This document shows, piece after piece, positions 1 through 64,000 of a DNA stretch of 64,000 nucleotides. A program made the position numbers and the translations under genes. The notes beneath the pieces are model-generated. The model made no database searches and was not told the DNA's origin. It saw only the letters and a list, made by a program, of their open reading frames with translations. This DNA comes from Chloranthus sessilifolius (Eukaryota; Streptophyta; Magnoliopsida; Chloranthales; Chloranthaceae). The stretch covers positions 69,087,604-69,151,603 of the forward strand of contig CM037587.1 in assembly GCA_021018995.1 (NCBI GenBank), written 5' to 3'. The first letter of the stretch is position 1, and every line of letters starts with the position of its first letter.

Positions 1-761
1 AGGTCTACATTGAATATATGCCCATTAAGAACCACCACAAAGATCAGGATAGACCCATGCATGTTGAGACCCATGAGAACCAGTGCCCGAGGTTTTGACA
101 ATACCAGGAGAGACATAATGGGAGAAGTTGACCTTGAGATGTTGATTGGGCCAATGACCTTCTCCATATTATTTTAGGTAATGGACATTAAATCCTCACT
201 TAATCTGTTATTGAGGGGTCGTGGCTGCATGAGGTTGGAGCCATACCCTCCACATTGCACCAGAAACTTAAATTTGTGTCTAGGCATAAGATCATCACAA
301 TCATCAGGGAGGGGCACAGTGAGAAAGAGAAGGCTACCAATAGCGTTGAGAAGCCCAATGTACTAGATGTACCACACACCGTCGAGGATGTCGACCTCCA
401 CAATTTTGAATAAGAGGTGTCGGCAATACTCCCGGAGCCCAATGAGGGCATCATTATGAAAACTGGAGGTGGAATGGTAGCAGCAGTCGAGAGGTGGGGC
501 TACCAAAAAGGAAGGGGACTTGGCCCCAGACTTCAGGGCAGAAAGGAGCCCGTCACAGCCAAAGGGGGGCAGAAAGTCAGATTCGGGCTTGGTTATAAGC
601 CCATAGAAGAAGTGAGAGAGGCTAAGACGAAAGTCCATGCGACGGCAGCTGCAAAAGCTAGGGGGATCCACCTAGAGGAAAAACTACGTCCCAGGCCTCA
701 CATCAGGAGCTCATTCATAAGTGTCGAGGTTGTAAAGATCGGCTGGAATGGGGAAACCTGA
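1..761 (+). pseudogene. Tat-1 protease tail and G-patch domain
   Basis: The first 350 bases encode the C-terminal half of a Tat retropepsin, with RGFDNTRRDIMGEVDLE, IGPMTFSI and VMDIKSS-NLLL motifs. The catalytic Asp would lie before the window. A TAG near 176 and a frame change near 240 break it. The frame open at 417-761 contains a glycine-rich G-patch-like module (GGGMVAA...WGYQKGRGLG, about 455-520) followed by FGLGYKP. G-patch domains bind nucleic acid or helicases in other proteins and are often seen after the protease in plant Tat polyproteins. The Tat-2 copy at 23575-24530 matches throughout, which supports the frame assignment. Confidence 0.75.
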
Positions 762-2586
762 TTAACCCCACACAAGCCTATAGCACCGGTTCACCCCACA
801 AATCCCTACATTACCCTTCCAAGCTTGGAGATAGATTTGGCCGCGTTATCCTTCTTTGAGGAATGACGGCCAGTACCTGAACAAACTCTCCCTGTGGTAA
901 ATCACCACAAAACGGTTTTAACATTTGAGGACATCAACTCAGACGAAATGGGGATCAAAATGATGGAGGCTGACTCCAAAGAGCTGTATCAGTTAGTTTC
1001 CTCCATCTAAATAGGTAAAAGAGCGGCCCCTCAGGTATGCAACTGGGCATCTTTTCCCCAAACCCTGGAAGCGGGGAGTGGCCCAATATTTGGCACCCAT
1101 TTTTCAAAAAAAACAACCTATAAAAAGTGAGACAAGCCCCTGGCAGGCAATACCTTGAATATGAAAAGGCCCACACTACCGACGGTCTGTCTCCGAAGAA
1201 AATAAAAATCCTAAAAAAATTGAAAAAAATACAAAGTCCAAAAATATTGTCATTTAAAATTCTAGATAAAATCCTATAAAAAGATGCCTTAATTGAAATA
1301 CCCGTCCCACGTAAAATCGACCCTTTCCAGAAGAAATACAAGGGGAGGTAGGTGTTACGAGTCTGGATGAGGGTATCCCTTTGGAGGAGGTCCCCAATGA
1401 GCTCCTTGACCGGTTTGTTGAGTTTGAGCATGGCCCTACCCCCATTGCCAAAGAAATCGAGAACTTAATCTAGGGATTGAGGAGATTCCTCGAATTACCA
1501 ACATTGGAATGTCGCTGTCTCTCGAAGAAAGAAAATGCATGATCGATTTCCTGCGATCATACCAAGACATTTTTGCTTGATCGTACGAGGACATGACTGA
1601 TTTGAACACCAATTTGGTCGACCATGAGCTGCCTCTCTACCCTGATATGAAGCCAGTTAAGCAGAAGCTGAGACGTCTACAGCCTGAGTGGATGCCGAAA
1701 ATCAAAGACAAGGTCATCAAGTAGTATGACGTGGGGTTTCTCATGGTATCCAAATACCTGTAGTGGCTAGCCAATATTGTGCTTATGCCAAAGAAAGATG
1801 GAAAGGTTCGCATGTGCATCGATTTCTAAAATTTGAACAAAGCGAGCCCGAAGGATGATTTCCCATTACCGCACATTGACATCTTGGTCGATAATACCGC
1901 TAAGCATGGGATGCTTTCTTTTATGGACAGATTCTCCGGATACAATCAGATAAAGATGGCAGAGGCAGATCGAGAGAAGATTGCTTTCATCACACCCTGG
2001 GGAACCTTTTGCTATCGAGTCATGCCATTTGGGCTAAAGAACGTCGGTGTAACATACCAGAGAGCTATGACTGCACTGTTTCACGACATGATACACTGAG
2101 ATATTGAAGTGTATATCGATGATATGATAGCCAAGTCACCGGAGCGAGGTGATCACTTGGTAAACCTTCAAAAACTGTTTGAGAGGCTGAGAAAGTACAG
2201 GTTACGTCTGAATCCATAGAAGTGTGCTTTTGGCACTATGTCCAGAAAGTTGTTAGGATTCATCTTTAGCAGGAGAGGGATCGAAGTCGACCCAGTCAAA
2301 GTCAAGGCTATCACAGAAATGCCGCCGCCGTCTACTAAGAAAGAGGTTAGAGGGTTCTTAGGCAGAATATAATATATTAGTCAGTTCATTACATAACTAA
2401 CTCCAATTTGCATGTTGATCTTAAAGCTACTTCGGAAGGATTCGCCCGTTGAATGGAATGATGATTGTCAGGCAGTGTTCGATAAAATCAAAAGCTACCT
2501 CCTTAACTCACCTGTGTAACTACCACCTGACCCGGGGAGACCACTCTTGATGTATCTCTCCATGACGAAAGTTTCGATGGGATGCA
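762..2586 (+). pseudogene. Tat-1 linker and reverse transcriptase, cut by an insertion
   Basis: Positions 762-1500 are a poorly conserved linker, recognisable only by comparison with Tat-2. From about 1510 the RT begins (SLEERKCMIDFL, HELPLYPDMKP). Blocks visible in order are KKDGKVRMCIDF, NLNKASPKDDFPLPHID, MLSFMDRFSGYNQIKM, TPWGTFCYRVMPFGLKN and the catalytic YIDD (2112-2123), then GFIFSRRGIEVDP and the RT/RNase H connection. The catalytic box is intact. At least seven in-frame stops occur (near 1762, 1828, 2097, 2217, 2371, 2389, 2517). Several fall where Tat-2 or the family has Gln or Arg. The frame ends at MGC, where the LARD-like element inserted; it resumes at 12364. Confidence 0.85.
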
Positions 2587-4045
2587 TGTTGGTCGTATTT
2601 TAGATGCTTGCTGCTAACTTTATTTGAAAACAGTGATAAGAATGTGTTAGTAAAACTAAATCAAAACTGGATTGAAAGAAAACACAAAGTAGCAAGTCTA
2701 AAAATACTCACAAACCTACAAGATACAGGGCCTGTTGTAGCAAGTTTTGATAAATAAGATTTGTCCCACAGAGAGTATTGTCTGAAACCTCGAGGGTCGT
2801 ATAGTAGTCTCCTGAGTGTCACTAAGCTACATTAAAAACACAAATGCAGAAATAAAACAATAGCTAAAGAAAGGGATAAAGAAGGATGATGAGGTGTATT
2901 AAAATAAAAGTAAAATGATGGTGAGAACTAAGCAGGTTAAGCTAGAATTACAGCAGTGATGTAACTCAGATTTAGTCTATCTCTGCAGTGGCCCTTCCTG
3001 AGACGCTATCAAAAGCCTCAATAGGATAGGAATATCAAATTTAACCCATGCCATTTGGGGTGCTCTTAGGGCTATACCCTGTCCACTGTAATGGTCACAG
3101 GGTATCTGATAGAGTCTACCAAATCCCATTGGTTAAAGTAGAAATTACAAATCTGATCCAGAGGAGTGGACTGATCATTTCCCTAACCCCTGGATTATAT
3201 CATGCCATGAATACTATTACAGCACTATGTAATGCTAAGCTACAAGCTCTTTAGATCTGTGCACAGATCTGGCTGACATCCATAGGTATTCCAACTTGTA
3301 GATCATAAGCTCTTTGCCATGGCCAACGGCTCACTGTGCCCACAAAAAGGACCATGTAACAAGTTGAATAAGGCTCTAGATTCAGCCGGTCATTGCTACA
3401 AAGGCCTGCAATGACCTAGCCTCAAGCTGCATTTACTACAGAGAAATCAAATCTAACCTCGTATGGCAGCTAAGTAAAACAGAGGGGAGCCAGCTCCTGT
3501 ACAAACCTCCTCACAAGGCTCTAAAAGCTCATGTGCAGGGAAAAAGAATCCTTCTCAAACATGTGGCTGGACAGAACCTTAGGGCTATACTCTGTCCACT
3601 GCAATGGTCATAGGGTATCCCATTGGTCTGTCTATACCACAAGGGTCTGAGAAAAAACATGTAAATAGCTGCAACCACCATGGTCCATAGGCCTCCAAGC
3701 TCCCCAGATCTCACTACAGATCTAGCATTGCTTTCCCTGGGTCTTTCAATAAGCTCAAATCCTAAATGTATACTATAGCTCGAACAGAACTATGGATAGA
3801 TAGGAGAATAAGAGATTGAGTAAGCATTAAAACAACAATTCATTAATGAAAGCAAAACATAGAATGAACTGCCTCCACGCTGCAGCCTGTACACAACTGC
3901 TCATCCAAAATCCCAATGTATACTAAGCCTATTACAAAACTATAATACAAACTAAACCTAGCTGCTTATAAGATGATTTGCCAGCAAATGTTGGGCTAAG
4001 AGAGAAGAAAAATAAGAAAAAGAGATGATCAAACCCTAACCCTAG

Positions 4046-5903
4046 TGTTGTCGCTCCAAGTGTGCCAAAAATGTGTGCAAAAAATTAAAGAATTAAAGAA
4101 TGCTAAATTATATGGATGTTAACTTATGAAAGGGATATCAGCACATTGGGGCTAACACTGGCCTGCAAGATCAGGGCCAATTGTAGCAAGTTTTAAAAGT
4201 AAGTATTTCAAGATCGTCCACAGAGAAGTTTGTCTAAAATGAGAGATAAACCTCCAGATCTGTGCTACCAGATCTGGCTCTATAATTATCTAAAATAAAG
4301 AATAGATAAAAGAGAGTGTTGGGTTTTGTCACGTTTAACTAAAAGCAAATAAAGAAAAGAACTAACTACGTGATCCAGATCCGAGTTGTGGAGGTGTTTA
4401 AAATAAGACAAATGCAGAAATAATAGCTTCATGTATTTTAGCCTTTGAATTTTAATGGAGAATCAGTAGTTCAACGAGGCAGATTCAATCTTCATCCGCT
4501 ACCAAGACAGATGTAAGAGAAATAAATCGAATTAAGGAATAGGTTTAGACTTATGGGCGTGATTTGTCACGGATCATCGACTAGTGGCCTATTCTTTATT
4601 TGAACATGAACATCATCGTAAAATCTTGCTTGAATTAGGTTACCAACGCTAATTCGCACGGGGATGATGAGTTAAGGCAAGTTGGATGCGGATGAGTGAA
4701 TCTAAAGAAGTCTAATGCACTAAGGTGAGCACTGAGAACCCTCGACATGACTCCAATGGAGAAGACACAAATTGAACCTTTTAAAATCCAACGTTTAGAG
4801 AGAGCCCTCGGACTTACATTCGAGCTTCTCAGAGAGCCCTCATTCTGATCTTGAATCCGAACTTGGAAGTACAAATCACTCATAATGGCTCTCAAAGGTA
4901 AAATACAAGAAGGGATTACAGGAATCGATGAGCTTCAATCGGAATGGGGAAACAGAGATGAAAACTCTAAAATCTGGATACCCAAATTGGGCAAATGGTT
5001 GATCTATTTATAGTTTTCCCTAAGCCCATTTCGAGATGTGTATCAACCAATCGTAATTGGATAGATCTGTATCAACCAATAGGAGTCGAGCACCGGGATC
5101 CGGATCATTACGCCAATCGAAATGCTTGATCCGGTTCACCAATCAGAAACAGAGGCATCAATTACATTATGTAATTCAAAAATCTGTTTGAGCTTCTAGA
5201 AGTTCCCGCCAAGTAATTTCATCTTTGGGTGTTCACATGGGGTGGAATATGCCTTTGGTTCGTGCTCGAATCTTCCTAATGTCCTTGGGTTTTAAAACGC
5301 ATTGGGGCGTGCAAAGTTTCTGAAATACCTTCGGACGAGCAAATCCCCGTAATGCCATTTCGCATAGTTTAAGGGCTTTTTCAAAGTAGTTTGGCTCGAA
5401 TCTCTTCGCAAAGCATTTTGGCTCCGAATCTCTTTTCGCAGCATTTTGGCTTCAGGAGATCTTTTTCGTAAGGACTTTGGCTTCAGGAGATCTTTTCGCA
5501 AAGGACTTCTCTTCTTTTCGCAAAGCATTTTGGCTTCAGGAGGTCTTTTCGCAAAGGACTTCTCTTCTTTTCGCAAAGTTCAAAGTTCTTTGCGAATAGT
5601 AGATGTTCTTTGCGAATTGAACTTTTAGCTTCCATTCTTCTTTGCGAATGGATCCTTCTTCTTCTTCAGGTCTTTTCTTGCTCTTTTAGGACCTTTTTAG
5701 CCATTGCTGAGGCTATTTCTTCACTCCCTCTTTGAGTTTGACATGCGTTGTCAGCTTTTTGATCATTTTAGGATGGTTTTCGGATTTGGACCTGTCTTTT
5801 TGGTTAGCTGCAATATGAACACTAAAGCACTTATTTAGTCCTCTCAAGGGTCTTTCAAGGCTCATGTTTAGGGGTAAAAAATGGTATTTTTCACTACTTA
5901 TCA
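4046..5903 (-). mobile_element. Athila-A-family solo LTR nested in the LARD LTR
   Basis: The insert starts TGTTGTCGC and ends ACTTATCA on the + strand, with perfect cctag target duplications at 4041-4045 and 5904-5908. The sister LTR at 11212 has a single cctag, giving an empty-site comparison. Read on the - strand it resembles the Athila-A LTRs at 39460 and 48367: shared stretches include the CTATAAATAG TATA region (about 4997-5013), the GGCGGGAACTTCTAGAAG segment and the U5 with GGACGATCTT. A TTCGCAAAG-type motif array lies at about 5395-5660. There is no primer site, internal region or second LTR, so it is a solo LTR left by LTR-LTR recombination. Confidence 0.9.
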
Positions 5904-6159
5904 CCTAGCCTGCTGGAGCTCGCCGCCGATAGAGGATAGGAAAGATGAAAATAATAAACTCTAAGTACAACTTATATACTCTGTCCATAAGGCTTTCGCT
6001 TTAAAGAGATTAACCTTAATTTTTCTAGCAGATGTGGCACTATTACAACCCTTAGATGCTTGGAGATATTTGCCTCAAAATCAATGCCTCGGGAAGTGTG
6101 CCCTAGCCTTGGGAAATTCCCAAAAAGTCCTTCAGTTAAAACTGAGAAGTGGAGAGCCC

Positions 6160-6725
6160 GAGCTTCGCGAGGTTGGCATCTGCATTAGTTCATTTGCGCA
6201 ATTGCAAAGCCATTGCAGAGTAGCCTTTAGTTGGTGAGTAGTGCTTACTCACGCAGTCAATCTTCAATTCATTGCGCAGTTCCTTTGCGCTGCATTGCTT
6301 TCGCGGAGATGATCTTGAGTGCCAGGACTCTTCGCGCAGATAGAGCTTTAGAAGCTCTCTCTCGCTGAGTGCTCACGCAGTAAGGTGCCTGTGCTCACAT
6401 AGTAACTGATTAGGCTCCAGGGTGTGCGAGAGATATTTTGGGCGTCTCTCTCTTCTTTGGCTATGCGAGAACTCCGCGAGGTGACAGATTGTTCTTTGTG
6501 CATATGAACTTGCTATGTTCTGTGTGCAGCTGCTTTGGAGCTTGATCTTGGCGAGAGCTTCGCGAGGAAAAATTCTGAGAGTTTTAAACCGCGAGATCTT
6601 CCCGATGTCTTTTCTGTTCTCCTCTTGACTACGTGACTGATCTGCGCGAGGGCTCCTTTCACTGCATTGTTAGCTTCGTGAGGGGGATCCTCAACTCTGC
6701 GAGATGATTCTTTTAACACTCTAAT
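6160..6725 (-). promoter_or_regulatory. CGCG dyad motif array in the LARD 3' LTR U3
   Basis: Over about 560 bp there are more than a dozen short words built on a CGCG or GCGAG core: tttcgcggag, cttcgcgcag, ctcacgcag, atgcgagaac, ctccgcgagg, cttcgcgagg, accgcgagat, tgcgcgaggg, cttcgtgagg. Many approximate the dyad CTTCGCGAGG. The block lies 5' (on the - strand) of the presumed TATA region, like the motif arrays of the other LTR families here. The corresponding block in the other LTR is 11460-12040, where several CG pairs have become TG or CA. Confidence 0.6.
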
Positions 6726-7040
6726 GCATTGCATTTGCTGCTATTGCGGCTTCCTCCATTCTCAGCTAACTTCTTCTATCTGCTAGGCTTTTGGTCAATG
6801 ATGACCAGCAATTGAATCACCATGGTGAGCACTACCAGGGTGTTCCATTTGACTTTGGCTCGGCTTTAATCTTTACATGTATACTCTCTCTTTTTTAGGC
6901 CAATAAGCATGGATTTTGTATTAAATTGCATAGATTATTGCTAACTACAAAACAAACATAAAATATGATTATTAGTGAGCTTCAAGGCCCAGGAAAGGCT
7001 AGGTTAAGAGGTAAAAAGTGGTACTTTTCAGTGAATAACA

Positions 7041-7053
7041 CACCCCCAAACCT
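7041..7053 (-). promoter_or_regulatory. Polypurine tract of the LARD-like element
   Basis: On the - strand AGGTTTGGGGGTG directly precedes the LTR start TGTTATTC. It is the plus-strand DNA synthesis primer in reverse transcription. The same 13-mer precedes the Athila-A 3' LTR (48354-48366). Confidence 0.85.
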
Positions 7054-9686
7054 AATCTTTGCTAGTCACTGAGCAAAGGAAAATTTAAACAACTACTCTA
7101 AGAAACAGTTAAAAATAGTGCAATCAATGACAAAATAAATTTTAATGAATAAAGCCTCAGTCCACACCTATTCTTTAAAATCAGAGGAAATTATAGCAGT
7201 AATGTAGCCATTTAAAAACTCAAAATTAGCATGTGTTTGCATTACCACCAATCATTTTCAATATGCAAAAATCAGTACCAAGCTTACCTTAAATTCAAAA
7301 ATTAGGATGGATACAACCCCAATGAAGTTAAAATTAAGACCCAATTCTCACCAGGGCATACTCAAAACAATGAAAATGAAAAGGGTGTTTACATTCTTAT
7401 CAGCACAAGAGCAGTTACAAACCTCAAATGGGCCTGCAAGCATAAGCATAGGCAAAGCTTCTGATTTCTAACATCCTCATGACTTTTCACCATAGATTAG
7501 ACAACTCCTCATCTCCACATGGCAGCTCATTTCACTTTGGATCTACAAGGTCTTCTTGAATGGGTTGTAATGTGGCTTATGGGTGAGGGATAAAGAATGA
7601 AGGGGTAAAAAGGGATTCAAAATTGAGAAATCAGCAAGGTAAGGAGTGATTGATGACTTCACTACCTTCATTTCAGTACAACTTCATCTTACTTGAATAT
7701 TTCAGAATCAAAATGGCCAACTTCTCCTCTTCTTTTCAATTTTCAGATGATGTTCTTCTCTAGACTTTTCTTTCTTTTTTCTTTTTTTTTTTCTTTTTAT
7801 TTTTCTTTTTATTTAATATTTTTATGATGAACTGCCACAAAAAAACCACTAATACACTGCTGTTCATATGTTGCTTTTCTTCTCCTTCCATCAAATGTTG
7901 GACCACTCTCACTATCTTCAACTCCTTCTCCTTTACCTTTTGAATTCTTAGAGTCAGGGTACAGTTGAATCAGATCAAGAGGTTAAGGTGCAAGTACTCC
8001 GGTGTTTGTCAAAGTAGGATTTTTAAGGCTCAACGAGTGTATGCAAAATGGCAGTTTTAAAAGGTTGGGTTTTCAGGCTCAAACTGTCCAAATGAGGGCT
8101 TTAGATCATTTCCTTAGTGTCATGAGTGCTGTCAATCAGTTTTGATTTGGAGGTGCCTAACTTCTAGTGAAAAGGTCTTGACTCAATTAGTCCTTAGAGC
8201 TGAAATAATACCAAAAACACTCTTCAAAAGAAAATGATGGGCCCAAATCTCACTAGGTATGGTCCTCAAATTAACCCATAAGGTATATTTTCACCTTTTT
8301 CTCTCCTCTTAGGTTCACTAAGTACTAACTGAAAAATTTTCTGATGTTAGCTTCATGGTGGTGCAAAGATTTTAAAAATTTTAGTTTCAAAATGTCTGCA
8401 AAATTTTTTAATTTTCCATAAATTTTCTCATTCTAACAAGTTAGATGAGAATTGATTTTATTCATCCCAATTAAACCAATAATGTTGTACTAAAGTTAAC
8501 TATTCTATTGGCAGACCTACCTTGCCACACCCCCAAACCTAAGTTAAACAGTGTCCTCATTGATTCATGCAAAATGTATAGGGGCAGCAGGGTTGGTAAA
8601 ATAAAAACAAACTAAATTACAGCAGAAAAGTAAAGAGAAAACTAAGCTAAAAGTGTAGAAAATTAAACTAAGAAAGGGAAAAAGAGAAAATATACAGAAA
8701 ATGATAACTAAGAAAATAAAATAGCTATACTAAATCCTACAAACAACAACTATAAAACAGAAAGTAAACTAAATACAGAGAGTATATATAAAATAGGCAC
8801 AAAACTGATTCCCTAAAATACTAAACACAAATGCCTAACATGATCTGAGTTTGAATCTAAAATATGGAAAATAAAAAAAATCAGCATGAATCGCATAAAT
8901 TTTAAAGCAGGATTCAAACAAAATCAAATCAGACATTATATATACAAACAGTCCAGATGGGGGTGCATGAAGGAAAAAAATTTAGGTCACCCATCTGGAA
9001 CTCAGCTGAATTGGGAGGAACTGAAAAGCAAAAATGAAAGGCCATACCTTTGGATTTGCATCAAACCTGGTGTCCTTTCCAGCTTAGGAATTGCAGCTGC
9101 ATGAGAGATACAGGGAGCAGCTCTAGCTCCACATCAAGTGGAGAGGCAATAATAGGCAGCAAAGGTGCCTTAGATGGCTAAGGGTAGTTATCCAAGTGAA
9201 GTGGTGCACACACTCCACTAAGAAGCCCAAAATGAGTACTTTTCAGCACATAGGTGGGGGCTTCCTCAGTCCATACTTCAAAAATTTTAGCACACACCTC
9301 AGCCCAAATTCAGCAGTTTGGGTGAGGTGGATTCTACCATCTCCACAAAAATAGCAACAGACAAACAATCCCCATTTTTTTCCTCATAGCCTTCCCCTTG
9401 TAAGGAGGAGGCCCATGAAAAAAAATTGAGGAAATGACAGATGAGGTACTGTTGGTCCTCATCTGTCGACACATCAATTTTTTTTTAGTTTTTATTTTTT
9501 TTTATTTTTTTATTTTTGACTACAACTATACTTTATTCACACATTACAAAGACACAAAAATTCTAAAACATAAAATGAAGAAACACTTCAAAAATCACAG
9601 AAACACTAAAGCCAATATTTATTCAAACACTACATCTACAAAGAATATAGTTCAACAAAAACACAGATTACTATACTAGATCAAAG
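7054..9686 (-). other. LARD internal region, non-coding
   Basis: No retrotransposon protein motif is readable on either strand; the longest open frames are short and AT-rich. Read on the - strand, the half next to the 3' LTR is an Athila-type 3' UTR. It holds a second polypurine copy (8528-8540), a purine-rich tract (about 7765-7835), and a block at 7430-7640 that also occurs in Athila-A (47600-47870) and Athila-E (53030-53280). A further block at 8118-8230 matches Athila-E 53640-53750. The half next to the primer site (8550-9686) is A-rich leader with no recognised content. Confidence 0.7.
8528..8540 (-). promoter_or_regulatory. Second, internal polypurine-tract copy (LARD)
   Basis: This 13-mer is identical to the tract abutting the LTR at 7041-7053, about 1.49 kb upstream of it on the - strand. 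It is followed by a conserved aagttaaacagtgtcctca stretch that also follows the second copy in Athila-E (54054). Its use as an additional plus-strand primer is an inference. Confidence 0.6.
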
Positions 9687-9704
9687 TCCTCGGCAACGGT
9701 GCCA
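9687..9704 (-). promoter_or_regulatory. Primer binding site, tRNA-Asp type (LARD)
   Basis: On the - strand TGGCACCGTTGCCGAGGA starts six bases after the LTR end. It is two changes from TGGCGCCGTTGCCGGGGA, the complement of a plant tRNA-Asp 3' end used by Athila-type elements. Both changes are G-to-A. Confidence 0.8.
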
Positions 9705-9710
9705 AAAACT

Positions 9711-12358
9711 TGTTGGTCGTATTTTAGATGCTTGCTGCTAACTTTATTTGAAAACAGTGATAAGAATGTGTTAGTAAAAATAAATCAAAAGTGGATTGAA
9801 AGAAAACACAAAGCAGCAAGTCTAAAAATACACACAGACCTGCAAGATACAGGGCCTGTTGTAGCAAGTTTTGATAAGTAAGAGTTTGTCCCACAGAGAG
9901 TATTGATATGAAACCTCGAGGGTCGTATAGTAGTCTCCAGATCATGCTACAGATCTGACAGCTCTAAAGAGAGGGGTGTTTAAGTGTCACTAAGCTATAT
10001 TAAAAACATAAATGCAGAAATAAAACTACAGCTAAAGAAAGGTATAAAGAAGGATGATGAGGTGTGTTAAAATAAAAGTAAAATGATGGTGAGAAGTAAG
10101 CAGGTTAAGCTAGAATTACAGTAGTGATGTAACTGAGATTTAGTCCATCTCTGCAGTGGTCCTTGCTGAGACGCTATCAAAAGCCTCAACAGGGTAGGAA
10201 TATCCAATTTAACCCATGCCATTTGGGGTGTTCTTAGGGTTATACCCTGTCCACTGTAATGGTCATAGGGTATTTGATAGAGTCTATCAAATCCCATAGG
10301 TTAAAGAATAAATTGCTAATCAGATCAAGAGGAGTGGACTGATCATTTTCCCAACCCCTGGACCATATCATGTCATGAATACTATTGCAGCACTACGTAA
10401 TGCCAGGTTACAAGCTCCTTAGATCTACGCAATGATCTGGCTGACATCCATAGGTATTCCAACCCGTAGATCCTAAGTGCTTTGTCAAGGCCAACGGCTC
10501 ACTGTGCCCACAAAAAGGACGATGTAACAGGTTGAATAAGGCTCTAGATTCAGTTGGTCATTGCTACAAAGGCCTGCAATGACCCAGCCTCAAGCTGCAA
10601 TTACTACAGAGAAATCAGATCTAACCTCTGATGGCAGCTAAGTAAATCAAAGGGTAGCCAGTTCCTATACAAACCTCCTCATAAGGCTCTAAAAGGTCAT
10701 GTGCAGGGGAAAAGAATCCTTCTCAAACATGTGGCTGGACACAACCTTAGGGCTATACTCTGTCCACTGCAATGGTCACAGGGTATCCCATTAGTCAATC
10801 CATACCACAAGGGTCTGAGAAAGAACATGTAAATAGCTACAGTCACCATGGTCCACAGGCCTCCAAGCTCCTCAGATCTCACTAAAGATCCAACATTGCT
10901 TTCTATGGGTCTTTCAATAAGCTCAAATCCTAAATGTATGCTATAGCTCGAACATAACTACGAACAGATAGGAGAATAACAGATTGAGTAAGCATTAAAA
11001 TAGCAATCCATTAATAAAAGCAAAACTTACAATGAACTGCCTCCAGGCTGTAGCCTGTACACAACTGCTCATCTAAAATCCCAATGTATACTAAGCCTAT
11101 TACCAAACTATAATACAAACTAAACCTAGCTGCTTATAAGAGGATTAACCAACAAATACTGGGCTAAGAGAGAAGAAAAATAAGAAAAAGAGATGATTAA
11201 CCCCTAACCCTAGCCTATTGGAGCTCGCTACCGATAGAGGATGAAGGAAAGATGAAAATAATAAACTCTAAGTATAGCTTATATACTCTGTCCATAAGGC
11301 TTTGGCTTTGAAGAGATTAACCCTAATTTTTCTAGCAAACATTGCATTGTTCAACCCTTGGATGCTTGGAGATATCCACCTCAAAATCAATGCCTTGGGA
11401 AGTGTGCCCTAGCCTTGGGAAATCCCTAAAAAGACCTTCAGTTAAACCTGAGAAGAAGAGAACTCGAGCTTCGCAGGGCTGGCATCTGCATTAGTTCATT
11501 CGTGCAGTTATAGAGCCATCACAGAGTATCCTTTAGTTGGTGAGTAGTGCTTACTGGCGCAGTCAATCTTCAATTCATCGCACAGTTCCTTTGCACTATA
11601 TTACTTTCGCGGAGATGATCTGGAGCACCAGGACTCTTCGTGCAGATAGAGCTTCAGAAGCTCTCTCTCTCGCTGAGTGCTCGCGTAGTAAGGCACTTGC
11701 GCTTGCATAGTAATTGATTAGGCTTCAGGGTGCGCGAGAATTGTGCGAGAGAAATTCTGGGCATCTCTCTCTTCTTCCGCTACGTAAGAACTCTGCAAGG
11801 TGACATATTATTCTTTGTACATATGAACTCGCTATGTTCTGCAGGCAGCTGCTTTGGGGCTCGATCTTTGCGAGAGCTTCGCAAGGATAAATTCTGAAGT
11901 TTAAAACTACGAGATCTTTACAATGTCTTTTCTGTTCTCCTCTTGACTGCACGGCCGATCTGTGTGAGGGCAACTTTCACTGCAGCTTTAGCTTCGCAAG
12001 GGGGATCCTCAACTCTAAGAGATGATTCTTTTGATACTCTGATGCATTGCATTTGCTACTGTTGTAGCTTCCTCCATTCTCAGCTAACTTCTTCCTTCTG
12101 CTAGGCTTTTGGTCAATGATGACCAACAATTGAATCACCATGGTGAGCAATACCAAGGTGTTCCATTAAACTTTAGCTTGACTGTGATCTTTAAATGTAT
12201 TATCTCTCTTCTTTAGGCCAACAAGCATGGATTTTGTATTAAATTGCACAGATTATTTCTAACTATAAAACAAACTTAAAACATGATTATTAGTGAGCTT
12301 TAAGGTCCAGCAAAGGGTAGGTTAAGGGGTGAAAAGTGGTACTTTTCAGTGAATAACA
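9711..12358 (-). repeat. LARD-like element 5' LTR (2.65 kb)
   Basis: Runs TGTTGGTCGT to GAATAACA on the + strand and abuts the primer site on its left, so it is the 5' LTR on the - strand. A TATA-like CTTATAAG lies near 11131-11139, with the CGCG-type array (11460-12040) upstream of it. By eye it is roughly 90-93 percent identical to the uninterrupted parts of 2587-7040, with many transitions, so this is not a recent insertion. Confidence 0.88.
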
Positions 12359-12363
12359 ATGCG

Positions 12364-13190
12364 TCATTAGGGCAGCATGAAGAGATGGGAAGAAGAGAGC
12401 AGGCCATCTACTGTCTGAACAAGAAGTTTACTGATTATGAAACCGCTATTCTCATGTGGAAAAAGCATGACTGACTCTTGTATGGGATACTCAGAGGCTC
12501 TGCCATTACTTGCTATCTCAAGCTATTCTACTTTTACCCTGAATGGACCCGTTGAAATACTTATTTGAAAATCCGACTCTCACTGGGAGGACTGCACGAT
12601 GGCTACTCTTGTTATCTGAGTTTGACATCACCTACGTCACTCAGAAGTCGATCAAGGGACAAGAACTCACCGATCATCTTGCTGACAATCTTTTGCTAGA
12701 TTATGAACCTTTGAGAACCTAGTTCCCTGATGAGGACATCCTGTTCATGACGAAAGACAATATCGAGGAAGCAAAAGAATCATGGGTAATTCACTTTGAC
12801 GAGGCAACCAATGTTGAGGGACAGGGAGTTGGTGCCATCCTAATTTTGTTGAAAGGAGCCATGTACTAGTCTCTATCAAGCTCAACTTCCCTTGCACTAA
12901 CAATATGGCCGAGTACGAAGCTTGTGCCACCAGTTTGCAGGCGGCTCTCGCTCTGAATATAACTCACCTCCGAGTATTCGACGATTCGCAATTGATCATA
13001 TGTCCGATGAATGGTGACTGGAAGACATAAGACAAGAAACTAATCCCTTACCACGAGTACCTTGAGGATCTGATAGCTTGCTTCAAAGACGTGACATTCT
13101 CATATGTCCCCCGGATAAGGAATCGCTTCGTCGATGCACTAGCGACGTTGGCATCAATGATAGAGATCCTGTTTGGTACTAAGATGAAGC
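12364..13190 (+). pseudogene. Tat-1 first RNase H end and second (archaeal-type) RNase H
   Basis: After the LARD target duplication the first RNase H resumes (GRREQAIYCLNKKFTDYE, then SLGGLHD-like text), with a one-base frame change at the junction. In this lineage the first RNase H acts as a connection domain and has usually lost its active site. From about 12780 the second RNase H follows: IHFDEAT (first Asp), NMAEYEAC (Glu), VFDDSQLI (Asp) and RFVDALATLAS (last Asp). All four catalytic positions remain, although a frameshift near 12850 and stops (near 12720, 12865, 13030) break the frame. Confidence 0.8.
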
Positions 13191-14518
13191 CAATCATGAT
13201 CGAGCAAAGAAATGAGTTAGCTTTCTGCCTCTAGATTGAGGAACCTACAAAGCTTGATGATGAGCCACCTTGGTTCTCAAATATCAGGAATTTCCTCGAG
13301 ACACTAACTTTCCCTGAGGGTATGTCTAAGACGGACCGACGAACCATTCAATATCTAGCAGCAGGCTAAGTCATTTGCGGGGAGTGCCTTTACAAGTGAT
13401 CCTATAATAACATCTTACTCAGGTGCCTTACTGAAAGTGAAGCGACCAATATTATGAAGGAGATCCACAAGGGAGTATGCTGAGCCCACGTCAGCGGTCA
13501 CATGCTCGCAAAGAAAATTCTGCAGTAGGGATACTTTTGGACCACTATGGAATCAGATTACTACAAACATGTTCAGAGATGCTACAAGTGTTAGGAACAC
13601 TCCAGTCTGATACACGCTCCTGCCATTGATCTTCACTGTATGACCACTCCTTGGCCATTTGCTACCTGGGGCCTTGATGTCGTCGAAATGATTAATCCAA
13701 AAGCAATAAACAAGCATTAGTTCGTCCTTGTCGCCATTGAATACTTTACCAAGTGGGTAGAAGCGGTATCATATGCTAACATCACGGCCAATCACGTCGA
13801 GAAGTTTCTCAAGAGTAATATTGAGTGCCGATTTGGAGTACCCTAGGATATCATCACGGACAATGACACAAACTTTGTAAATAAATGCATTCGAGCTTTC
13901 TGCAAGCAATACAAGATCAAGCACCCCTCATCACCTTATCGTCCTCAAACTAATGGAGCCGTGGAAGTTGCGAACAAGACAATCGTGCGCATCCTTGAGA
14001 AGATGGTCGTCACTTATCGAGATTGGAGCGATATGTTGCCATTTACTTTTTGGGCATACAGAACATCAATCCGTACCACTACAAGGGCAACACCATTCTC
14101 CCTGGTATATGGAATCGAGGTCGTCCTACCGGTAGAGGTTGAAGTACTTTCACTCCAAATCCTCATGGAATTAGGCTTACCCGAAGCAGAGAGAGAGAGA
14201 TCCTGCTTTGAGCAATTAAGCTTATTAGACGAGAAAAGACTCCTAGCCTTGTGTCATACTCAAGTTTACCAGGGGAAAATTGCACGCGATTATAATAAAC
14301 GTGTCCGCGGTCGAGATTTGAAGATAGGAGACACCGTGTTGAAAAAGATCTTCCCATCCCTCCACACCGACCCAAGAGGGAAGTTCAAGCCAAATTGGGA
14401 AGGGCCTTACATCATCCAAGAAGTGCTATCAGGAGACGCCATCCACCTCACGACCATGGACGGAGATCATTTTCCTGAGCCCATCAATGTTGGATACGTC
14501 CGACGGTTCTACTCTTAG
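13191..14518 (+). pseudogene. Tat-1 integrase with intact DDE residues
   Basis: The zinc-binding region shows HVSGH (about 13485-13505) and RCYKC (about 13575). The catalytic core has WGLDVV (Asp 13676-13678), ITDND (Asp 13859-13861) and NGAVEVANKT (Glu 13964-13966), so the DDE triad is intact. The C-terminal part has TPFSLVYG, VLPVEVEV, YNKRVRGRDLKIGD, GKFKPNWEGPY and ends GYVRRFYS with a TAG at 14516-14518. From 13961 the frame is open for 185 codons. Stops near 13243, 13369, 13399, 13528, 13592 and 13844 interrupt the upstream part. Confidence 0.87.
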
Positions 14519-15134
14519 TCTATCGCAACAAGGTAAGTATTAGTGAAATAGATACGTGACTGCTTAAGAATCACCCAAAAGAGGCCATCATTTCAAGCAC
14601 AGTAGCCAAAAAGCATCCCTAAACTAATGATATCCTTTGCTACCCCATTTGAGCCTAGGCCTTTCTTTCAATAAACCCCTTCATTGAAAAAGAAAAAGTG
14701 AGTACATATACAATAAAGGGAGGAAGTAGAATTACTATCAGAAAATTAAAAAAAATCAGAAAAGCAAAACCTCAAAAAGAGATTACCTAAAAGAAAGATA
14801 AAGGAAAAAAAGAAAAAATAGAAGAATCATGGGGTGTGTATAGTAAAATCTCCCAAGGAAGAAAGTATGTTGTGAAAAACTAAAGTCGTATCAAGAAAAC
14901 CATTTTAGCCTAGCGTACCTTCAAATCCTAACTTAACCCATGGCCAAGCTACGCCCTGAAGAAAGCCCATTTTTTAGGTTCACAAGCAGTCATAATATTT
15001 GTTAAGTCAACACGAGCCGAGTTGTGAGACGACACCAGAACCCCAACTAACTGGCTATGACGGAATCGATGTCTATGTCGAAAGAATGAAAGAAAAATAA
15101 AAAGAAAAATAAAACAAAAATACAAGCTCAAAGT
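14519..15134 (+). other. Tat-1 post-pol spacer, non-coding
   Basis: A-rich sequence after the pol stop. I see no gene, hairpin array or recognised signal in it. Confidence 0.5.
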
Positions 15135-15340
15135 AAGATGGACGTGGTGAAAACCTGAAAGGGCACTATGGGTAAAAATAGTAAGTTTGTGTGGACTAGG
15201 TGAAAACTTGAAAGGGCGCTTGGGGTAAGAGAGCTAAACCCATGGACGTGGTGAAAACCCGAAAGGGCGCCATGGGTGAAAATAGGGCAAAAACGGGTAG
15301 GAAGAACCCACCTTGGGCATTGTGAGTAAAAAGTGATTAA
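15135..15340 (+). repeat. Imperfect tandem repeat after Tat-1 pol
   Basis: Three to four imperfect units of about 50 bp share gacgtggtgaaaacc-gaaagggcgc-atgggtaaaaatag (starts near 15139, 15190, 15243). Later units drift. Tandem repeats in the region between pol and the 3' LTR are a known trait of Tat-lineage elements. Confidence 0.65.
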
Positions 15341-15929
15341 AAAGAAAAATTATTTGAGGAAAGGAATGAAGAAATATTTGAAACCTTGGTTCTCTCTCGC
15401 CTGTTATTCCCTTTGTCCGACTGGGCCGCTCATGTTAGTTCAAATCGGGCCTTGACCAGAATTGCCTTTGTGGAACTACTTCGGTAAACGTATGACTCAA
15501 GGTAAGGAGAAAGGTTTGACTCAGTCCAAGGGGATTGACGTTCTAGTGTTGGTAAAGCTGTTGAAACTCTCTCATACCCAACCATTAAAAGAAAGGGGGG
15601 TTCGACCATGCTCAAAAGAGGACCCGAGATCTCACCCAGTGATTAAGGCACCACACCAAAAAAAAAACCCACAAAACAAAAAGAAAAGAAAAGTTTGTGA
15701 AAATATAATAGATTTTGCTTTTTTTACAAATGCACCGCTTATACCACATCCCAAAAATATCCGGTGTGATGTCTAGCATTCTTTCTTTCCTTTTATAAAA
15801 ACAAGAAAAAAATAAAAACATAAAGGAAATATATCTATAAAAAAGATGTGTGTTTCTGTAAAGGGGTTTCTTAAGCCCTTTTTTCTGTGTAGCTGATCTG
15901 TGCAAAAATTTATGTGCAGGAAGGGATCA

Positions 15930-17417
15930 ACGGCCCAGCCCGCGATTCAATCACTAATCTTAGAGCGAAAAGCATCCTCCCGAACATTCCACTCGGTCAA
16001 CCAATGACCATGCAAGCTCTTATACCTCTTCCGAGACACATCAGCAGCACCAAGGGTAACACTGAAAGATCCTTTTAGACGAAGGACCTCACTCTCCGCT
16101 ATCCCTGTTTTAACTTTCTCTTATGCTGAAAGCTCGTGTAGGACCCTCTTCTCCTCAGTCAACAACTCAATACGGTCCTAGAGTGCCGTCTCCTTCTTCT
16201 GCCAGGGGCCTCCCACACCAATACTCTTCAGTCGATCCAAATGATCAACAACAGGTTTCTCAGCCAATAGCCAACCCTCATACTCAAGGGAAGACTGAAC
16301 TTAATATCCCTGCTCCATATCACACATCAGCATTGACTGACACGTCTCCCAAAGGGTAGCAATCTTATCCACATACTCGGAGGACCCCCTAGAAAAGATC
16401 AAGTCACATAGAGGGGGTTTTATCTCGTAAGGCACTTACTTAGAGCAGAAGAACTGACGCAACACTCGAAATGGGAAATAGAAGGTGCTGCCAACCAATC
16501 CTAGAAGGGTGATGCCCTCATGGTCTCTAGAATGAACTATTGGGAAGGTCTAGTCCAACAAAGGAAGCCTCTATATCAGCTCAACGTCGGTCAACCAAAG
16601 CTTTAAAGCTGATAAATCGCCCTGCCAAAGCAAGTGACACCTACCCGAAAAGCATCGAGCCACCTCACCTCAAGCAATATAAAAGAGTGGCATGGGTCCC
16701 AAGATAGCGAGATGCTCACCTAACCAGACTTGAAGCAGCAAAGGACATCCCCTGAGGTTCTCCATCTTACCCAGAGCAAACGCATCAAGATATCGATACA
16801 GTTTAGTAAGGACCAAATGCATCATTGATCGGCCCTCTGCCAATTCGATCAAAACATTCAAAGAGCCAGAGAGAAGGTCTCTCCCCAGTCAAGAAAAGGA
16901 CTTCCGAGAAGAGACCAAGAGCAAAGGCTTTCACATTGAAGATGTTCCTAATTGGCAATTTTTGAAGACTTTCGTCACAGAAAAGTTTGAGGAATTTGAT
17001 CAAACACCTTATGGGCCCCCCAACGAGACTTTTCTCGTACTCAAATTTCTTCAAACCGAGGGTAAGGTAAACAGATTTGGAGTAGCCCGACTTTGGTGCG
17101 ACTCTTGCGAGGCCTCTGTGAAGCTTCAAGCCAGATAAATTGGATAGCTCCTCAAGGGTTGGAGTTAGCTCTCGCTTCCCAAAATGAAACACATGCACAT
17201 TTGTATCCCAAAATGAGGCCCCATGAAGTAGGTCCCACCATAGAGTAACATCAAGAAACAAGGGAAGACGTGATAGCCCAAGCCACTCGAATTCAACAAG
17301 CTCACTCTCGTTCAATCTCCCAAGCCAACTTTTAATAAAATTGGGCCCCAAGCCCAACAAAATGAGTAAATTAGTTCTAGGCCCTCCATGTAAGGGAGGG
17401 TGGGAAAGCGGGTCCAT
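15930..17417 (-). pseudogene. Antisense accessory ORF of Tat-1, PMD/DUF7745-like
   Basis: Read antisense to the element, the ORF starts at the ATG at 17417 (MDPLS...HGGPRT). It continues to about 16803, then shifts frame and remains recognisable to about 15930. The N-terminal domain has W-L-RLNESELVEFEW, VHVFHFGKRELTPTLEEL and LSGLKLHRGLARV, a pattern seen in plant mobile domain and DUF7745 proteins. Later text (DHEGITLLGL, YFPFRVLRQF, EGWLL) and a C-terminal coiled coil (RIELLTEEK...SEVLRLK) match the Tat-3 copy at 62451. Antisense accessory ORFs between pol and the 3' LTR are known in Tat elements; their function is not. Upstream in-frame codons to 17486 are probably leader. Confidence 0.65.
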
Positions 17418-17559
17418 AGACGTACAAAGGTATCTCAAGAATATAAAATTCAATTCATGTTGATGGACCCGCCCTTGGGGAAGCAAGGAGAAAAAGAATC
17501 ACTCAAGAAGGCCAAGTATAAAAGAAAAGAGAGGGAATCTGGATTGTCTCGGGCATATA

Positions 17560-17940
17560 AGGCTTTGAAAAATGACAAAAAAATCACACTAAATAATAGC
17601 TTTGAAAAACCCAAAAAAAATCACATAAAATGATAGCTTTGAAAAATCCAAAAAAAAAACAAAAAATAAAAAATCACATAAAATGATAGCTTTGAAATAC
17701 CAAAAATCCCATAAAATGATAGTTTTGAAAAACCAAAATAATAACTTTGAAAAACAAAAAAAATACATAAAATAATAAAGAAAATTCCAAAAATAATAAA
17801 GTGATAAAATCACATGGAATGATAACTTAAAATCCAAAAAAATCACATAAAATAATAACTCAAAATCTAAAAAAATCACATAGAATGATAAACACTAAAA
17901 AGGATAAATATTTCACATAAAATAATAAAAAAATATGCTT
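17560..17940. repeat. A-rich minisatellite upstream of the Tat-1 antisense ORF
   Basis: Repeated words aaatcacataaaatgatagctttgaaaaac occur about ten times with units of roughly 30-50 bp and decay toward 17935. The array sits directly 5' of the antisense ORF, as the tandem array at 62040-62400 does in Tat-3. The sequences themselves are unrelated. Confidence 0.75.
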
Positions 17941-17946
17941 TAAAAA

Positions 17947-19030
17947 GACAGCACGTACTCCCAAAAAGCGTTGTGACATCTATTCGCTCCGCTCGGGTAG
18001 TCATGCTAAATAAACTTCGGGATCAATGGGGTTCAGCCAAAGACCTTGAATCCTACTTCAAGCAGGGAAACTTGTGACTAGTTAAATGATGCGGTCTATG
18101 CCTCAAATGACTAGATGCGCATGCATGTTTCGATGCGGTAAAATGTCAATATTTTATCAGCAACACCACTGTGCGATAGTAACTCCCTAAGTTTAAGGTA
18201 CGCCTTGGATTCGGGATCCTACTTCAAAGTAGGAACAACGAAGTTAATCCCGATCAAACAGTCAATGTTTCGATCGAGTCGACTCCACTGCTAAATCTTT
18301 GTGATGAGTGCTCTGTCTTCGAGTTCATATGAACGTGAGTGTCTAACTTGAGATTCCTCACGAGCTATTTCGGAGGTGTGGACTCTTGGTCTGCACAGTC
18401 TGGTGTGCGCCCTAAGGGGTTTAAGGTTCGGATAACTCCATTATGAAAAAGATCAATCATTGGTTAAAACAAACCTATTAAAAATAAAACTATACATCAA
18501 TAAAACTATGTGTAAACATGCATGTAGAAGGGTTTATTTCCCTTATTTTCACAGGCTTAAAACCTGTATTGGCACGGTATCCTGTAAAGTGTACGCTTTG
18601 CATTTGGGTATCCGTAGGATGGTCGTTTGTTCTCATAAATTATACTTGGATGGATTCTGGAGCGAGACTTTCATCGCCTTTATTGCTTATCGCCCCTAAT
18701 CGGTGCATGTTTATGCATAGTTGAATGATTCGTAAGATCATTATCGACAGAGACCTGGATTAGGTGTCCCCTTCGGGGGGCACCCAATTTTTCCCAGATC
18801 TGTTCAGTGTTATTTTGAAGTTTGATGCTCTAGGTCATGTTGATCTAAGGGCCCATTATCAAAAGTGGCACGTACTCCTAAAAAGTATTGCGACATCTAT
18901 TCGCTCCGCTCGGTAGTCATGCTAAATAAACTTTGGGATCAATGGGTTTCCCTAAAGACCTTGAACTCTGCTTCACGCAGGGGCACCCATGACCAGTCAG
19001 ATGAGGTAGTCAATGCCTCATATGATTGGA
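17947..19030 (+). repeat. Diverged direct duplication in the Tat-1 3' region
   Basis: About 170 bp at 17947-18115 recur at 18860-19030. Shared text includes cacgtactcc-aaaaag, gacatctattcgctccgctcgg, tagtcatgctaaataaact and gggatcaatggg. The intervening 740 bp contain no gene I can support. A related fragment occurs in Tat-3, inverted, near 60035-60090. Confidence 0.7.
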
Positions 19031-19416
19031 CACAAGCCGTCGACCTTCACGCATTTGTCTCGCGCCTATCCTTAAGTATGGGTCGATCACCCTCTCACTT
19101 ATGAAGCTGTTATATTCAGAATGAAACATGAACATCAAACATCTTTAATCAACTCGAGAAGTAGATATTTTTCCCAGTATATTAGGCTTTTGCAACTCGT
19201 TCCATCTCGATTATGCTCAGTAATGTCGCTAAGTGCTTGGGGACCGATTACCTTGAGAAACGACCATTTTTCCCAACATATAGGGCTTTTGTTTTGCTTA
19301 CCATATTACTCATCTGATGTTTGATGTTCATTATGAATGCAGTAAACCTGTAGTAATGCCTTGGGCCTCTTCAGATATCTCTTTTCTTTGGCATTCGATC
19401 ATTAGTGATCAGATAT

Positions 19417-19430
19417 AAAAGAGGGACATC
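19417..19430 (+). promoter_or_regulatory. Polypurine tract of Tat-1
   Basis: AAAAGAGGGACATC directly precedes the LTR start TGTAGACACC. Tat-3 has the matching aaagaggggcatc on the - strand at 59543-59556. Confidence 0.8.
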
Positions 19431-20946
19431 TGTAGACACCCAAATTTGGCCCAAGGCCCGATCGACACATATTCGAGAAAGGCATACCCTCGAGCTTCCG
19501 AAAGTATTTTCCAAACCCTTAGGAATCATTCTAAAACCCTTAATAGTCTTCCTAAACCCTTAGGAATCAACCATAGCCCTTCCAGACCTATTAAAACCCT
19601 TCCCGGGCACGATTCGACCCCCCTGAATAGCGGTTAGAAAGTGGAGTGCCAAAATTTCTATAGATATTTTTCCAACCTAAGGCATATGCCATTAGAAAGT
19701 AGAAGTTCTCATTTTTCCAACAAACTAAGAATTGCCTAATTTGGATTTGTAAATCAAAAGTTATGGTGAAATAAAGATCGTTGGTTTGTGTAGGAAATTA
19801 TAAAATTGGACCCATAGAGCTAGTTTCAAACCCTCCTGAGTAATGGTTAAAGAGAGCAATACTAAGATTTATACAAACCTTTTATAAAGTTGAGTTATAT
19901 ATCATTAGAAAGAGGACTTCCCCAGCTTTCCATCAAGCCAAAAATCACCTCAATCAGAGTTCTACGTCAAAAGTGTGGCGAAATAAAGATCGCAGATTTA
20001 TGTAGGAAATTGCAAAACCGGGCTAGGCCCCTGCGGGTCTTCAACTTCCAACAGTTTGGGCCTGGTTTTCCTTGAAAAATTGGCCACAATTTACATTAGA
20101 GGTTTAACTTGTGGACCATCTCAAAGTCTAGGGTGTGTTTCTTTAGGACTCTAGTGACCCTATTAGCTTAGGTTATCTCCCTTTTGCCATTTAAGTCCCA
20201 ACCCTATCATCTACAATTAAACCCAAATCCCTCTTCTAGAAGCTCTAGAAAATCCCAAAAACTTTAGATTGCTCATTACTTAATTGCTAACCCTAATTAG
20301 CTTTTAAGTACCCCCTAACCATCTCTTTTTCTATAAATAGAGAGGCACCCCCCCTTGCAAATGGCTTGAAAATTTTTTTAAGAGAGAGAAAAGGCTTTAG
20401 CTATTCCTCTCTTCCTCTTTTAGCATTTTTCCATTAAAATTTCAGCACCCTAGTTCATACTTTAGACCTCATTTTCCACCATCAATCCTTGAGATCTAGT
20501 AAGAACTAGCCCCTATCCTTCTTCTCTTACCTCTTAGCTACCAAGCCTTAAAGATTCAAACCCATCCTTCAACCCATTTGCTATCGGAAGCTCATCCAAG
20601 ACACATCAACGCGAATGTCCACATCAGTGCTACAAGGGCCCGAGAGCTCCGGATCTCTCCTCTATTCCTCTACCTTATTTGGTTTTCCTCTATCCTAGAA
20701 TTGTGTTGTTACGCTGCCCAAATTTCTGCAAGAGAGAAGGACTCAATAGGATCGGTGTGCCTTCGGGCAAGGGGAAGTGCCACTCATTTTACTTCTTTTT
20801 CTTATATATATAATTATATAAACCAGCCTCACATAGACCCGGCCATAGTAGAGACCGCTTACCTCGGTGTCGTCACCCGACTCTAAATATTTATTTAGCG
20901 AGTGCATCATCGCGATGGGATCGTCAAAAAATCCCATGGTTGCACA
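19431..20946 (+). repeat. Tat-1 3' LTR (1.5 kb)
   Basis: Starts TGTAGACACCCAAATTTGG and ends GGTTGCACA, the same termini as the Tat-2 and Tat-3 LTRs. A TATA box (tataaatag, 20332-20340) is followed by a CT-rich leader. Upstream of it U3 holds a roughly 200-bp diverged direct duplication (about 19640-19835 and 19845-20040; shared words include gaaataaagatcg and tgtaggaaatt). Unlike the Tat-2 and Tat-3 LTRs I find no CG-centred foldbacks in it. The end near 20750-20946 shares ccttcgggcaaggggaagtg-type text with the other Tat LTRs. Confidence 0.88.
20332..20340 (+). promoter_or_regulatory. TATA box of the Tat-1 LTR
   Basis: TATAAATAG followed by agaggcacc. The same block occurs on the - strand at 35751-35759 (Tat-2) and 58650-58658 (Tat-3), fixing the U3/R region of this LTR family. 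Confidence 0.7.
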
Positions 20947-21928
20947 GTCTGGCATTTGATTAATTGTGAGTCGCCAAACACCCTAAGGTGAGTTACGTTC
21001 AGATCCAGAGCTACTTGTAAGCCAGCTACACATGCCTTATATTGAACCATGTTGTTAGTGTAGGGGAAGTTGAGTTTGATGGAAACTGGTACGTGGGATC
21101 CCCTTGGCGAGATTAGGATGGCACCAACTCCTTGACCCTCGACAGTTGTCGCTCCGTTGAAGTGCATCACCCAAGACTCCTATGTCTCTACTGTATCATC
21201 CTCTGTCATGAAAAAGATGTCCTTGTCTGAGAATTCGACCCTTAGAGGTTCATAATCGGGTAAGGGATTATCGGCAAGATGATCAGCAAGCGCCTGCCCC
21301 TTGATTGACTTCTAAGTGACATATGTGATGTCAAATTCTGATAAGAGAATCTGTCAGTGCACAATACGCCTAGTGAGGGCCGGCTTAAAAAATAGGTACT
21401 TCAATGGATCCATTCATGCTAGGAGTAGAACAACTTGAGATAGCAAGTAGTGGTGGAGCTTCTTGTGGCCCACATGAGAGCCAAGCATACTTTCTCTAGA
21501 TGAGAATAGCGTGTCACCCTCTTACTCAAGAAATAGATGGCCTGCTCTCTTCTTCCTATCTTGTCATGTTGCCCTAGGACACATCCCGTCCAAACTTCCA
21601 TCGTGGAGAGATATAGTAAGAGTTGTCTCCCGGATTTGGGTAGTACTAATACTGGAGGGTTGAGAAGGTAGCCCTTGATTTTATCAAATGCCGCTTGACA
21701 GTCGTCGTTCCATTCAATAGGAGAATCTTTCCTTAGCAGCTTGAAGATCGGTGTGTAGATAGGAGTGAGATGTATAATGAACCGACTGATGTACTGTATC
21801 CTGTCCAAGAAACCTCTGACCTCTTTTTCAGTAAACAGTGGTGGCATTTCTGTGATGGCCTTTACCATGAATGGGTCAACCTCTATACCTCTCTTGTTGA
21901 TGATGAATCCTAACAACTTTCCTGACAT
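20947..21928 (-). pseudogene. Tat-2 first RNase H and truncated second RNase H
   Basis: The frame 21928-21419 covers the RT thumb/connection (GFIINKRGIEVDP, KEVRGFLDRIQYIS) and the first RNase H, where the usual active-site Asp is replaced (LLYLSTMEVWTGCVLG). The second RNase H (21170-20947) has HFNGAT where HFDGAT is expected (codon 21156-21158) and VQYKAC where AEYEAC is expected (codon 21036-21038). Two catalytic acids are thus D-to-N and E-to-K. It ends at VFGDSQLIKCQT, where the Tat-1 LTR begins, and the last 13 codons of the open frame belong to that LTR. Confidence 0.82.
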
Positions 21929-23560
21929 GGCATCGAATGCACATTTATGAGGGTTCAGACAACCTATATTTTCTCAGCCTCTTAAACAACTTTTGGAGGT
22001 TTTTCAGGTGGTCACTTCACTCTGGTGACTTGACGATCATATCATTGACATACACCTCAATTTCTCAATGCATTATGTCATGGAAGAGTGTTGTCATTGC
22101 TCTTGGGTACATTGCCTCGACATTCTTTAGCTCAAATGGTATGATTTTATAGCAGAAAGTGCCCTAAGCAGTGATGAACGTTGTCTTCTCTCGGTCTACG
22201 TCCCCCATCCTGATCTGATTATATCCGAAGAATCCATCCATGAAGGAGAGAATCTCATGCTTAGCAGTGTTATCCACCAAGATATCGAAGTGTGGTAACA
22301 GAAAATCACCTTTCGAGCTCGCCTTATTCAAGTTTCTGAAATCAATGCACATGTTGACCTTTCCATCCTTCTTCGACACTGGAACGATATTGGCTAGCCA
22401 TTGAGGGTACTTGGAGACCATGAGAAATCATGTATCATATTGCTTGATGACCTCGCCTTTTACTTTCAGCATCAACTCGAGTCGGAGTCACCTTAATTTC
22501 TAGTTGACTGGCTTAACATCAGGGTAAATTGGCAGCTCATGCTTGACCAAATCAGTGTCCAAATCAGACATGTCCTCGTATGACCATGCGAAGATGTCTT
22601 GATATGACCAAAGGAAATTGATCATGCATTTTCTTTCCTCAAGAGATAGTGACATTCTGATCTTGGTAATTTTAGGAGCCTGCTCGGTCCCTAGGTTGAC
22701 GTCCTCTATTTCCTCAATAATGGGGGTAGGGTCATGCTCAAAGTTGGCAAACCACTCAAGGAGTTCATTGGGGAGCTCCTCAGTAGGGATTTCCTCATCC
22801 TGACTCGTGACTCCTACCTTTTCTTATATTTCTATAGGAAAGGGGTCAATTTCACGTGTGACATGCTTTTCTATTAAGGCATCATTTTCTTTAACTTTAT
22901 TTGGAATTTTAAAAGGCAATATTTTTGGATTTTGTATTTTTCCTATGTTTTTGAGAATTTTATTTTCTCTAAAAATAGGCTCTTGGCGAAGCGAGTCCCT
23001 ATATATACACGGTATTGCCTGCCAAGGGCTTATCTCACTTTTATAGGTTTTTTTTTTTGGGAAACGGGTGTCGTATTTCAAGCCACTCGCTACTTCCAGA
23101 GTTTGAGGCACAAATGCCCATTTCTGTACCTGTGGTGCTACTCCTTTACCTGTTTGGATGGAGGGGGGTGGCTTATATGGTTCTTGGAGTTAGCTTCCAT
23201 CATGTTGACCATGGGCTCATCTGTGACTCTGTCCTCAAATGTTAGCAAGGTCCTGTGGTGGTTTACCATAGGGGGAGACTGTACAGGTATGGAAGACTAT
23301 TCCTCAAAAAGAGATAGAGTGGATAAGTCTATTTCCAGGTAGGGAGGGACAATTCTTGGATTGGTGGGGTGGGCAAGGGCTGCAGGTTTGTGTGGGATTA
23401 ATTGTGTTGCCCTATTCTGATCGATCTTTACAATCCCCGCACTCACAAATGTATTATGGATGTGAGGCCTAGGACAGGACTCTTCTTCCAAATTGATTCC
23501 CCGGGCTCTTACTGCAGCCATGATTCAGGCTCTCTCCTTGGTCTCTCAGACCTCTTCTTC
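21929..23560 (-). pseudogene. Tat-2 reverse transcriptase and upstream linker
   Basis: From right to left the linker (FPKKKTYKSEISPWQAIP, about 23070) leads into the RT: SLEERKCMINFLWSYQDIFAW, HELPIYPDVKPVN, YPQWLANIVPVSKKDGKV, MCIDFRNLNKAS and ILSFMDGFFGYNQIRM. The catalytic motif reads YVND (22041-22052) instead of YVDD, a G-to-A change in the sense strand. Frame breaks and stops follow. Its sequence shows Gln where Tat-1 has TAG (YPQW, RIQYIS), which was used to interpret the Tat-1 stops. Confidence 0.82.
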
Positions 23561-23574
23561 TTTGGGCTTGTAAC

Positions 23575-24530
23575 TTAAACCAAATTAGACCTGTTGTCCG
23601 CCTTTGCCTTGATTGGCTCTTTCCTGCCTTGGAAACGGGGTCCCAATCCCCTTCCTTTCTGATAGCCCAACTTTTGGAGCATGGCCACAGCTGCTACCAT
23701 CTCGCCTCCAGTTTTTAAAGTGATGCTTTCTGGGGGTTTCGAGACTATTACTGATACCTCATATTGAAAGCTGTGGAGGTCCGTATCCTCAGTTGTGTGC
23801 AACACATCCAGTACTTTGGGGTTCTCAATGCTGTGGGTAGCTTTTTCCTTTTCCTCATGCCCTTCACTTATGATGGTAATGATCTTCTACCCAGACACGA
23901 ATTTGAGCTTCTGGTGTAGTGTCGAAGGTATCACCCCAACCTCATGTAACCAGGGGCATCCTAATAACAGATTGAAAGAAGATTTGATATCCATCACTTA
24001 AAAAAGTATGGAAAAGGTCATTGGTCCGATCATGAGCTCAAGATCAACTTCCCCAATTATTTCCCTTCTTGTATTATTAAACCCTCTAGCGCTAGTTTTT
24101 ATTTGTCTCAACATTCAAGGGTCCACGCCTATTTTGGTTACAGTTCTTAGAGGGCACACGTTCAGAGCGGGCCCATTATCAATGGGATTACTATGTTTCT
24201 AACCTCTACGGTGATGTTGAGGGATTTAACATGATTATTTTCCTCCTCCTATAAATCCATATCTGAAAAAGAGATGGCATTGGGAGCCATCACCTGCCCA
24301 ACCTCATTCGGGCTTACTTGAAGAGACACATGTGCATTTTTTAACGCCCCCATTAGAGCTTGAAAATGAAGCTGGGACGTCATTAACAGATCCCAAACCG
24401 TGATATGGGTCGGCATTCTCCTGAACTGGGTTTCAAGTATGTGCTCTCAGCTCATCTTCTCGAATTGGGTTACCGCAGTGGTATCTTTCTTTCCCTCTGG
24501 TTGGGCTGGCATCGGTACCAGTGTATCGGG
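23575..24530 (-). pseudogene. Tat-2 protease and G-patch domain
   Basis: The retropepsin active site reads PIDNGPALNVCPL (Asp codon 24178-24180) and is followed by ARGFNNTRREIIGEVDLEL, IGPMTFSILF and VMDIKSSFNLLLG. A G-patch-like module (GGEMVAAV...LGYQKGRGLG) lies at about 23640-23720, between protease and RT, as in Tat-1. A TGA shortly after the active site and a TAG near 23890 break the frame. Confidence 0.75.
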
Positions 24531-24568
24531 TTGCTTGGAGATCTTCCTTGGCCTGGTGATGAAATCAA

Positions 24569-26854
24569 CTACCCCTTCCTTACTGCTATCGACATTGATG
24601 TCTGTCTGTTAATAACTGAGCGGGACCTGATGAGGATTGTAAGTTGGTCCCGAGATCTAAAATGGGGAGAAGTGGGTATCGAGGATATTGGTGTTGAGGG
24701 ATTAGAATGGGTGGGTAATACCTGGTTAACTTCTGGAAGGGTGGAGAAGGTAGGCCAAATGGGGTTGGCAAGGATGGTGGATAACTGAATTGGGGGTGAT
24801 GTGACAGGGGTAGGCCATTGATAACTGATGGGTGCCGGAGGAGGATGGGGGAGATAATCAGCCATGGGGTAACTGGTGGAGGATGCAGCGTATGGTTGGT
24901 AGGAGTTTATTTGGATGTAGTTAATGAGATTTGGTGTTGGGAAGTATGCCCTAAGATCTAAGGATCCTGTTTGTGGTGTGGGGCTTGGAAAGTAATCAGC
25001 CAGATTCAAGGGTTCAATCACCCAAATACTTCTATCTCCCCAATCTCTTTGCAATGGTGACACAAAATTTTCCTGGTCATAAATGTAAATTAACGGGTCA
25101 AAATCTTCATCATCCTCTGCCACCATGCTGATAGTGGGTCTCGGACCTACCCCTCCTGGTGGGTGTGGGGATAGCGACACCCGGTGAATGTTGGCATGTT
25201 AGTTGGCTTGGGGAAGTGCGAGGGGAATGATTTTTCTGGCGTCAATCAGATCCTTTATTGCGTGCTTTAATGGGAAGTAGTGATTAGTAGGGTGACCCGA
25301 CCCTTGGTAGAAGTTGCAATGGGTGTTGGGATCATAATTTCTTGGGATGGGATTTGGTGGAAGCCGTGGTTGGAGTGTTATGACCAACCCTTTTTCTATT
25401 AGGAAGGGCAACGAAACATTCAGTGATTGCCCGAAAGGTGTGAACACTTGGTCAAAGCAGGCATTTCTCTGTTTCGGTGTCATCTGTGCCCCCTATCCGT
25501 TCTCGATTCTCTGTATCGGCTTGCTTCTAACTGTAGCTAGATGTGTGGCTTTGAATTGGAATGGGATTATATTTGTGTTGGGTCTGGTATTCGTGACGTT
25601 CTGCACATATGTCCCTATTCTTTAATCATTTCTTTGCTCGAAGAATCTCTTAACCCCGTCAGCCCCACCAAATACATTCTTGCTTAAATGCCTTTCTCTG
25701 ATAGCTTCCTCGCAACGATTGGCGTTCCTCACCAAATCAGCGAAGTTGAACTGTTGTTGGTAAATGAGGAAGTTTGAGATGACTGGCAGGGTATATTTTG
25801 AGATCATCTGAATTTGTTCATCATTAGGTATTCTGCTTCTTACCTGAGCTCCCAGTGCTCTCCAACGCCCAAGGTAATCGCTGAAGGCCTCATTAGAGTT
25901 CTACTTTAATCGGGTCAGGTCTGACTTGCGAGGTTCAATATCTATGTTGTAGAGATACTGCTCTTCGAATAAATGCGTCAGATCTTTCCATGTTTTTATC
26001 ATGGATGGTTCTAGGGACGTGAACCACCTCAAGTTTGGGCCCGTTAGACTTTTCTGAAAGACTTTCATAAGCAGGCGCTCGTCCCCTCCATATTGGCACA
26101 AGTCCCCACAATAGGACTTGAGGTGTGCGATGGGGTTGCCCATGTCGTTATATTTATCCAAGACTAGCATTTGAAAATTTGGGGGTAAGGGGAATTTAGC
26201 AAATAAACATAAGTCTGAGAAATTCGTGAAATGGACTTTGACTCCACCCATCTTCAACAGCTACTTATGGATTTTGTCCAATTGTTCTTTCAACTACTCA
26301 GACTCTTTAGACAGTGGGGCTATTTTTTCAACGGTCGGTCTTGATTCACTTTGTGCTACTGGGGGGGTGGTGATTATGTGTGGAGGATTGATGCTGGCAA
26401 ATGCCCCAGCGTAAGCCCCGCTATTCCTGATCTCATCTTCCTTATATTGTGGGCCTATATATGGTGCAGTGAGGGTGAAATTTTCTTGTTGGCGCTGGCT
26501 GGGCTGGGTAGGTGCCGGGTGGGACCATTAGAGGTGAGGGAAGTTTTGTGGAGTGATAAGATGAGTGGAGTTTGGATTTTGGGTTAAGCCCTGATGGGGC
26601 CACTGTGTTTGGGAGAAAGCTTGGAGATGGATTTGGGGTGCAGGGATATGGGTGAATTGGGGTTGATGGAGGATAGGTGCCATGCTCTTGCCTTGGGTCG
26701 GGTGGGAGGTTTGTGAGTGAGGGCGATATTGAGAGAATTGTGAAGAGTATGGGTATGTGGACCCAATGTTTGGGCCTTGCTAGGATTGGGTATTGGATAA
26801 GAAACTTGGAGGGATTTGGGCCATAAGGCCTTGGGAAATTTGGCCCATCACAAT
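24569..26854 (-). pseudogene. Tat-2 gag (C-terminal two thirds)
   Basis: A proline/glutamine-rich segment (26854-26300) precedes the capsid-like gag domain (26257-25622). Typical Tat gag blocks there are FPLPPNFQMLVLDKYN, NPIAHLKSYCGDL, WFTSLEPSMIKTWKDL and FEEQYLYNIDIEP. A nucleocapsid-like knuckle follows at about 25290-25340 (CNFYQGSGHPTNHYF), in which two of the expected Cys are Tyr. A second proline-rich stretch (25180-24569) leads to the protease. Several stops stand where Gln or Arg is expected. The 5' end of gag continues at 32718-33634 beyond the LTR insertion. Confidence 0.75.
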
Positions 26855-27057
26855 AAAATGGGATCAAGGTAAGGCAACCAGTCTTGCAAGAACCAGGGTT
26901 GTTGCAGCAAGCTTTAAGGGGTATGTAAAGATAGGTCCACAGGGAAATGTTCTCTAAAATATAGTAAATCTCCAGATCTATAACAGATCTGGCACTCTAG
27001 CCTATCCTAGTTTAAAACAAAGCAAGAAAGGAAAGAGGAGAGGTTATTAAAGAGTTA

Positions 27058-30000
27058 TGTTGGGGATTTCTAGTGTACCAATTTATTGTGTAATGATAAA
27101 GACAAAATAAAATCAGAGTAAAACAGGGGATGGATTCAGCACAATAAAAATATCATAGACCTGCAAGATATATGGTCCTTTGTTGCAAGTTTTAATAAGT
27201 AAGAGTTTTTTCCAAAAGGAGTAGTGATCTAAACCTAGAAGGAGTATAGGAGACCTCCAGATCTGGCTACAGATCTGGCAATTCTATGAAAACAGAGAAA
27301 AGAAAGAGAGTTTTTCTGTGTCACTAGATCTAATTATTTTATAAAACTACTGGAGATTTTCTAAACTACTGGAGAAATATGAATAAAAAATGGTTATTTA
27401 ACTAAAGTGCATAAAAATAAATCCTAATCCTCCTTCAAATTAAGATCGTCAATCTTAGTCCTCAGCTATCGGATATTTATGAAAATAAATAGTACCGTTA
27501 CACCATATATCAAGTTTCCTAGCATTGGTCATCAATCAAGTCTAAGATCCTATCAATACAGATTTAATTTAATCAACAATCAACCAAAAATTTGGGTGTC
27601 AATCAAACTCTGGCAAACTGAAGATGGAAAAGTAGAAACTGTTACACTAATCTGCAAATTCTAACCTGAGTCGTCAACTCAAGTCAAAACTTGGAGATGT
27701 TTACAAAGCAAATAAAACCAGATCTTAATTATACAAAACTGAAATAAAACTAAACTAAAAGATGGAGGAAGATGGATGAAAAAATAAAGATCAAATGATG
27801 GGAAATAGACAGCTAGGGCCTGATTTTCATTGCAAAACGGACCAAGATCTAAGGCTATGCAGCCATCCTTGATTTGGCTAAAAGCACAAATGAAAGGTAT
27901 AAGAATCCGATCTAGACCGGTGATTTGGATTCATCTTATGGCTATGATCTATCCACTTCAATGGTCACAGATCATCCAATAGATTTCCTCCATCCCTGAT
28001 TTGGATTGATCTTATGGCTATGATTTGTCCACTTAAATGGTCACAGATCATCCAATAGATTTTCTCCATTCCAATGGCTTCGATCAGAATAAGATAATCA
28101 CTACAGATGCTGTGGATGCAAGGCCACAGGCACAGACACCCACAGACATATCAAACCCAAGGAAATTAGATGGTCATCAAGAGATCTACCAGTTAAGTGG
28201 GTGAGCTGATTAACAAACTCCTCTACACAAATCCGATCGAGAATTTAATGGGACCACCAGATCTTTAGATTTAACTAAGCTTTAAAATCAACAAATTATT
28301 GCTTCAAACAAAACAACTTACAATAAACTTGTTCCCAGATCTATAGTCTGTGCATCGATCCACATTTCTTCATGTCGAAATTACAATTACAAACCAGATC
28401 TGAGCTACTATCTAGATCTAATCCAACAGGTTGGATTAGAGATAGAAGGGGGAAGAGAAAAAGGAAAATAAAAACTTAAACTAAACCTAAATGAGCTAAG
28501 GAGAACTCAGGCTACTCTTTTGTTCCTACTTTCCTTGCTGAAGAAAAATAGCAGAAAGGAGTTCTATTTATACATTTGCATTGATCCTTGTGCCTTGGGT
28601 TTCAGCCAATCAGAGAGCAAAGATGGATCCCTCTTCTGTTGTGCTTCAGTTATATTCCCGCCAAAAATTAGCACATACCCATGTGTAGGGTTTCCTGTGC
28701 ATTGGAGTTCTAAATCTACCCTTGCTAACCACAAAATACTCAGCTACTCATCTTTATATTTGATATTTGCAAAATGGACCCAAGCTGCCCCTGTTGTCCA
28801 TTACTCTTTCCAGTTGCACACCTCAAAATAATTATTCTTGGCTGCCCCCAAAATACCCCCTGCTATAATTATTTCTAAAAGCAGCCCAATGTACTTCTGC
28901 TGTTTATCACCAAAGCAACCCCAAATGGACCCCATTTTATTAAACTGCTAATGTTAAGTCTCATGGCTGCAGCTTGAAAGAATAGGCTTGAAGCATTTCG
29001 ATAGGTGGAGCTGCAGCTAAATGAACCCTTCGATAGGTTCTATTGGGTGGTTGAAGCAAGGAGCATATATATATATAAACGTGTATGCAGCCGTACATAA
29101 GATGCCAAGTTTGAGGGGCTTTCTGAGAAATTGATGGTTGGATAGGATCTTGACTGCACATCGGTAGATTGGAGGAGGCTGGAGGTTGGGCATCTCTACG
29201 GATTGAGATATTTAAGTGGTCAAAGGGCTTTATGGTCTGATTGTGCAGCTGAAGTTTGCATGCAAGTTTGCTAGGAGGCTGCTGCTGCAGTGTATTGGAC
29301 CATTCGATAGGTTGAAGGTTGGGGAGCTCCACTTCGATAGGATCACTAGCAGTAGAACTCGATAGGTACAATGGTAAAGCTTGGGCAGTGCACTCGATAG
29401 GATTGTGGGCTGTAGTTCTGTAGTATTCGATAGGTGATGGAGCTGCAATTTGATAGGATGAAATGATGGTGCTGCAGCAAGGTGTCGATAGGTTCAAACT
29501 CACATGGTCGACAGGTTCAAGGGCTTCTATGCTGAACTGCTCGATAGGATTCTGAGGAGTTTAAATGCACAGGTTCAAATGCTCATCTGTTCGAGGGGTT
29601 GGCTGGTGCCACTCGATAGGATCACAACTGGAATCTTTGTTGCTTCAGCTGCTCCACAAGTCAATAGGTTGGAGCATGGAGTTTCACTTTTCGATAGGTG
29701 ATGCTCCATCTTGACAGAATTAACAGCAAGTTTGCATGAGTGCAGCTGCTGTTAGAGCTGTACCTCATGGCTGCATTAATGTATGCAAGGTTGAGGCTTG
29801 GGCTGCTCTGCCATGCACTTACTGTGGAGCTACTTGAGATGGAGAACCAAATGAGTGTGCACATCTCTCAAAACATCGCTGAAGTGATTGCTGACTTCCT
29901 TGGTTGCTCAAGTCCTCAATGTGCTAGCTTTTGTGGCACTTCTTCCGCTGCTATTCAAGTGGCCACTTGTGCATCCAATGATCTGCAAATCTGTAAGTCT

Positions 30001-30690
30001 GTAGCTACTTGCTTCTCAAGTATTGCAGCAGCCTTTGGTTTCTCAGCAGATTTCTAAGGGGCCAACCACACTCAATTGCTTCAGTGATATAATGGTAAAA
30101 ATAAGTATTGCTGCACCTTTAGCTCGAATCACGAAGTGTTGCAACTGAATATTGGCCTGCTCAAGTGTCTTTTGCTGCTGAATGTACTTGAACAACATGC
30201 ACCAGCTAAAGGTCCTTTTCAGCTCAAGTGTACCATAGGTAGCTGCAGAAGCCTCTTTGAGCTGCTTGAGTATGTTTTAGTGCACACACAGCTATTTAGT
30301 GTGCAGCTAAATGCTTTATGTTCTCAGGTTCCAACTTGAGAGGTTCACTCTCCATTAAGTGCAACTACTCAACATCAAATCTACTCAGCTATTAGGGAGT
30401 GAAGTTCTTAAACTGCTTGGTGTAGTTTGCAGCTTTCATAAAAAATGGTGAACAGCTAGAATATGCAACTGTTGTTTTCTTCATCATCAACTAGACACAG
30501 CACCATCTCATTCCCATCTATTGCTCAATTCCAAAACTCCTCTAAATGGCCTTTTTCACTGGAAAACTGCACTAAGGACAAAATTATCTCCTTGCTGCAA
30601 AACAATACTAAAAACAAATATTAAATACTCTAAGTCCTAGCAAAAGTCGGTTTTAAAGGTGTAGAAAGTGACAAAAATGGGTGCTTAACA
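27058..30690 (-). mobile_element. 3.6 kb solo LTR nested in the LTR above
   Basis: Bounded by TGTTGGGGATTT and GTGCTTAACA with perfect agtta target duplications (27053-27057; 30691-30695). Read on the - strand it has the Athila-type order: start, motif array (28996-29710), TATA (TATAAATAG, about 28563-28572), and a U5 with ctgcaagata. Between 29740 and 30340 the word ctcaagt/cttgag recurs many times, a second array. No primer site, polypurine tract or protein is present. It is unusually long for a solo LTR in this window. Confidence 0.82.
28996..29710. promoter_or_regulatory. TCGATAGG motif array in the 3.6 kb solo LTR
   Basis: About 18 copies of TTCGATAGGtt/at or close variants occur in 700 bp (for example at 29018, 29304, 29333, 29359, 29393, 29427, 29485). 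They lie upstream of the TATA box on the - strand. The same word forms the array of the Athila-E LTR (51750-52270). Confidence 0.65.
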
Positions 30691-31689
30691 AGTTATCACT
30701 TTACTAAAACTACAGAACATTAAAGGTATTGTTAATGATCCAAAACTGATTAAAACACAAATTTAAGGAAATGGAGAAAAGGAGTAAAATCAAAAGGGGA
30801 AGAGTAGCAGCTGGGGATTTTGGTTTTCACTGGAAATTGGTTGGCTCAAAGGCTATGCGAGAGATAGATTTACAACAATCCTTCATCTGGCTACAAGCTC
30901 AGTTGCAAGGTATAAGAATCCAACATAAACCAGAGAATTGGAGTGATCCTAAGGCTATGATCTGTTCACTTTAATGGTCACAGATTATCCTAGATATTCC
31001 TCTAATTCAAGGATCTTAATTAGAACAATTAAACCATTGCAGATGCTGTGGATGCAAGGCTACAAGCTCAGACATCCACAGGGAGATTTAAACTAGGGAA
31101 ATCAAATGTAATGAAGAGATCTATAGATCAAAATTAACTCTATAATCCATAATATATTGAGTCAATACAAACTTACAGTACAATGTGCTTAGATCTGCAA
31201 GCTGTGCAACATCCAATCCCATACAAAGCCTTGAACCTCTCAATTTACAGCTCTCAACCTCACCCTAGCTATTGAAAGTGTTTAGCCAACCATGATTGGC
31301 TAAGGAGAGAATGGGGAAAGAAGAAAGGAAGAAAGGGAAAGAGGAATTTCGAGTTTGGGCTGAGCTCTCTCAATTTTTGGATGGCTCTTTTATGCAATTT
31401 CTCTTCCATTCATAGTCTTCCCCTTTGTCCTTAGATTTGTTTCAGCCAATCGGAGCTCAAGGGAATAATTATGTTTCGAAGCTGCTGATGTGGCTGATTT
31501 TTCTTCTAGAAGCACTCCACCAATTGGTCCAACTGGACAAGTACATATGAGGTGGTTAGAGGGTTCCCATTCATGCCCTTTTATATTCTAAAAATACCCC
31601 TAAGGGTTGTTAACATGCCTCGGAATGCATGCACAGAGCACTGAAGTGAGTAGCTGAAGTGGCTGGAACTGGGAAGTTCCCAAATTGAG

Positions 31690-32350
31690 CTTCGAGAGGT
31701 TCACGGACCCTCTCGACAGGTTCTTAGTATTATTTATGCTCCATTCAACAGGTTAGATTAGGCTTTCGACAGGTTTGATGACTTCTCGATAGGATCCGTT
31801 GACTGTTCGACAGGATTGACATCCATTCCTAGCTACTGTTCTAGCTCCATTAGTCCTCTCGACAGGTTATAATTCAACCTGTCAATTTGTTATATAGCTT
31901 TAGGTACATTTTGACAGGTTCAGGTCTACTTTTTCACAAGGTGGTTGCACTTCTCAACAAGTTGATTCAACCTTGCGCAAATGAATGCAGCTTCAGGTAA
32001 GTCCTCGATAGGTTGGCTTTGACTGCTCGCCAGGTTTAGGGGAACCTCTCGACATGTTCTGGAACCTCGCCAACTCCCCTGTATCTCCAGGTGACCTCTC
32101 AACAAGATGCACTAAACTAATCGATAGGTTCTGTGAACCTCTCGAACTCTTCACTTTTTCATCTCAGGACCTCTCGACAGGTTGGAATGCAGCTCCATAA
32201 CCTCTCGACAGGTTGCTTTCTTTAGATTTTACTCCTCAACAGGATGTGGGGACCTTTCGACAACTTCATATTTAAACACCCCAACCTCTCGACAGCTTGA
32301 CTTCTCTCACCAGAACCTCTCGAGAGGTTGAATTAACCTCTCGAGCTCTT
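31690..32350. promoter_or_regulatory. CTCGACAGGTT dyad array in the outer LTR
   Basis: About 20 copies of CTCGACAGGTT or variants occur, often extended to the dyad AACCTCTCGAGAGGTT, which is perfect near 32320-32335. Spacing is about 20-60 bp. The array sits upstream of the TATA-like site on the - strand. Confidence 0.65.
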
Positions 32351-32717
32351 TTACTCTTTAGTTCCACAGCTGGCACATATCTTTGAGGTGCTATCCTTCA
32401 TCTGTCAGCACACAATAGCCTCTTGAGGGTTCATCCAATGCAGCTTCTCTTGCTCCCATGTGTGCCCAGTTGGACACATGACATTCCCGTAGACTTCTGA
32501 AACTCTGTGGACTGCTTGATGGCAGGTCTTTTAGGCTGTAAGAGCACATGTATGAGTAGCAGGTCTCTTCTTTAGGCATTTTTAGATGGATGTCTGCACT
32601 AAGATTATAATTTATTTCTTATCTATAAAACACTCTTAAGACACACTATTAGTCAACTCAAAGGTCCATCAAAGGTCATGTTAGGAGGTGAAAAATAGTA
32701 TTTTTCACTGATCAACA

Positions 32718-33634
32718 GTAGGTCTAGCCCATTGGGACTTAATGGGTATGGGCCCTAGTGGTATTGCCCATTGGGCCTTAATGGGTATGGCCCATTGAGC
32801 CTTGAAGGGTGTGGATGATGGAGGTTTGGGCCATTGGGCCTTGGTGGGTGTGGATGATGGGGGTTTGGGCCATTGGGCCTTGGTGGGGTTGAGGCAATGA
32901 AGCATGGAGACTTGAGAGTGTGTATGATGGGTTGGAAGATGTGTGGTTAGAATGGGAGGGGATGTTTTGGGAGGCTTTCCAATTGGTATAAGCCCGGACC
33001 ATCTCATCCATCATGGCCATTGGAGAGGTGGTGGATGGAAATGGTTCATTTGAGGGAATGTGGGGTATGGGTGAAGTGGATGTGTGGGAAAAATTGGGCA
33101 TGACCCCGGTAAAATTGGGCATGACCTAGGTAGATAGGGGGATACGGGAAGAATTGGGAGTGGCATGGGTAAATGCGGGTAGATCAGGTAGATGTTGGGA
33201 AGATGGAAAATTGGGTATAATGGTAGAGGTAGGGAATTGGGTCGAGTTTTGAATGGATGTTAGTGGAAATTGTGATTGATTTGGCATGGACATGGGGGGG
33301 GAAATGGGCATGTTTTGGGAAAATGATGGGGAACGGGGTATCAGATTTTGGGTGTTTTGAGAAGTGGTGGACGAGAAGACACGAGCACCGAAGGGGCCGG
33401 AGATGGAAAAGGGAGGTTGGGTAAGGGGGATGGATGTGAACATCTCTTCCGCATGGGAATGAGTTGGAGAATGTGGTGGGGATGAGTCGGGATCGGCGTA
33501 TGCCGAATCCACTGCCCACGACATGGCTTGGTGACGGGTAGCATACGGGTGCCTCGGATGGGGCTCGTAAAGCTTTCTCCTTCTTCCCCTAAGGGATGAT
33601 GGAGGATAAGGTGATGCTGTTGTGCCGACACCAC
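32718..33634 (-). pseudogene. Tat-2 gag N-terminal region, proline-rich with short repeats
   Basis: The start at about 33634 is tentative. The protein is rich in Pro, Ser, Thr and Gln (SISGPFGARVFSS, FSQNMPISPPMSMPNQSQ) and has tandem copies of a 15-residue unit (QGPMAQTPIIHTH, QGPMAQTSIIHTL, QGSMGHTH) at about 32740-32890. The frame is broken at 33125 and near the insertion. Low-complexity N-termini before the capsid domain are common in Tat gag. Confidence 0.6.
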
Positions 33635-33639
33635 GATGG

Positions 33640-34009
33640 TTTCTTCCTTTTCAATTTTTTGGTTTATATATTTTTTTTGAAGATTTGTAAGTGGATTTTT
33701 ATGATGAACAACTCCGGGGCCCTTGATTTCTCATTTTGGGTTGTATTTGTACCCTAAATAAATCCTAGGGCGTGACCCCGACGCGCTTCAAAATAATCAA
33801 AGGGGAACCCTTTGATCTATTGAAGGCACGGGAATCAATGCATATAACCCGATCCCTCACAGCGAGTCGATAATAGGTTACCCTCTTTTGAGCGACGGGG
33901 GCATATTGGGTTTTGGATAATACGAGACCTAATCAGAGGTGCCAAACCACTAAGCGGGGAACTCGGGGATGTGAAAAAGGCCTCAGACTCGGGTTGCACT
34001 ACTCAGGTT
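33640..34009 (-). other. Tat-2 5' leader next to gag, nothing recognised
   Basis: Non-coding leader between the foldback array and gag. I see no motif I can support. Confidence 0.4.
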
Positions 34010-34210
34010 AGGCTTGGCATGTCTATTACATGTGCCAGGCCAAATTTGGTTAGACTAAGCTTGGCGTGTGTATTACATGCGCCAAAGCAAAAATGATCTT
34101 TCCACACTTGGCGCGTGTATTACATGCACCAAAGAAAAAATGATCTTTCCACGCTTGGCGCATGTAAACCTGGGGAAAGGTGGCCTGGTGCATGTTGTAC
34201 ATGCGCTAGG
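34010..34210. repeat. Foldback array in the Tat-2 leader
   Basis: Four hairpin-forming copies and one half-copy of a 27-30 bp unit, such as cttggcgtgtgtattacatgcgccaa and ggcttggcatgt...acatgtgccaggcc, are spaced about 50 bp apart, two of them separated by the same aaaaatgatctttccac linker. The arms are CTTGGCGCATGT type. The same core appears as foldbacks in the Tat-2 LTR (36027-36232). Confidence 0.75.
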
Positions 34211-34689
34211 CACAAAAAGTGGGGTTAAAAAATATTTTGACAGTGGCACAGCAGCTCGAAATTGGTCTCTTTTTTTGGCTTTCTGGAAGCAATGCTTCCG
34301 GGGATAGATTTCTTAGTTGCACCGGGTCTCTCCTCACCGAACCTAGGGATACAAGGCTGATTAGGGACATATTGCTCCCCCCCAAGGGTTTTAGGTTTTT
34401 AACTGGATGGGTTACCAACCCGATATACCTCCGGCGCAAGCACCTTCTCAGATACTAGGTGGGGTGGTTCTTTTTCGGATCACCACCACTAGGGGTTGTC
34501 GCTGTACTAAGAATCAGGACATTCGTATCTTTGCCTAGAATTTCCAACCCATGTAAATCTACCCCGTAAAAATTCAATTAAGTTCCCTCTTGGTTCAATT
34601 TTAATTTTAGATTTTAGGAGAATTTTCTTTAAAGTAAAAAAATGGGGTGTGATGGTCCCGTGCCGCCTTTACAGGCTAGCGTCCATTGA

Positions 34690-34900
34690 TGAGATATGAT
34701 CAACCGTAAAGTAATGCACAAGTAGGCCTGCCAATCGGCTAAGGCACGTAAATGATGGAAAGTAAAGGAATCGTGAGGACAATACGCAAGTAGGCCTGCC
34801 AATCGGCTAAGGCACGCAAATGACGAAAAATAGAGGAATTGTAAAGACAATGCGTAAGTAGACCAGCCGAACGGCTAAGGCACATAAAATGACAGAAAAG
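34690..34900 (-). repeat. 68-bp tandem repeat in the Tat-2 leader
   Basis: Three units begin with agtaggcctgccaatcggct or a variant at 34721, 34789 and 34857, an exact 68-bp period. The unit is non-coding and lies 110-340 bp downstream of the primer site on the - strand. Confidence 0.85.
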
Positions 34901-35010
34901 TAGGGGTTAGAAATTTGACGGAATTGTAGGGGTGAGTGAAAAATAAGCAAATGTTAGTAAAAACAAAGAGAAAAAAGTCCAAGTTTCAAGGGGAAGCTCT
35001 ACTAGCTACT

Positions 35011-35027
35011 CCCCAGCAGAGTTGCCA
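35011..35027 (-). promoter_or_regulatory. Primer binding site of Tat-2
   Basis: On the - strand TGGCAACTCTGCTGGGG begins two bases after the LTR end (TTGCACA, 35030). The position and TGG start mark it as the tRNA primer site. Ogre/Tat elements do not share the Athila tRNA-Asp site; I have not matched this one to a tRNA. Confidence 0.75.
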
Positions 35028-35029
35028 TC

Positions 35030-36596
35030 TGTGCAACCGTGGGATTTTCGACGATCCCCGTCGCGATGATGCGCACTCACGGAAAGATATAGAGTCACCA
35101 CCCAGAGCTTTCGGTGTCCCGAGAAACCTAAATTAATTCTATGAGCACCGAAGTGCCAAAAATGTGACTATGATTCACCGGTCTACGCTAAAGGCTCTTA
35201 GATAGGGGCTTCGGTTATTAATCGGGAAGGTGTTAGGCACCCGATCAACCCGCTCTAAAGCGGTCTCTACTTATGGCCAAAGGTAAAAGGAAAGTGAAAG
35301 TAAAAAGAGCACTTCCTCTTGCCCGAAGGCACTATGATCCTATTTGTGCCCCTTCGCAATTACCGAAATTTCGGCGGCGTAACGACACAAATTCAAGGAT
35401 AGAGCAAAAGCTAAGAAGGTAGAGGAGTAGAGGGGAGAGCATGAGCTATCGGGCCCTAGTAGTACCACTGTGGTCCTTCGCATGAGGGTGCTCTTGTGAG
35501 CTTCCGATGTCTTGGATGGTTGAATGAAGGGTTCTAATTCTAAGGCTTGGTAGCTAAGGGGTAGAGGAAGAAGGTTAGGGGGTAGTGTTCTCCTAAACTA
35601 AAGGTTTTTCAAGAAGGATTGAGTTTCTAAGATGATTTAGAATTCTGGAATTTGTATGGATGTTTGGTGCACACAAGGGAGGGATAGATCTCTTACTCTT
35701 TTCTCTCTCTTGGAAATTTTTTAAGCCTTTAATCCAAGGGGGGTGCCTCTCTATTTATAGGAAAAGGGTAGGTTAGGAGGGTGCTTAAGTGCTAATTAGG
35801 GTTAGCAATTAGGTAATCTTCTAATCAAAGGTTTCCTAAGAGTTTGAGAGCTTGGAAATGTGGGCAATGGCCTTCACTGGTGGATGATAGGGTGAGGTTT
35901 CAAATGGCTAAAAGATTGTAAATAGGGTGAACAGGGATGCAACAGTCCTAATGAAACCCATCCAAAACATTGAAATCGTCAACAAGTCAAACCCCAAAAG
36001 TGGATTTCGATCAAAAAACCCATAGTCACTGTAGCTAAGCTTGGTGCAAGTATTACTCACGCCAAGCATAGCTACAGTGTCTGAAAGTCCAGAGCTCGAG
36101 GTGGGTCCCACATATATGCCCAGCCAAGCCATTTTTCTCCAAAAATGGCTAAGCTTGGTGCAAGTATTACTCACGCCAAGCCATTTTTCTCCAAAAATGG
36201 CTTGGCACATCTAATTCATGCGCCATATATGCCCTAGCCAAGTGTGGTTCCTGGGCATTACTTGGATCGTCGTAACTTTTGATGTATAACTCAGATTGAG
36301 GTGATTCATAGCTTGTTGGAAAGCTGAGAACCTCTACTCTTTAATGGTATAAGATTCAATCTTAGTAGAGGTCCGTGCAAGCCCTAGTTTATCTCTCTCT
36401 AACGGTAGCTCGGGAGGGTTAACTAAGGGTTCGGAGAGGTTTCTAAAGGTTGGGGGTAACTCCTAAGGGTTTGGGTACATTTCTAAGGGTTTAGGAAGAT
36501 TCCTAAGGGTAAGAGATGGGATATCAGAAGCTCGGGGGGTGAGCCTCTCTCAAAGTATGTCTCGATTGGGCCTTGGGCCAAATTTGGGTGTCTACA
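35030..36596 (-). repeat. Tat-2 5' LTR (1.57 kb)
   Basis: TGTAGACACCC...GGTTGCACA on the - strand, adjacent to the primer site at its left end, so it is the 5' LTR. The TATA box (ctatttata on +) is at 35751-35759. Blocks shared with the Tat-3 LTR include ccgaaatttcggcggcgtaac, cttgcccgaaggca and aggcacccgatcaacc. Long foldbacks occur in U3. Confidence 0.88.
36027..36232. promoter_or_regulatory. Long foldbacks in the Tat-2 LTR U3
   Basis: A 53-nt inverted repeat at 36027-36079 has arms of 25 nt that pair at about 21 positions (cactgtagctaagcttgg... with its complement). A related copy follows at 36149-36184 and a diverged one at 36200-36232. The perfect foldback agccatttttctccaaaaatggct sits between them, twice. 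The core GCTTGG-GTATTAC-CCAAGC matches the leader array at 34010-34210. The block lies about 270-480 bp upstream of the TATA box. Confidence 0.75.
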
Positions 36597-36789
36597 GTAG
36601 GGCTTTGTTTTTCAATTCTATTGTCATTCTTTACTGCCTTTTGAGCTCCTTTTGATGAATATTAACACTTAGGCTCTATTTCACTATTTATCTCTAATAT
36701 CTGCACATCAGTAAGTTATTAATAACAAACTAATGCCTAACATCACTAAGTTAACGGTGATAGAATGGTAAATTATGTGATTGATCACT

Positions 36790-37242
36790 TGGGCCATGGT
36801 GCCTTATTAGGGAGAACCTACTTGGTCCTGGGTCATTGTTGATGCCGCTTTCGTCCACGCTCTGGGCATGTATGTCGATGCCCTTGAGGAGGAACTTCAT
36901 CAATCTAACACAGCCTTAGTGGCCAAACGATCACTGACAATTTCTCTTAAGCATAATTGGTTTACACTAAAAGAGAACTATGAGGCGATGAAGGTTCGTT
37001 GAAATTATGAGACGTACTACCGCAAGGAAGATGCCAGATCTTTTGCGAAAGTTTCCTTAAAATGTGGAGGCACATAGACAGTGGGAGAAAGAAATGAATA
37101 ACTTATGTAACCAATTGTCCCCCATTGTTGTCGACGCCGATGATGGTGACCTAGGCGGCGCACCTCCTTCCTCTCCTGGGAAGGGTGTCGCTTTACCTAC
37201 ACCCCCTCCTCCTTCGTCTTCCCGAAAGTGTAAGGGATGATA
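36790..37242 (+). pseudogene. Athila-D env-position ORF, C-terminal remnant
   Basis: The readable frame gives DAAFVHALGMYVDALEEEL, NWFTLKENYEAMKVR and, after a frame change near 37070, QWEKEMNNLCNQLSPIVVDAD, then a proline/serine tail ending in SSSRKCKG and a TAA at about 37230. The heptad-like acidic/basic helix suggests a coiled coil, and the basic end resembles a nuclear-localisation tail. This layout (helix, Pro-rich, basic end) resembles the C-terminus of the Athila-E ORF. Function unknown. Confidence 0.45.
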
Positions 37243-37347
37243 AGTGGCATTAATGGTGCTTGTGCTGATTTGGCACTATATTTTCAGTTGCCCTATTGCT
37301 GATTCTTAGTGATTATTGTTGTATGCAATGAGGGAATTGCACCACTC

Positions 37348-37360
37348 AGGTTTGGGGGTG
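37348..37360 (+). promoter_or_regulatory. Second polypurine-tract copy in Athila-D
   Basis: AGGTTTGGGGGTG is identical to the functional tract of Athila-A (48354-48366) and to the LARD tracts, but lies 1.88 kb upstream of the D LTR, about 110 bp after the ORF stop. It follows a caatgagg word that also accompanies the LARD copy. Confidence 0.6.
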
Positions 37361-39227
37361 TCGTACTTAATGCATGGTTCATATTCTTTAATTCTTGTAT
37401 CTTGTGCTAGGCCACTATTTTAAATACACCTTCAGCACCATTTCTTTAGTTATTTTTGTACAGTTTTGAAAAAACATGATATGCTTTATTTCACATAGTT
37501 TTTAAATTGTAATCGATAATGCATGCAAGACTAGTTTTTAATTACTCATGCCATGCTAAGACTGTTGTTGTTTAGGATAATTAATTCCAATGTGAACATT
37601 TAAAAATCGATATGAATTTCATGCTTAGAAAATTTTTGCACTTTCGCGATGCTTAAGTCCAGAAATCAAAGGATTAGTTTAAATTTTAAACTTTAGGATC
37701 CAAGGAAAGACTAAACCCGGTAAGCTTTAGAACTTTTTCCTCGTTCTTGATGAGTGCTAAATAATTTTGGAGTATCTTTGGAATTCATGCTTACTTGTTT
37801 AAATCTCATACATTTTATCTCGGTTTGTTTACTTTGCATTATTTTATAGTATTGCACTAGAACCCATTGTATTTAAACTCAAGACAAATAGGCATCATTA
37901 TCACCTTGTGAGGAAATGATCGAAGGCCCTCTTTAGCTTGTTTGAACTTAAAATGCCCCACCTCATACTGATTTACCTTTTAGCACCCCTTAGAGCCTTA
38001 ATGAAAATTTTCCTTGAAAATATTTTTTTGATAAGCTATATTCACCATACCACACACCAATTTGAATATTTTAAAGACCTCACCCTTCAATCGCTGAGAA
38101 TTTGGGAAAGAGGTATGATAATAAGGAGTGGAGAGTCATGGCAATAATGCTTGCAAGGAGCATATGACATAAATATATTTGAAAATTGGGAGAGAAAAAG
38201 AAAAAGAAAAGAAATATATATATATATGAAAAAAGTAGAAAAATGAAAAATATGAGGTAATGTCAAAAAGAAAAGAAAAAGATAAGGAATGAAAAGAAGA
38301 AGAGTTGAGAAAAAGCAAAGAGAAAAAAAAAATTGAAAAATTTTAAAAAAATAGTAAGTGTGAAAATTAGAAAATCAAATGTACTTCTTTTTCCGGTTTC
38401 TCTGGGAAATTTGAATCCAATTTCACTTTCACTCATAACCTTCACCCGAGCCCCATTACAACCTAAAAAAAGACCTTGATCCAATCTCGGTTTGTAATTG
38501 CCTTGTGAAGAGTGATAATGCAATGTCTATGGTTTTTGATATAACATGCATAGGAGATAAACACCTTTATGAAATTCTTTTTAAATTCTTTCATGCACAA
38601 CATTTCTTATGTCATGTGAGACTTTTTTAATTTCATTGTAACACCTTCTCACATGTGAGTGAAAAAAAGTAAACCATTCATCGGAGCGGATTTGTTGTGA
38701 GTGTATACATAAGGTGAGGATTCAGTCGAGACTTGGGATCCGATGATTCCCTACTTGGATTAATCCTGTGCTAGAATGATTTAAGCATTGAAACATACAC
38801 ACATGACACTCTAGGCATGAATGAAGGATTTGTCTAAGGATTGGATTATTGGGTTAGTTAGAATAGGCAACAGTAGAATTGACATAGAATCGGGTTTTGA
38901 GAATGAAAATTTGCATGCAGAAACGTTTACAGGTTTTTAATTTTAAAAGTATATATATTATGAAAACTAATTTTGAAAACTCTTTTATTGATGGTTTTGA
39001 AACTATTTTTGAAGTATGTGGGTGTCTTCACTGAAAACCCTTGGGAGACACAACTCCTCCACTAGGGATCACCTAGGGGTTTAAAGGCTTGTTGCATATG
39101 CTAAATGCAATCGTGCTCCCTACGAAAGTGGATTTTACTTTTTAGAGTAGTTTGTACAATATTAGGTTAGTTTTGCTTCTGGGTTATGTTTTTAAACTTT
39201 TGTCTTTGCTTGAGGACTAGCAAAGTT
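37361..39227 (+). other. Athila-D 3' UTR
   Basis: Non-coding. It holds a purine-rich tract (38190-38350) with a short TA run. Near 38430-38500 is the block with attacaacct that is shared with Athila-A, E and LARD. At 39015-39135 a strongly conserved block (ttcactgaaaaccct, cactagggatcacctagggg, catatgctaaatgcaa) is nearly identical to Athila-A 48190-48300. Confidence 0.65.
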
Positions 39228-39459
39228 GAGGTTTAGGGGTGTGATTGGTCTCTAAAATGGAATACTTTTGACCCATATCTCGGCCTTATTAGCTCCCATT
39301 TAACTACTAATGGATGCCTTTTGTTCCTGTTGTGTTGCAATAGGTGTAAAGGCGGAATAAATGAGAAATGAGTTAAAAGAGCAAAGTTAAAAAGAAACCC
39401 GAAGTGTTGGCAAGAATCCAAGAGGAAATCGACTGAAGAAATACCCAGAAAGGTCACTT
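39228..39459 (+). repeat. Athila-D polypurine tract and start of its LTR
   Basis: GAGGTTTAGGGGTG (39228-39241) abuts TGATTGGTCTC (39242). After 218 bp the LTR is broken by Athila-A; the flanks join through the duplicated cactt. Confidence 0.7.
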
Positions 39460-41077
39460 TGTTGAGAACTAGAAAATACCATTTTCCACCTTTTAACCTG
39501 GGCCTTGATAGACCCTTGAGAGAACTAAATAAGGGTTTTAAGTGCTTGTGTTACTGCTAACAATAAAGACAGGCTTAACCATGAAAGCAGCCTAAAAGTG
39601 CCAAAAAGATGATAATCCATGTCGATCCAAAGGAAGAAAGAGAAGGGACAACCTCACTAGCTGTCAAAATGCCTGAACTGAAGAGGCAAAGACCTGGTCT
39701 CAACCCAGAAAAGAAATGTGGAGCAATTCAAACAGAAAAATGCACTACAGAGTACTTTTCGAAAAGAATCTGAACTTTTCGAAAAGAACCTGAACTCTGC
39801 GAAAAGAACTAAAAGCTCCAGGCTTAGTTTTCGAAGAGCACCTGAACTCTTTGAAAGGATGATTATCCTATTCGAAAAGAAGAGAACACTCATAATGTAA
39901 CTCGAACTTTGCGAAAGAGGTTCAGAGTCACGACTCGAAAAGTTCCCTAAACTATGTGAAATGGTATTCTGGAGATTCCTAGCTTCTGCAAGGGTAATTC
40001 AGTAATCTTTTGCATGCGTCCCAATGCAGTTAAAAACCTAGGGACATTCCAGAAGGTTCTAAGCACGAAGCGAAGGAATATTCCACCCCATGTGAGCACC
40101 CGAAGATGAAATCACTTGGCGGGAACTTCTAGAAGCTCTAACAGATTTTCAAATTGCATAACAGAATTGATGCTTATGTCGCCTGATTGGCTGAACCAGA
40201 TCGAGCAATTCTGATTGGCCAGAACAGATCTGGATCCTTGTGCTCGACTACCATTGGTTGATACAGATCTGAGCACTTCTAATTGGTCAATACGCATCTG
40301 AGCTAGACCTGGGAAAAACTATAAATAGATAAACCATTTGCCCAATTTGGGCATCCAGATTTTGAGTTTCATTCCTATTCCCCCATTTCTAAATCAGCTA
40401 GTTTGTCTGAAACCCCTGTAATAGCCTAACTTTTACTTGCAATTGAGAGCTGTGAGATACCTCTGTAATTCAAAAGAGAATTGTATTCAAGACTATAAAT
40501 CTGAGAGTTGTTTAAGCTGTGCTCTGTAATTGTAATGGTGAATTTGAAAAGGTTGTTGTAACCGTACATTCTCAATTGGATTCGTGTTAAGGGTTCCCTC
40601 TGATCTCCTTATTACACTAGACTCCTTTAGATTTACTAGTTTTCATGCAATTTCCCTTGATTCATTAACCCTGTGAGAATTAGTGTTTGTAACCTAATCT
40701 CTCATAGCATTTGTAGTGATATTTCTTGTTCTAAATTAAGGGTTTAGATTAAAGACTATTGGATGGTCTGTGGCCATTGAAGTGGACAGACCATAGCCAT
40801 AAGCCTAAATCTAATCCTTGAGTTAGATTTATTTCTCTTACATCTGTGCTTGTAGCCAGATCTGGAGGTTTATCTTGCATTTTAAACAAATTCCCTGTGG
40901 ACGATCTTTTACTCACTTACATTTAAAACTTGCTAGAATTGGCCCTGATCTTGCAGGCTAATTCACTTCTCTCTGTGCTGATATTTCTTTATTCTTTTTC
41001 CCAGATTCAGTATAACTTAGCATTTGTAAACCTAATTTTAAAACACAGATAAATCATGCACACTCAGAATACCAACA
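39460..41077 (+). repeat. Athila-A 5' LTR (1.62 kb)
   Basis: U3 contains the motif array (39750-39960). TATAAATAG is at 40320-40328. The U5 ends ATACCAACA at 41077, six bases before the primer site. It lacks about 245 bp present in the 3' LTR (49773-50010); the deletion junction is at ccagat/cagatctgg, a short repeat, near 40858. Confidence 0.92.
39750..39960 (+). promoter_or_regulatory. CTTTTCGAAAAG motif array in the Athila-A 5' LTR
   Basis: About nine units of roughly 20 bp follow the pattern aacctgaact-TTCGAAAAG, including two perfect CTTTTCGAAAAG palindromes and variants with TGCGAAAAG. The array lies 360-570 bp upstream of the TATA box. The 3' LTR copy is at 48660-48870. Confidence 0.75.
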
Positions 41078-41083
41078 AGTTTT

Positions 41084-41101
41084 TGGCGCCGTGGCTGGGG
41101 A
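41084..41101 (+). promoter_or_regulatory. Primer binding site, tRNA-Asp type (Athila-A)
   Basis: TGGCGCCGTGGCTGGGGA differs at two bases from the expected tRNA-Asp complement and starts six bases after the LTR. Confidence 0.85.
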
Positions 41102-41383
41102 ATTTGTTTTAAAATAGGTAGACCTAAGTTTTCATTTTTATTTTTACATCAGTGCTAAACTATTCTATTGTTTATATCTGTGCAGTTATTCATATCCATT
41201 TTGAAGAGGGGAATCTACTTTAGAAGGAATTCTGAAGGTTTGCTATGCATAATCTGATTCTCTGTTTTGTGTTGTATGTTTGGTAGGAGGACTCTCAACC
41301 CTAAGATTGTCCCTCTAAATTTAGAGGTTGAAAGGCTATTATGAACCAGACAAACAACACAGAACTCTGCTGAAACAGTTACT

Positions 41384-42547
41384 ATGGGTGAAGAACCTCG
41401 ACTTTTGAGGGATTACTTTGCACCTGGTGCTTATAATTCCCCCTTTTGCATTCAATTTCCTACTGTTGAAGGAAATTATGAGATCAAATCATCAACTATC
41501 CAAATGCTTTCTTCCTTCCATGGGTTGAGTAAGGAAGATCCATACAAACATGTGGATGAATTCTTGTCTCTGTGCACCACATTCAACATAGCTGGACTTG
41601 GTCCAGAGGCAACCAAGCTTAGGCTCTTTCCTTTTTCATTAAAGGACAAAGCTAGAGCATGGTTGTCTATGTTAGCACCAAATAGTATCACTTCTTGGAA
41701 TGATTTGCAGTGTGAATTTTTAGCCAAATACTTCCCTATGTCTAAAACAAGCCAATTGAGACAAAGTATTATTTCCTTCTCACAAAATTCAACTGAAACT
41801 TTCCATGAAGCATGGGAAAGGTTTAAGAAACTTTTAAGGCAATGTCCTCATCATCAAATTCCCCGATGGCAGCTTGTTCAAAGCTTCTATCAAGGAATTG
41901 ATTAAAAAGGCAAGAATATGGTAGATGCTTCCTGTGGAGGCACTTACTTGCAAAAAATAGTTGAGGAGGTTTGGGACTTATTTGAAGTAATTGGTGAAAA
42001 CTCAACTCAACAGGAATCTTTGTCAAGAGATATTGAGAATCCTGCTAGGTTGAACAATTAGCAAACCATCAAAGGAAAGATTTATGAGGTGAATGAGTTG
42101 GAAAGAAAGATGGATAATTTAACCACAAAGTTTGATAGATTGAAGGACTCACTTAAAAATCCAATGGTTGCAAGAGTAGAGGAGGCATGTCTGATATGCC
42201 AATCCCCTACTCATTCACTTGACCAATGTCCCTCTGCACCACAGTTCCCAGATCTAGTGGTGGAACAAGCTCATGCAGCCCAATCATTTGGACAGATGCA
42301 GTCAAATGAATATCCATGGAGAGGGCACCCCAATTTGAGGTGGAGCCAGGGGAATTATCAATCACAACAACAGCAGCAACCAAAGAACCAAATGCCTTTC
42401 AAAACTGCTCAGCCTTATCAACAGAATTTTTATGCCAAACTAAATTTTCAGCACCCCATTCCACAACAACCTGTACAGCAATCTGCTCCAGCTCAAGTCC
42501 CTTCTAGGTCCACTTCTTTTAAAGATCAAGTCCTAAATTCCCTCTAG
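41384..42547 (+). pseudogene. Athila-A gag
   Basis: Starts at ATG 41384 after a 280-bp leader. The capsid domain shows HGLSKEDPYKHVDEFL, LRLFPFSLKDKARAWL, SITSWNDL, FLAKYFPMSK and HEAWERFKKLLRQCPHH, typical of Athila gag. A perfect CCHC knuckle CLICQSPTHSLDQC (C-x2-C-x4-H-x4-C) lies at about 42187-42228, followed by a Gln-rich tail. In-frame stops at about 41903 (TAA), 42059 (TAG) and 42545 (TAG) cut the frame, but no frameshift occurs within gag. The frame continues into the protease region after the last TAG. Confidence 0.88.
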
Positions 42548-43887
42548 AATTTAGGATCTTTAACTCAGACTGTGAAGTTTCACAGTCAGAGCATAAAGAA
42601 GATTGAAGAAAGATTGGGTCAACTTTCAAATACTTTGGCCAAAAGAGAGGAAGGAAAGTTATCCAGCCAACCTTTGAACAATCCCAAAGGACAGTTCATG
42701 GTTGGAGAGGCTTCTATTTCACATGAAGAAGTAAAAACTGTCACAACTTTGAGAAGTGGAAGAATTATAAATAACAAAGTGGGTACTGGAGAAGAAAAAA
42801 GTGAGGAAAATGATAAAGATGGTGCTGATGTACCTCAGAAAAATAAAAAAAATGAAAAACAAAAATATCAAAAAGATTCTGATAATGCTTCTAAAGCTGT
42901 AGATGAAGGACTAGTTCCTCATTTACCATTTCCTCATGCCATGAAATCTGTATCCCCTTTTGATAAAGGGAACACAAAAATAGATAAAATGATGGCGACT
43001 TTCAAGCAAGTCAAGATAAATCTACCTTTGCTTGATGCAATCAAACAAATTCCAGCATATGCAAAATTTTTGAAAGATATTTACACTCACAAAAGACAGT
43101 CTATGATACAGTTATCCAAGAAGGTCTTTGCTGTGGAAAGAGTTAATCAGGTGTTGTCTATTACCACACCTCCTAAACTTCAAGACCCTGGAATCCCTAC
43201 AATCCCTTGCATTATTGGGGAACATACCATTGAAAAGGCTTTATTAGATTTGGGAGCTAGTGTCAACCTGCTTCCATATTCTGTATATGAGAAACTAGGT
43301 TTGGGAGAATTAAAACCCACTCATGTGGTGTTATAACTAGCAGACAGATCTGAAAGGAAGCCAGTTGGGATAATTGAGGATGTATTGGTAGGAGTAGATA
43401 AATTTTTCTATCCTGCTGATTTTCTAGTTTTGGACATGGAACCTACAAAAAGTAAAACTTCCATCCCTGTCATTTTGGGAAGGCCATTCACTCTACAAAT
43501 GCTTGCATTCAATGCAGGTCTGGTATTATGGAAGTCTCTTTTGGAAATATGAAGGTGAAATTAAATGTTTATAATGCAGTCACACAGCCTCAATTCAGCT
43601 CTGAGGAATGTTTTCATGTTGATCTATTGGATGAACTGGTGGAAGGGACTTTACAACAGTTTTTGCAGTGTGAAGATTTAACCATAGATTCTAAAGATGC
43701 TTGGGGAAATTCAGAGGAAGAAACATTTTGTACCTCAAAGTCTGAGGAAGTAAATGCTGTGCAAGGAACTCATAGTCAATCAACAAGTTTCTCTTCTTGG
43801 AAACCTGCTATTCTTCCCCTTCCACAAATAGCTAAGGTACCTTTGCTACCTTCTTTTCTCAGCCCACCAGATGTAGAACTGAAGTAG
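42548..43887 (+). pseudogene. Athila-A gag-pro spacer and aspartic protease
   Basis: A basic/acidic linker (VTTLRSGR at about 42735, then Lys/Asp/Glu-rich) leads to MMATFKQVKINLPLLDAIKQIP and the retropepsin. The active site reads LLDLGASVNLLPYSVYEKL (about 43238-43300), the DLGAS form usual in Athila. A TAA at 43336, readable text after it (FYPADFLVLDME, VILGRPF) and a frameshift near 43510 break it. The frame 43528-43887 (MEVSFGNMKVKLNVYNA) is the protease-RT linker. The last stop (TAG, 43885-43887) separates it from LPENLKYVFLG. Confidence 0.85.
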
Positions 43888-45017
43888 TTGCCAGAAAATT
43901 TGAAATATGTGTTTTTAGGAGACCAGAAATCATTGCCTGCGATTATTTCTTCCTCCCTCACAAAGGAGCAGGAGGAAGAGCTGTTGATTGTTTTGAAACA
44001 ACATAAAAGGGCATTTGGCTGGACTATTGCTGATTTGGGAGGAATCAGTCCAGCTGTTTGCATGCATAAAATCTATTTGGAAGAAGATGCAAAGCCTTCT
44101 AGGGAAATGCAAAGGAGGTTGAATCCTCATATGCAAGAAGTGGTCATGAAAGAGGTTGTTAAGTTGTTGGATGCAGGGGTCATTTACCCCATTTCAGATT
44201 CAGCTTGGGTGGCACCTACACAGGTGGTACCTAAGAAATCTGGGATCACTGTTCTAACCTCAGATTCTGGTGAGCTTATGTCAACTAGACAAACAACTGG
44301 TTGGAGGGTCTGTATTGATTACAGAAAATTAAATTCAATGACCAGAAAAGACCATTTCCCTCTCCCATTCATTGACAAATTTTAGATAAGCTAACAGGAA
44401 AAGCTTATTACTGTTTTCTTGATGGTTACTCTAGTTATAACCAGATTCCTGTGTACCCACAAGATCAGGAAAAGACCACATTAACTTGCCCTTTTGGCAC
44501 TTTTGCCTATAGGAGAATGCCTTTTGGTCTTTGTAATGCTCCTGCTACCTTTCAAAGATGCATGTACTCCATTTTCTTTGATATGATTGACCAATTTATG
44601 GAGATTTTTATGGATGATTTTTCAATCTATGGAGACAGTTTTGCCCAGTGTTTACATCATCTCGAATTGGTGTTACAGAGATGTGAAGAAACCAATCTAG
44701 TTTTGAGCTGGGAGAAGAGCCATTTCATGGTCACCCAGGGCATTGTCCTTGGCCATGTTGTCTCCCACAAGGGCATTGAGGTAGACAGAGCAAAAATTTA
44801 TTTAATTGCACATTTACCACCTCCCAAAACTATTAAACAGATCAGAAGTTTTCAGGGACATGCTGGATTTTACAGAAGGTCCATTAAGGACTTCAGTAAA
44901 ATAACCAAGCCTCTTTGTCATTTATTGTGCCAAGATGTCCCTTTTGTTTTCAACAATGAATGCATGAAGGCATTTGAATTCTTAAAAAACTGTTTGATTT
45001 CAGCTCCAATATTATAG
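43888..45017 (+). pseudogene. Athila-A reverse transcriptase
   Basis: Starts LPENLKYVFLGD and runs through HKRAFGWTIADLGGISP, WVAPTQVVPKKSGITV, GWRVCIDYRKLNSMTRKDHFP, a one-base frame change near 44380, DGYSSYNQIPV, CPFGTFAYRRMPFGLCNAPATFQR, the catalytic FMDD (44607-44618, intact), GIVLGHVVSHKGIEVD and FYRRSIKDFSKI. It ends at a TAG (45015-45017) inside [12 protein letters not shown], which continues into RNase H. The single frame change and one stop suggest recent inactivation. Confidence 0.9.
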
Positions 45018-46731
45018 TCTCCAGATTATTCACTGCCTTTTGAACTGATGTGTGATGCATCAGATTATGCTTTGGGAGTTGTCCTTGGACAGAGAAAGGA
45101 TAAGCTGCCTCATGTCATAGCTTATGCCAGTAGATCAATGATTGATGCACAGCTCAATTACACAACAAATGAGAAGGAGCTGCTGGCAATTGTTTTTGCT
45201 TTAGAGAAATTCAGGTCATATGTCTTGGGTTCACAAATAGTGGTGTTCACTGACCACTCTGCTTTGAAATACCTTCTGTCTAAGAAGGACACCAAACCAA
45301 AATTAATCAGGTGGATCCTCCTATTACAGGAATTTGATTTACAGATCAAAGATAAAAAGGGCGTGGAGAATGTGGTGGCTGATCACCTGTCTAGAATTTT
45401 AACTGCTAAGATTGATAGGTTGCCTATCAATGAATCTTTCCCTGATGAGCAACTTTTTGCTATTAGTATACACACCCCTTGGTTTGCAAACATAGTCAAC
45501 TTTTTGTCTACTGGAAGAATTCCTCAACATTGGAATAAAATGGATAAAGATCTTTTCTTCTCAAAGGTTAAACATTTTATTTGGGAAGATCCTTATCTGT
45601 TTAAGATTTGTGCAGACCAAATAATAAGAAGATGTGTCCCTGAAGAAGAATTTCATAGCATACTTTCTATGTGTCATGAACAGGCCTGTGGAGGTCATTT
45701 TAGTGGAAACAAAATTGCTGCAAAGGTTTTGCAGTATAGATTTTATTGGCCTACACTTTTCAAAGATGCTCTGCAACACTGTAAGTCTTGCCAGAACTGC
45801 CAGAAATTGGGCAACATTTCCAAGAGAAACTCAATGCCTTTACAGCCCATTTTGGTAGTTGAATTGTTTGATATTTGGGGGATAAACTTCATGGGTCCCT
45901 TTCCTCCTTCCATTGGGTGTAATTTCATTTTAGTAGCTGTGGATTATGTATCCAAATGGGTTGAAGCCACAGCCACTAAAACCAATGATCACAGAGTGGT
46001 TCTGAAAATTTTAAAGGATCACATTTTTTTCAGGTTTAGTTTTCCCAGAGCTATTATCAGTGATGGGGGAAGCCATTTTTGTAATAAACATTTTGAAGCT
46101 TTATTGACAAAATACTCTGTGACTCATAGAGTAGCTACTCCATATCATCCACAAACCAGTGGACAAGTGGAGATTTCCAATAGAGAAATCAAACATATAC
46201 TGGAAAAGACTGAAGAAGGATGTAAAGGATTGGTCCTTTGAATGATGCATTGTGGGCATATAGGATGTCTATAAAACCCCAATTGGCATGTCCCCATTCA
46301 GATTGGTCTATGGAAAGCATGCCATTTACGAGTTAGAATATAAAGCCTTTTGGGCTATTAAAACATTGAACATGGATCGATTCGGTAATCACAGAAAGCG
46401 CAACTTGCCGAAGTTGGAGGAGCCGAGAATGGATGCATACACCAATTCAAGATCTTACAAAGAAAGTCAAAGCCTTCCATGATAAAAATTTGTTGAGAAA
46501 AGAGTTCACTGGTAAGGTATGGCTATTTAACTCAAAACTTAAGTTTTTCTGAAAAATTTGAGATCCGGATGGGAAGGGCCATATCTTGTCATTCATGCGA
46601 CTCATACGGAAATTTTAGACCCAAGTGATGGAAGAATCTTGAAAGTAAATGGTTAGAGGCTCAAACCATGCATTGAAAATACCCAGGAGCCTGTGCTGCC
46701 CATCTATCATCAAGAACCTCCCCAAATCTGA
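45018..46731 (+). pseudogene. Athila-A RNase H and integrase
   Basis: RNase H keeps its four acids: MCDASD (45048), [20 protein letters not shown] and VADHLSR. The integrase zinc finger has [10 protein letters not shown] and CKSCQNCQ. In the core the first catalytic Asp is Asn (WGINFMGPF, codon 45885-45887); the second Asp (ISDGGSHF, 46062-46064) and the Glu (GQVEISNRE, 46170-46172) remain. After a stop at 46239-46241 the C-terminal part continues in shifted frames ([13 protein letters not shown], then a WEGPYLVIHA-like block) and ends at a TGA near 46731. One G-to-A change would abolish strand transfer. Confidence 0.9.
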
Positions 46732-46809
46732 TGGTATACAACTGTATAATATGTTTTTGTTCTGTAGTTTTTTGCATAGTTTTCTATTTCTCTGTTTTTA
46801 GTCATGGTT

Positions 46810-47130
46810 GTTCTCTTTTCGTGAAGTTTAAATATGTGAAAAATTAATTCGCAAAGTAAAAATTGTCTTTTCGCAAAGTTCAATTTGCTTTTCGAAAAGG
46901 ATTTGGATTTGCAACGAAATGCTCGAAAGCAATGATTTGCTTTTCGAATAGTTGTTTCTGAAGCCATTTGCTTTTCGAAAAGTTGTTTCTGAAGCTATTA
47001 GCTTTTCGAATGGTACTGATGCCATTCTCTATTGTAAAAAGGACTATTTTGAACTTTTTGAAAACTTAAAAATTACTTTGCGAAAATAACTTTGAGCATA
47101 TTTAAACCCTTTCGAAGTAAGGGTTCATAT
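46810..47130 (+). promoter_or_regulatory. Second TTCGAAAAG array with promoter-like end, upstream of the env position (Athila-A)
   Basis: About ten motif sites lie between the pol stop and the env-position ATG: TTCGCAAAG (46851, 46871), CTTTTCGAAAAG (46888, 46971), CTTTTCGAATAG, CTTTTCGAATGG, CTTTGCGAAAAT and others. Part of it is a 35-bp tandem unit (ttgcttttcgaaaagttgtttctgaagc). It is the LTR motif, although this region is not LTR. A TATA-like catatttaaa (47098-47107) follows, then a CT-rich leader with an AAAACCCTAG element at 47307. Confidence 0.65.
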
Positions 47131-47436
47131 TCGAAAGCTTTCTGAGAACGTCCTGTTTCACAGAAACCTCATTTCTTTCTTTCCTTGCGTGATTTTAAGA
47201 TTCAGCCACACTTTTCTTCACATTTGTTCTATCATTTATGCTTGAAGAGAGGGATTTTAGCCTCTGGTTCTGGTGGATTTCAGCGAGCAAGCAACACGTT
47301 CAACCAAAACCCTAGATTTTGGTATTTTTCTGTGCATTTCCTCTGTTTATCATTTGCAAAGTTTGATTTTGTGTCAACATTTGTTGTGGGCATTTTTATA
47401 CACAACTTTAGAATGGGGAAAGCTGAAGAAACATAA
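47131..47436 (+). pseudogene. Athila-A leader and collapsed env-position ORF start
   Basis: A leader with AAAACCCTAG (about 47307) precedes an ATG at 47413 that opens only MGKAEET before TAA. In Athila-E the same layout precedes a 2.6 kb ORF. I infer that the ORF body was deleted here: the sequence after 47437 is already 3' UTR. The alternative, that the ORF never existed in this family, cannot be excluded. Confidence 0.45.
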
Positions 47437-48353
47437 TTGAAGGCAATAATGTATCAGCAGAAGAAATGTGGCATTCCAGTCAATGTTACCTTGATAAAAA
47501 CAAAAAAGAAGAAGGCATTTCATTGGAAGTTTGAAAAAGAAAGAGAAAAAGATGGCCACTTTGGCTCTGAAAATTCAAAGAAGAAGATGAAATTATGTTG
47601 AATTGAAGAAGGTGTGTCTATCACTCCTTACCTTGACTGACTTCTCAATTTTGAACTCCATTCCACCCATTTATTCTTGATAAATTTCACCCATAAGCCA
47701 CATTACAACCCAAGTTAAATTCCTTACTGATCAATGATGGATTGAGCTGTCACATGGAGATAAGGATTTGTGTAATCTATGGTGAAAAGAGCAGTGAATT
47801 CAGAACTAAAAAGCAATGCCTATGCTCATGCTTACAGTCTTATTTGTGGGCTGTAACTGCTCTTGAGCCGTGCGAAATGGTACAACCCTCTTATTTGCAT
47901 ATTGAATGAAAATCGTGGAGAGAGTTGGGTTTGAAATCGACTTATTTGGGGTAACATCAAAGTTGGATTCTCAAATAGAAGGCAAGCTGTTCATTAATTT
48001 TTCTTGTAAATAACTTTTTGACAGAAATTGAGTGAATGGCAAAAGGAATTACAGCAGAATTTTAGTTTTGAACTGATGTTTTCTTGAAAATCTTCTTATA
48101 GCCTGACTGATGCAGGTGTGAATAATCGGATTGGATGAAAGTTTGCTTTAACAGAAATGCATTGATCTTAACTGATTTATTGAAGTTTGTGGGAACCTTC
48201 ACTGAAAACCCTCAGGAGACTTCACTCATCCACTAGGGATCACCTAGGGGTTTAAAAGGCTTGTTGTATATGCTAAATGCAACTGTGTTCCCTACAAAAG
48301 TGGCTTTTTATTCTGTTTTTAATTTTAAATTTGCTCAGGGACTAGCAAAGCTT
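47437..48353 (+). other. Athila-A 3' UTR
   Basis: Non-coding. It contains a purine-rich stretch (47500-47590), the shared block 47600-47870 (attacaaccca, atggtgaaaagag, cttacagtc) and the strongly conserved block 48190-48300 also seen in Athila-D and E. The second polypurine copy found in D, E and LARD is absent, consistent with a deletion that removed the ORF and the first part of the UTR. Confidence 0.65.
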
Positions 48354-48366
48354 AGGTTTGGGGGTG
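48354..48366 (+). promoter_or_regulatory. Polypurine tract of Athila-A
   Basis: AGGTTTGGGGGTG directly abuts the 3' LTR (TGTTGAGAAC). Confidence 0.88.
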
Positions 48367-50228
48367 TGTTGAGAACTAGAAAATACCATTTTCTACCCTT
48401 TAACCTGGGCCTTGATAGACCCTTGAGAGAACTAAATAAGTGTTTTAAGTGCTTGTGTTACAGCTAACAATAAAGACAGGCTTAACCATGAAAGCAGCCT
48501 AAAAGTGCCAAAAAGATGATAATCCATGTCGATCCAAAGGAAGAAAGAGAAGGGACAACCTCACTAGCTGTCAAAATGCCTGAACTGAAGAGGCAAAGAC
48601 CTGGTCTTAACCCAGAAAAGAAATGTGGAGCAATTCGAATAGAAAAATGTACTACAGAGTGCTTTTCGAAAAGAATCTGAACTTTTCGAAAAGAACCTGA
48701 ACTCTGCGAAAAGAACTAAAAGCTCCAGGCTTAGTTTTCGAAGAGCACCTGAACTCTTCGAAAGGATGATTGACCTATTCAAAAAGAAGAGAACTCCTTG
48801 CGAATAGAACCTGAACTTTGCGAAAAGAGCTTCAGGAGTTACAGTACCTTGCGAAAAGTACCCTAAACTATGCGAAATGGTATTCTGGAGATTCCTAGCT
48901 TCTGCAAGGGTAATTCAATAATCTTTTGAACGTGTCCCAATGCAGTTAAAAACCTAGGGACATTCCAGAAGATTCTAAGCATGAAGCGAAGGCATATTCC
49001 ACCCCATGTGAGCACCCGAAGATGAAATCACTTGGCGGGAACTTCTAGAAGCTCTAACAAATTTTCAAATTGCATAACAGAATTGATGCTTATGTCGTCT
49101 GATTGGCTGAAGCAGATCGAGCAATTCTGATTGGCCAGAACAGACCTGGATCCTTGTGCTCGACTATCATTGGTTGATACAGATCTGAGCACTTCTAATT
49201 GGTCAATACGCTTCTGAGCTAGACCTGGGGAAAACTATAAATAGATGAACCATTTGCCCAATTTGGGCATCCAGATTTTGAGTTTCATTCCTATTCCCCC
49301 ATTTCCAAATCAGCTAGTTTGTCTGAAACCCCTGTAATAGCCTAACTTTTACTTGCAATTGAGAGCTGTGAGATACCTCTGTAATTCAAAAGAAAATTGT
49401 ATTCAAGACTACAAATCTGAGAGTTGTTTAAGCTGTGCTCTGTAATTGTAATGGTGAATTTGAAAAGGTTGCTGTAACCGTACATTCTCAATTGGATTCG
49501 TGTTAAGGGTTCCCTCTGATCTCCTTATTGCACTAGACTCCTTTAGATTTACTGTTTTTCATGCAATTTCCCTTGATTCATTAACCCTGTGGGAATTAGT
49601 GTTTGTAACCTAATCTCTCACAGCATTTGTAGTGATATTTCTTGTTCTAAATTAAAGGTTTAGATTAAAGACTATTGGATGGTCTATGGCCATTGAAGTG
49701 GACAGACCATAGCCATAAGCCTAAATCTAATCCTTGAGTTAGATTTATTTCTCTTACATCTGTGCTTATAGCCAGATGAAGATTGGATCATCTCTCATTT
49801 GCTCTGCAGTCATTCTCATTGTGTTTCAAGGACCAAATCAAAGTTAGATATTATTTCTTCATTTTTATAAGTTTACATCAAAATTCCCCCAACTCGGATC
49901 TGGATCATTTAGTATAACTTTTACTTTTATCATTTAGTTAACGTGACAAATTCAACCTCCCATCTTATGTGCTCTGTAGATAGGATAAGAGGCCAGATCT
50001 GGTAGCTCAGATCTGGAGGTTTATCTTGCATTTTAAACAAATTCCCTGTGGACGATCTTTTACTCACTTACATTTAAAACTTGCTACAATTGGCCCTGAT
50101 CTTGCAGGCTAATTCACTTCTCTCTGTTCTAATATTTCTTTATTCTTTTTCCCAGATTCAGTATAACTTAGCATTTGTAAACCTGTTTTCAAAACACAAA
50201 TAAATCATGCACACTCAGAATACCAACA
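48367..50228 (+). repeat. Athila-A 3' LTR (1.86 kb)
   Basis: Matches the 5' LTR with scattered transitions. TATAAATAG is at 49236-49244 and the motif array at 48660-48870. It retains about 245 bp (49773-50010) missing from the 5' LTR; the solo LTR at 4046-5903 also has this segment, so the 5' LTR lost it. A patch in the array (48785-48860) differs from the 5' LTR far more than the rest. Confidence 0.92.
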
Positions 50229-50410
50229 CACTTCGACCGGTCAAGATCGCGTAGTAGAGAGATGTTTAGGAGGAAAACAGAGAAGAAATAAAGGACCCAA
50301 ATGGACCGATCAAAACCATAGCAAACAAAAGATAAATATATCAGCTTATAAAGTTTACCGGTCACAACCAGTTTGACCAGTTAAGAAGTCAAGAAAATTT
50401 GAAGCGCTAC
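50229..50410 (+). repeat. Athila-D LTR, continued, with TTGACCGGTC motifs
   Basis: Continues the LTR after the duplicated cactt. Contains cttcgaccggtcaag, ggaccgatcaaaac, taccggtcac and tttgaccagtt, a CG-centred dyad word different from those of the other families. It ends where Athila-E starts (TGTTGGAG, 50411). Confidence 0.6.
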
Positions 50411-52530
50411 TGTTGGAGTGTTTGCCTTCCCACAAATGAGGGTCTAAATTCATTAATAAAATTAGGCAGAACACACTCACACAGACCTGTAAGTAATCAG
50501 GATTTGTTGTAGCAAGTTTTAAAAAGATGGTGAGTAAGGGAATGTCCACAGGGAGGTTGGTTTAAAAATATGATAAATCTCCAGATCTGTATGAGATCTG
50601 GCATCCTAACTAATGCTACGTTAGCTAAAAGACATGGGAGAGGTTTTAAATGGATTGTCACTTAAAATAAGCTAAAATTAAACATAGACTAGCTTGGATC
50701 GAGTTTGGGAACTTAGATCTTGTAGGGGAAAAGAGTAAAGAAAACAGAAAATGGAGAAGAGTAGCTTGGAGATTGGTCTTCACTGAAATCAGACTTAATT
50801 AATCATGCTACAGAGGTTCAGAGTACACATTTTTGTCAACTGGCTATAAGCAAAGCTGCAGGGTAGAAAGCTCCACTTCAAATCGCAGGATCCACCTGGT
50901 CTTAAGGCTATGATCTGTCCACTTTAATGGACACAGACCATCCTATAGACTTTATCAAATCCATGGATTTGTAGCAGACGAATCCAATTGGAGCCTAAGC
51001 CTGGACAAATCTTAAGGTTATGATCTGTCCACTTTAATGGTCACAGACCATCCTAGGGATCTCCTCCAAAGCTAAAGCATCAATTAGAATAATTAAAACA
51101 ACTACAGATGAAGCAATTCCTAGGTCACAGACTCAAGGTATCACAGGAGTATCAGATCCAGGGAGATCGGGTGGTATCCAAGAGGCCTACCAGTTAAGTG
51201 GGTGAGCTGATCTACAGACTCTACACAAATCTGATCGATCACCAAATGAAACCAAAGGAACTTTAGATCTAATTAAAGCATTACAAACAACATTTACATT
51301 GTAATAAAAAAACACTCTACAATGGAAATACTCTCAGATCTATAGTCTGTGCAGCTGGGAACCCATAATAGTAATCTTAACCTTACCCAATTACAGGTCT
51401 AACCCTCTCTCCTCGCTACTCCAGGGGAATTAGCCAACCATTGTTGGGTTAAAGGAGGGAAAATAGAATTGCTCTGCAAGCTCTAATCTCCAAAAAAATT
51501 TTCTCAGATCACAATCCCCCCCAATGGCAATTGGGGGTCTCTATATATAGCTTTCTTCTCTATTTTTCACACCAAAAATCCCTTCTATAAGGTCTTCAAA
51601 GTTTGTTAGAGTTATGTTAGAGCATGTGGGTCGGTTAGGATTTCCTAGGGCATCTTCTAAAACCGTCGTGCCGGTCACCAAGTACCTCGAGTTGCGGGCA
51701 GCAGGTCACCAAATCTCAGCGCGTGCATAGCTAAATTTTTGAGAAGTTTTACACGCAATTTTGATAGGTTCTGAAAGCTTTCGACGGGTTCAAATAGAGC
51801 TTTTTGGTCCTCTCCCTCGGTTCTCAGATCTCTTTGATAGGTTTCGATCGGATGAGTCTTCTCTTAGAGTTTCAGCATTCTTAGCCCTGGGTCTGGAGTA
51901 TTCGACAGGTTGGGGAAGCTTTTCGACAGGTTGGAACACCATTTCGTTAGGTTCAGCTCTACATTAAATTGTTTCGATAGGATTGCTTTCACTCTTATCG
52001 AAAGGCTCAGTCCCCTTTGATAGGTTCTATTCCAGCGTCTTCATCTCGATAGGTTCAGGAAACTTGCCTCAGGCAGGTTTTTGATAGGATGATTTCTTCC
52101 TTCCTTTCAGCTGCTCGATAGGTTCTTGGATCCTATCGAACTTCTCAATCCACATGAATCCATCCTTCTTTTGCCTTCAGATCCTATCGAAACTTCTTCA
52201 GCTGCATGAATTCTTCCATTCTTTACTTTCAGCTCCTATCGAAGTCTTCAGGTGACCAATCGATAGGATGTTTTCAGCCTGTTTTCACTTCCTTCACCTT
52301 GCCCTGCTGTAGCCACGCGCTCCAAGGGTCTACCCTCTGGTGTGCTATTGTTGGGTTTGTCATGTGCTGAGAGATGGCCCCTTTTTGGGCCTTCTTGAGT
52401 GGTTTTCTGCATTAGTGTCCTCTTTTATTGCTGTCTACAAAATGTACTCGACAAAGGCTTATTAGTGTACTCACAGGTCTATCAGTGGTCAGGTTAAAGG
52501 GTGAAAAGTGGCATTTTTTACTACTTAACA
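50411..52530 (-). repeat. Athila-E 3' LTR (2.1 kb)
   Basis: TGTTAAGTAG...CACTCCAACA on the - strand, with the polypurine tract at its right side. The TATA box is ctatatatag at 51541-51550 and the TCGATAGG array lies upstream of it (51750-52270). U5 includes the cagatctggag and ttgtggac-type blocks shared with Athila-A. Confidence 0.87.
51750..52270. promoter_or_regulatory. TCGATAGG motif array in the Athila-E LTR
   Basis: About 17 sites occur in both orientations (ttcgataggatt, ctcgataggttc; cctatcgaac, cctatcgaag). Both orientations suggest the dyad CCTATCGATAGG. The sites are upstream of the TATA box at 51541 on the - strand. The same word recurs upstream of the env-position ORF (57160-57490). 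Confidence 0.7.
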
Positions 52531-52543
52531 CACCCCCTAACCT
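52531..52543 (-). promoter_or_regulatory. Polypurine tract of Athila-E
   Basis: AGGTTAGGGGGTG on the - strand abuts the LTR start at 52530. It carries a T-to-A variant relative to the other families. Confidence 0.85.
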
Positions 52544-54237
52544 AAGCTTTGCTAGTCCCTAAGCAAAGGAGAATTAAAAGGAAATAAAAATGCCACTTTC
52601 GTAGGGAGCACAAATGCATTTAGCATATGCACCAAGCCTTTTAAACCTGTAGGTGATCCCTAGTGGAGGAGTGAAGTCTCTTGAGGGTTTTTAGTGAAGG
52701 TACCCACAAACTTCTCCAATAAGGTTAGTTAATAATAGTGCATCCTGCTAAACAGAGTTTTAGCAAACTAGAATAAATTCTCATGTCTTTTCAGTTCTAG
52801 AGGGTTTTCAGCAGAAAAATCACCAACTTAAAACATGAAAATTTTCAGTAATTCCTTCATCATCAATCAGTTCATGTCAAGGCATTGTGTCTGAATATTG
52901 ATGCATGGCTCACCTTTCACTTGAGAATTCTATTTTGATACTAACCCCATAAAATTGGATTTCAGGCCCAAGTCCCACAGGGTTGTTAACTCACAACAAA
53001 AATCAAGGGTGTAGAATTTCACACTGCTCAAGAGCATTTACAGTCCTCAAATAGGGTTGTAAGCACGAGCATAAGCATTGCTCTAATTTCTAAAATTTTC
53101 TAACTCTTTTCACCATAGATTGGACAGATCTTTAACTCCACATAACAACTCAATTCATTTCAGATCAGTAAGGTCTTTTTATTGGGTTGTAATGTGGCTT
53201 AGGGGTGAGGTTTGTAAAAGAATGAAAGGGTAAAAGGGATTCAAATTGAGAAATCAGTAAAGGTAAGGAGATGGTTTGCAGCTCAACCTTCCTCATTTCA
53301 ACACCTCTTCATTTTCATTTTCAATTTTCAGACTTGAAGTGATCAGCTTCCTATCTTCTTGTAGCTTTTCCAATGAAGTGACTTCTCTTTCTCATCTTTT
53401 TGTTCTATTTTCTTCTCATTTTTTTTTCTTTTTTTTTTTTAAAGCGGAATGGCACAACTGTACATCACACTAGCTTTCAAATATATATTTAATTCTTCTT
53501 TTGCCAGATATTTAACCTTGCATCTCTAACCTCACTTCTCCTCTTATTTTCTGATTTCTCAGGTTGAGGGTGAACTGAAATAGGTGGGGCATTTTAGGCT
53601 CAAACTGTCCAAGGGATGGCCTTACTTCATGTCTTCAATGTCATGAATGCTGTCAAGCTATTTCAACTTGGAATTGCCTAACTTCTAGTAAATAGAATTA
53701 GATCCCATCAGTCCTTAGAGCAGAAGAAATTTCCCAGACACTCTTCAAAGAAATAAAAAAAAAAAAAATTCAGGCCCAAATCTCACTGGGTATGGTCTTC
53801 CATCAAAATTTTTAGGGGTGTATCTTCACAATTTCCTCTCATTTCAGGTTTACTACACATCAAAATTATTTTTCACAAATTGTTGACATTTGCCTCACGA
53901 AGTTTGTTGGACTACGGCTTATTTCAGTTTCAAACAAATTTTTAATTTCCTCTTTTTACAAAAATTCCAGTGAGAATTTACTCTAATTAATTCTAAACAC
54001 TCCTTTTTAGCCTAGCTGCACTAAAATTAACTAATTTATTGGCATACATGACATACCCCCTAACCTAAACTTAACAGTGTCCTCACTGTTTTACACTAGG
54101 AAATTAGGAGAGAGGCATGGGGGGAAAAGAGCAATATAGAGAAAAAAAAAAAAACTACATGAAGACAAAATTGTATTAAAAGCCAAATGTATACATGAGA
54201 CAAGTGGGGCAGAAACTAAAACAACAATCTGCCATAG
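52544..54237 (-). other. Athila-E 3' UTR
   Basis: Non-coding 1.7 kb. Includes the conserved block (52590-52720; accgaagcct/cctaggtgatccctagtgg type), the second shared block (53030-53280), a purine-rich tract on the sense strand (53395-53445), a block shared with LARD (53640-53750) and a second polypurine copy (54054-54066). Confidence 0.65.
54054..54066 (-). promoter_or_regulatory. Second polypurine-tract copy in Athila-E
   Basis: AGGTTAGGGGGTA on the - strand, about 1.5 kb upstream of the functional tract and 170 bp after the ORF stop. It shares the E-specific AGGTTAGG variant with the functional tract. Confidence 0.6.
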
Positions 54238-56819
54238 CTATTTACAGGCATCATTTGCCCAATCATAGAGGTCAGCCAGGTGTTCCAGCTCATCCTTAGA
54301 TAAAGGAGCTTTTCCTTTAGATTTAGCTTTTGGTTACGGCTTCTTTGTGGCCCCCTCAGACTGGGCAGCAGGTTGTTTTCCTTTGGGATCAACAGCAGCA
54401 ACGAAATTTGAATCTGAATTAGAAGGAAAAAGGGCAGTGGGGTCCAATCCGAGAGCCGCAATAGCCTTCCTTCTTTCCTCCTTTGATAGTAAGGTGAAAG
54501 AGGCATTAGGTTGGGTTGGGGGCTAGGTGGGAGGGGCGGCTTTAGACTGGGCAACAGGCTTCTTTCCTTTATTGACAAAGGCAGCAGAGGGAGCAGATCT
54601 TTTTGCAGTAACTTTCTTCTTGGGGGGAGCCCTTTTAGGTTTCAAAGGTGCAGGTTGAGTAGGGGAGAGTTCCTAGGCTAGGGGACGGTGCACATCCACA
54701 GGGGGGTGAAAGGAGGTTGAGTTGTAGAAGGGGGACAGGAGTGAGTGGAAGGAGGTGCGGTGGCGAGAGGGGTAGGTTGAAATGGCTGAGAGGTAAGGGA
54801 AGTAACCTTTTTCTCCAATATGTCAATTTATTTTGCGGCATAGAGTAGGTTCGCATTAGAGAGTTCCTTGGTGGCCTTGAGTATCTCCTGAGCATTGGCT
54901 AATTTTTTCTTGAGAAGCTCAGAATTCTTCTTCTCATATTTGGCAATGAGACTCTCAGCAGCTGCCAACTATTTTGCGAACTCATAGCGAGTCAGGATTT
55001 CAGACCACCCTTGAGAGATATCTCGGAGCTTAATTCTGTGCTCCAATTCTATGCGAGCAATCCTCTCCTCATAAGGGGCCGCCATGGAAGCGCAGAATTA
55101 AGCTCTCGGGACATCCCTGTGGATGTAAGGGTTGTCCCTCATGGCATACAGCAGGGTGAGGTATGGGGGAATGTACATGGTTTGTCTAAGGACAATGGGC
55201 AAGGACAGGGGTGTAGTGGATGAAGAGGAGGGGGTGGAAGGAACCAGATCCTCCAAGGGATTAGTTTGGGTGGAGGCATCGTGGAAAATAGGTGGGGAGG
55301 TGGTGAAAGGTAGAGGGGATTCAGCGACCGCGGAGGCCAGTAAATTTGGTGATGAGGGTAAAGTGACCGATGGTGAGGAAAGTATGGGGAGAGCTGGTGC
55401 AACTACTTCCTCAGGCTGGGCAGCCGCAGGGTGTGGTATAGGTATGGGTGAAGCAGGAGGGGATAAGTGAGGGGGTCGAGGGGTGGAAGAGGGTGGGGTA
55501 AGAGTGGATTGAATTGATTGGAGGCATGAGCTCATGAGGGTTTGGTTGTCGGTGTTGATGGTTAATTGAGATTGAATGGTTTGGAGGAGGGATAGAATTT
55601 GAGTGAGGGTGTCAGGCATGGTGGGGGTAGAAGGGGTAGGTGTTTGGACATGATGGAAGGGAGAAGAGGGTGCATGGTTAAAATGAGGAGGAGTGGGGCG
55701 TGGGGAGTCAGGAAGTGGAGTGTACTCACATCCTCCACAATTGAGGTCATGAGGGCCGTGAACTCAGAAGTGGTGAACAGGTCAACACCCTATGGATGCA
55801 GGGGGGTTTGTGATGGGGGAAAATTAGAAATTGTTTGGGTAATGGGTGGAGAAGAAATGGTAGAGGTAAGTTCGAAAAATGTGGGAGGTTCAAGGATGTC
55901 AAGTTGGAGAACCTGGGAGGTGGGTGAAGGTAAAATAGGTTTAGAGGGGGGTGGAGAGAGATCTGTTGGAAGAGGGACTGCTACAAATGGAAAATGCAAA
56001 AGTGGGTGGAAGTGTGGGTAATGGGATAGGTATGGTATGTGGAGGGGTGGATTAGGGTATCTCTGCAGGAATCTCTGTTGCCATGGTAGTGGGTACCTTC
56101 TCAGCGTCCTCCCTTCCAACTAGCTGACTCTTCTTAATCAAGGTGAGGCTGGTTGACCATTCCCGCTTCCCATACAATTTAATGGTCAGCTTCTCCATGG
56201 GCTCATTTTTCTTGATCACATACTTTCCAGTCTTGAGCAGACATGTGATGAGTCTGCAGAAAGGCAGACCTTCTCCCTTACCAAAAGCTTGTCTCTTCAG
56301 CACCTTGTCATTGATGTCCACCATTGTTTCAAAAATCAGCTTAGGTGCATTCACAAATTGCCCCTTTGAGCAGAAGTATAGGGCATCCACTAATGGGGCC
56401 CTCCTCTCTTGCAGATGGCCAGAGACATAGACATTTTTCCTCAAAATGGTATCAATGAGTCTTAGGGTAGGATGGAGGTCTCTTCTCATCAAGGATTCAC
56501 GAGAACCCACTATTCTGTTAGTAAGCTGTTTAGCCATTTCCTGAAATGTAGCCCCTGTGGGTGCTCCCTCAGCTCTGGTGGAGTCAAATTGATATGGGAC
56601 ACCTAAAGCCATCCCAATATCTAAGGGTTCTTCCACTACAGGCTCCTGAATCTCAACAGCTTTGACTTTCTTAGCTTTAGGATCCTTTTTGGGTGACATC
56701 TTAGTGAGCTTCCTCTTGACAGGTGGTTTGTCAGCTAGCTTCAACCTCGCGGAGGATTTGGGGGTGGAAGCAGTTGCTCTCTGGCATATGTTTGCTAGAG
56801 TTTCCTCCGGCTCATCCAT
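54238..56819 (-). pseudogene. Athila-E env-position ORF: nuclear-type protein, not an envelope
   Basis: Starts at ATG 56819 (MDEPEETLANICQRA). Residues 25-50 are strongly basic (KPPVKRKLTKMSPKK, KAKKVK). Residues 75-240 (GVPYQFDSTRAEGAP, LRKNVYVSGHLQERRAPLVDAL, KLIFETMVDI, GLPFCRLITCLLK) match the layout of the putative plant transposon protein domain (PF20167-like). After a TGA at 56052 the frame continues as a Pro/Ser/Thr-rich segment, a helix (TLTQILSLLQTIQSQLT), coiled coils (about 54990-54800) and a second basic cluster (KPKRAPPKKKVTAKRS). It ends DLYDWANDACK, TAG 54238. I see no signal peptide, transmembrane helix or furin-like site. Several stops and at least one frameshift make it a pseudogene. 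Function unknown. Confidence 0.7.
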
Positions 56820-57091
56820 TTTACTCTCGGAGATTAGTCACTCACCAACTTGAAGTAGAGCTTAAAGGTTAAAAATTAGAGAAACAACAGATTGATGGTG
56901 GGAAGGCAACTGACCTCGAAATGCCTAGGGTTTAACAAAAATCGCAATACACAGCTTCAATTTTCCCAATGTCAAGGGCAAAATGCTCCTCTGTGCAAGC
57001 TGAATGTACTAACAAGATGGCAGACTGAATAGCTGAAGGTTCTGTGAGGATTTAGTGGAGAGAGAGGGAGGCGAAAGAGAGGGGAAAAGAG

Positions 57092-57150
57092 CTAGGGTTT
57101 TGCCGACGGTATGGAATGAGGCACAAATGACGTATCGACAGATATATAAG
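57092..57150 (-). promoter_or_regulatory. Promoter-like block for the Athila-E env-position ORF
   Basis: On the - strand CTTATATATC (57141-57150) is a TATA box. About 45 bases downstream is AAACCCTAGC (57092-57100), a telo-box-like word common in plant 5' leaders, then a CT-rich leader to the ATG at 56819. A tacgtcat word lies at 57127-57134, just downstream of the TATA. There is no splice evidence. Confidence 0.55.
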
Positions 57151-57159
57151 GGGTGAAGT

Positions 57160-57490
57160 ACGATTCTAATAGGATGAACTGTATGGTTTCGATAGGTTCA
57201 TGCGTCCTGTCGAAAACATAGTAGACAAAACTTTAAAAGGGGATGATTCGATAGGATCCCGATAGGTGGAACTATCCTTTTGATAAGTTTAAACGGCAGC
57301 TGATTTATCATTTTGATAGGTTCCTGATTGGTATCTAGAACCTATCGAAATCTCCGTTTTGCCCTTTTTTAACCGATCGAAAAGTTAGTTTTACCTGTCG
57401 AGAAGTTCAGTGCCTATTGAAACCACCGAACAACTTGCCGAAATCACCAAGTGACCTAACGAAAGGTGAACTTGACCTGTCGAAAACTCC
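57160..57490. promoter_or_regulatory. Second TCGATAGG array, upstream of the env-position promoter
   Basis: About 12 sites: ttcgataggttc (57188), cctgtcgaaa (57212), ttcgataggatc (57248), cgataggtgg, ttttgataggttc, acctatcgaaatc (57341), cgatcgaaaag, acctgtcgag, cctgtcgaaaac (57476). They begin directly 5' of the TATA box and match the array of the same element's LTR. Confidence 0.65.
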
Positions 57491-57784
57491 TAAAAACCAA
57501 ATAAGGTTGCATTTTGGGCACTCGCAGTCTCAGTTCTCAGTAGGCTCTGTTGCTATGGTGCCCCATGATTTGACTCTCTTGTGGAAAACTCCTCTTACCT
57601 CAGGACAACTGGTAATATTGAAATGATGGCCTAGTACTAATCATGGAAGTTTTGTTTCTCTTTTTTTTTTTTCTTTTTCTTTTATTATTGCAGGAAGTAA
57701 ACAAAAAAAAATCAATTAACAACTAAGTAAATACCTAAAAAAAAAACAAAGTATGGTACATATGATACATACTGACTTCAGGGG
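57491..57784 (-). other. Athila-E pol-env spacer
   Basis: Non-coding. Contains a purine-rich tract on the - strand (57655-57690). No other feature recognised. Confidence 0.4.
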
Positions 57785-57959
57785 CTAATCTGGAGGGTCT
57801 GGAAGGTCCATAGTCTCCTCAGGCTCATCAAACTTGGCACCTTTCATAGATCTTTCCCTCGGCTAGTGTCCATTCCCTAGGTGTAATTTTCCATTTGTGA
57901 ACCAAGCATTGTCCTGCAACAGCCAATGTGTATTTTTATGAATCACTTTCTTTTGGGCA
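57785..57959 (-). pseudogene. Probable pol C-terminal fragment of Athila-E
   Basis: The - strand frame 57959 to about 57785 reads TNGKLHLGNGH and then, in a second frame, DEPEETMDLPDPPD before a TAG. A 'VNGxRLKP ... acidic/proline tail' ending is usual for Athila integrases, and the position just upstream of the motif array equals that in Athila-A. The match is short, so this is tentative. Confidence 0.35.
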
Positions 57960-59542
57960 TGTGCGACCGTGGATCCTCTCGAACCCGTCGCGGCGATGCG
58001 CTCGCCATAAAAATGAAAATGGTGGAGTCGCCACCCGGAGCTTTTGGTGACCCGGGAAACCTTCAAATCGATATTTTAAGCACCGAAGTACTAAATATGA
58101 CTCTGATTTACCGGCCTTTGTCAAAGGCTCTAGGGTAGGGGCTTCGGTTATCGATCGGGAAGGGTTTAGGCACCCGATCAACCTGCACGTAGCGGTCTCT
58201 ATCTATGGCCAAAATAAAAATAAAAAGGGCGGAGTTTCCCCTTGCCCGAAGGCAATACGGTCTTATCAAGCTTTGAGCCAAACCGAAATTTCGGCGGCGT
58301 AACGGCTTGAATCCTTGGAAGGAGGAGACACCAAGAAGGTAGAGGAAGAGAGGGGTGAGCCGGAGCTCACGGGCCCTTGTTGCACCGTGGAAGATCTTCG
58401 CTTTGGCGTGATGGTGTGAAAATGGGTTCTAATGCTAGGATTCAATAAAGTAGGGGGTGTAGAGTGAAGCTAGAGGCTAGACTTTAGCAAAAGGGAGTGA
58501 TCTAATGGTGGAAATGGGTTGAAAGGGATTAACTAAGCATGCTGGAATTCTGGAAAAATGTGTGCATTTTCTCTCACTAGGGTTCTCTCTTAAGCTCCAA
58601 ATCCTTAACCTCCAATTTTTTCCAACCCTTAAGGAAGAGGGAGGCCTCTCTATTTATAGAGAAGGGATGGGTTAGGGGCTTACTTAAGAGCTAATTGGTT
58701 TAGCAATTAGGTAATCCCCCATCTAAGATTTTTTGGGTTTTCAAGGTCCTAGGATTTTGGGAAACTGGTTTCAATGGCGGATGATGGGGTGAGACCATGG
58801 GTGACTTAAGGGTTGCCAATAAGCTCAAAGGGGGTGCAACCAATCTCAAGACACCCACCTCAACCAAGGGGATGGTCAAAGGGTCAAACTGGATGGAGGA
58901 AATTCGAGCTACTGATGACAGTTACTGTAGCTAAGTTGGGCGTATATATTATATACGCCCAGTTTAGGAACAATAATTTTCACCAAAATCAGGTGAGTTT
59001 TGAGCAGATGAAACCCGTGGTGGGTCCCACCTATACTGGGCGTATATATTATATACGCCCGGCCAAATTTTCCCCAAAATAGGCAGGCGTATATAATATA
59101 TACGCCTGACTAATCTGGGGCAAAAATGGCTGGGCGTATGTAATATCTACGCCTGAGTAAAAATCCTATGATTTTATGTGAAACGTAAAACGGCCATAAC
59201 TTTTGAATCGTAACTCCAAATTGGGTGATCTTTGGCTCGTTGGAAAGCTGAAGAAGTCCTCTTTCCAATGGTACATGGCTCATCCATGGTACTAGTCTAT
59301 GTGAAATTTTGTAGCTATCCTCCCATCAACTACCAGAAGGGATTAAGTTAGGTCTGGAAAGGGATTCTAGTGTGTAAGGGTGACTTCTAAGGATTGGGGG
59401 AATGGCTCTACAGGTCTTAGGGTGATTCCTAAAGGTCTGGGTAGGTTCCTAAGGGTTCAGGGGGGTGCCATCAGAAGCACAGGGGTACATCTCTCCCGAA
59501 GTACAGATTGATCGGGCCTTAGGCCAAATTTGGGTGTCTACA
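57960..59542 (-). repeat. Tat-3 3' LTR (1.58 kb)
   Basis: TGTAGACACCC...GGTCGCACA on the - strand, with the polypurine tract on its right. The TATA box (ctatttata on +) is at 58650-58658. It shares conserved blocks with the Tat-2 LTR (accgaaatttcggcggcgtaacg, ggcttcggttatcgatcggg), but its foldback words are different. Confidence 0.88.
58935..59155. promoter_or_regulatory. TGGGCGTATATA foldback array in the Tat-3 LTR
   Basis: Four foldbacks: 58937-58961 (perfect 12-nt arms TGGGCGTATATA around one base), 59037-59060, 59085-59107 (AGGCGTATATA arms) and 59131-59154 (decayed). They lie 280-500 bp upstream of the TATA box, the same position as the different foldbacks of the Tat-2 LTR. Confidence 0.8.
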
Positions 59543-59556
59543 GATGCCCCTCTTTG
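59543..59556 (-). promoter_or_regulatory. Polypurine tract of Tat-3
   Basis: On the - strand aaagaggggcatc abuts the LTR start TGTAGACACC; compare aaaagagggacatc in Tat-1. Confidence 0.78.
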
Positions 59557-61460
59557 GTATTCGATCACTAATGATCAGATGCCAAAGACAAGAGACATCC
59601 GAAGAGGTCCAAGGCACGTTTGATGGGTCCGCCTGGTTCAACTCAATTCTCAAACACCCATGGTGATGGTGAGTGTACGTAAGCCCTCTCATTTTTGGGA
59701 TATCGTCTGTACCTCAAAGCTAACAGTCCCCAAGCGCATTGCGACATTACTGGGTATAACTGCGATGATCACAAAAACTGTAAGCCCGCTAGCCGGGATA
59801 TCGTCCACTTCCTGAGGGAAATTATAGATTTGTGATGTTGAGTGTTAATCTGAACCAAACAGCTCCATGAAATGGGATGATCGATCTATGCTTTGGAATT
59901 GATGCGAAGCATACAAAGCGAAGGCCTTCAAACTGTGTCCAATCCTATGGAATATTGACAGCTCCATTGGATTGGGCACGGGTGCCCTTACCTAGGTAAG
60001 GCTCAAAGTTTCTGGGTCAACCCATCAACCTCGAGGTTGCTTTAGCATGATTGACCCGAGTGGAGCGAATATTGACGTCGCAACACCTCTTGGGAATGCA
60101 TGCCCATTTTCTGAGTAATTTTTTTTGTGTCATTTTCTGAATTTTCTTTTACTTCAAGGCCTCTAAGAAGAGCTCGATGACCTCTGACAATTTTATTTTT
60201 GCACAACTCTTTAAGTGGATCAAATGTCAATTGATACGCTTTAAGAATGCGTGCGCTCTGCCAGGGATAGGTGCACCTGGGGATGTGCTCGTTCCAGTGG
60301 TGAGGTGCCCCTGATTCACATGAACCGGAATGCCTTAACTCGAGACAAAGCTGAAAAGATCGGGCTAGAACCAAACATCCCTCGAAAGAGATGGCTAATT
60401 TCTAGCCTCCGTCCCTAATGAAATCACATCCTACTAACTATGAACAGACAGACACCCATCAGGGGCGATAAGCAGCAAATAGGCGCTAATGGAAGCCTCG
60501 ACCCTAAGGTACAATATACGAGGACAACACCCATCCTGCGGATACCCAGACGCAAGTGCGTACATTCAACAGGGACACCGTGCCTATACAGGTTTTAAGC
60601 CTGTGTAAAAGGAAATAAAAAGGGAAAAGAGCCCTTTGGTCTGTATGTTTGCACATAGTTTGGTTGGTTGTAATTTCATTTTTGACGGGTCAATTTTGAC
60701 TAACAATAGACTTTTCGAATGGTCTGAAGTCGAGGGCACTCCTGGTCAACAGAGAACCGAAGGTGGATGACCAGAGTGAATGCCGGAAGGTGGGGTCAAC
60801 CTACTCAGGGTTTTCACTAAGCAGCAACAAGTTGTTATTTCTTCTTTTTTTCTTTTTTCTTTTCTTTTTCTCTTTTCTTTTTTCTTTCATGTCAGATGGA
60901 GACCCTGGGCATGCTCAAATTGCCTTTGTTTTTGCATGTATCCTTAGGCGAATCAACTTGCCATGTTGATATACCATAGGGATGTGTGCATTCCGGTGAT
61001 GGGTTCTTGGTTCGCCTGCCGGATCAGGCCTTGGCTCTTACTGGGGGACTCTGTAGGGAACAGTGATCGGAGATGGGCAGAATTACCTACCAGAAATGGG
61101 GTTCGAAAGCTTTCGGGTGACCCGATCATTCCGAATTGATTTAACACGGCTCTCGGAGTGGGGCAAACAAGCGTTGCGACGCTCTTTTGAGAACCAGCGT
61201 TGTATATATTATATATTTTTTTCTTTTCATTATTTTTGCTATCTTTTTTTATTTTGTGGGCGCACCAGGTGGGCGCCTACGGACTTGGATCCGTTTGTTG
61301 TAGCATGGTCCCCTTGGGCCAATCGAAGGAAACTCGAAGGGTCATTTGGGGATGCATGCACCATGGCCGGGTCACGTGGGCCTCGAAGGGGGGTCCGGGT
61401 CGAGGTCCATAGCATACAAGGGGGGGCCGTTGGGCCTTAAAATCGAAAAAGGGAGGTCGG
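59557..61460 (-). other. Tat-3 3' region, non-coding
   Basis: Shares scattered text with the Tat-1 3' region (18000-19430, inverted): ggcatctgatcattagtgatcg near the tract, and the gcgaat/gagtggagcgaat block near 60055-60085. A T/C-rich run lies at 60840-60890. No gene seen. Confidence 0.55.
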
Positions 61461-61469
61461 GCAGTTTAA

Positions 61470-61780
61470 AAACTGCCATTTTTGGTCGGGCATATATAAT
61501 ATATATACCGACAAAATCTAAAAATGCTCTAAGGATATATTATATACGCCCGTCTAAAATCTGGCAGTTACAAAACTGCCCAAGCCCGAGCGCAAAAGGG
61601 GCCGCCCTTTTCAAATTCTCCCTTCCTCCCTCCTTTCCTCTTGAGTCCGAGACAACCCCTTAGGGTTTTTTCATTTGATTTGGCTTGAGTTCTAATACCG
61701 GCGGTCGCGAGTGTGGATCGAAAGGCGCTTCTCCTCCGCCGTTGTTTGTTTTTTTTCTCCCCCCATTGAAGGTAACCATT
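61470..61780 (+). promoter_or_regulatory. Foldbacks and leader-like block 5' of the Tat-3 antisense ORF
   Basis: Two foldbacks with the LTR-type TATA-rich arms and CG-containing ends (61486-61511; 61534-61551, ...tatatacgcccg) lie upstream of a CT-rich stretch (61618-61640), an AGGGTTTTTT word (61661) and a GC-rich leader. At 61770-61775 GAAGGTAACC looks like a splice donor, and CCCTTTTTCTAG at 62386-62397 like an acceptor. Promoter and leader intron are inferred. Confidence 0.45.
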
Positions 61781-62039
61781 ACCTTCCCTTACCTTCCCTT
61801 TGCATTTTGATAATATTATTGTTTGATGTTTTTCTTTTTCTCTCTCTCTTTTTTTCTTTATGGTGAAATTTTTTCTTATATGTGATGCCTATGTTCCTTT
61901 TCTCATGGTTTTGTTTTTGTTGTTTTCCTTAGGCCTATATATATTTTTTTCATCTATCATTTATCCATCTCATCCTATTTTCTCTTTCTTTTTTGTTTTT
62001 GATGGATTAGTGCATCTTATTTGATGGATTGGTGCCTAC

Positions 62040-62400
62040 ACACACATGGTTTGTTTTTTTTTTTTTTTTTAGTACACACACGCGTCTCTTTTTTTTTGTT
62101 TTGGATTGATATATATACATTGGTTTTTTTGTTTTTAGTACACACACACACCCCTTTTTTTTTTGTTCGGATCAGTATATACACATGGTTGTTTTTTTTG
62201 TTTTTCAGTACACACAAACCTTTTTTTTTTTTTTTTTGGTTCGGATTGGTATATACACATGGGTTTTTTTTGTTTTTTAGTACACACACACCCTCTTTTT
62301 TTTTGCTTCGGATTGGTATATACACATGGGTATTTTTTTTTTTTTTTTTTTTGGGATTAGTGTATACATACATTTCTTCTTTCTTCCCTTTTTCTAGCGG
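62040..62400 (+). repeat. Tandem repeat with T-runs, 5' of the Tat-3 antisense ORF
   Basis: About five units of 55-65 bp follow the pattern cggattggtatatacacatgg, a long T-run, ttttagtacacacacac. It lies between the leader block and the antisense ORF, possibly inside a leader intron. Long T-runs create many spurious open frames on both strands here. Confidence 0.8.
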
Positions 62401-62450
62401 GCCCATCGTCATATATTGACCGATTTCACAAAGAACATCTTTGTACGCCG

Positions 62451-63900
62451 ATGGACCTGCCTTCAAAAGGGGGCCCAAGATTTTATACGGGGGCCGGTAT
62501 ACTTCCCTGTTAAGACCCGGGGCCCAGCTTTTTGCAAAAATGGCATGATAGTTTGGCCGAGAGCGAGCTTGCTATTCTGAATGGCCTCGGGTTGTCCCGC
62601 CTTTCCGTTCTCCTCGCAGTTCCTCCATTGCCCAACCTACTACAGGCGGCTTTGGCATCATGGGACCATAGGGCCCATGTTTTTAAATTTGGGTCTAGGG
62701 AGCTGACCCCAACTTTGGAAGAGTTAGCCTCCCTCACTGGCTTGAAGATGCATCGAGGCCTTGCAAAAGTAGTGCCCAAACCAGGGTATGCAAAGGCGGT
62801 CCACGCGGTCCTTGGCTTAAAGAAGGGTGGATATGAGAAATGCTTCGCCAGAGGGCCCAGCAGGTGTTCGGTGAAATTCCTGAGAGAACTTTTCGGTGAC
62901 TCGAGCCTTCAAAAGTTGCCTGTTTGAGATCCCTTCAATGTGAAGGCCTTTGCCCTTTATTTGCTGTCGGAAGTTCTCTTCTTCACTGGGGGTGAGAGCT
63001 TTTCCCTCGGGCTATGTGATGTTTTGACATAATTGGAGGGAGGTCGCTCATTGGTATACCTGGTCCTGGCGGAGATGTATCGAGGCTTGGATCGAGGCTG
63101 CGGTTGGGATTCTCGAGAGCCCGCTTCTTGTTCGAGATCTGGTTAGGAGAGCATTTGGGCATCATGGGGCTGTCTTTGAGATTTTGCTTGATTAGAGGAT
63201 GTGGCTCGGGGTTTTCGATCCGAGTTCGAGGCGCACTGGTGGGGCGTCGAGGCAGCACATTATCGATGCAGAGGTGACCTGGCAAGTTCCCTGGATGGAC
63301 AACACCTTTCCGATTGTCCGCTCTCGGGATTGTGAGGGCATCACACTTTTGGGGTTGACTGGCAGCACATACTACTTCCCATCTCGAGTGCTCCGTCAAT
63401 TCGGGTATACTCAGCATGTGCCGTGTACCGCAAGGCCACCCTTGTGCTCTCTGATATTCTCTCGTGGTTCTCTTAGTGATCTTGATCACATAGCTGCCCT
63501 ATGGGAAACCCGCCAATCGGCGCATATGTGTAGCTTGGTTCAGGGGGGCGTCGTCTCTCCAGGTTACGAGGGTTGGCTGGTATCTGAGGAATTACCTACC
63601 CCTAGCCCAGCTTCGGTAGATGTGGTAGAGACAAGGCCCTGGCCATGTAAGGAAGTGATGCTTCGAACCCAGATCGAGTCCCTTTCCTTAGAGACGCTGG
63701 CTTTGATCGAGGCTTTGGAGAAAGAAAGGGTCAGAGCTGATATTGCGGAGGTGAGAGCTGCTACAGCTGGGAGCGAGGTCCTTCGGTTGGTGGTCTTTGA
63801 TCGAGTCCATCAGTATTGAAGCTTCACGAAGACGGCAGAAGAGTCTTCACGGTAGGTGGATGTCTGATCGAAATGCCCGCGAGGACTCCCTGCTTGCAGA
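62451..63900 (+). pseudogene. Antisense accessory ORF of Tat-3, PMD/DUF7745-like
   Basis: Starts at ATG 62451 (MDLPSKGGPRF). A TAA at 62511 interrupts it, then the N-terminal domain is open to 62927: WHDSLAESELAILNGLGLS, HVFKFGSRELTPTLEELA, LTGLKMHRGLAKV. After frame breaks the middle part (FPIVRSRDCEGITLLGLTG, YYFPSRVLRQFGY, ALWETRQSA, GYEGWLVSEELP) is open at 63199-63819. The end is a coiled coil (IEALEKERVRADIAEVRAA). It matches Tat-1's ORF (15930-17417) in all three parts. The fold is like plant mobile domain/DUF7745 proteins. Function in the element is unknown. Confidence 0.68.
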
Positions 63901-64000
63901 GATTTGCGCTTTGAAGCGTGCTCCCCGCCCTTGACCTGTTCCTGCACACATCATAGATCATATACACGGGGGGAAAGCCCCCCTAACAGAGATCTCTTTT

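What the first reader, a model, noticed from the sequence alone, without database searches (positions are those of the whole stretch)
57160..57490. Athila-E repeats the same design with a different motif (TCGATAGG)
Its LTR array (51750-52270) uses TCGATAGG in both orientations, and about 12 sites of this word stand directly 5' of the TATA box for the env-position ORF. So two distinct elements, with unrelated motif words, each match LTR and internal array to themselves. That within-element match and between-element difference is what a co-evolving element-specific recognition system would leave. An analogy is the VANC anti-silencing proteins of VANDAL elements, which bind element-specific short-motif clusters; no VANC homolog is visible here.
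Basis: partly seen in the sequence, partly recalled or inferred. Interest (0 to 1): 0.88.

Follow-up and report, generated by a model that had tools for sequence, protein, structure and literature searches.

The report
Matching motif arrays in plant retrotransposons
A plant jumping gene carries many copies of one short DNA word both in its main promoter and just in front of an extra gene of unknown function, and several other families in the same genome do the same with their own words, which suggests that each may encode a protein that recognises its own kind.

Summary
The arrays are real: TCGATAGG occurs 7 times exactly (18 with one mismatch allowed) in the 3' LTR array and 3 (11) before the TATA box of the env-position ORF; shuffles average 0.01-0.43. 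Corrections: the neighbour's word TTCGAAAAG shares a TTCGA core, and two further LTR-like stretches use TCGATAGG or close variants. In a sample across the genome, 15 of 18 relatives have a TCGATAGG array where the 3' LTR should be; a nineteenth, L042, has a different LTR word. Other families put their own, mostly palindromic, word in both places; over seven families the self-pairing beats all other 5,039 pairings, though short words cross-match between some. Motif bases are better conserved than spacers, clearly in the LTR. ORFs of Pfam PF20167 or relatives follow the arrays in Athila-type, chromovirus-like and Sirevirus elements. Bousios et al. 2010 published this layout for Sireviruses; nothing seen in nine literature searches describes it in gypsy elements or links it to PF20167. 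Best reading: the ORF product binds its own family's arrays as activator or anti-silencer. Binding is inferred; a host factor is the main rival.

The parts
51750..52270 (.). U3 array of element E, word TCGATAGG, both orientations
   Evidence: 7 exact, 18 with <=1 mismatch; shuffle mean 0.01 and 0.43
50900..52530 (-). 3' LTR of element E; start 52530 read from TGTTAAG after GGTTAGGGGGTG; its far end (about 50.9 kb or beyond) not established
51542..51549 (-). TATA-like box in the LTR, 3' of the array on the element's strand
   Evidence: sequence
57160..57490 (.). internal array of element E, same word, 5' of the env-position ORF
   Evidence: 3 exact, 11 with <=1 mismatch; shuffle mean 0.01 and 0.29
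57142..57148 (-). TATA-like box between internal array and ORF
   Evidence: sequence
56052..56837 (-). open frame of the env-position ORF (ATG at 56819), PF20167-like, 23.1 bits, below Pfam's cut-off of 45; the copy in the window is interrupted downstream
55098..55763 (-). second open segment of the same region, no Pfam match at E <= 0.1
39460..41077 (+). 5' LTR of the neighbouring element I; array 39755-39943 of TTCGAAAAG/TTCGCAAAG
46815..47130 (.). internal array of element I, 13 sites of TTCGAAAAG with <=1 mismatch
48367..50228 (+). 3' LTR of element I; array 48662-48855, same word
28998..29698 (.). array of TCGATAGG in another LTR-like stretch (about 27.9-30.7 kb, limits read by eye)
31691..32340 (.). 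array of CCTCTCGACAGG / CCTCTCGAGAGG in another LTR-like stretch (about 30.9-32.7 kb, limits read by eye)

Best explanation
Element E has two promoters controlled by one family-specific set of binding sites: one in the LTR (genomic RNA) and one inside the element (env-position ORF). The best candidate for the factor that reads the sites is the product of that ORF, a PF20167-like protein, probably as a dimer, since most families' words are palindromes. It would switch on or de-silence its own promoter and its family's LTRs, a positive feedback confined to its own kind. Shown by sequence: the arrays, their place before TATA-like boxes in E, the self-match within and difference between the sampled families, stronger conservation of motif bases, and the recurrence of PF20167 or related ORFs behind such arrays in three kinds of element. 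Inferred: that the arrays drive transcription, that the ORF product binds them, and that the outcome is activation or loss of silencing.
For: Both arrays far above chance. E relatives: 8 of 8 and 7 of 10 have 5-12 exact TCGATAGG at the expected 3' LTR distance; of the other 3, one piece has none, one has one, one is a nested element. The commonest flanking bases agree too: TT before and TT after the core in both places. Seven families: mean self-coverage 31.5% against 7.1% for other pairings, best of 5,040. Motif columns more conserved than spacers: LTR 0.880 vs 0.830, 16 of 16 references, median 0.7% of shifted masks as good; internal 0.881 vs 0.848, 19 of 19, median 12%. In the comparison with E as reference, CpGs inside the internal motifs are kept in 132 of 183 cases, elsewhere 76 of 190. 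PF20167 above cut-off in Sirevirus-type L039 (66.7 bits), L043 (53.3) and L044 (52.9); E protein matches L043 at 47% over 133 residues (hhalign 99.8%). Of 20 further PF20167 hits (of 150 listed) 15 have an 8-mer 5 or more times in the 1.2 kb upstream: 10 with the Sirevirus word, 4 G, 1 K. In print: nine ENV-containing Sireviruses all have linker copies of their LTR motif, four without ENV have none (PMC2829016, section 9); a sunflower Athila ORF with PF20167 similarity has a predicted nuclear signal (PMC11728184, passages).
Against: No binding, expression or methylation data. E itself falls below the PF20167 cut-off (23.1 of 45 bits). No structure could be predicted and the PDB sequence search gave no relative, so a DNA-binding fold is not shown. 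In the matrix test the own LTR is the best-covered for I, K, the chromovirus-like family and the first Sirevirus only; E's 6-base words cover I's LTR (42%) more than its own (28%), G's and the second Sirevirus's cover the chromovirus-like one more. L042: internal TCGATAGG, LTR TCGCGAGG/TCGCGAAG. Of six GTCGAT-family elements three match exactly, one (L057/L065) only in the half-site, two show no such LTR word. K family: 3 of 4. The chromovirus-like protein piece has no Pfam match. L044's second array precedes an ORF without PF20167. Four ENV-less Sireviruses still have LTR arrays, so the LTR array does not need the ORF in cis. E's word is only half a palindrome, and its internal array does not reach five exact copies.
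Confidence: 0.5

Rival explanations
1. The arrays are enhancers bound by host transcription factors. Each family recruited a different host factor, and because the ORF needs its own promoter the same enhancer type was kept in the LTR and in front of the ORF.
For: In E the arrays sit before TATA-like boxes in both places. ENV-less Sireviruses keep LTR arrays (PMC2829016), and L044 has an array before an ORF without PF20167. Bousios et al. found mainly stress-related factor sites when they compared the Sirevirus motifs with known plant sites.
Against: Needs many separate recruitments of dense palindromic arrays, in three kinds of element that share PF20167 or related ORFs; the words are many and change between relatives.
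Confidence: 0.3
2. The palindromes act through silencing or structure: hairpin transcripts, small-RNA hot spots or recombination products, without a dedicated binding protein.
For: Palindrome motifs in the LTRs of three maize Copia (Sirevirus) families are small-RNA mapping hot spots (PMC5311732, passages).
Against: E's word is only partly palindromic and lies in both orientations among diverged spacers; its place 5' of an ORF and TATA-like box, and motif conservation above spacers, point to a site that is read.
Confidence: 0.1
3. The words work at the RNA level, for example in packaging, export or reverse transcription, because both arrays can be present in genomic RNA.
For: The internal array and the U3 of the 3' LTR would lie in a full-length transcript; accessory proteins of retroviruses such as Rev act on RNA (analogy in PMC7264820, passages).
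Against: Words occur on both strands within one array, which suits double-stranded DNA better than an RNA signal.
Confidence: 0.05
4. The match is a by-product of repeat turnover: a simple repeat was copied between LTR and interior and has no function.
For: Arrays vary in copy number between copies.
Against: No long aligned segment joins the two E arrays; motif columns are more conserved than spacers in the LTR; the pattern recurs in seven families.
Confidence: 0.05

Closest known systems
Sirevirus repeated motif (RM) boxes, Bousios et al. 2010 (PMC2829016)
   Same: Many copies of an element-specific palindromic word in the upper half of the LTR before the TATA box, and again 5' of the env-position ORF; word the same within an element, different between elements.
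   Different: E lacks the Sirevirus PPT; its word lacks the CGG-CCG core. The paper calls the boxes Sirevirus-specific, having compared them with other Ty1/copia elements, and the term transposase does not occur in it.
VANC anti-silencing proteins of VANDAL DNA transposons (PMC5735166, PMC10398659)
   Same: TE-encoded factor with family-specific short-motif clusters in non-coding regions that differ between related families.
   Different: VANDALs are DNA transposons; VANC21 binding and VANC-induced demethylation are shown by experiment; [quoted passage not shown] E's ORF matches PF20167, not DUF1985.
Athila aORF with PF20167 similarity in sunflower (PMC11728184)
   Same: Env-position sense ORF of an Athila element with partial Transposase_32 similarity and predicted nuclear signal.
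   Different: No motif arrays or DNA target were described in the passages read.
Retand antisense TRP28 ORFs (PMC11963269)
   Same: Extra ORF between pol and 3' LTR with predicted DNA binding and a proposed regulatory role; tandem repeats nearby.
   Different: ORF is antisense, Pfam PF04195; a match between the repeats and an LTR word was not reported in the parts read.

Membership tests
Sirevirus RM-box system | Ty1/copia Sirevirus with AGGGGGAG PPT just before the 3' LTR | tested here: not met
   E has GGTTAGGGGGTG before TGTTAAG; of the 30 Sirevirus-type loci 25 show AGGGGGAG followed within 1-4 bases by TG
Sirevirus RM-box system | same word clustered in U3 5' of a TATA box and 5' of the env-position ORF | tested here: met
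Sirevirus RM-box system | palindromic word with CGG-CCG core | tested here: not met
   E word TTTCGATAGGTT, half-palindromic, no CGG-CCG; in the paper Tnd-1 is an exception
VANC / VANDAL anti-silencing | DUF1985-type VANC protein | tested here: not met
   E ORF gives only PF20167 in Pfam; none of the 11 window ORFs scanned (of 20 of 150 aa or more) matched DUF1985; DUF1985 (PF09331) occurs elsewhere in the genome. That VANC carries DUF1985 is recalled; PMC5735166 holds the term once, passage not shown
VANC / VANDAL anti-silencing | family-specific motif clusters in non-coding regions | tested here: met
VANC / VANDAL anti-silencing | protein binds motif and causes loss of methylation | not testable with these tools
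   no binding or methylation data held
PF20167 (Transposase_32) protein family | score above Pfam's cut-off of 45 bits | tested here: not met
   E 23.1, E-family L002 19.1, L042 13.8 bits; relatives L043 53.3, L044 52.9, L039 66.7
PF20167 (Transposase_32) protein family | homology to members above the cut-off | tested here: met
   E vs L043 47% over 133 aa; hhalign E-L043 99.8%, E-L044 95.9%
Athila lineage | reverse-transcriptase phylogeny | not tested

The most novel reading that the evidence does not exclude
PF20167-like proteins are a shared class of self-recognising DNA-binding regulators of plant LTR retrotransposons. The module (ORF plus its site array, with a matching array in the LTR) is found in copia Sireviruses, Athila-type gypsy and chromovirus-like gypsy elements, and in each family the protein and its half-site have changed together, so that each family activates or de-silences only itself, a VANC-like system for retrotransposons.
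Probability: 0.42. Interest if true: 0.87.

Novelty: new variant of a known kind. Interest (0 to 1): 0.72.

Why it matters
The role of the 'env-like' ORF of Athila elements and Sireviruses has long been open (recalled; PMC7264820 passages say its possible roles remain unclear). A cognate array before the ORF and in the LTR gives a concrete hypothesis, a transcriptional or anti-silencing factor, that one binding experiment can test. If right, the design is not confined to Sireviruses, and it would suggest how very large retrotransposon families can be controlled family by family (first-look candidates: 13,856 for PF20167, 39,870 for the E protein, 32,235 for the chromovirus-like protein; only about 150 were scored in each search).

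Tried and rejected
'Unrelated words': rejected for the two elements in the window, which share a TTCG core.

L094 as an LTR with a different word: rejected; it is the internal array and ORF of a nested element of the TCGCGAGG family.

L042 as an artefact: its 5' LTR was sought at the expected distance and not found, so it stays as a mismatch; recombination between relatives is possible but not shown.

LTR boundaries in the matrix test were chosen by eye, in part because repeated words were seen there. A check with fixed-distance pieces was therefore made (24 elements): the commonest upstream 7-mer was CCTATCG, alone or tied, in 15 of 18 E elements; 12 of those 15 have 6 or more copies (best of the tied words) in their own downstream piece, and the six pieces of other families have 0 or 1. 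Of the four G elements in that check one has its exact word downstream, three do not. The K element has 3 copies, but its word reaches 7 in one E piece, L094, which is the nested K element. The second Sirevirus (L054/L070) has 3 copies, and is weak in the matrix test: 13 of 200 shuffles do as well.

L001-L008 were found by an exact 19-base bait inside the internal array, which favours copies conserved there; the second set came by protein similarity and gives the same answer.

Relatives in other species: two searches of the large protein collection gave nothing at E <= 0.001. PDB sequence search: nothing for the E profile, one hit at E 1.7 for the Sirevirus profile. A search of the genome for DUF1985 gave 150 scored matches, all over the cut-off, but no loci could be cut out, so no profile comparison with VANC was made. 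L043's, L058's and L063's own LTRs were not recognised in the pieces fetched; L068 holds an array of another word, TTGATCGATCAA.

Full report
WHAT IS THERE. The window lies in a genome of 2.17 Gb, a plant's by its elements (G000:C4:69087604-69151603). Element E is on the minus strand: internal array 57160-57490, TATA-like box 57142-57148, ORF from ATG 56819 leftwards, and a 3' LTR that starts at 52530 with an array at 51750-52270 and a TATA-like box at 51542-51549. Its gag-pol part is not in the window; other sequence begins near 57.9 kb. Both arrays hold TCGATAGG far above dinucleotide shuffles: 3 exact and 11 with one mismatch allowed inside, 7 and 18 in the LTR. The plus-strand neighbour (element I, LTRs 39460-41077 and 48367-50228) has its own word, TTCGAAAAG/TTCGCAAAG, in both LTRs and before its env-position region, with 11-13 own-word sites per array and 0-1 E-word sites. 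The two words share TTCG, so 'unrelated' is too strong. Two more LTR-like stretches (about 27.9-30.7 and 30.9-32.7 kb) carry TCGATAGG and CCTCTCGACAGG arrays.

THE E FAMILY. A 19-base bait from the internal array has 142 exact copies in the genome (76 + 66). For the eight copies fetched, the piece at the distance of the 3' LTR holds 5-12 exact TCGATAGG in 8 of 8. Ten more, chosen among protein matches of 73-77% identity, give 7 of 10 with 6-11 copies; of the other three, one piece has none, one has one, and one is a nested element of another family. The commonest flanking bases agree as well: TT before and TT after the core in both places. L042, a relative at about 66-70% protein identity, has TCGATAGG inside but TCGCGAGG/TCGCGAAG in its LTR: a clear mismatch.

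OTHER FAMILIES. Searching the genome for PF20167 (13,856 first-look candidates, 150 scored) brought up, among the best 30, a Sirevirus-type element: 29 of 30 loci have CGGACGTC-type sites before the ORF, 27 of 30 have at least one in the downstream part that the locus reaches, and 25 of 30 show an AGGGGGAG PPT followed by TG. Twenty further hits of the 150, chosen because their match ends differ from the commonest, were examined upstream only: 15 of 20 have an 8-mer five or more times, 10 of them with the same Sirevirus word. As background, 18 of 105 overlapping 1.2-kb windows of the 64-kb window reach five; 13 of these 18 are arrays of the TTCG-type words described here, and E's own internal array is not among them because only 3 of its sites are exact. 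Words found, inside / LTR: K family CCTCGCGAGG / CTCGCG-type, 3 of 4 elements; G family GTCGATNNATCGAC, exact in 3 of 6 (L044, L061, L108), same half-site with another centre in one (L057), not found in two; a chromovirus-like family TCGANNNTCGA, 3 of 3, where the second array lies 3' of the ORF in what is presumed to be the LTR (lineage read by eye from a chromodomain-like end of pol, not tested); a second Sirevirus GGTTRACC, 1 of 1 but weak.

TESTS. With one representative per family (E, I, K, G, chromovirus-like, two Sireviruses), 6-base words repeated in the internal array cover on average 31.5% of the own LTR array and 7.1% of others, and no other of the 5,040 pairings does as well. Row by row, however, the own LTR is the best-covered for 4 of 7 only: E's words cover 42% of I's LTR array and 28% of E's own, G's cover 33% of the chromovirus-like array and 26% of its own, and the second Sirevirus's 30% and 18%. 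These cross-matches come from short shared cores such as TCGA; with 8- and 9-base words E and I separate cleanly. Neighbouring specificities may thus overlap. Motif columns are more conserved than spacers among E copies, with conservation measured between copies other than the one defining the motif: LTR 0.880 against 0.830 (16 of 16 references, median 0.7% of shifted masks as good), internal 0.881 against 0.848 (19 of 19, but median 12% of shifts as good, so weaker). In the comparison with E as reference, CpGs in internal motifs are kept in 132 of 183 cases and elsewhere in 76 of 190; that comparison is biased towards intact motifs because the reference defines them. The copies are related, so none of this counts independent events.

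THE PROTEIN. E's ORF scores 23.1 bits against PF20167, below the cut-off of 45; its relative L043 (47% over 133 residues) scores 53.3, L044 52.9 and the Sirevirus-type L039 66.7. Profile comparison links E with L043 (99.8%), L044 (95.9%) and the chromovirus-like protein (89.1%); the Sirevirus proteins are not linked by it (best 28%), but share the Pfam model and show weak BLASTP matches to L043 (about 22%, E about 1e-4 in a small set). The chromovirus-like piece has no Pfam match of its own. No structure was available to test for a DNA-binding fold.

MECHANISM. The simplest reading is two promoters under one set of sites: LTR for genomic RNA, internal for the ORF. Most words are palindromes, as for a dimer. 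Because the ORF behind the array belongs to one protein family, or to relatives of it, in three kinds of element, its product is the best candidate reader. A host factor remains possible, since any ORF with its own promoter needs an enhancer, and since LTR arrays occur in Sireviruses without the ORF (PMC2829016). I put the shared cis-regulatory part at about 0.9 and the ORF product as reader at about 0.5.

KNOWN WORK. Bousios et al. 2010 (PMC2829016; abstract, section 9 and passages read) described palindromic boxes in the LTRs of 13 Sireviruses and, in the nine with an ENV ORF, also upstream of that ORF, and called them Sirevirus-specific after comparison with other Ty1/copia elements. A sunflower paper reports PF20167 similarity in an Athila ORF (PMC11728184, passages), and a later one raises the VANC comparison and asks about Athila ORFs (PMC12844716, passages). 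VANC binding and target evolution: PMC5735166 and PMC10398659 (passages). Retand TRP28: PMC11963269 (abstract, part 1 of section 11, section 12). Small-RNA hot spots at Sirevirus palindromes: PMC5311732 (passages). Extra ORFs reviewed: PMC7264820 (passages). Nine searches of the open library showed, in listings and the passages opened, no paper describing such arrays in Athila or chromovirus elements or linking them to PF20167. Searches listed only 20 of 161, 71 and 31 papers, and subscription papers are mostly outside that library.

VERDICT. Real, family-specific and repeated in the sampled families across the genome. It is a gypsy-type variant of a published Sirevirus design, with a plausible protein candidate that one binding experiment can test.

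Noticed in passing
window 58939-59133: Four copies (two alike, two variants) of a long palindrome of the form GGGCGTATATATTATATACGCCC within about 200 bases, right of E; looks like yet another LTR-type array.
   Followed up: partly
window 17579-17916: Repeated units with TGTGATTT / CATTTTATG directly 5' of the minus-strand open frame 16803-17498 (weak DUF7745, below cut-off).
   Followed up: partly
window 5405-5642: Array of TTCGCAAAG (8 copies, 5 plus and 3 minus) in another LTR-like stretch of the window, on the same TTCG theme.
   Followed up: no
L044 1736-1955 (ORF strand): A second array with both GTCGATTAATCGA and GTCGATGCATCGAC words before a small ORF (2202-2594) without PF20167; the first array has only the TTAA centre in this locus.
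   Followed up: partly
L041 3374-3819 (ORF strand) and L068 37-363: Dense arrays of TTGATCGATCAA, a further word, in elements whose ORF was not identified.
   Followed up: no
L040 2-1873: One open frame of 624 aa holds a Pol_BBD match followed by PF20167, an unusual joint that may be a nested or fused element.
   Followed up: no
L066 1932-2549 (minus strand): A second ORF 3' of the first in the L058 element also resembles the PF20167-like proteins of L044 and L043.
   Followed up: no
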